Positions 1-25,679 of a DNA stretch of 25,679 bases are shown in pieces (the first letter of the stretch is position 1; each line of letters starts with the position of its first letter). A model generated the notes under the pieces. It did no database searches. It saw only the letters and a program-made list of their open reading frames with translations, and was not told where the DNA came from. The DNA is taken from the IMG/VR virus record IMGVR_UViG_3300032294_003147, positions 1 through 25,679 of that record; one strand, written 5' to 3'. Made by a program: the position numbers and the translations under genes. Source of the stretch: a virus.

Positions 1-759
1 ATACTACCAACGGATAAACCAAGTAAGTTGTATTTAATTAAAGATAAATTAAAATTATCTCCATTAAAATTTACAAATGATGAAGAATTAGGTTGGCTTA
101 CTCAAAACATCTACATCACTAATGATGAAGAAATTAAAGAAGGAGATTGGCTTTTTAATGAAGAAAGAGAACCATCTGTTATAAAATGTATTGGTAAAGG
201 TAGTTTAAGAGGATGGAAAAAAATCATCCTAACAACAGACCAAGATTTAATCAAAGCTGGAGTTCAAGGTATTGATGATGAGTTCTTAGAATGGTTTGTT
301 AAAAATCCAAGTTGTGAGGAAGTTAAAGTTGCGGATTATGGTAATGTATTTTTTGATGATAAAGTATTTCATATGTATAAAATCATCATTCCACAAGAAG
401 AACCTAAATATATTATTCAAAAGGTTGCAACTCATTTAGGTAAAACAATTCCTGAAACACTAAAACATATTGAAAACTTTTCTAAAGAGTTAGATAAATT
501 AAAAGAAGAACCTAAACAAGAAACAAGAAAAAATAGATTATTAGAAGAACTAATTGAAGATATTAAAAACCAACAATCTTTTTTAAAGTCAATTAGAAAA
601 AATCCACAATTATATTACTATAAGTTTGGTACTTGTATCTACGAAAGATTATACAATAATAATGATTGCTTTGAAATGCAAGACCCTTATGGAGGACAAT
701 CTTCTAAAATGGAAAAAGAACTTATTGAATTAAAAGCTAAAAAAATATATTATGAATAA
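1..759 (+). CDS. Hypothetical phage protein, 5' end outside window
   Basis: The reading frame is open from the first base of the window, so the true start lies upstream; the TTG at 28 is not convincing as a start because ILPTDKPSKL is already encoded before it. At least 252 residues are present. The protein is acidic and lysine-rich, with a KEEPKQETRKNRLLEELIEDIKNQ-type helical stretch in its second half that carries the EEPKQE motif also found twice in the next gene. Low-GC codon use matches the following two genes but not the Fpg-like gene after them. It overlaps the next gene by 8 bases, which suggests one transcript. I do not recognise a catalytic domain and assign no function. Confidence 0.75.
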   Translation: MLPTDKPSKLYLIKDKLKLSPLKFTNDEELGWLTQNIYITNDEEIKEGDWLFNEEREPSVIKCIGKGSLRGWKKIILTTDQDLIKAGVQGIDDEFLEWFVKNPSCEEVKVADYGNVFFDDKVFHMYKIIIPQEEPKYIIQKVATHLGKTIPETLKHIENFSKELDKLKEEPKQETRKNRLLEELIEDIKNQQSFLKSIRKNPQLYYYKFGTCIYERLYNNNDCFEMQDPYGGQSSKMEKELIELKAKKIYYE

Positions 760-1651
760 ACAAGAAACACTTAAAGAACCTAAACAAATTTATTACAATA
801 CGGTAGGTAGAGAAAATGGTAAATTTATTATTAAAGGTCAATTTAACACTCAAAAAGAAGCATTAGATTTAGCCAATGAATTAAACAAAAAATTTCCTGA
901 TTTATATTATGATTGGAATGAAACTTTAATAAAAGAAGAACCTAAACAAGAAGTATTAGAAGAAGCTAAACAAAGAGCAGTTAACTATATGAGTTTGAAA
1001 GGTGCATTAGAACCTAAACAAGAAACACTTGAAGAAGCTGCTAAAGAATCTTTTAAAAATTCTGAATATTTATATGATTTTCCAAAATATGAATTAGGTT
1101 TTATCAAAGGTGCTAAATGGCAAATGGATAGAATGTATAGCGAGGAAGATATGATTTCTTTTGCGACATTTTATGATACACATCAAGGAGCTGAATACTG
1201 GGGTAAAGATTTATTTAAAGTATGGTACAATATAAAAAAAGAAATAATTATGAATAAAGAATTTATTCCATATGAGCAAGCATTAGCTCTTAAAGAACTA
1301 GGATTTGATGAACCTTGTTTAGGATTTTATAACCACCAAGGTCAGCTTATCTTAATGACTCAAGAAGATGAAAATAGTATACAAGTATACAAAAACTCTT
1401 ATGTAAAATTAGGTAAACAATATGCAGTACCACTATACCAACAAGCATTTAGATGGTTTAGAGAGAAACATAAATTATACCATACTATTAATATGTTTGG
1501 TGATTGGGATAAACCTCAATATAGTTATCTTGTTTCAGGTAGAACAATGAATAACCCAGCACATATGTGGCACTTTGAAGACAAAGATTCTCACGAAGAA
1601 GCAGAACTTGCTTGTTTAATTAAACTAATTGAAATTGTAAAAAAGAAATAA
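752..1651 (+). CDS. Hypothetical protein, apparent fusion of two phage genes
   Basis: The 299-residue ORF starts at an ATG overlapping the previous stop. It seems to be two proteins joined in frame. Residues 1 to about 166 carry repeats of EPKQE-x-LEEA and the segment FIKGAKWQMDRMYSEED, a pattern familiar from small Bacteroidetes phage proteins. From the ATG at 1250 the sequence MNKEFIPYEQALALKELGF begins what looks like an independent protein. At the seam (1234-1252) the DNA is an A7 tract followed by GAAATAATTATG; removing one A would give ...NIKKK-stop followed directly by the ATG, the same boundary seen at 1639-1655. The fusion is therefore probably a one-base change in a homopolymer, real or a sequencing indel. 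Function unknown. Confidence 0.7.
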   Translation: MNKQETLKEPKQIYYNTVGRENGKFIIKGQFNTQKEALDLANELNKKFPDLYYDWNETLIKEEPKQEVLEEAKQRAVNYMSLKGALEPKQETLEEAAKESFKNSEYLYDFPKYELGFIKGAKWQMDRMYSEEDMISFATFYDTHQGAEYWGKDLFKVWYNIKKEIIMNKEFIPYEQALALKELGFDEPCLGFYNHQGQLILMTQEDENSIQVYKNSYVKLGKQYAVPLYQQAFRWFREKHKLYHTINMFGDWDKPQYSYLVSGRTMNNPAHMWHFEDKDSHEEAELACLIKLIEIVKKK

Positions 1652-1652
1652 T

Positions 1653-1901
1653 ATGAAACAAGAAACAATAGAAGAAGCTGCTAAAAAAGAATTTCCATTA
1701 ATAGATACTGAATGGTGTAGAACAGGTGCTTGTGAAGAAGAAAATTTACATTTGCTAGGACATAGAAAATCTTTTATAAAAGGTGCTAAATGGCAACAAG
1801 AACAAATATTAGACTTCTTGTATTCAGAAGTAACAGAACGTAGAGATTATAGTGCATCTAAAATGTGTGAGAAAGTTATAGAATTTATTAGAAAAAGTTA
1901 A
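1653..1901 (+). CDS. Small hypothetical phage protein (GAKWQ family)
   Basis: 82 residues. It shares IEEAAKKEF near the start and SFIKGAKWQQEQI in the middle with residues around 80-130 of the preceding gene, so the two are paralogous modules. The rest is helical and charged, ending EFIRKS. It begins two bases after the previous stop at an ATG inside the repeated boundary AAAAAAGAAATAATATG. Two cysteines (WCRTGACEE) are present but no zinc site is evident. Known function: none that I recognise; it belongs with the AT-rich cassette at the left edge. Confidence 0.7.
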   Translation: MKQETIEEAAKKEFPLIDTEWCRTGACEEENLHLLGHRKSFIKGAKWQQEQILDFLYSEVTERRDYSASKMCEKVIEFIRKS

Positions 1902-1912
1902 AAAGAAATAAT

Positions 1913-2743
1913 ATGTCAATTAATTCAGACGAGCCTCCGCCAGAAGGTCCAGAATGCAGAAGAGTTTACGAAGGAATTTCGGAATTCTCTCAAAATCGAA
2001 CAATTACTCAATTTGAAGTGTTGGGAGGGCGGTTCCTAAAAAGAGCCCCTGATCTTGAAGTCAAGCCTGTCGTGCCCGTTCGTGTGATCGGCGGTGGAGT
2101 CAAAGGCAAATTCATTTGGCTGGAGTTTAATGACGAGACCTGTCTCTGGATAACGCTGGGAATGAGCGGATACTGGTCAACCGATAAACAACCGCACAGT
2201 CACTTTAGAATTGGATTTGATGATGGCGCTTCTCTATATTTCGTTGATCAGCGTAGATTCGGAACCTTAAAATTCACAAGGATTGCGGAGCTGCCAAAGA
2301 AGTTATCAAGTTTGGGACTTGACATGCTGAACGACCAGACCTCTAGCATGTACGATTTTATTAGAAGGGTTGAACTACCTATGGCTCAAAAGAAAACCGT
2401 TGCTGAAGCGCTAATGGATCAGTCCCTCTTTGCTGGAGTCGGTAACTACATCAAATGCGAAATGTTGTATCGTAGTAGAATATCACCGTATCGACTTGTA
2501 AAAGACCTAACTCAAGATGAGATTTGCCAACTTTGGAATTGGGGAAAACTGATCATGCGAGCCTCATACGAACAGGGAGGAGCCAGTATTCGAAACTATC
2601 GTCAAGTAACCGGTGAGTCAGGCAGCTTCACATTTGAATTTGAAGTGTACGCACAAAAACAAGATCCATTAGGAAATCAAGTGGTTAGGGAAGAGACTCC
2701 AGACGGTCGCACAACTCATTGGGTTCCGGAACTACAATCATAG
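1913..2743 (+). CDS. Fpg/Nei-family DNA glycosylase, zincless, extended N-terminus
   Basis: 276 residues, typical length for formamidopyrimidine-DNA glycosylase or endonuclease VIII, which excise oxidised bases and nick the abasic site. Visible signatures: PEGPE at 10-14, GKF with the probable catalytic-hairpin Lys66, LGMSG at 82-86, the helix-two-turn-helix LMDQSLFAGVGN ending at Asn178, and GRTTHWVPELQ at 265-275, which matches the C-terminal finger including its conserved Arg (266). All four finger cysteines are replaced, as in zincless members such as NEIL1. In the family the proline of PEGPE is the N-terminal nucleophile exposed by Met removal; here nine residues (MSINSDEPP) precede it and no alternative start codon is available. 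Codon use is more GC-rich than upstream, and the gene starts exactly at a repeated boundary sequence, so its 5' end may have been replaced by recombination. Confidence 0.88.
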   Translation: MSINSDEPPPEGPECRRVYEGISEFSQNRTITQFEVLGGRFLKRAPDLEVKPVVPVRVIGGGVKGKFIWLEFNDETCLWITLGMSGYWSTDKQPHSHFRIGFDDGASLYFVDQRRFGTLKFTRIAELPKKLSSLGLDMLNDQTSSMYDFIRRVELPMAQKKTVAEALMDQSLFAGVGNYIKCEMLYRSRISPYRLVKDLTQDEICQLWNWGKLIMRASYEQGGASIRNYRQVTGESGSFTFEFEVYAQKQDPLGNQVVREETPDGRTTHWVPELQS

Positions 2744-2751
2744 TATAATAA
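2744..2751 (+). promoter_or_regulatory. TATAATAA motif, putative phage promoter
   Basis: TATAATAA lies just after the glycosylase stop and only 3 bases before the next ATG. The same motif with 3-4 bases to the ATG recurs at 10920 and 23585. If it is a -10 element the transcript would be almost leaderless. Confidence 0.35.
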
Positions 2752-2754
2752 GTA

Positions 2755-3108
2755 ATGCAAGACATAATAGACGTTGGCAATTTAGTATTCGATAAGCTAG
2801 TCTCTGATCATGGAGAGCTCTCTGAGTCGCGGACGCTTTTCCTATATGGAATAACGACCGGTACCACGTGGTTCGTATTGGACTCCGCGAAGTGGATCAC
2901 AATCGACCAGACCGGGATAGTTAAAAACTTTGATGATTCTGTGATAGACGGAATTGACTGTGATTGGAAGAATCTGCTCTCAGCTAAAGAGGCCGCTAAA
3001 GCTGACAAAATAATTCAACAAATTAAGCCAAAGGATAATGGCCCAAAGGACGGAGACACCTACGAATTTTGGAAGAACGAAGGTCCTTGGCGAGAAATAT
3101 TTCTTTAA
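2755..3108 (+). CDS. Hypothetical protein, 117 aa
   Basis: ATG 12 bases after the glycosylase gene. The protein is acidic with a mixed alpha/beta appearance: FLYGITTGTTWFVLDSAKWITI looks like two beta strands, followed by a lysine-rich helix (LSAKEAAKADKIIQQIKPK). No catalytic motif is recognised. It is followed five bases downstream by another small gene, suggesting a short operon driven by the motif at 2744. Confidence 0.65.
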   Translation: MQDIIDVGNLVFDKLVSDHGELSESRTLFLYGITTGTTWFVLDSAKWITIDQTGIVKNFDDSVIDGIDCDWKNLLSAKEAAKADKIIQQIKPKDNGPKDGDTYEFWKNEGPWREIFL

Positions 3109-3113
3109 CCTAT

Positions 3114-3350
3114 ATGCAAGTAAAACCAATCTTCTTAATAAGATTCCCAAATTCGCCAGAGCTGAAAGATAAGTATTTAATACACTACGAAATGCTTACT
3201 GAAAAGCTTCCTGACTATAACGTGCTGGCTCTAATAGAGTCAGGCATTGATCGAGTTGAGTTTGAATGCTATAATGCGCTCAACTCTACTGAAAAGGACA
3301 TCGAAGAATTAAAAGCAATGGCACTTAAATCTTTAACAAATAATGAATAA
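3114..3350 (+). CDS. Hypothetical protein, 78 aa
   Basis: The start is set at the ATG at 3114 ([13 protein letters not shown]), five bases after the previous stop; an in-frame TTG at 3069 would overlap the previous gene by 40 bases and is less likely. The protein starts with a hydrophobic strand and continues with two charged helices ([19 protein letters not shown] and [17 protein letters not shown]). It overlaps the thymidylate synthase start by 8 bases, so translation may be coupled. Function not recognised. Confidence 0.65.
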
Positions 3351-3657
3351 TTTAGATAAAACATACACGGACCTGTTACAAGACATTCTTGATAATGGTG
3401 TACAAAAAGGAGACCGCACAGGAACTGGAACCATTTCTGTTTTCGGTCGCCAGATTAGACACAAAATGTCTGAAGGATTTCCGATTTTGACCACTAAAAA
3501 ACTTTATTTTAATGGGATAGTAACAGAACTACTATGGTTTTTAAAAGGCCGAAGTGACTTAAAGTACTTACTTGACAATGATTGCAACATCTGGACTGGG
3601 GACTGCTATCAAGCATATCTTAAAGAATGTGAAAAATATAAGGAAGAAGATAAGTAA
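3343..3657 (+). CDS. thyA: Thymidylate synthase, N-terminal fragment (split gene)
   Basis: 104 residues covering the first third of thymidylate synthase, which methylates dUMP to dTMP with methylenetetrahydrofolate. Signatures: GDRTGTGT with the phosphate-binding Arg, [12 protein letters not shown], and ELLWFLKG with the conserved catalytic-site Glu and Trp, then [11 protein letters not shown]. The frame ends in a lysine/glutamate-rich loop ([11 protein letters not shown]-stop). The remaining two thirds, including the active-site Cys, are encoded at 4401-5315 after a homing endonuclease ORF. The two pieces have little overlap: the second begins NKEHLHPEGRPYTKEEF, which reads as a continuation of the same loop. 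The gene is thus split, not merely truncated. Confidence 0.93.
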
Positions 3658-3697
3658 TTTTTATTAGCATCGCCAAAGATATATAAAATAAAAATCT

Positions 3698-4396
3698 ATG
3701 GAAAAATACATTCTTTATCTTAAAACTTCCCCTCTTGGTCTTAAATACCTAGGAAAAACTACCAAGGATCCTTACAAATACATAGGTAGCGGAAAAATAT
3801 GGCTAAGGCACCTAAAAAAACACGAGATTTCAACAGATGAGATAAAAACAGAAATTTTGTTTGAAACTGACAATCTGGAAGAATTTAAAATAAAGTCTAA
3901 AGAAATTTCAATAAAATTAAACATTGTTGAATCCGAAGAATTTGCCAATCTTAAAGTAGAGGAAGGAGATGGTGGGGATACTTCAAAGTATATAAATTAT
4001 GATAACCCAGTGTTTCATAAAAAAGGAAGAGCCGATCATTTAAACGGGGTTGGTTTAACTGAGGAGGAAAGAAAGAAAATCTTTATGGAAAGATCTAAAC
4101 TTATAGATTATTCAAATCCAGAAAGAATAAGAAAAATAAAAGATAATACAGATTGGAAGAAATTAATTGAAAATAGACATACCGATTATTCTAAATTTTT
4201 AAATATAGTACACGAAAAAAATAAAAAACCTGTTTTACAGCTTGATTTGGAAGGTAACATTATTATGGAACACAAATCAGCGGCAGACGCAGTTAGATAC
4301 CTTAACGCTAAAAAATATAGCTCTAGTACAATAACTAATTGTTGTAAAGGAAAGGGTGAAACTGCGTTAGGATACAAATGGAAATATAAAAAATAA
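3698..4396 (+). CDS. GIY-YIG homing endonuclease with NUMOD1-like C-terminus
   Basis: 232 residues. The N-terminus reads YILY (4-7) and KYLG (16-19), the usual positions of the GIY and YIG strands, followed by KYIGSGKIWLRHLKKH, typical of phage Seg-like GIY-YIG nucleases; EGDGGDT near residue 90 fits the end of that domain. Residues about 183-230 (LDLEGNIIMEHKSAADAV ... CCKGKGETALGYKWKY) match the NUMOD1 DNA-binding module of homing endonucleases. It sits between the two thymidylate synthase pieces with only 40 bases before and 4 bases after it, too little for a group I intron core. It is therefore a free-standing endonuclease whose insertion split the host gene. Expected activity is cutting intact thyA in competing phages so that the split allele spreads. 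Confidence 0.88.
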   Translation: MEKYILYLKTSPLGLKYLGKTTKDPYKYIGSGKIWLRHLKKHEISTDEIKTEILFETDNLEEFKIKSKEISIKLNIVESEEFANLKVEEGDGGDTSKYINYDNPVFHKKGRADHLNGVGLTEEERKKIFMERSKLIDYSNPERIRKIKDNTDWKKLIENRHTDYSKFLNIVHEKNKKPVLQLDLEGNIIMEHKSAADAVRYLNAKKYSSSTITNCCKGKGETALGYKWKYKK

Positions 4397-4400
4397 ACTT

Positions 4401-5315
4401 ATGAATAAAGAACATTTACACCCAGAAGGAAGACCCTACACAAAAGAAGAATTCATCAACAAAATCAAAACAGATGATGAGTTTGCTAAGAAATGGGGTG
4501 AATTAGGTCCAATTTACGGTAAGCAATGGAGAAGTTGGGTTAATCATGATTTGGAAATACCTAATGGCAATGGGTTGAGATATATGGAAAAACAGACCAT
4601 AGACCAAATCGCAAACCTAATCAACGACCTTAAAACAAATCCAGATTCAAGACGTTTGATGGTAAATGCTTGGAATCCAGCTGATTTAGATGCATCTGTA
4701 CTTCCACCTTGTCATTATGGATTTCAAGTTTATACAAGAGAGTTGAGTCATAAAAAAAGATGTGATTTATTTGGTCATAACGATAGTTTGGATAGAGATT
4801 ATTCATACTCTAAATGGTTAGATGATAATGGATATCCTAAACGAGCAATCTCTTTAATGTGGAATCAAAGATCAGTAGACACAGGATTAGGATTACCATT
4901 TAACATTGCTTCTTATGGGTTGTTGTTAGAAATCATTGCTAAAGCAGTTAATATGGTTCCTGATGAATTGATTGGAAATTTAGGTGACACACACTTATAC
5001 TTAAACCATATTGAACAAGCAAAGGAGCAGATTGGTAGAGAGTTGAGTTTGGAAGAAAGGTTATCTTTAGTTAAAAATAATGTAATGAGTTTTGATGAAT
5101 TATCCAAAGCAAATTATGATGAATTTTTTAAAAAGAATAATATACCGAACAGAACTAGAGAACCATACCCATTACCGACATTAAAAATTGTGGGTTACCC
5201 TGAAAAATATAATCATCCCAATGACGAACGATTATTTGAAGAGTTTGACATATTTGACTTTCAACTTGAAAATTATCAATCACACCCGGCAATTAAATTA
5301 CCTTTAAGTAATTAA
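4401..5315 (+). CDS. thyA: Thymidylate synthase, C-terminal catalytic fragment (split gene)
   Basis: 304 residues holding most of the active site: DSRRLMVNAWNP (phosphate-binding Arg pair), LPPCHYGFQVY (nucleophilic Cys), WNQRSVDTGLGLPFNIASY (dUMP Arg and Asn), GDTHLYLNHIEQ (nucleotide-binding His and Tyr) and SHPAIKLPLSN at the C-terminus. GPIYGKQWRSW is also intact. A phage-type insertion of about 30 residues lies before WNQRS. No catalytic residue appears lost, so the two fragments together could form a working enzyme. The ORF begins with ATGAATAAAGAA, a start sequence shared with genes at 1250, 21449 and 21750. AT-rich composition contrasts with the following gene. Confidence 0.93.
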   Translation: MNKEHLHPEGRPYTKEEFINKIKTDDEFAKKWGELGPIYGKQWRSWVNHDLEIPNGNGLRYMEKQTIDQIANLINDLKTNPDSRRLMVNAWNPADLDASVLPPCHYGFQVYTRELSHKKRCDLFGHNDSLDRDYSYSKWLDDNGYPKRAISLMWNQRSVDTGLGLPFNIASYGLLLEIIAKAVNMVPDELIGNLGDTHLYLNHIEQAKEQIGRELSLEERLSLVKNNVMSFDELSKANYDEFFKKNNIPNRTREPYPLPTLKIVGYPEKYNHPNDERLFEEFDIFDFQLENYQSHPAIKLPLSN

Positions 5316-5318
5316 TAT

Positions 5319-5678
5319 ATGATAGAAATAAGATTTAGAGATATCGATCCAGATACTGGAGGCATTTCTCAAGACATGAAAATTGCAACTTGTGAAATCC
5401 TAATTCACGCTGAATGGATTAAGCAAGCTCTTGAAACTGGAGATGCTGATCAACCTAACCGCGAGTATTATTTAGTAGACCGCAACGATCCTAACCGTGA
5501 ACTCACTTATGAGGAAAGAATTGCATGGTTCGTTGCAAATTACTATGAAACTGGCATGGAATACGAAGGCCTACTTAAATCAATGAAGACTTCTAACCTT
5601 GATGGATTTGAATGGATAGGTGGAGAAATCGTTAAGATTCCAAAAAAGGTTGGTGAATTGAAATTAGGCCAAGATTAA
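5319..5678 (+). CDS. Hypothetical protein, 119 aa
   Basis: ATG three bases after the thymidylate synthase stop, so probably co-transcribed. The protein is acidic and Asp-rich in the first half (RFRDIDPDTGGISQDMK, DRNDPNRELTYEERIAWFV), with an aromatic helix in the middle and a basic C-terminal tail. It converges with and overlaps by 4 bases the wall hydrolase gene on the other strand; no terminator separates them. I recognise no family. Confidence 0.65.
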   Translation: MIEIRFRDIDPDTGGISQDMKIATCEILIHAEWIKQALETGDADQPNREYYLVDRNDPNRELTYEERIAWFVANYYETGMEYEGLLKSMKTSNLDGFEWIGGEIVKIPKKVGELKLGQD

Positions 5679-6916
5679 TCGACTTGCACGTCTAATAACT
5701 TGGCAATCTTTTTGCCGCCCTGAGCAATTAAACTATTTTCGCTATTTGTTCTACGTTTAACAGCTAGTGTAGCAAGTTCTTCAGGATCAGTTATTCCGCT
5801 GCTAACTGCTTTGTTTACTTCTTCTGCAAATTTATCGAACCAGCCTGGACCGTTCCATACTGAATACACAAAATTGAAAAGAAGTTTGGGGTTCTCGTTA
5901 ACAATTTTTAAAGCTGCTCCAGATAAGTATTTCGTAGCATACGTATCGTAGTAACGCTTAATCATTTTACCAGCAAGCTCACGTAGTTGAGGCTCAAGAG
6001 AACCTCCGCGATATCCCCACTTCCACTCCGATCTTGCGTTTGCTGAATCAATTAGATCCCAAAATTTAATTCCTTCAGGTGTTGTATTGATTGTACCGCC
6101 TGCTTTACGGTCAATACCCATCATCGTTTCTCCAGAATTACTGTATCTTGAGTCTTTTACTCGACCGTCATTTAACATGTCAGGATGATAGTATCCGCCT
6201 TCAAGATTATCAATAACCTTTCCAACGATTCCGTCAAAGTCTTTAACATCAAGTTCAATAGCCTTACCTGAGTCAGCCTTTTTAAGTTCTGCGAATTTGG
6301 CTAAATCCTTTTCTGAAAAATTCTTTTCCTTTAACTTACTAATAAGTCGAGTTATCAAATCAGAGTCAATAATAACGCTAGCAGCAGATTCAGTCGAATC
6401 AGCGGCAGCTACGCCAGTCAATCCAGTAACCTCGATTGGATCGTCAGTCTTTGCATTAGCCGTTTTTGAATTTTCTGCATGGTTTCCGTAAGATAAATGG
6501 AAGTGTCCGCCAGTAGCAGCTTTCGTCGGGTTAGAGTACTCATCAATGTAACTAAAACCTGAAGTACCATCAGATACTCTATCTAAGACTGACTTTAGTT
6601 GCTGACGAGTCTCAGCTGTGTTAGGATTGACCGTAAGGTCTATTGCTTGTCCTTTAGTATGACGGCTAACATACGATAAGTTATGATGAAATGCATCATT
6701 TCCACTAGTTACCGTAATCTTTACGGTTGGCGCAATTTTCTTAAATTCATCAAGCACTACTTCCGCAATTTTAGCTATATCTGCAGTAATATCACCACCG
6801 CTACTAAGTTCTTTGGATTTTTCAGAATATCCAAGATCCTTTAATTTATCTCGGAGTTCGTCAGCTTGAGCCGCTTCAAATATTGACTTTTTAAAATCAG
6901 TATACGATCTAATCAT
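5675..6916 (-). CDS. Dual-domain cell-wall hydrolase (M15-like peptidase plus muramidase-like), capsid-targeting-like N-terminus
   Basis: 413 residues. After a short N-terminal motif (MIRSYTDFKKSIFE then A) comes a D,D-carboxypeptidase-like M15 domain: SRHTKGQAIDL gives His86 and Asp93, and GGHFHLSY gives His138/His140, the expected zinc ligands. After an Ala/Thr-rich linker (about 150-190) a second domain contains LEGGYYHPDMLNDGR with Glu239 as candidate acid and MMGIDRKAGG, a layout like GH108-type or other phage muramidases. Together they would cut peptide and glycan bonds of peptidoglycan. The start overlaps the stop of the peptidoglycan-binding gene by one base (TAATG), so both are translated from one mRNA. 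The N-terminal motif suggests packaging in the head, not a soluble endolysin role. The second domain assignment is less certain. Confidence 0.8.
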   Translation of the reverse strand: MIRSYTDFKKSIFEAAQADELRDKLKDLGYSEKSKELSSGGDITADIAKIAEVVLDEFKKIAPTVKITVTSGNDAFHHNLSYVSRHTKGQAIDLTVNPNTAETRQQLKSVLDRVSDGTSGFSYIDEYSNPTKAATGGHFHLSYGNHAENSKTANAKTDDPIEVTGLTGVAAADSTESAASVIIDSDLITRLISKLKEKNFSEKDLAKFAELKKADSGKAIELDVKDFDGIVGKVIDNLEGGYYHPDMLNDGRVKDSRYSNSGETMMGIDRKAGGTINTTPEGIKFWDLIDSANARSEWKWGYRGGSLEPQLRELAGKMIKRYYDTYATKYLSGAALKIVNENPKLLFNFVYSVWNGPGWFDKFAEEVNKAVSSGITDPEELATLAVKRRTNSENSLIAQGGKKIAKLLDVQVD

Positions 6917-7278
6917 TAGATTCCCTGGTCTTTTTTAGTGTCCTCATTGAACTTTTTAACAGCTGCTGCTGTTTCTGGTCCAAAATATCCGTCCACTCCC
7001 CATTTAGGAAACGGATAACCTAAAAAAGTTAAAGCCGCCTGAATGTTTTCTACCATTTTAGAGTATTGCATTTCTCCCTGTTTTTGAACAACAATTGATT
7101 TGCCAGCTTTTGCAAAATCTTCTAACGTTTTGTAAAAGTCAGATAAGTTATCGTCAGTTATTCCTTGCTTGGCAGAAGTTTCCTTCTTTTTTGCCTCGCC
7201 CTCTTCGCTTTTACCGGTTAACCAGTCTTTAAACGTTCCTTCGTTCATTGACTTGAAGTCTCTGAACGACTTAATCAT
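6916..7278 (-). CDS. Peptidoglycan-binding (PG_binding_1) protein, capsid-targeting-like N-terminus
   Basis: 120 residues when started at the ATG at 7278 (MIKSFRDFKSMNEG). An upstream ATG at 7293 would add MESLK, but the internal start gives the same N-terminal motif as six other genes here and is preferred. Residues about 75-112 (VENIQAALTFLGYPF ... VDGYFGPETAAAVKKF) are a clear PG_binding_1 domain: QxALxxLGY, VDGxFGPxT and AVKKF. The middle is lysine/glutamate-rich. It is the first gene of a two-gene operon with the wall hydrolase, which has no binding domain of its own, so the two may act together on peptidoglycan. Confidence 0.85.
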   Translation of the reverse strand: MIKSFRDFKSMNEGTFKDWLTGKSEEGEAKKKETSAKQGITDDNLSDFYKTLEDFAKAGKSIVVQKQGEMQYSKMVENIQAALTFLGYPFPKWGVDGYFGPETAAAVKKFNEDTKKDQGI

Positions 7279-7317
7279 TTTTAAACTTTCCATATTTCTT
7301 GTGTAATATATTGTAAA

Positions 7318-7327
7318 GTTATTTATC
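7318..7327 (-). promoter_or_regulatory. ATAAATAAC motif, putative late promoter
   Basis: On the minus strand the sequence reads GATAAATAAC about 40 bases before the start at 7278. It is close to the T4 late-promoter consensus TATAAATA and recurs before other genes with the shared N-terminal motif (10072, 13749, 13768, 19240). Confidence 0.5.
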
Positions 7328-7329
7328 CG

Positions 7330-8085
7330 ATGGCAGAATCAATAAAGAGAGTTGTAATGAATGGTTTTCGATACTACCAAGTGTCGGATTCGACAGGAAT
7401 AGTCGGAACATTCCCAAGTGTAACCTCAGTCCTGGGTGAAACTTCCGATAAGACTGGGCTAGATGCTTGGCGAAACAGAGTTGGCCATCAAAAGGCTGAT
7501 CAAATAGGTAAAGACGCTGCTAACCGTGGAACCGTTATGCACAGACTGTGCGAAATTTATCTTAACCTACCCCAATCAATGTCGGTCAAGGACAGGCTTG
7601 AGGACGCTTTGTCCCTGGCCAGGCTAGACGATGAGATAGATCAATTTGATAATCGAGCAAAAATAGTCGGCGGAATGCTCTTCTATAACTTCATAAAGTC
7701 AAATTCATTCGATGAAATTAAACGAGTGATTGCTCAGGAGAAATTCTTATGGACCGCTAGAGACGGTGGATTTGCCGGTACCGTGGATAACGTGTCAGAA
7801 TTAATAACTAATGATGTGGCAATAGTTGATTTCAAGACAGCTCGTAAACCAAAGGACGAGAAATGGATTGAAGATTATAAACATCAAGTGGCCGCATATT
7901 CGGTAGCCGTTTGGGATAGAATGCAGGTAAAGGCAGTTACGTGTAGAATTTGGATCTCAAATGAGGTCACCATCGCTCCTCAGCACTTCAGAATGGACTC
8001 AAGCGAGATGCGTGAGTACTACTTTAAATTTAGAGAGAGGCTCTCCAAGTTTTACGAAATGCATCCTCCTATTATAATTCAATAG
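7330..8085 (+). CDS. PD-(D/E)XK exonuclease, RecB/MGME1-like
   Basis: 251 residues. The N-terminal block FPSVTSVLGETSDKTGLDAW and RGTVMHRLCEIYL (His71, Glu75) resemble the MGME1/RecB-like branch of the PD-(D/E)XK superfamily. The catalytic core follows in order: QEKFLW (Glu137), GGFAGTVDNV (Asp153), VAIVDFKTA (Asp167, Lys169) and YKHQVAAYSVAV (Gln186, Tyr190). These bind metal and cleave DNA ends, so a single-strand exonuclease acting in phage recombination, replication or host DNA breakdown is likely. It is transcribed divergently from the hydrolase operon, and its 3' end overlaps the opposing gene by 14 bases. Substrate polarity cannot be read from sequence. Confidence 0.85.
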   Translation: MAESIKRVVMNGFRYYQVSDSTGIVGTFPSVTSVLGETSDKTGLDAWRNRVGHQKADQIGKDAANRGTVMHRLCEIYLNLPQSMSVKDRLEDALSLARLDDEIDQFDNRAKIVGGMLFYNFIKSNSFDEIKRVIAQEKFLWTARDGGFAGTVDNVSELITNDVAIVDFKTARKPKDEKWIEDYKHQVAAYSVAVWDRMQVKAVTCRIWISNEVTIAPQHFRMDSSEMREYYFKFRERLSKFYEMHPPIIIQ

Positions 8086-10051
8086 GATCTCCAACTAACT
8101 TTCTCAATAGGTCAAGACGAACTGCAGTAGGTCTCTCTCCTCCACCGAAAGTATTCATGTAGATGAATGGTTGATTTGCAGTATTTCTGGTTGTGTAATG
8201 GCATTTGGCTAGGATTCCCCAGTTGTTCATGTGATTCGCGATGTAGTAATGATCTCCGCCTCGTGCTCTAAGCTTATCATCTTCAGTAACCGGCTCAACT
8301 CGATAAGCAGTTAGGCCAAGCCCGGTGAATGGAGGTTGAATTGCTTTACCTGTTACCAAGTTGATTATCACAGCATTTTGTGGATTTGAAATTAATTCTT
8401 CAGGTGTCTCAATTGGTCTAACCGATCTACCCGCAGGGCCTGTTCTTTTAAATGCTGCAAATACTGGAATTCCGGCATAACCTCTAAGTTGGTCTCTTTG
8501 AGATGGAGCTAACAGTATGAACTTAACAAAATCGCCAGTTCTCGCTTTCCTTAATAGATCGATTGATTGTAATGAAGGTCTATTAATTGTCAACTGCTTT
8601 AAATCACGACCGTTTGTCGGTAACACGCCGAAGGTGTCTTTTGATGCAGCTCTCTCAGTATTCTCTTGACGTTCTCTTTCGACTCGCTGTCTTTCAGCGT
8701 CCCTTTCAGCTTCTCTACGTCTTTCAAGTTCTTCCGGGTCCAATAGAGACTGGATGTATCTTTTTTCGAGAGAAGTTAAGTGAACTGCATCAAGATCAGG
8801 AATACTTTCTAAATTAACTTTAACCCAATTAGTTTTATCAGTAGTTGTTCTAGTATCGCCTACTTGACCCGGCGACATTTCACCAGCGTCAATTCTAATC
8901 GCATCTGCTATTTTAACCGCAACGTAACTACTGCCGTTTTGTGCAACTACTCTACGAATCGGTAGAGCTCGGTAACTTGAGTCGTATAGGTAATTCTTAA
9001 CGACTATGAAGTCTCCAAGATTCCAGTCAGCATCAGGATCTGCACCGTATCGCTGGATTCTATCAGCAAGGCGTTGACGAGTCTCAGCCTCTTGTCGTGA
9101 TTGACGTTCACGGCGTTCAGTTTCTTCACGTTCAGCTCTCTCTCTTTCAAGGCGTTGAGATTCGGTTCTAGCAGCGATGATCTGGTCCTTTCTTTCAGGA
9201 GTTAATCTGTCTTGATTTACAAGCTCATCGATATAACTTGGATGAAGTTGAGTTAAGAATGTATCAGGTAAAATTGCAAGAAGTTCGTCGTCTATATCGA
9301 AACGATCACTTTTTGTCTGATTCAAACCGATTGTGCCAGTTATGAAGTCTTGAGCAACGTCAACTTTGTCTCTGTTAGGTAAAGTGGTTTTATCAATGGC
9401 CATCCAATTTGAAGGCCCGATGATTGCGTGGCAATCATCTTCTGAAGGAGATCCGTCTGGATTTGCTTTGTAATCTAACATTGATCCCCAAGCTTTATCC
9501 TTTTCTCTAGTACCTGAGCGATCTGAAGATATGTAACCTGCGTATTTTAACAGGGTTCGGTAAAGCTTATAGCCTAAACCTGTGCCCCTAAGGCCAACTG
9601 GAATTCCTCCATTTGGAAAATGACTTCTTTGAGAAACCGAAGGTGGATCTGTTCTAAAATGGATTGAGTCACTCTTGTTTGGATAAACATCTCTCCAATA
9701 GCCAAAAGTACTCGTGAATCGGTTTTCATCGATCCCCTTTAATTCATTCATCAAGACAACTATTTCTTGTGGAAACTTAGGATAATAATTCCTAGTGTTT
9801 AAAGGTTTTTCCATCGTTATTTGAGTCCTAGGAATATTCTTCAAAGCTTGTTCCAACTCTGCTGCAACTTGCGTGAATGATCTAGCGGGTGGGCGATTTG
9901 CCATTTGCTCTCTTCGTCTAATGGTTTCTTGACGAATTGTTCCCATTTGACTACCTGAAAGTCTTTCAGGTCTTTTAACTCCCATTTCGTCAACTAGACC
10001 ATCTTTGTTTAGATTAGATTCGTTGACCATGTCAATAAATGAATTTATCAT
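8072..10051 (-). CDS. Large putative head-internal protein with GNAT-like segment, capsid-targeting-like N-terminus
   Basis: 659 residues beginning MINSFIDMVNES, one of seven related N-termini. Residues about 150-195 (GGIPVGLRGTGLGYKLYRTL ... ISSD ... AWGSMLDY) look like the acetyl-CoA loop and following helix of a GNAT acyltransferase (R/G-x-G-x-G-x-x-L-Y, then SD and W-x-x-L), a form often seen in phages. Two long charged coiled coils rich in Glu, Arg and Gln lie near 298-335 and 440-475, separating the GNAT-like part from a middle beta-rich region and a C-terminal domain of about 190 residues (from DTFGVLPTNG) that I do not recognise. Preceded by AATAAATAAC at 10072-10081. A head-packaged modifying enzyme comparable in role to T4 Alt is possible but is inference. 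Confidence 0.7.
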   Translation of the reverse strand: MINSFIDMVNESNLNKDGLVDEMGVKRPERLSGSQMGTIRQETIRRREQMANRPPARSFTQVAAELEQALKNIPRTQITMEKPLNTRNYYPKFPQEIVVLMNELKGIDENRFTSTFGYWRDVYPNKSDSIHFRTDPPSVSQRSHFPNGGIPVGLRGTGLGYKLYRTLLKYAGYISSDRSGTREKDKAWGSMLDYKANPDGSPSEDDCHAIIGPSNWMAIDKTTLPNRDKVDVAQDFITGTIGLNQTKSDRFDIDDELLAILPDTFLTQLHPSYIDELVNQDRLTPERKDQIIAARTESQRLERERAEREETERRERQSRQEAETRQRLADRIQRYGADPDADWNLGDFIVVKNYLYDSSYRALPIRRVVAQNGSSYVAVKIADAIRIDAGEMSPGQVGDTRTTTDKTNWVKVNLESIPDLDAVHLTSLEKRYIQSLLDPEELERRREAERDAERQRVERERQENTERAASKDTFGVLPTNGRDLKQLTINRPSLQSIDLLRKARTGDFVKFILLAPSQRDQLRGYAGIPVFAAFKRTGPAGRSVRPIETPEELISNPQNAVIINLVTGKAIQPPFTGLGLTAYRVEPVTEDDKLRARGGDHYYIANHMNNWGILAKCHYTTRNTANQPFIYMNTFGGGERPTAVRLDLLRKLVGDPIEL

Positions 10052-10071
10052 GAATATAAAAATTACTTTGA

Positions 10072-10081
10072 GTTATTTATT
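10072..10081 (-). promoter_or_regulatory. AATAAATAAC motif, putative late promoter
   Basis: Minus-strand AATAAATAAC 20 bases before the ATG at 10051, matching the ATAAATAAC group and resembling the T4 late consensus. Confidence 0.5.
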
Positions 10082-10119
10082 TTCGGAACCGATGATCGTT
10101 CCATAGTAAAAGATGCAGT

Positions 10120-10839
10120 ATGCAAAAGATAACATTCAATAAGAAATCAATTTTAATCTCATTTTGGGATGAATCTAGTGAAAAGTGGATTGACCGAAGT
10201 ATCACTGAGTCTGACTTACCTATTTCCTGGTATTTGCCGTATGAAGTATTCATTGAACCAAAGGTCACGATTCGAGACGTTATCAAACTTCTTGAACCTT
10301 ATACTGATCAGCTAAATTTCATATTCATTAACTACATGAGAGGACTTCCTTTTGATGAGCTTGTAAAATTATTGAACTCGGCCAAGATTGAAAAATCTAA
10401 AGTGAAGGTTGACGCAGTGTGCCTGATCTGGGTTGGCGAAATAAAACCAGTAGAAGGAGATGAAGAATCTGTGGATATTTACCCAACGCTAATGGCATTA
10501 GATATTGATGAGCTTGACCCAGAAGGAGAGGATGATACGTTTCATTCAGTATTAGATATTAATATTAAGCAATTACTCGAATCGGAATTAGTGATTGATG
10601 ATCTATTGGAGCTCTATCGAGCAGAAGATCCAGACGATACTGAGTTTAGCGGAATCGCGGGTTGGAGTCTTTTCGATTTCATGCGAGGTCTTCTTGGTGA
10701 ATTGGTGATGTACGCGTTTGCCAACCGAATGGTTCAGTTATCCGAACTCTCAAATCTTCCACCGTTGACCGCCGACGAATTATTTAAGCACATGGAAAAT
10801 TTGGATAAGTTTTTTAAGAATAGCAAATCGATCGACTAA
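10120..10839 (+). CDS. Hypothetical acidic protein, 239 aa
   Basis: The start is the ATG of MQKITFNKKSILISF. The protein is strongly acidic, particularly residues 115-175 (EGDEESVDIYP, DELDPEGEDDTFH, YRAEDPDDTEFSG), and mostly helical after residue 140. No catalytic motif or signal peptide is seen. It is divergent from the 659-residue gene and ends just before a strong hairpin terminator at 10889. I assign no function; homology to phage structural or assembly proteins cannot be judged without a search. Confidence 0.7.
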   Translation: MQKITFNKKSILISFWDESSEKWIDRSITESDLPISWYLPYEVFIEPKVTIRDVIKLLEPYTDQLNFIFINYMRGLPFDELVKLLNSAKIEKSKVKVDAVCLIWVGEIKPVEGDEESVDIYPTLMALDIDELDPEGEDDTFHSVLDINIKQLLESELVIDDLLELYRAEDPDDTEFSGIAGWSLFDFMRGLLGELVMYAFANRMVQLSELSNLPPLTADELFKHMENLDKFFKNSKSID

Positions 10840-10888
10840 TTAAGTATAATATCTTTACTACTAAATATTACACTTTTGATTGCCGATT

Positions 10889-10917
10889 GGAGCTAACAAC
10901 ACTGTTAGCTCCTTTTT
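10889..10917 (+). terminator. Intrinsic terminator
   Basis: Perfect 10-bp stem GGAGCTAACA / TGTTAGCTCC with a 4-base loop, followed by TTTTT. It terminates transcription from the preceding acidic-protein gene. A TATAATA motif at 10845-10851 lies between that gene and the hairpin, so a very short transcript is also possible. Confidence 0.85.
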
Positions 10918-10919
10918 GG

Positions 10920-10927
10920 TATAATAA
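10920..10927 (+). promoter_or_regulatory. TATAATAA motif, putative promoter of the deacetylase gene
   Basis: TATAATAA directly after the terminator T-run and 4 bases before the deacetylase ATG. Because a terminator precedes it, the downstream gene needs a promoter here, which supports the motif as a real -10 element. Confidence 0.5.
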
Positions 10928-10931
10928 TATT

Positions 10932-11969
10932 ATGAGAACCCGAAAAATAAAAACTTTCTATGACAATCGTCAAGTTTTAGCTCAGGACTCTTACTCTAAC
11001 TACAGTAAGTCTCCGCTAAAACCGAAATTGCTATTAGAATACTTTAGCCAAAAGGGTCTAATTAATCATTTTTCAGTGACTGATGGATTTGAGCCCTATT
11101 CTAAAACCGATTTTAAATTAGCTCACGAAAAAGGCTATATTGATGAATTCTTTAAAGGTACAGGTCGTTGCAGCTCAAACGGGCTGGCCTGGTCAAAGCA
11201 ATTCGCAGAATCCGTGAGATACACGAATGCATCATTACATGCAGCGATACGAAATTCAATAGTGAATCCTGAAGAGGTTAGCTTTAGCCCAACCAGCGGA
11301 TTTCACCATGCACGCCCAAGCGGCGGAAGTGGATTCTGTACGTTTAGCGGCCAAGTGATTGCTTCACTAAAGATTTACAAGGAGTTTGGAGCAAGCGGTG
11401 CATATCTTGATCTAGATGGTCATTTCGGTAATTCAATAGAGGACAGCCGATCATTTTGCAAAGACTTAAATGCAGCAGTTCCGCAAGATTTCAATATTAA
11501 TCCGGTCGGCCTTGATTCAGATTATTTGGCAGATTTAGCGAAATGGTTAGAGAGATTGAAGCATGCGATCATTAAAAATAAAATCCAATATGTGGTTTGG
11601 TGCCATGGTGCAGATTCGCATGCTGATGATAATTTAGGAAGCCAATGCGAAACTGAATATTGGGTCGCTTGTTCAACTCTTTTTTGGAGTTGGGTGAAAG
11701 AGATGGATGAAATATTGGGTCGACCTCTACCTGTTGCATGCGCGTTATTCGGTGGATATCGAGATGATAATTATATGTCAGTCTTAAGTTTACACACAGC
11801 CGACTTCGTTGAGTGCTTTACCAAGTTACTGGACTTGGACGTTAAATATACTATAGAGGTAAAGCCTCGCCTAAAAATGGGATACTATAATGACAAACTC
11901 ATTACCGGAAAGAGAAGATGGTCAAGAAAGAGAAGATGGTCAAGAAAGAGAATGGATCAAGAAATATAA
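10932..11969 (+). CDS. Histone-deacetylase-family (HDAC/AcuC-like) zinc hydrolase
   Basis: 345 residues from the ATG at 10932; an in-frame TTG at 10887 lies inside the terminator stem and is rejected. The HDAC fold signatures occur in order: SGFHHARPSGGSGFC (catalytic His125-His126), LDLDGHFGNS (zinc ligands Asp162 and His164), CHGADSHADDNLG (zinc ligand Asp228) and LFGGYRDDN (Tyr276). These match the family consensus HHA...GFC, D-x-D-x-H-x-G, GADSxxxDxLG and GGY. The enzyme should remove acyl groups from lysine, polyamine or another small substrate in the cytoplasm. The last 25 residues are a basic stretch encoded by an 18-bp tandem repeat and overlap the next gene by 80 bases, so the C-terminal tail may be recent. 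Phage-borne HDAC homologues are uncommon. Confidence 0.88.
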   Translation: MRTRKIKTFYDNRQVLAQDSYSNYSKSPLKPKLLLEYFSQKGLINHFSVTDGFEPYSKTDFKLAHEKGYIDEFFKGTGRCSSNGLAWSKQFAESVRYTNASLHAAIRNSIVNPEEVSFSPTSGFHHARPSGGSGFCTFSGQVIASLKIYKEFGASGAYLDLDGHFGNSIEDSRSFCKDLNAAVPQDFNINPVGLDSDYLADLAKWLERLKHAIIKNKIQYVVWCHGADSHADDNLGSQCETEYWVACSTLFWSWVKEMDEILGRPLPVACALFGGYRDDNYMSVLSLHTADFVECFTKLLDLDVKYTIEVKPRLKMGYYNDKLITGKRRWSRKRRWSRKRMDQEI

Positions 11970-12105
11970 CGATGTTTATAAAAAGGGAATCACCTCAGTC
12001 TACTGGAATGAAATCCTAACCATAATAAAATATCTAGAAAGTAAAGAGGAGTATGAAAAGTGCCAGGACCTCTGGGAATATTATCAATCAATTACAGGTC
12101 ATTAA
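11890..12105 (+). CDS. Small hypothetical protein overlapping the deacetylase gene
   Basis: 71 residues from the ATG at 11890. Its first 24 residues come from the 18-bp repeat (EREDGQEREDGQEREW); the remainder (YNDVYKKGITSVYWNEILTII ... EEYEKCQDLWEYYQSITGH) has the look of a two-helix hairpin. It overlaps the deacetylase gene by 80 bases in another frame, so expression may be coupled. The downstream NlpC/P60 gene starts 14 bases later. Function unknown. Confidence 0.65.
   Translation: MTNSLPEREDGQEREDGQEREWIKKYNDVYKKGITSVYWNEILTIIKYLESKEEYEKCQDLWEYYQSITGH
11911..11963 (+). repeat. 18-bp tandem repeat
   Basis: Two identical 18-bp units (AGAGAAGATGGTCAAGAA at 11911-11928 and 11929-11946) and a degenerate third unit to 11963. 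They lie where two genes overlap and are read in two frames: basic KRRWSR in the deacetylase tail and acidic REDGQE in the small gene. Confidence 0.9.
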
Positions 12106-12119
12106 AAACGTTACAAATT

Positions 12120-12560
12120 ATGAAAGTATTATTCTTAACAATCATATTATTCATTGGGTTCATGACTCTAGGTCAGAGCCAAACCAAAATAGAGAATCGG
12201 AAAGTCGATTCATTAGTTAAACCTTGGATAGGTAAACCTTATCGATACGGTGGAACTACTAAAGCTGGAATTGACTGCTCAGGGTTCACTCAAAGAATTT
12301 TAATGGATTTGGGAATACTTATCCCAAGAACAGCCAAGTCACAATACCGAGAATCAACTAAGGTAGATTTTTGTGATTTACAAATAGGCGATCTACTCTT
12401 TTTCATGAGCAGACAAAGCCCATCTGGCTGGCATGTTGCATTCTATCTTGGAAACGGGCAATTTGTGCATGCAGCAAACAGAAAAATGGGAGTAATAGTT
12501 CAAGAACTATCAGCCGACGTTAAGCGCCAAATTTATTCAATCGGTAGATTTACCAAATAA
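12120..12560 (+). CDS. Secreted NlpC/P60 peptidoglycan endopeptidase
   Basis: 146 residues from the ATG at 12120; upstream in-frame codons belong to the previous gene. MKVLFLTIILFIGFMTLGQSQ is a typical signal peptide. The mature part is an NlpC/P60 domain: PWIGKPYRYGG, IDCSGF with nucleophile Cys53, GDLLFF, GWHVAFYLG with His105, and FVHAAN with His117. This family cuts peptide bonds in the peptidoglycan stem. Export to the periplasm would let it weaken the wall during lysis or modify the infected cell surface. It is followed at once by an intrinsic terminator, so it is the last gene of the unit started at 10932. Confidence 0.9.
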   Translation: MKVLFLTIILFIGFMTLGQSQTKIENRKVDSLVKPWIGKPYRYGGTTKAGIDCSGFTQRILMDLGILIPRTAKSQYRESTKVDFCDLQIGDLLFFMSRQSPSGWHVAFYLGNGQFVHAANRKMGVIVQELSADVKRQIYSIGRFTK

Positions 12561-12585
12561 AAAAACCGCCACTTGGGCGGTTTTG
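12561..12585 (+). terminator. Intrinsic terminator, probably bidirectional
   Basis: Stem AAAACCGCC / GGCGGTTTT around a 5-base loop (CCGCC 12566-12570, GGCGG 12576-12580), placed between convergent genes ending at 12560 and 12605. T-rich on both strands. Confidence 0.85.
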
Positions 12586-12604
12586 TCTTTCTCAAGAAAT
12601 TCAA

Positions 12605-12919
12605 TTAGGAATTAAGTTGTTCTGCTTCAGGTTTAACAGCCTCAGCGTTTTCAGCTTTAGGTCGTTTGCCGTTAATCACATTCTTAACTCCAAGTAGTGC
12701 AGCACCAATCGTTGTGAACATCACAGATTGATTGATGATGTCAATCGACTTATCTAGAAACATCTTATCGATGCATCCTAGAAAGAAGCAAAGACCGCCG
12801 ATGAAAATGATATAGGCTCCAGACGTTGAAGTCGCAGAGGTTTTACCATTGTCATTAGAGGTCATTTCACCAAAGGAGAATTTCTTAATGTCTCCGATTT
12901 TAGGAAGTGTCATAGCCAT
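12605..12919 (-). CDS. Small membrane protein, two transmembrane segments
   Basis: 104 residues. After a polar N-terminus rich in Ser and Thr come two hydrophobic segments, about 34-51 (GAYIIFIGGLCFFLGCID) and 62-78 (INQSVMFTTIGAALLGV), separated by a short charged loop, then a charged tail ending AEAVKPEAEQLNS. The size and topology would suit a holin, but there is no diagnostic motif and head or membrane-anchor roles are equally open. It lies 9 bases downstream of the metallopeptidase gene in the same direction, so the two are probably co-transcribed. Confidence 0.7.
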   Translation of the reverse strand: MAMTLPKIGDIKKFSFGEMTSNDNGKTSATSTSGAYIIFIGGLCFFLGCIDKMFLDKSIDIINQSVMFTTIGAALLGVKNVINGKRPKAENAEAVKPEAEQLNS

Positions 12920-12928
12920 CTAGTTTTT

Positions 12929-13744
12929 TTATTTGACGTACTCTTCGAGTGATCTCTCAAGTTCGTCGGTGTTCTCAAGTTCTGACGATGATTCGTCATA
13001 GTAGTTTTTATAGCGTTCTTCTAAAAGAACTGAGGCCTTTCCAAATCCTAATTGATCTAATATTCGGATTGCCAACCAATCGGCTTCCCTTTCTTGCCTT
13101 TCATCGTATTTAGCAAGACGATTTGATTCATGATGATTTAACAATGAGTGAGAAATTTCATGAGCCTCAATTGCAAGAAGATGGTCCTGTGTTAAGTTTT
13201 GATGCTCGACCTGAACTCCATCTATGAATACTGTTTTTGAATTTAGGTCAGCGAATGCTGTTCCCAACCAGTCAAACATCTTTGCAACATGTCCGTAAAG
13301 TTCATCCTCTGGCCAGAGAACCAAGATCTTCCAACTTGGATCAATCTCACTTCTCCAAAAGGCACTAGGCTCTCCAGAAGTTTCATCTGAACTCTCAGTC
13401 AAATTGTACTTCTTCATTTTTGAAGCACGGCGGCCGGTTAGGTCTCTCCAAAGTTCCCTAACGTCAGGTTGTGCCAGCGTATCCGCTTGTACCATTGAAT
13501 AGAACTGGTTGTCTGAATTTTGCAACATTGCAAAAAATTCTTCAAGTGTTGGTTTCTTTGGCAAGGCTTCAATTCTAGGTTTAAGTCTTCTGAACATTGG
13601 AAATAGTTCAGTTTCGTACTTGTCTCCAGTGTGTGGATTCCTACCAAATTTACGATTAATTCCCAAATCACCAACTTTCTTTAACGGTCTAGGCTGAGCG
13701 GCATTTTCAAGTAGCCAATCATTAAATTTAAGTAACGTCTTCAT
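12929..13744 (-). CDS. Zinc metallopeptidase (HExxH) with capsid-targeting-like N-terminus
   Basis: 271 residues starting MKTLLKFNDWLLENA, one of the seven shared N-termini. IEAHEISHSLLNHH places the zinc-binding HExxH at 195-199, and ERQEREADWLA (about 215-224) supplies a downstream acidic third ligand within a helix, the arrangement of gluzincin-type peptidases such as the M48 or ImmA/IrrE groups. The preceding part is charged with an Arg/Lys-rich patch near 100-112. The C-terminus is acidic. If carried in the head and injected, it could cleave a host protein at the onset of infection; equally it may act in assembly. AATAAATAAA lies only 4 bases upstream of the start. Confidence 0.82.
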   Translation of the reverse strand: MKTLLKFNDWLLENAAQPRPLKKVGDLGINRKFGRNPHTGDKYETELFPMFRRLKPRIEALPKKPTLEEFFAMLQNSDNQFYSMVQADTLAQPDVRELWRDLTGRRASKMKKYNLTESSDETSGEPSAFWRSEIDPSWKILVLWPEDELYGHVAKMFDWLGTAFADLNSKTVFIDGVQVEHQNLTQDHLLAIEAHEISHSLLNHHESNRLAKYDERQEREADWLAIRILDQLGFGKASVLLEERYKNYYDESSSELENTDELERSLEEYVK

Positions 13745-13748
13745 TTAG

Positions 13749-13777
13749 TTTATTTATTCGGCAATCAGATAAATAAC
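13749..13777. promoter_or_regulatory. Divergent pair of ATAAATAA motifs, putative late promoters
   Basis: AATAAATAAA on the minus strand (13749-13758) and GATAAATAAC on the plus strand (13768-13777), separated by nine bases, in the only gap between the divergent metallopeptidase and acidic-protein genes. Both gene products carry the shared N-terminal motif, which links the motif to that class. Confidence 0.55.
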
Positions 13778-13794
13778 AAAAAAACACAAAGATA

Positions 13795-14208
13795 ATGATC
13801 CATACGTATCAACAATGGCTTGATGAATCTGAAAAGGTTGAAGCAGGAGCCGAAACTCCAGCTACCGCAATGCCAGAAATGCCAACTGAAGAAACTCCAG
13901 CAATGGACGCAACTGGTGAAATGCCTATCGATTCAGTTGAGTCTGAAATAGAACAGTATCGTACGCTAGACACGGCTCGTAGAGAAGCAATTAAAGCTTT
14001 CAAATCAAAACAAGAAGAATTCTTGGAAATCCCAGATGAAACTCGTAAGAATCCAACTGAGGAAGCTGATAAAACCAAGATTGAAACTCTAAAAACTGAA
14101 TTGATCGAGCTTAACAAGACAATGAAAGATGCAATCAGAGAATGGGATTCTTTTAATTCAATGGCATTGGGTCTTAGTGACGATGAGGATTTAGACGAAG
14201 AACCTTAA
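13795..14208 (+). CDS. Acidic helical protein with capsid-targeting-like N-terminus
   Basis: 137 residues starting MIHTYQQWLDESE, the closest of the seven to the T4 internal-protein leader. Residues 15-50 are a Glu/Ala/Pro/Met-rich low-complexity linker; 50-130 form a charged helical region with repeated Lys and Glu (EIEQYRTLDTARREAIKAFK, KIETLKTELIELNKTMKDAI); the end is very acidic (SDDEDLDEEP). No enzyme motif. The composition would suit a head-core or scaffold-like filler protein such as T4 prohead-core components, but this is inference. The next gene begins 6 bases later. Confidence 0.72.
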   Translation: MIHTYQQWLDESEKVEAGAETPATAMPEMPTEETPAMDATGEMPIDSVESEIEQYRTLDTARREAIKAFKSKQEEFLEIPDETRKNPTEEADKTKIETLKTELIELNKTMKDAIREWDSFNSMALGLSDDEDLDEEP

Positions 14209-14214
14209 TATAAA

Positions 14215-14991
14215 ATGCAGTACTTACTAGAATATAATGACTGGGTCTCACAACGTGAACAAGAACTCAATGAAGATTTGGACCTTGGCGATTGGGCGCA
14301 TTTAACCGCAGACGTGGTTAGCGCTGTTGCTGACTCAGTTGTGCCAGGTTCAGGGGCAGTAATCGACCTTATTCATTCAATAAGTTATTGGATTCAGTCT
14401 GAGTTAACCCAGAGCCCTATTGAAAAAATGTCCCTTAATTTACAGGGCATTGTTACATTAGGGTCAGTCGTTGCAATCGGAGCTTTTCAAGCAGCAGCTA
14501 CCTCCTTTAAATTAGAAATCAAAGCAATAACCGATGCTTTCAAAAAGGGCGCTAATCCAGCAATGATTAGTCTTGCAAAGAAATCCGCAGCCGGTGCAGC
14601 AAGTCATGCACAGAAAATCTTAACGCTAATTACAGATGTTGCAAAGTGGGTAGGGAGTCAGCTCGCAAAACTCAAGGATTCTACATTAGGTAATTGGTTA
14701 ATTGAGCACTTTGGCTCTTTCAAAACTGGTGTCGATAAAGTTCTTAATTTTCTAACAGTTAAGGTGCCAGACTCAATCAGGAAATTCTTGTCTCTGTTGG
14801 CTAAATTAAATCCGACAGCAGTTGGTGCCAATGCAGCAGGCGGAGAGGTTGGCGAACTTGCAGTAAAGCAGGTTGCCAAGACCTATGCAGCAAATAAGGG
14901 TGTAAATACTGCAGTTAATGTGATTGCTCAAACAACTCAGAAAACAAATCAGCAAATCGCACAATTACAGCAGAAAAAACCGCAGCTCTAA
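14215..14991 (+). CDS. Ala-rich hydrophobic/amphipathic protein, putative head-internal
   Basis: 258 residues. MQYLLEYNDWVSQREQELNED fits the shared N-terminal motif, with the putative cleavage Glu at residue 20. The following part includes DVVSAVADSVVPGSGAVIDL and a hydrophobic stretch GIVTLGSVVAIGAFQAAA, then long amphipathic helices and a Gln-rich tail. The PGSG-type hydrophobic segment resembles the pre-toxin or membrane-interacting parts of some secreted proteins. No catalytic motif is evident. It is the second gene of a two-gene unit with the acidic protein. Membrane insertion during DNA entry is one possibility. Confidence 0.68.
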   Translation: MQYLLEYNDWVSQREQELNEDLDLGDWAHLTADVVSAVADSVVPGSGAVIDLIHSISYWIQSELTQSPIEKMSLNLQGIVTLGSVVAIGAFQAAATSFKLEIKAITDAFKKGANPAMISLAKKSAAGAASHAQKILTLITDVAKWVGSQLAKLKDSTLGNWLIEHFGSFKTGVDKVLNFLTVKVPDSIRKFLSLLAKLNPTAVGANAAGGEVGELAVKQVAKTYAANKGVNTAVNVIAQTTQKTNQQIAQLQQKKPQL

Positions 14992-15076
14992 GAAAAAGAT
15001 AGGTATTGCAAATTCACAAAATCAGGTAGGTTCCAGAAACAGCCAATCTAAAACCACTTAACTCATACTATCATTA

Positions 15077-15814
15077 ATGGACCAATTAAAATCTTTATAT
15101 TCGTACCTAAAGAAACAAAAAAACAAAAAAATTGTTTTTTTAACTACATCGACCAGATGGGAAGGCGAGCCTGACTTACCAAAGTCATCCATGATAGCTG
15201 ATGAATTGGCTAAGAGGCTTGATGATTGTCAAGTAATCAATGTTGCCAAGCTTAAAATCTTTTCGTGTGAGGGAAACGTTTCAACTAAAAAAGGTAACCA
15301 TTGCGGAGTTAAGGCTGCTAAGTTGGACAATGATAAACATAATCCAACTGGCCATATCAGATGTTGGGCATCAGTTAATAATAAGTCAGACGAAATGTAT
15401 AAAGTTGCGAATGCGATTCTTGAGTCAGATATTATTATATTCTTTGGATCAGTTCGTTGGGGAAAATTGAATGCAATATACACTCAATTAATTGAAAGAT
15501 TGACTTGGTTAGAAAATCGACACGTAAGTTTAGGAGAATCTAACTTATTAAAGGATAAAGAGGCTGGTGTAGTTGCAGTAGGCCATAACTGGAATGGAAA
15601 GGCCGCAGTTGATTTAGAAAAGCAGGTTCTTCAATTCTTTGGATTTAAGACTCCTACTGTATTATCATTTAACTGGCAATGGACCACCGACAAGACTGAC
15701 GATAGCCTAGCTGGTTACAAAAGAGACTTTCCAGATTTCCTAAAAAGTTTTAAATTTAGCGAATCTCTATATGAATCAGTCATGAAGTTCAAAAACTGGA
15801 TCAGACTACAATAG
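15077..15814 (+). CDS. NAD(P)H-dependent FMN reductase-like (flavodoxin-fold) protein
   Basis: 245 residues. KKIVFLTTSTRWEGEPDLPKSS gives the first strand and a Ser/Thr/Arg-rich phosphate loop, VINVAKLKIFSCEGN the next strand, and ILESDIIIFFGSVRWGKLNA the segment that in FMN reductases contacts the flavin ring (SD-x-I-I-x-x-S-x-x-W-x-x-x). Cys residues in SCEGN and GNHCGVK fit the NADPH-dependent FMN reductase group, where Cys-containing loops are frequent. Expected to reduce flavin or quinone in the cytoplasm with NAD(P)H. It ends before a strong bidirectional terminator. Role in infection is unclear. Confidence 0.75.
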   Translation: MDQLKSLYSYLKKQKNKKIVFLTTSTRWEGEPDLPKSSMIADELAKRLDDCQVINVAKLKIFSCEGNVSTKKGNHCGVKAAKLDNDKHNPTGHIRCWASVNNKSDEMYKVANAILESDIIIFFGSVRWGKLNAIYTQLIERLTWLENRHVSLGESNLLKDKEAGVVAVGHNWNGKAAVDLEKQVLQFFGFKTPTVLSFNWQWTTDKTDDSLAGYKRDFPDFLKSFKFSESLYESVMKFKNWIRLQ

Positions 15815-15830
15815 ACTAGCATAATAATCA

Positions 15831-15855
15831 AAAAAGCCGGATATCCGGCTTTTTT
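15831..15855. terminator. Bidirectional intrinsic terminator
   Basis: Near-perfect palindrome AAAAAGCCGG ATAT CCGGCTTTTT between convergent genes; T-runs on both strands. The T-run is followed by TATGTGAT, a sequence also seen after the terminators at 18003 and 19652. Confidence 0.92.
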
Positions 15856-15861
15856 ATGTGA

Positions 15862-16458
15862 TTAATATTGATATACGGCGTTCGGCCACAGACATTCAGG
15901 TCTCTCAATCAGTTTTAATTTATGAAGATGATCAGTCATTCCATGAATGGCTCCTTCAATATCATCGACCACCAAGTAGGTGCCAGATTTGCTTAGCGAA
16001 TCGCAAATTTCCATTTCAGTATTGATGTGATCTGGGTGATGACATCCGTCAATGTGAATCAAGTTGTATTGTTTTTGTAGAGTCGGCATGACTTCAATTG
16101 AATTGCCTGAATGGTATGTGATACGATTATTAAAAACTGAATTTAGATACTCAATGCACGGCTGAGTGAATGCGAACTCGTTAATGTCGTTTGCGTCAAT
16201 TATTAAATCATCCGATGCCAGTAACATTATGAATAATGAGTGGCCAGCATAGTTACCAACCTCAAGTGCGGTTTTACAGGTCTTGGCAGTTTCGTATAGT
16301 AACTGTTGCTTATCGAATGTTGCCTCATGATAGTCAAGTGTTTGGCCGTCCATCATGTAAGATCCTCCGCCGATTGGAAATCCAAAACGTCCAACTATTT
16401 TTTGTAGTTCGGTGAAGTGATGAAAGTTGTCCTTTAGTTTTTGAGAATAATCGCTCAT
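15862..16458 (-). CDS. Class I SAM-dependent methyltransferase-like protein
   Basis: 198 residues with the Rossmann pattern of Methyltransf_24-type enzymes. ALEVGNYAGHSLFIMLLA is motif I (E/D-x-G-x-x-x-G-x-S), DANDINE follows strand 2, ITYHSGNSIEVMPTL matches the region before strand 4, YNLIHIDGCHHPDHIN is the typical IHIDG-x-H-x-Y-like strand, and GTYLVVDDIEG strand 5. The acceptor is not evident; relatives methylate small molecules or sugars. It is a single gene flanked by a terminator downstream and a 106-base spacer upstream that holds two copies of TGTGATCTAG. Confidence 0.8.
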   Translation of the reverse strand: MSDYSQKLKDNFHHFTELQKIVGRFGFPIGGGSYMMDGQTLDYHEATFDKQQLLYETAKTCKTALEVGNYAGHSLFIMLLASDDLIIDANDINEFAFTQPCIEYLNSVFNNRITYHSGNSIEVMPTLQKQYNLIHIDGCHHPDHINTEMEICDSLSKSGTYLVVDDIEGAIHGMTDHLHKLKLIERPECLWPNAVYQY

Positions 16459-16564
16459 TTTAAATTCATTTTTTATGTGATCTAGATAGATTTAATTTTC
16501 AGATTAGGTTACTATTAACTGATGAGTTAAGGTGTGGCTAGTGTGATCTAGTGTGTGACCTAAA

Positions 16565-17227
16565 CTAGTTAAGTTTGAACTTATAGCCTGTTAATTTCTC
16601 AACCTCTTCCTTTTTAACTGCCCATTTTTCAAGGCCGACTGGTTTCTCTGGAGTATTGTTAAATATGTAGGCTTCCCAATGACCTGTCTTCTTTACGCAG
16701 ATAACCTTCCAACACTTGGTCGGAACTGAGGTTGTACCGATTTTTCTCTCAACTCCTATTGAACCGCACCATACCATTACTGAATCGTATTGGGTTGCAA
16801 GTTCGCGAGTTCGGACCTCAAGTTTCTTCCAGTCTCCGGCATTCAACGAATGGTACTGCGGAGCCATGTTAGAAAAATAGAAGCATTCCCTTTGCCATTC
16901 AGCATTACACTGATTATCTGCAGCTGGACACATGTGTCCCCTGTCCGTGCCTGAGCCAACGTAGTCCTTTGCTAAAGTAGTTTCAGCTGGAAGTAGCGGG
17001 TCTGGCGCGAACTCGTCCTTACGCGGAACCTTTGATTCCGGGCAAACAAGTCTTTTGTTGGTGTCCCACCATTCAACCTTTAGCGAATAGTGGAGTTCTG
17101 GGCTGTAATAGGCAACATAGCCTTGGTGTTGGAGCCTAACCGTTTTATCGGTTTTTGGTGGAGCGATAAAGCTCGCGGCAACTAATAACAGGATAGTTGC
17201 TACTATTGAGAGTTTAAAAGTTTTCAT
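16565..17227 (-). CDS. Secreted DNA/RNA non-specific endonuclease (NUC family)
   Basis: 220 residues. MKTFKLSIVATILLLVAASFIA is a signal peptide. The mature enzyme shows the Serratia-type motif TDRGHMCPAADNQ with catalytic His98, and FSNMAPQYHSLNAGDWKKLE with the metal-binding Asn129, plus VWCGSIG and the WKVICVKK strand. These nucleases cut single- and double-stranded DNA and RNA. Secretion would keep it from phage DNA in the cytoplasm and place it in the periplasm or outside, where it could degrade incoming DNA of competing phages or released host DNA. AATAAATAAA lies 4 bases before the start, as at the metallopeptidase gene. Confidence 0.9.
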   Translation of the reverse strand: MKTFKLSIVATILLLVAASFIAPPKTDKTVRLQHQGYVAYYSPELHYSLKVEWWDTNKRLVCPESKVPRKDEFAPDPLLPAETTLAKDYVGSGTDRGHMCPAADNQCNAEWQRECFYFSNMAPQYHSLNAGDWKKLEVRTRELATQYDSVMVWCGSIGVERKIGTTSVPTKCWKVICVKKTGHWEAYIFNNTPEKPVGLEKWAVKKEEVEKLTGYKFKLN

Positions 17228-17231
17228 ATTT

Positions 17232-17241
17232 TTTATTTATT
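17232..17241 (-). promoter_or_regulatory. AATAAATAAA motif before the nuclease gene
   Basis: Minus-strand AATAAATAAA with 4 bases to the ATG at 17227, the same arrangement as at 13749. It could be a late promoter giving a leaderless mRNA or an A-rich translation leader. Confidence 0.35.
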
Positions 17242-17269
17242 TTGGCCTTTTTTTCAGGCTTGAGTATAA

Positions 17270-17278
17270 TATAATAAC
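17270..17278 (+). promoter_or_regulatory. TATAATAAC motif, putative promoter
   Basis: TATAATATAATAAC with 19 bases to the ATG at 17298. Identical TATAATAAC occurs at 19285 and 22093 ahead of unrelated genes. Confidence 0.5.
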
Positions 17279-17297
17279 TTTAAATTTAGAAATACCG

Positions 17298-17546
17298 ATG
17301 AAAAAAGCACTTAACTTAAATTCAGCACTAAAACCCCTCTTTTGGGTATATGCTGTTATACGCAGGTTTTACTTCCTGTTAGTAAAATGGCTTGTACTAA
17401 AACCATTGGTAAAACTTAGTTACATAATCAACGGTAAAATGATGGGTGATGTTAAATGGTATCAAAGACATTTTACGATGCCTGTTAGATGGAAGTGGCT
17501 TAATAGTCTAACATATACGTTAACTAAGTACGTGATGTTTTCTTAA
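17298..17546 (+). CDS. Small basic membrane-associated protein
   Basis: 82 residues, highly basic and aromatic, with one hydrophobic stretch near 12-42 (LKPLFWVYAVIRRFYFLLVKWLVLKPLVKLSYII) broken by Arg and Lys, suggesting a membrane-bound amphipathic helix or two short segments. The C-terminal half is soluble and Trp-rich (VKWYQRHFTMPVRWKWLNSL). No family recognised. It lies between a promoter motif and the exported-protein gene 40 bases downstream. Confidence 0.65.
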   Translation: MKKALNLNSALKPLFWVYAVIRRFYFLLVKWLVLKPLVKLSYIINGKMMGDVKWYQRHFTMPVRWKWLNSLTYTLTKYVMFS

Positions 17547-17586
17547 ACTTGCGTATAACGTATAACCAAATTTAAAAAAAGAAGTC

Positions 17587-17958
17587 ATGAAAAAATTAAT
17601 CATCGCAATTATCGCAGCAGTAAGCTTCCAAATTGCAAACGCACAAGTTAATCCAATCGAGCAAAATCGTCAAGCCATTGCATTTCTTAAGGAGAGTTGT
17701 TTGACTTTCAACAAGGGTCAAGTTCCAGTAAGAGTCGATAACTTAGTAAAGGTGACTGACTCTTTGGATCGTAATAACATCAACTACAGTCGTACAACTT
17801 ACGTTTTCTACAGCGATCAAATCAATGATGCAACTAGCGGAGGCGGATCTAGCGAAGCGGCTACTGGCAGAACTGCAGTGCCTTTCATTAAATATAGAAT
17901 TTACACTCAAGGCGGATTGACCTACATTGAAGCGGTGGACGGTAATCCTTACTTTTAA
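17587..17958 (+). CDS. Exported hypothetical protein
   Basis: 123 residues. MKKLIIAIIAAVSFQIANAQ is a classic signal peptide with an A-x-A cleavage site before Q. The mature part is about 100 residues with beta-rich content (SRTTYVFYSDQIND, PFIKYRIYTQGGLTYIEAVDG) and a Gly/Ser loop (SGGGSSEAATG). No enzyme motif is seen; it may be a small periplasmic or surface protein. TATAACGTATAACC at about 17552-17565 may be its promoter. It ends just before a hairpin terminator shared with a convergent gene. Confidence 0.75.
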   Translation: MKKLIIAIIAAVSFQIANAQVNPIEQNRQAIAFLKESCLTFNKGQVPVRVDNLVKVTDSLDRNNINYSRTTYVFYSDQINDATSGGGSSEAATGRTAVPFIKYRIYTQGGLTYIEAVDGNPYF

Positions 17959-17980
17959 ACTTAACCTGATAAAAATAAAA

Positions 17981-18010
17981 AAGGGACTCGATTGAGTCCC
18001 TTTTTTTTTA
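17981..18010. terminator. Intrinsic terminator between convergent genes
   Basis: AAGGGACTC / GAGTCCCTT stem with a GATT loop followed by nine T. A-run on the left arm makes it able to act on both strands. TATGTGAT follows the T-run. Confidence 0.92.
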
Positions 18011-18025
18011 TGTGATTAGCGTTGG

Positions 18026-19177
18026 TTATCTTCCAACTTGGCCTTCGCCTTGTTTTGCACCACCTGTACCCGCTCCGCCTGGAGACTTGCCGCCGCTACG
18101 CCATTCATGAGTTGATTGAACGCTTTCGAACCAGTATGATAGATTATATGGATTAACCTTGTACATCAATCCGTTCTTGATAACTTCTCCGTATCCTGCG
18201 AACACGTCAGCAACATCTCCGAACTCAACTGGAGGTTTAACAGGCATGATTGCTGTAACCATTTTAGTAGCCGCTTCCGTTAATCGTTTTGCTCCTTCCG
18301 GCTTCAATTTAAACTTCTTGTTACGTTCGTCGTATTGAACTAGGGCTTGCATGTCAGCCTTCGTGATCGTTGCCATTGCCCCAGTGGTATCAGGTAGAGG
18401 CTCATTGGTAAGCATTCTGTTGCCTTTTACGAAACCTGCAATTTTGCTTGTGATCTCGGTTGAAGCAGCTGCCGAATCTTTGCCAGCAACCCAAGCATAA
18501 TAGCTTTTGAAAACTCCATCGGTTGTTGCAATGTGATCTTTTAGGCCAAGTACTTCAAGTGTTGCGATTGATAATGCTGAGATTAGGCCGTTTCCGACTC
18601 CACCTAGAGTACCGGGTTTTGCCCAATAGTAAGTGAATCCGCGAGCGTCCGCTTCCGCAACCGCTTTACCCAACGTGAATTTAACCGCGTAATTCTTACA
18701 TAGGCCAATTCCGAACTTGAACCTGGTTGACATGTCAGCAAGAGCATTTCCGAATCGGATTAGAGCAAGCATTCCGTTATTGGATGCCTTGATCGTAAGC
18801 GGACCGCTGATTTCGGTCTTCTTCATAAGGATTGTACCGGTTTCATAGATTTTCTTGCCGTTGATCTCTAGCATATCGTCTCCAGGTTTTGCAACCCTTT
18901 CGGTTGAGTCCAGATTGATTGTGATCTTTGCGGTTGCCGCCGGGCCTCCGAACTTGCTACCGTCGGTGTCCAAGTAGATTAGCTGGCCGATGTACGGTAG
19001 GGTGATTGTATAGACAATATCCTTTTTAAATCCAAATTTAGCAGCATCAGCCAGATTACTGGCACTGCACGAGGCTCCAATAAAAGCGATTCCGTCAGCG
19101 GTCTGTTGGCCCTGAGCCGGCTGATCGATAGCTTCATTGAGCCAGTTCGAATAGGTCTTGATTATTCTTGACTTCAT
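18026..19177 (-). CDS. Putative head-internal protein with capsid-targeting-like N-terminus, unknown function
   Basis: 383 residues starting MKSRIIKTYSNWLNEAI; KTYSNWLNEA is the best match here to the T4 internal-protein leader (KTYQEFIAEA as I recall it). The body is Gly/Ala/Lys-rich with alternating strands (DIVYTITLPYIGQLIYL, AKITINLDS, GPLTIKASNNGMLALIRFG) in the first half and helices later. The C-terminus is a Gly/Ser/Pro-rich tail (GGKSPGGAGTGGAKQGEG). No enzymatic motif is recognised. It is a single gene with an AATAAATAAC motif 62 bases upstream and a terminator downstream. Confidence 0.75.
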   Translation of the reverse strand: MKSRIIKTYSNWLNEAIDQPAQGQQTADGIAFIGASCSASNLADAAKFGFKKDIVYTITLPYIGQLIYLDTDGSKFGGPAATAKITINLDSTERVAKPGDDMLEINGKKIYETGTILMKKTEISGPLTIKASNNGMLALIRFGNALADMSTRFKFGIGLCKNYAVKFTLGKAVAEADARGFTYYWAKPGTLGGVGNGLISALSIATLEVLGLKDHIATTDGVFKSYYAWVAGKDSAAASTEITSKIAGFVKGNRMLTNEPLPDTTGAMATITKADMQALVQYDERNKKFKLKPEGAKRLTEAATKMVTAIMPVKPPVEFGDVADVFAGYGEVIKNGLMYKVNPYNLSYWFESVQSTHEWRSGGKSPGGAGTGGAKQGEGQVGR

Positions 19178-19239
19178 CGTAAATGTGTTTTTTATTTTTT
19201 TACCTGTTTGTCCCTTTTGGGTTTGGTCAATTGGGTAAA

Positions 19240-19249
19240 GTTATTTATT
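19240..19249 (-). promoter_or_regulatory. AATAAATAAC motif, putative late promoter
   Basis: Minus-strand AATAAATAAC identical to that at 10072-10081, 62 bases upstream of the 383-residue protein's start. Confidence 0.5.
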
Positions 19250-19284
19250 TTCGACAAGTTCGACCAATTCGATTTAGTCTGTGA

Positions 19285-19293
19285 TATAATAAC
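19285..19293 (+). promoter_or_regulatory. TATAATAAC motif, putative promoter
   Basis: TATAATAAC 27 bases before the HTH-protein ATG at 19321; identical to motifs at 17270 and 22093. Confidence 0.5.
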
Positions 19294-19320
19294 CGTATCT
19301 TAAACAAAATTCATTATAAC

Positions 19321-19605
19321 ATGAGCAAAACAAGCAAAAAAGCCGCTACTACAGTCGAAGCAACTGTTGCGGTAACAAAAACGTCAAGCCGTAAAGGTAT
19401 GAGCTACGCAAAATTAAGCCAAGATCAAAAGCGTGAAATCATCGCTAGCCGTAAAAAGCGTGGTGATGGTGCAGTGATCGCCGCTAAAATGGGTGTAACA
19501 ACAACCTATGTGTCTAGCGTAATTACGGGTCGTAAGGCGAACCAGAAAGTGGTTAACCAAATGTACGACATGGTTAGAGGTCGTAAGGTAAAAGCAACAG
19601 CTTAA
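19321..19605 (+). CDS. Small basic helix-turn-helix protein
   Basis: 94 residues, highly basic. The N-terminal 25 residues are an unstructured Lys/Thr/Ala tail. Residues about 35-80 fit a helix-turn-helix: LSQDQKREIIASRKKRGDGAVIAAKMGVTTTYVSSVITGRK, with AAKMGVTTTYVSSVITG as the turn and recognition helix. A DNA-binding regulator or nucleoid-like protein acting in the cytoplasm is likely. It has its own promoter-like motif and a strong terminator 24 bases after the stop, so it is monocistronic and possibly highly expressed. Confidence 0.78.
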   Translation: MSKTSKKAATTVEATVAVTKTSSRKGMSYAKLSQDQKREIIASRKKRGDGAVIAAKMGVTTTYVSSVITGRKANQKVVNQMYDMVRGRKVKATA

Positions 19606-19628
19606 GCCGTACAACCCATCTAAACCCC

Positions 19629-19658
19629 AAAGGGAGCCCCGTAAGGCTCCCTTTTTTT
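19629..19658. terminator. Intrinsic terminator
   Basis: GGGAGCC / GGCTCCC stem with a 6-base loop, flanked by AAA and seven T, between convergent genes. TATGTGATGTGATCTGG follows. Confidence 0.92.
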
Positions 19659-19674
19659 ATGTGATGTGATCTGG

Positions 19675-19911
19675 TTAAATCTGAATTTCCGGATTGGGTG
19701 TTTCAAATCGGCGCTTGCGCATGATGGTCTTGAGCACCAGATCCTTTTCTGAACCGTCCGGGTCCGCAACGACCTTGACCGGCACATTAAGCCAGGTGGC
19801 CAATTGCTTTAGTACGGCTTCGCTTTCATCGGGCAGTTTCGCCAGTCGGTGCCCGGCCCCGCCAAGGGGGTTCTGCCGGCGGTGCAGGCACGCCCGTTTT
19901 TTTGGGTACAT
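19675..19911 (-). CDS. Hypothetical protein, 78 aa, start uncertain
   Basis: The minus strand reads RLAKLPDESEAVLKQLATWL followed by VPVKVVADPDGSEKDLVLK and a basic end, with GC-rich third positions expected of a real gene in this GC-richer block. The ATG at 19911 (MYPKKRACLH) is the nearest start, but an A7 tract follows it; one extra A would read KKTGVPAPPAEPPW, so a frameshift near the start is possible. The opposite-strand ORF here looks like a shadow. Function unknown. Confidence 0.55.
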   Translation of the reverse strand: MYPKKRACLHRRQNPLGGAGHRLAKLPDESEAVLKQLATWLNVPVKVVADPDGSEKDLVLKTIMRKRRFETPNPEIQI

Positions 19912-19918
19912 TAAACTT

Positions 19919-20092
19919 ATGAAAGGACAGTTTATAATTATAGACCTCAGAACCATGGACTTCATGAAGAACGAGGAGGGCCGCATGAACTTCTATGATA
20001 CGCTAGCCGATGCTCTGCTTGTATGTGGCATGTATGAATTTGAAAATGCATGGGTTGTCCAACTCGTCCATAACCATCAAGAAAGAGATTAG
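19919..20092 (+). CDS. Small hypothetical phage protein, 57 aa
   Basis: Starts at the ATG at 19919 (MKGQFIIIDLRTMDFMKNEE) four bases after a TACATTAA sequence, an arrangement nearly the same as TATAATAAACTT-ATG at 23585. It continues FYDTLADALLVCGMYEFENAWVVQLV. Short proteins of this form (IIDLRTM...CGMYEFENAWV) are familiar to me from Bacteroidetes mobile elements, without a known function. An upstream in-frame extension to 19694 is open but looks non-coding (Ser/Arg-rich shadow). Confidence 0.7.
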   Translation: MKGQFIIIDLRTMDFMKNEEGRMNFYDTLADALLVCGMYEFENAWVVQLVHNHQERD

Positions 20093-20109
20093 AGAGATAA
20101 ATCCAGAAG

Positions 20110-20529
20110 ATGACATTAGCAGATCTACACGAACTTTGGCGGATGGGAATCATTGGAGACCAGGAACTCATCCGTACCCAGATAGACCGCATCATGGGCA
20201 AGAGCCAATACGCGGGGACCTGGACCGGCCATGGGCTTGAACTTATCGGACTCCGAATAACCGATTCAACCGGCTTAGACTCCGGACTCCGGGTTGAAAT
20301 GGAAGCCAAGGGACCGATCGCAACCCTGAAGGCCGGGGCATTTGGACTCAAGAACAATCGGGTCCGGTGCGATTGTGTGGTTCCAACCTGGACCATGGAG
20401 AGTCCGGATACCCTAAAGAGCCTGCTCCAAAACAGGCTCATTGTTCTGTTTGGGCACTTTACCTCCGGGGGAGAATCTGGCCCGGGTAGAGGGACCGGCA
20501 AATACGACCCAGTTACTGGCTACGTGTAG
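20110..20529 (+). CDS. Hypothetical protein, 139 aa, 3' end made from a repeat
   Basis: ATG at 20110. N-terminal helix LADLHELWRMGIIGDQELIRTQIDRIMG is followed by a beta-rich domain (GLELIGLRITDSTGLDSGLRVEM). The codons from 20465 to 20499 (SGGESGPGRGTGK) are one copy of a GC-rich repeat whose second copy lies outside the gene at 20537-20570. The C-terminal tail may therefore have been created when the repeat entered. No catalytic motif recognised. Confidence 0.65.
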   Translation: MTLADLHELWRMGIIGDQELIRTQIDRIMGKSQYAGTWTGHGLELIGLRITDSTGLDSGLRVEMEAKGPIATLKAGAFGLKNNRVRCDCVVPTWTMESPDTLKSLLQNRLIVLFGHFTSGGESGPGRGTGKYDPVTGYV

Positions 20530-20570
20530 CCCAAGCCCGGGGGAGAATCTCTAACCGGTAGAGGGCCGGC
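20465..20570 (+). repeat. Two copies of a GC-rich element (GGGGGAGAATCT ... GTAGAGGG)
   Basis: Copy 1 (20465-20499) is inside the 3' end of the preceding gene and copy 2 (20537-20570) is just after its stop. Both read CCGGGGGAGAATCT, a short variable part, then CGGTAGAGGG or CGGGTAGAGGG, then CCGGC. The GC-rich flanks can pair with each other, giving a small hairpin in each. Confidence 0.75.
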
Positions 20571-20755
20571 CCAAAATTTCAAATTTTAGGTCAATTGCGG
20601 AGACCGGGAAACCCTAGGACCCGTAGATACCGAAATTGGTCCGGGAAGCCTCCTCCTGGCCATGGGGATTTCGGAAAAAAGTAAAGTGCTGCGGCCGTCC
20701 TCCTGGAGTACTTTTATTACCTCGGCAAGGTCACTCCCGGGGCACCGCCAGGCAG

Positions 20756-20835
20756 CCTGGGGGCCACTACCGGGATGACCTGGGGGTCACTACCGGAGTC
20801 AGCCAGGAGCAGCCCGGGGGCTACTACCGGGGTCA
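20756..20835. repeat. Three imperfect 23-bp GC-rich repeats
   Basis: Units at 20756-20778, 20779-20801 and 20813-20835, consensus CCTGGGGGYCACTACCGG plus five bases. The first two are directly adjacent; the third is shifted by 11 bases. CCGG and GGG blocks allow alternative hairpins. Confidence 0.8.
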
Positions 20836-21012
20836 CAGTCCGGGCAGTACCCGGCTGACTCGGGGCCGGTTCCGAGCCGTGACCAGGAGCCGGTTGCCCC
20901 GGACAGATAGCCGCCGGCCAACCGCTTGCAAGTTTTTGGCGGTACCGCCGAGGGTTGGCGGTCGCGAGACAGGGACAGTCCCATAGACCTGTTCAGACCT
21001 GTCAGACCGGAC

Positions 21013-21073
21013 GTTGCGGTTGGCGTTGCGACTAGTTGCGGTTTGCGTTGCGATTTTTCTGTTTGCGTTGCGG
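21013..21073. repeat. GTTGCG-rich short repeat array
   Basis: GTTGCG occurs at least five times in 60 bases, several as GTTTGCGTTGCG or GGTTGGCGTTGCG. It lies about 65 bases before the start of the next gene. Confidence 0.8.
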
Positions 21074-21137
21074 TCGGTCTCGAGAACCTGGAACCAGGTT
21101 GGAGTATAAGAAGTTATTACTTAACCCCAGAAAAAAG

Positions 21138-21446
21138 ATGTTATCCAAAACTTTAGTTACCGAATTCTTCAGGATTCTCGAGAGGTCTGGCCGGGACTGG
21201 CACCGGATCCGTTGGGCAATCCGAGGTTTGGAATCCGAAATCCGGGCGAGTGCTCACGGTCAACCCTGGTCCGAGGAGCTTGAAGAATACTTAATCTTCC
21301 GAATTGGAGAGGCTCTGACCATTGCGCAGAAGGTGGCAGTAGAGCGGGAGGAGTTTGAATGGGCGCATGAAATTGGCGTCAGACTGCAGGAACTTGGCCT
21401 CCATTTAGAAAAAACCTTAATAGACAACAATGATACTAAAGATTAA
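21138..21446 (+). CDS. Hypothetical helical protein, 102 aa
   Basis: The start is taken as the ATG at 21138 (MLSKTLVTEFFRILERSG) because upstream in-frame codons fall in the GTTGCG repeat and TATAAG lies 33 bases before. The protein is a series of charged helices (RDWHRIRWAIRGLESEIRAS, ELEEYLIFRIGEALTIAQK, EREEFEWAHEIGVRLQELG). No catalytic motif. It is followed two bases after the stop by the first gene of an AT-rich island. Confidence 0.65.
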   Translation: MLSKTLVTEFFRILERSGRDWHRIRWAIRGLESEIRASAHGQPWSEELEEYLIFRIGEALTIAQKVAVEREEFEWAHEIGVRLQELGLHLEKTLIDNNDTKD

Positions 21447-21448
21447 TT

Positions 21449-21757
21449 ATGAATAAAGAACAACAACAGATTATTGATAAGGTGTATGATATCTATTTTG
21501 ATACTATACGAGATGACAGTATGGATTGGCTAGATGAAAAACAGTTTATTGATAAAATTAAAACAGATACATTTACTTCAGAATTGTGGGGATTAAAGGT
21601 TGAAGAAAGAGAGTTGAGTTTGGAAGAAAGAAATAAATGGTCTTGGGATAATTGGGGTATTACTTGTGAAATGGAAAGTGTATTGGATGAACAAGAAGTC
21701 CCAACAAAACTAATCACAATAACATATAACGATAAAACAATAGAAAGTTATGAATAA
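21449..21757 (+). CDS. Hypothetical protein in AT-rich island, 102 aa
   Basis: Starts MNKEQQQIIDKVYDIYFD. The segment DEKQFIDKIKTDTFTSELWG resembles KEEFINKIKTDDEFAKKWG of the thymidylate synthase second half, and ERELSLEER is shared word for word with GRELSLEER of the same protein; the DNA AGAGAGTTGAGTTTGGAAGAAAG is shared between them apart from short flanks. The gene is therefore partly related to phage thyA-region sequence. AT-rich codon use contrasts sharply with both sides. The stop overlaps the next ATG. Function unknown. Confidence 0.65.
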   Translation: MNKEQQQIIDKVYDIYFDTIRDDSMDWLDEKQFIDKIKTDTFTSELWGLKVEERELSLEERNKWSWDNWGITCEMESVLDEQEVPTKLITITYNDKTIESYE

Positions 21758-21907
21758 AGAAGAAAATATTTTAAATATTTGGTTTTTTCAATCGGTAGAA
21801 TTGCTTATGATTTTGATGCTAAAACACAAACATCAAATATGGCTTTAGAAATTGTGAAAAAATTAGAAGAACAAGGTGATGAAAAATGGAAAAAAGATAG
21901 ATTCTAA
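21750..21907 (+). pseudogene. Small gene interrupted by a frameshift (possible -1 slippery site)
   Basis: From the ATG at 21750 frame 0 reads MNKEENILN and stops after 32 residues at 21846. The -1 frame continues YLVFSIGRIAYDFDAKTQTS and NMALEIVKKLEEQGDEKWKK to a stop at 21905-21907, a clearly protein-like stretch that lacks its own start. The frames meet at T-TTA-AAT (21770-21776), a sequence of the X-XXY-YYZ type used for programmed -1 frameshifting. A plain one-base indel mutation or sequencing error explains it equally well. The ATG overlaps the previous stop. Confidence 0.55.
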
Positions 21908-21910
21908 AAT

Positions 21911-22090
21911 ATGCAGAAACAGATTGACATGATTGACCGGATTCTCGAGCAGGCTCTGGACCGAAAGGGTCTAATAGACTGGACTTGGATAGATTCCGAA
22001 CTTGCAAAGAAGGGAGCAACGGTACAGAGACAGGTCTTACACAAGCGGGTCAAGGCTCTACTCGCGACCAGGGCCGGGAAACGTTGGTAA
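21911..22090 (+). CDS. Short basic helical protein, 59 aa
   Basis: ATG at 21911, three bases after the preceding frame ends. The product starts MQKQIDMIDRILEQALDRKG, continues LIDWTWIDSELAKKGATVQR and ends ATRAGKRW. It is all helical and basic with a hydrophobic repeat suited to a helical hairpin or DNA/RNA-binding helix. Codon use is GC-richer than the AT island before it, marking the island's right boundary at about 21907. Function unknown. Confidence 0.72.
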   Translation: MQKQIDMIDRILEQALDRKGLIDWTWIDSELAKKGATVQRQVLHKRVKALLATRAGKRW

Positions 22091-22092
22091 AA

Positions 22093-22101
22093 TATAATAA
22101 C
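22093..22101 (+). promoter_or_regulatory. TATAATAAC motif, putative promoter
   Basis: TATAATAAC 31 bases before the ATG at 22133, matching the sites at 17270 and 19285. Confidence 0.5.
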
Positions 22102-22132
22102 CCATCTCTAAAAAAAATAAAAGAAAAATACC

Positions 22133-22357
22133 ATGCAAAAGATAACAACTCTACTCGCGGCCATACTCCTTGCAGCTGGCCTTGCCTTTCTTGCCTCGGT
22201 ACTTATTGCCTATCCGGTCAAGTGGCTCTGGAACTGGTTGATTCCAGAAATTTTTACCGGTGTCAAGGAGATTTCCGCTCTACAGGCCTGGGGTCTCGTG
22301 TTCCTACTTAACCTCATGCTTCCAAACCGCAACCGTGCGGAAAAGAAATCGGAATAA
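22133..22357 (+). CDS. Small two-helix membrane protein
   Basis: 74 residues. A long hydrophobic segment at about 6-28 (TLLAAILLAAGLAFLASVLI) and a second at about 51-64 (AWGLVFLLNLMLP) with a Trp-rich loop between, and a basic tail (NRNRAEKKSE). The first segment could instead be an uncleaved signal anchor. No family recognised; a holin-like or membrane-modifying role cannot be excluded. It has a promoter motif 31 bases upstream and a hairpin terminator 25 bases downstream. Confidence 0.72.
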   Translation: MQKITTLLAAILLAAGLAFLASVLIAYPVKWLWNWLIPEIFTGVKEISALQAWGLVFLLNLMLPNRNRAEKKSE

Positions 22358-22381
22358 TCCTGACGGTTTTTTAATCTAGCG

Positions 22382-22411
22382 ATCCCAGCCCAGGAGGTTG
22401 GGATTTTTTTT
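22382..22411 (+). terminator. Intrinsic terminator
   Basis: ATCCCAGCC / GGTTGGGAT stem with one G-T pair and a 5-base loop, followed by seven or more T. Repeated at 22663. Confidence 0.88.
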
Positions 22412-22434
22412 CTAAAAAAGTGAAAATAAATTTT

Positions 22435-22462
22435 TTTGTTTGAGAAATTTTTGTTATATTTG
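22435..22462 (+). promoter_or_regulatory. Bacteroidetes-type promoter
   Basis: TTTG at 22435 and TATATTTG at 22455-22462 match the Bacteroidetes -33 TTTG / -7 TAnnTTTG consensus, with a spacer of about 16. ATG follows at 22484. Confidence 0.75.
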
Positions 22463-22483
22463 CTTTCTAAATCCAGTAAAGAT

Positions 22484-22645
22484 ATGTATACATTAGATTG
22501 CAACTATTACCAGAAGGAGTTCCGCACGGTCGACGAACTCTTAACCGACGTTCTCGAGAGCGGTACCGATCCAAACTACGAAATTCTGCGCAACGGCAAA
22601 CCGACCGGCGAAACCGCATGGGACCTCATCGGCCCCGTTGCCTAG
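22484..22645 (+). CDS. Small hypothetical protein, 53 aa
   Basis: ATG at 22484, 21 bases after TATATTTG; upstream in-frame codons fall in the promoter. Sequence MYTLDCNYYQKEFRTVDELL then VLESGTDPNYEILRNGKPTG and WDLIGPVA. It begins with a beta strand and a helix, a compact acidic fold. No known domain. It is a separate unit bounded by promoter and terminator. Confidence 0.75.
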   Translation: MYTLDCNYYQKEFRTVDELLTDVLESGTDPNYEILRNGKPTGETAWDLIGPVA

Positions 22646-22662
22646 CAAATTTTTTCTTAGCG

Positions 22663-22692
22663 ATCCCAGCCCAGGAGGTTGGGATTTTTTTT
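22663..22692 (+). terminator. Intrinsic terminator (second copy)
   Basis: Same ATCCCAGCC / GGTTGGGAT stem and nine T as at 22382; part of cassette copy 2 (22658-22743). Confidence 0.88.
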
Positions 22693-22735
22693 TCTAAAAA
22701 AGTGAAAATAAATTTTTTGTTTCGCGGATTTTTGT

Positions 22736-22743
22736 TATATTTG
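22736..22743 (+). promoter_or_regulatory. Bacteroidetes-type promoter
   Basis: TATATTTG in TTTTTGTTATATTTGC with TTTG-like T-rich sequence upstream; ATG of the DUF6011-like gene at 22766. Confidence 0.75.
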
Positions 22744-22765
22744 CTTTATCAAATTCCAACAAACC

Positions 22766-23239
22766 ATGCTTAATCACACCACATTTCCAGCCGCTCTCCT
22801 TGCCGGCAACTCCCGACTAACGATCACCAATCCAGCGACCGGTCAATGGATCAAGGTCAAGATGAAACGGCGCAAGGACCGCGAAACCGGCAAGCCCGGT
22901 AATTGTTACTTCATGTCGCTTGCGCTCTTGCAGGACGGAGACCTTGGCCACCGCTATGTCGGAGCCTACTTCGCGGATTCGGGCAGATTCAAGCCGGGTC
23001 GAGACGCCTCGGCCAGAGAAGTTCAGATCGCCGAATTCCTGATCCGTGCGATCAAGGCTCCGCAACTGTTGCAGTCTGCAGAGATCGAGCACTGCGGTAA
23101 ATGCTTTGCCTGCGGCCGAACCCTAACCGTACCGGAAAGTATTCGTTCTGGTTGGGGACCGGAATGTTTTACCCGCCAGTTCGGAGATCTAAGTCTCAGA
23201 CCGCTTGCCGAATTCGGATTGCTCGACCCAATCGGGTAA
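22766..23239 (+). CDS. DUF6011-like zinc-binding protein
   Basis: 157 residues. The C-terminal part HCGKCFACGRTLTVPESIRSGWGPEC matches the DUF6011 pattern C-x-x-C-G-R-x-L...S-x-x-x-G-x-G-P-x-C, a small zinc-binding motif common in phages. Before it is a domain with alternating strands (RLTITNPATGQWIKVKMKRR, NCYFMSLALLQ, YVGAYFADSGRF) resembling single-strand or cofactor-binding beta folds. Function of the family is not established. It has its own promoter and is followed directly by the conserved CTCCCTAGTA element. Confidence 0.8.
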   Translation: MLNHTTFPAALLAGNSRLTITNPATGQWIKVKMKRRKDRETGKPGNCYFMSLALLQDGDLGHRYVGAYFADSGRFKPGRDASAREVQIAEFLIRAIKAPQLLQSAEIEHCGKCFACGRTLTVPESIRSGWGPECFTRQFGDLSLRPLAEFGLLDPIG

Positions 23240-23262
23240 TCCGGCACCGGCCGGGCGGAGGA

Positions 23263-23336
23263 GCCACTCCCTAGTACGGGTGGCCGGCTTCTCTGGCCGG
23301 TTGGAGCGGACCTGGGACCGGACTCCCTAGTAAAGA
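23263..23336 (+). repeat. CTCCCTAGTA element, copy A
   Basis: Two conserved cores, GCCACTCCCTAGTACGGGTGG at 23263-23283 and GGGACCGGACTCCCTAGTAAAG at 23314-23335, with a different GC-rich spacer from copy B at 25542-25615. Core 1 can fold as a hairpin (GCCAC / GTGGC with CC / GG). It lies in the 3' flank of the DUF6011-like gene. Confidence 0.75.
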
Positions 23337-23370
23337 GTACATTATCCATAACAATTAAAACCCAAAAGTC

Positions 23371-23562
23371 ATGAAGAAGTTAATTCAAAGAATCCTATTC
23401 GGAAAACCAGCTACCGGCGAGAGCTACAGCCTGACCGTCGGCAAGCCCAGAATTCAGAGTACTTACGAACCTGCGGAGAAAGCGAGCTTCAATGAGGTAT
23501 TCCAAAACGTGCACCGCGAATTACAGGCAGTTGAGGCAGAGAGACTTGGAATTACCAAGTAA
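23371..23562 (+). CDS. Small hypothetical protein, 63 aa
   Basis: ATG at 23371. Sequence MKKLIQRILFGKPATGESYS then a variable middle and EKASFNEVFQNVHRELQAVE, ending ERLGITK. Short amphipathic N-terminal helix and a long C-terminal helix. No recognised domain. A second ORF overlapping its end in another frame is treated as starting only at 23597. Confidence 0.65.
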   Translation: MKKLIQRILFGKPATGESYSLTVGKPRIQSTYEPAEKASFNEVFQNVHRELQAVEAERLGITK

Positions 23563-23584
23563 TCCAGTCTCTTCGAGAATTGGG

Positions 23585-23592
23585 TATAATAA
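23585..23592 (+). promoter_or_regulatory. TATAATAA motif with four bases to ATG
   Basis: GGGTATAATAAACTT-ATG: the same near-leaderless arrangement as at 2744 and 10920. Confidence 0.4.
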
Positions 23593-23596
23593 ACTT

Positions 23597-23854
23597 ATGA
23601 ATACCTCCAATCAACAAGAAAGAGACAAGATACTTCGCGATCTGACTGGCCTAGCCGCCAGCCTGGTCAGCGGAGGAATCTCTAGAAATCAGCCCGATAT
23701 CCTGTTACTTGGCAAGGTCTTAACCGTAAGTATTGGAGCCCTGGATTCCGAAGCCGGCAAAGAAGAATTAGAAGAATTACTTAACCGGATTCACAGTGCG
23801 AGAGAGGGAGAAACAGAAGTGAAGAAGATGTTAAAAGACCTTGGTATTGGGTAA
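23597..23854 (+). CDS. Hypothetical helical protein, 85 aa
   Basis: The start is the ATG at 23597, immediately after TATAATAAACTT, not the upstream frame. Sequence MNTSNQQERDKILRDLTGLA, then SLVSGGISRNQPDILLLGKV and a long acidic helix (EAGKEELEELLNRIHSAREGETEVKKMLKDLGIG). All alpha, no enzymatic motif. The structured-RNA candidate begins 26 bases after its stop, so the two may share a transcript. Confidence 0.7.
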   Translation: MNTSNQQERDKILRDLTGLAASLVSGGISRNQPDILLLGKVLTVSIGALDSEAGKEELEELLNRIHSAREGETEVKKMLKDLGIG

Positions 23855-23880
23855 GATAACAATAATAAAAGATTACAACT

Positions 23881-23986
23881 GGTGGAGGAAGTAACAAGAG
23901 TTACCAACTGACTAGAGTAAAGGATTCTACGGGTAAAAGGTCAGAACCCGCTTGAGAGAATCGTCGGAGCAACACCGAACTCCACC
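23881..23986 (+). ncRNA. Candidate structured RNA, cloverleaf-like with pseudoknot
   Basis: In the 303-base gap between genes the sequence folds as nested helices: P1 GGTGGAG 23881-23887 with CTCCACC 23980-23986; P2 GTAAC/GTTAC (23891-23904, loop AAGA); P3 GATTCT 23923-23928 with AGAATC 23957-23962, extended by CGGGT 23930-23934 with ACCCG 23946-23950; P4 TCGG/CCGA (23964-23978, 7-base loop). CTGAC at 23908-23912 can pair with GTCAG at 23940-23944 in the P3 loop, a pseudoknot. It resembles a tRNA-like layout but lacks a T-loop consensus and CCA, so it is not a tRNA. A hairpin terminator follows at 24027. No RNA family recognised. Confidence 0.55.
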
Positions 23987-24026
23987 GCAAAATGATAAAT
24001 TGGTTTAGTTGATTGATTCAGCAATT

Positions 24027-24048
24027 GGAGACTCACAAGGTCTCCTTT
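24027..24048 (+). terminator. Hairpin terminator after the structured RNA
   Basis: GGAGAC / GTCTCC stem (24027-24032, 24040-24045) with a 7-base loop and a T-rich tail TTTGTTGGTTTATTT. Weaker U-tract than the others. Confidence 0.6.
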
Positions 24049-24157
24049 GTTGGTTTATTTGGTATAGTATTTAATATTATTAAAGTTACTGCAATAGTAT
24101 TCATAATGTTCATTACAGTAGTATTCTGGTCAAGAAAAAGAAATCAATAGATATACC

Positions 24158-24403
24158 ATGGAAAAAATAAGTTGGGAACCCGTAAAAGACAGACACTGCC
24201 ACGGCAGTTGCGAGCTAGGCGAGCTATGGATCCGTTTAGACCGTGAGGGTAAAGTCAGTGGAATATACACTCTATTCGGCGAGACGGAGAAATGGGTACC
24301 CGAATCCGAGGAAGAAGAAACTCTTTCCGGTGCAAAGGTAATCTGCGAATTACTCTTAGCGGGCGAGACCGCAGCCAGACAGATTGGAAAAATAATCGGA
24401 TAA
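24158..24403 (+). CDS. Hypothetical protein, 81 aa
   Basis: ATG at 24158. Sequence MEKISWEPVKDRHCHGSCEL continues with strands GELWIRLDREGKVSGIYTLFG and an acidic helix (EEEETLSGAKVICELLLAGETAARQIG). Two Cys and two His in RHCHGSCE could bind a metal but no family is recognised. A TATAGTA sequence at 24063 and an AT-rich leader precede it. Confidence 0.68.
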   Translation: MEKISWEPVKDRHCHGSCELGELWIRLDREGKVSGIYTLFGETEKWVPESEEEETLSGAKVICELLLAGETAARQIGKIIG

Positions 24404-24431
24404 AAAATTTTACTTTTTCGCGGAATTTAGT

Positions 24432-24439
24432 TATATTTG
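24432..24439 (+). promoter_or_regulatory. Bacteroidetes-type promoter
   Basis: TATATTTG after TTTCGCGGAATTTAGT; ATG follows at 24460. Only 20 bases separate it from its target and 28 from the previous stop. Confidence 0.7.
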
Positions 24440-24459
24440 TACCATAAAAACAATTTAAC

Positions 24460-24678
24460 ATGGAAGCAATTAAAATCGTCGGTTGCGCCGAGACAGTTGA
24501 CAACTGGGGTCGTCAAGAAAAATACGATGAGACCCAAACCTTAAATCTATTACTCTGCTCTGACGAGTGGACTGACGACCAAATCTTTTTGGGTCCAAAT
24601 AATGAGAGATACTTCATTGACGACCTGATAGGCAAGCCGGTTGCCTGCGGTCCCGCAGTATTCATCGTTCACGAGTAG
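24460..24678 (+). CDS. Hypothetical protein, 72 aa
   Basis: ATG at 24460. Sequence MEAIKIVGCAETVDNWGRQE, strands LNLLLCSDEWTDDQIFLG and acidic loop, then FIDDLIGKPVACGPAVFIVHE. Likely a small beta fold; three Cys are spread out, no metal motif. Own promoter upstream and terminator downstream (24702). Function unknown. Confidence 0.7.
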   Translation: MEAIKIVGCAETVDNWGRQEKYDETQTLNLLLCSDEWTDDQIFLGPNNERYFIDDLIGKPVACGPAVFIVHE

Positions 24679-24701
24679 TAATAGAATCTTATCAAAGAGT
24701 T

Positions 24702-24729
24702 GGGAGGGAACCTATTGGTCCTCCCTTTT
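24702..24729 (+). terminator. Intrinsic terminator
   Basis: GGGAGG / CCTCCC stem with inner ACC/GGT pairs (24702-24725) followed by TTTTC. Confidence 0.8.
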
Positions 24730-24803
24730 CTATGTCCATAACTATGTCTATAACTTTTTTTAAAAAAAGTGAAAATAAATTTTTTACTGTCAAGAATTAT
24801 TGT

Positions 24804-24811
24804 TATATTTG
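24804..24811 (+). promoter_or_regulatory. Bacteroidetes-type promoter
   Basis: TATATTTG in TTATTGTTATATTTGCTTAC; upstream AAAAAAAGTGAAAATAAATTTTTT is the third copy of the cassette sequence. ATG at 24832. Confidence 0.75.
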
Positions 24812-24831
24812 CTTACTAAAATAATATAGAC

Positions 24832-25071
24832 ATGGAAATATCAAATTTATCGGAAATCAAAAGCCCTGAAATTAAGAGCTTAATAATCAACAGGACCGGA
24901 AGCGAGCAACCCAATCCACAAGGTCTTTGTTGCCCGTATTGCGAGGCAAGAGAGGTCTATGCTGACCCACAGGAACCTAGAAATTCTAACCGCTGGTCAT
25001 GGATAATCAGAGCATTTAAAATAGACGATTACTCAGAATGCCGCAATTGCGGACAATGGTTCAGATGTTAA
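24832..25071 (+). CDS. Zinc-ribbon-like small protein
   Basis: 79 residues. CCPYC in the middle and CRNCG near the end give a four-cysteine zinc ribbon (C-x2-C and C-x2-C, about 34 residues apart). N-terminus is Ser/Glu/Ile-rich; the segment between holds RWSWIIRAFKIDDYSE. Zinc ribbons of this type serve as nucleic-acid or protein-binding modules, but no partner can be named. It has its own promoter, and a short T-rich region and next promoter follow. Confidence 0.75.
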   Translation: MEISNLSEIKSPEIKSLIINRTGSEQPNPQGLCCPYCEAREVYADPQEPRNSNRWSWIIRAFKIDDYSECRNCGQWFRC

Positions 25072-25099
25072 TAGCTTTTTTGGTTTAAGAAATTTGTTT

Positions 25100-25107
25100 T
25101 ATATTTG
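25100..25107 (+). promoter_or_regulatory. Bacteroidetes-type promoter
   Basis: TATATTTG in GTTTTATATTTGCTC with TTTTTTGG upstream; ATG at 25140. Confidence 0.72.
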
Positions 25108-25139
25108 CTCTATCAATTAATTCATAAAACCCAATTTAT

Positions 25140-25517
25140 ATGCAAATTCAATTAACCCACCAAGAATCAGAACAGATGTTCCACAACGCTCTTTGCAACG
25201 GCCTAGGCTACATGATCGGTTACGGTCTAGAATTCGAGTACAGCGACAAGCAGTACAGCGCAGCAAAGACAAAACTTCAGAGCCCATGCTTCGAGGACGT
25301 GCTCATGCAAATCCTACGCGACGGCGGTAGTCTAACTTTTGTAGATGTTGAATGCGACGGCGAATACACTCGCTCGGTCTCGTTAGCTGATGTCCACGAC
25401 CGGGTTCAAAAAACCCCGTTGAGATTCCTAACCGACATGATCAATGAGAACGACGATGCCGAGACTGCTGATGTAATACTACAGACCGTGTTCTTCGAAG
25501 ATATAATCTTTGGATAA
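25140..25517 (+). CDS. Hypothetical protein, 125 aa
   Basis: ATG at 25140. Sequence MQIQLTHQESEQMFHNALCN then a Gly/Tyr-rich stretch YMIGYGLEFEYSDKQYSAAK and an acidic C-terminal half (VSLADVHDRVQKTPLRFL, NENDDAETADVILQTVFFED). Mixed alpha/beta, no catalytic motif. Single-gene unit with its own promoter; its 3' flank is the second CTCCCTAGTA element, as for the DUF6011-like gene. Function unknown. Confidence 0.72.
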   Translation: MQIQLTHQESEQMFHNALCNGLGYMIGYGLEFEYSDKQYSAAKTKLQSPCFEDVLMQILRDGGSLTFVDVECDGEYTRSVSLADVHDRVQKTPLRFLTDMINENDDAETADVILQTVFFEDIIFG

Positions 25518-25541
25518 CAGGCCAGCCGGCCGAGCCAGTAG

Positions 25542-25615
25542 GCCACTCCCTAGTACGGGTGGTCCGCCGGTCCAGGCACCAGGCGCCCAACCGGGACCGG
25601 ACTCCCTAGTAAAGA
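25542..25615 (+). repeat. CTCCCTAGTA element, copy B
   Basis: Cores GCCACTCCCTAGTACGGGTGG (25542-25562) and GGGACCGGACTCCCTAGTAAAG (25593-25614), as in copy A but with a different 30-base spacer. The hairpin is kept while the base after GTGG differs. It follows the stop at 25517 by 24 bases. Confidence 0.75.
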
Positions 25616-25661
25616 ATTAAAAAAAGTTTAAAAAAAGTTTTTTACTGTCAAAAATTTGTTT

Positions 25662-25669
25662 TATATTTG
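25662..25669 (+). promoter_or_regulatory. Bacteroidetes-type promoter at window end
   Basis: TATATTTG in GTTTTATATTTGC, preceded by TTTTTTACTGTCAA shared with the region before 24804. The gene it drives lies beyond the window. Confidence 0.72.
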
Positions 25670-25679
25670 CAATCTAAAT

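Follow-up and report, generated by a model that had tools for sequence, protein, structure and literature searches.

The locus and its surroundings

The window, that is, the whole stretch of 25,679 nucleotides that we analysed (positions 1 to 25,679 of IMG/VR record IMGVR_UViG_3300032294_003147), contains towards its right end a gene-free gap for which a structured RNA had been predicted. The RNA core (23881-23986, + strand, about 106 nt) lies between gene X (23597..23854, +), starting 26 nt past its stop codon, and a terminator-like 3′ hairpin (24018..24053, +). Gene X encodes 85 aa of no known family, predicted with low confidence to be helical (AlphaFold pLDDT 64), and has orthologs in all five loci. 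By three-phage comparison the core is preceded by a strictly conserved 5′ flank, ATTACAACT (23872..23880, +), in which CAACT is a possible partner for RGTTG near 24005-24009, and further downstream there is a conserved 3′ linker, ATTGGTTTRGTTGATTGATY (23998..24017, +), which is found also in relatives without the RNA. The original prediction placed a terminator hairpin at 24027-24045; a hairpin is indeed present, but its stem is longer (24018-24053) and the T run behind it is weak (TTTGTT). It is kept, with a different stem sequence, in the relatives G005 and G013. A promoter-like motif follows right after it, and the sequence beyond differs between the sister phages described below. In G005 and G013 a sigma-70-like gene, recognised by eye, lies directly behind the hairpin (L041:11874-12824 and L056:8382-9329); it is missing at that place in the window and its sisters G001 and G002, and a second, diverged copy occurs further on in several records (L011:8449-9114, L013:2711-3394). 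We also noted a short membrane-like reading frame, IKVTAIVFIMFITVVFWSRKRNQ, at window positions ~24084-24149, which starts with ATG in G002 and with ATT in the window.

A phage-type promoter-like motif, GGTATAATAA, is positioned at 23583..23592 (+), where it would give gene X a leaderless start. Across the relatives this motif is found in 21 copies versus 5 in shuffled sequence, just before many gene starts and often 4 nt before the ATG (leaderless), and it looks like a phage-specific promoter. Its sites are at 2744, 10918 and 23583 of the window, with many more in L011-L084, one of them before an apparent tRNA gene (L044:2804). A poorer version, GGTAAGATAA (23850..23859, +), overlaps the gene X stop and is an uncertain candidate for a weak promoter; because it is broken in G001, we consider an own promoter for the RNA to be possible at most.

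This part of the window has six AT-rich repeats of 48-95 nt, each of which terminates in TATATTTG or a close variant. Copies of the repeat, at 22425, 22706, 24402, 24774, 25070 and 25632, contain GTTATATTTG or a near match. These are probably repeated phage promoters, fitting the Bacteroidota -7 promoter element, TAnnTTTG (PMC6847099). The thymidylate synthase has its nearest match among annotated phages in Flavobacterium phage immuto, and together with the Bacteroidota-type promoter repeats this indicates a Bacteroidota phage. The source is probably a large virus infecting Bacteroidota, and the lineage probably belongs to the jumbo phages.

The window encodes several host-like genes, for a histone-deacetylase-fold protein, a Fapy-DNA glycosylase and the thymidylate synthase (10887-11969, 1913-2743 and 4401-5315), and G002 encodes UvdE and a tyrosinase-domain protein (L014:9630-12680). 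GC-rich repeats of 90 nt are located at 23247-23336 and 25526-25615, with ACTCCCTAGTA twice per copy, and occur also in G001 and G002; the first has a strong fold (-51.5 kcal/mol) within an AT-rich region, and they possibly represent another RNA or a recombination element. Another GC-rich repeat, of 38 nt, is present in two copies (20465-20502 and 20537-20574; CCGGGGGAGAATCT...).

Predicted fold of the RNA core

The prediction comprised five helices and a loop-to-junction pairing, CTGAC with GTCAG, within 106 bases, and direct reading of the sequence located every one of these pairings in a form that can pair. The closing helix P1 has 7 bp (GGTGGAG 23881..23887 / CTCCACC 23980..23986, +) and is invariant in the three phages. 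It encloses hairpin A, GTAAC-AAGA-GTTAC (23891..23904, +; GTAAC 23891-95, GTTAC 23900-04), hairpin B (23923..23962, +), and hairpin C, TCGG-AGCAACA-CCGA with a 7-nt loop (23964..23978, +; TCGG 23964-67, CCGA 23975-78), a single base separating the end of hairpin C from the 3′ strand of P1. Hairpin B is built of two stem segments, an outer stem GATTCT/AGAATC (23923-28/23957-62, +) and an inner stem CGGGT/ACCCG (23930-34/23946-50, +). The putative pseudoknot would join CTGAC plus T913 (23908..23913, +), located by direct reading, to GGTCAG in the hairpin B loop (23939..23944, +).

The minimum free energy (MFE) of the 106-nt core is -30.8 kcal/mol (z -2.8), and none of 200 dinucleotide shuffles was as good. 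When the shuffle test was enlarged, 36 of 3000 folded equally well (p ~0.01), and by z the core ranked 11th among 513 106-nt windows of the contig; taken alone, the folding energy is suggestive and not decisive. In silico, the reverse strand of the core gives an equally good fold. For the tip of hairpin B, the single-sequence MFE prefers CGGGU/GCUUG plus GGU/ACC to the inner stem with the pseudoknot, so that the latter is one of two modelled options; the alternative tip loses only one pair in G002 and is nearly as compatible with the sister sequences. A 5-bp Watson-Crick match between loop and junction arises in 1.4% of shuffles for the same segment pair, and in 6% when all combinations of single-stranded segments are considered, which makes the pseudoknot weak when judged on this match alone.

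Conservation in two sister phages

Searching with neighbouring proteins and DNA patterns, we found two sister contigs that carry the RNA, G001 (31.5 kb) and G002 (45.7 kb), in both of which it is syntenic and single-copy. Over the 126 nt at 23872-23997, the window and G001 show no difference (0/126, 100% identity), and 5 substitutions and 1 gap separate the window from G002 (95% identity). The three sequences are exactly identical at 23872-23920 and 23950-24006, and the conserved block thus exceeds the interval first proposed. At the third codon positions of the two flanking genes, 13/85 and 15/79 differ between the window and G001 (~15%), a rate at which, by our arithmetic, about 20 changes per 126 positions are expected under neutrality. 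The conservation of the core is above this background, and the core is also more conserved than gene X itself.

Several other stretches of the window are near-identical to sister sequence, some of them to G002, and the strong identity of the block could in part be a product of local recombination among sister phages. This raises the alternative that the fold arose by chance in a stretch made identical by recent local recombination, in keeping with a folding p of only ~0.01. We consider this quite unlikely, as the sequence immediately to the left has diverged, as have the genes on either side, and the few differences within the block leave the helices and the pseudoknot unbroken.

All the nested pairs (27/27) and the five Watson-Crick pairs of the pseudoknot can be formed in the three phages. 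A covariance search for homologues had been suggested as a check: both sisters do keep every helix, but compensatory double changes amount to zero among the three near-identical copies, with one G-C to G-U change. With this change, T for C949 in G002, the + strand can still pair as G-U, but the - strand would have A-C instead. T913-G939, the sixth pair of the pseudoknot, lies opposite a gap in the alignment, with an A in G002; it reads U-G in the window but U-A in G002, and is valid on the + strand only. The changes in G002 favour an RNA made from the + strand, and a one-base deletion in the G002 block argues against coding. The hairpin B loop, AAAAGGTCAGA in the window, has become TTAAGTCAGG in G002, and GTCAG is unchanged in all three phages; the chance that four events would spare these five of the eleven loop positions is ~4.5%. 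This sparing speaks for the pseudoknot, against which stand the shuffle frequencies and the MFE tip given above, and a pairing of the hairpin B loop with the junction appears plausible.

Comparison with known RNAs

None of the Rfam 15 families (riboswitches, ribozymes, RNase P, tmRNA, SRP, ROOL, GOLLD and others) gave a match at its gathering score. At E≤10, with both the window copy and the most diverged copy as queries, the few matches were far below gathering and at chance level, and BLAST of the region against annotated phages and plasmids returned short chance matches only. Along with conservation far above that of nearby third codon positions, these results support the prediction that the gene-free gap holds an unclassified structured RNA, outside the catalogued families. 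Further readings were rejected. GAGGAA, CAGAACCCG and ACTCCACC are by eye suggestive of RNase P, yet the RNase P models gave no match; a type III toxin-antitoxin RNA does not fit a single copy with no repeat array, followed by genes without a Pfam family or a ToxN-type PHROG; and a 15-nt complementarity to the mRNA of a DUF6011 gene in G001 is not kept in the other phages.

The cloverleaf layout, with its 7-bp closing stem and, adjacent to the 3′ strand, a 4-5-bp arm with a 7-nt loop, resembles that of tRNA (RF00005), and the RNA could on these grounds be tRNA-derived or tRNA-shaped and processed by RNase P or the CCA enzyme. As the original prediction pointed out, however, the T-loop and CCA are lacking: the motif TTCRA is absent from the core, where the loop of hairpin C reads AGCAACA, and in place of a 3′ CCA the downstream bases are GCAAAA. 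No D-loop or anticodon-loop signature was found in the core either. ARAGORN detected no tRNA in the window or its two sisters, and RF00005 at E≤1 matched nothing in G000-G002, while as a positive control it gave 9 matches in the relative G005 and 25 in G010. R1, our covariance model of the RNA, does weakly match huge-phage tRNA genes (22.8 bits, E 0.011), mostly through the hairpin C arm and the following CAAAATG, but aligns P1 with the D-arm and not with the acceptor stem. We therefore consider a tRNA origin or shape very unlikely. The same small probability applies to a tRNA-shaped decoy, in which the acceptor/T-arm half would be imitated, and a pseudoknotted arm would replace the anticodon arm, so as to capture or use the host RNase P, CCA enzyme or another tRNA-handling factor. 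The gene in the weak R1 match is a tRNA-His of a 635-kb phage (L019:1501-1574); its T-arm and the CAAAATG that follows account for the match, which probably arose by chance.

The stable RNAs C and D of phage T4 are encoded in a tRNA cluster of this E. coli phage. They are likewise small structured phage RNAs in a gap, with no assigned role, whereas the window and its two sisters hold no tRNA and the host here is probably of the Bacteroidota. The tie to T4 made in the original prediction reduces to an analogy, with the promoter repeats and the thymidylate synthase pointing to a Bacteroidota phage. In the SAM-I riboswitch, the aptamer is a multiway junction closed by P1 with a loop-junction pseudoknot, features that the RNA core shares as modelled here from sequence. 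An aptamer-like junction with a pseudoknot, followed by a terminator-like hairpin, could be read as a riboswitch or attenuator acting on the downstream genes. Unlike SAM-I, the core has no Rfam match, and inspection by eye found no conserved antiterminator overlapping P1 and the terminator, only a CTCC/GGAG overlap of 4-5 bp that is altered in the sisters. Moreover, a promoter-like motif stands right behind the hairpin. As relatives that lack the block retain this hairpin, and the sisters have different sequences beyond it, such regulation is highly unlikely. The GOLLD and ROOL RNAs are large, ornate noncoding RNAs associated with phages (PMC12286853); like the present RNA they are structured, with no assigned function, and they differ from it in size, being large compared with ~106 nt, the present RNA also having no Rfam match.

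A lineage-restricted block

A scan with the neighbouring exonuclease as query recovered 12 more records that belong to the phage group, including two of ~253 kb. Model R1 found no copy of the RNA in these 12 more-distant phage records, in five 20-kb pieces searched with filters off, or in 395 Bacteroidota genomes. A genome scan gave four matches, which had low model scores and were dismissed as chance. Pattern scans of IMG/VR viral contigs (junction, hairpin C, 3′ linker) recovered the RNA only in the two sisters; they also matched two relatives without the RNA, and their matches in L008 and L085 were attributed to chance.

G005 and G013 have gene X orthologs with 43-49% identity. At their syntenic site, which lay outside the original account, ...TAAGAAACTAAATTTG runs directly into ATTGGTTTGGTTGATTGATCCAG and then into the hairpin with its different stem sequence; in G005 four bases of the linker are missing. 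The block that holds the RNA (23872..23997, +; 120-130 nt, with edges good to a few bases) is absent there, and thus it was either gained within one lineage or lost from the cousins, inside a conserved 3′ module.

Such clean presence and absence at one site, along with inverted ends in the form of a 7-bp terminal inverted repeat and AAATT on both sides in G002 as a possible direct repeat, would also be expected of a small MITE-like mobile or inserted DNA element whose RNA fold is secondary. The block, however, is single-copy in each record and found nowhere else in the searched relatives or collections, its changes obey RNA pairing rules and its identity is above that expected of an idle insert, so that we regard an inserted element as unlikely.

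The main rival is a cis-acting 3′-UTR element, with no separate life, whose fold would stabilise the gene X mRNA or set its decay. It agrees with the 26-nt distance from the gene X stop, the lack of a convincing own promoter and the 3′ hairpin that comes next. Against it, the core is conserved beyond gene X itself, and relatives that lack the block still have both gene X and the 3′ hairpin. The gene can thus dispense with the block, which weakens this explanation; we view it as doubtful, if worth serious attention.

Proposed role of the RNA

The reading we prefer is that the locus encodes a small structured noncoding RNA on the + strand, with its core at 23881-23986 and a transcript probably spanning ~23864-24053. 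It would originate from the promoter-like motif at 23583, forming the 3′ terminus of the gene X mRNA, or else from the weak promoter at ~23850, and would end at the 24018-24053 hairpin. The core would fold into a closed four-way junction, in which the loop of hairpin B probably forms the pseudoknot with junction bases. We infer that the RNA is transcribed, adopts this fold in three dimensions and binds protein, the last from its compact structure and the conservation of both paired and unpaired parts; its most likely role would be to bind protein as a folded RNA, building up in the course of infection. With the pairings, conservation, family-less status and presence/absence pattern observed, we consider it probable that the conserved RNA feature is real; for the whole statement, a small folded, protein-binding + strand phage RNA ending at the 3′ hairpin, the balance is even.

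The three phages with the RNA and the two without it at the same site provide a natural comparison for finding its function. If real, the RNA would represent a new family, from a group of Bacteroidota phages that has received little study, and one more among the few compact pseudoknotted phage RNAs.
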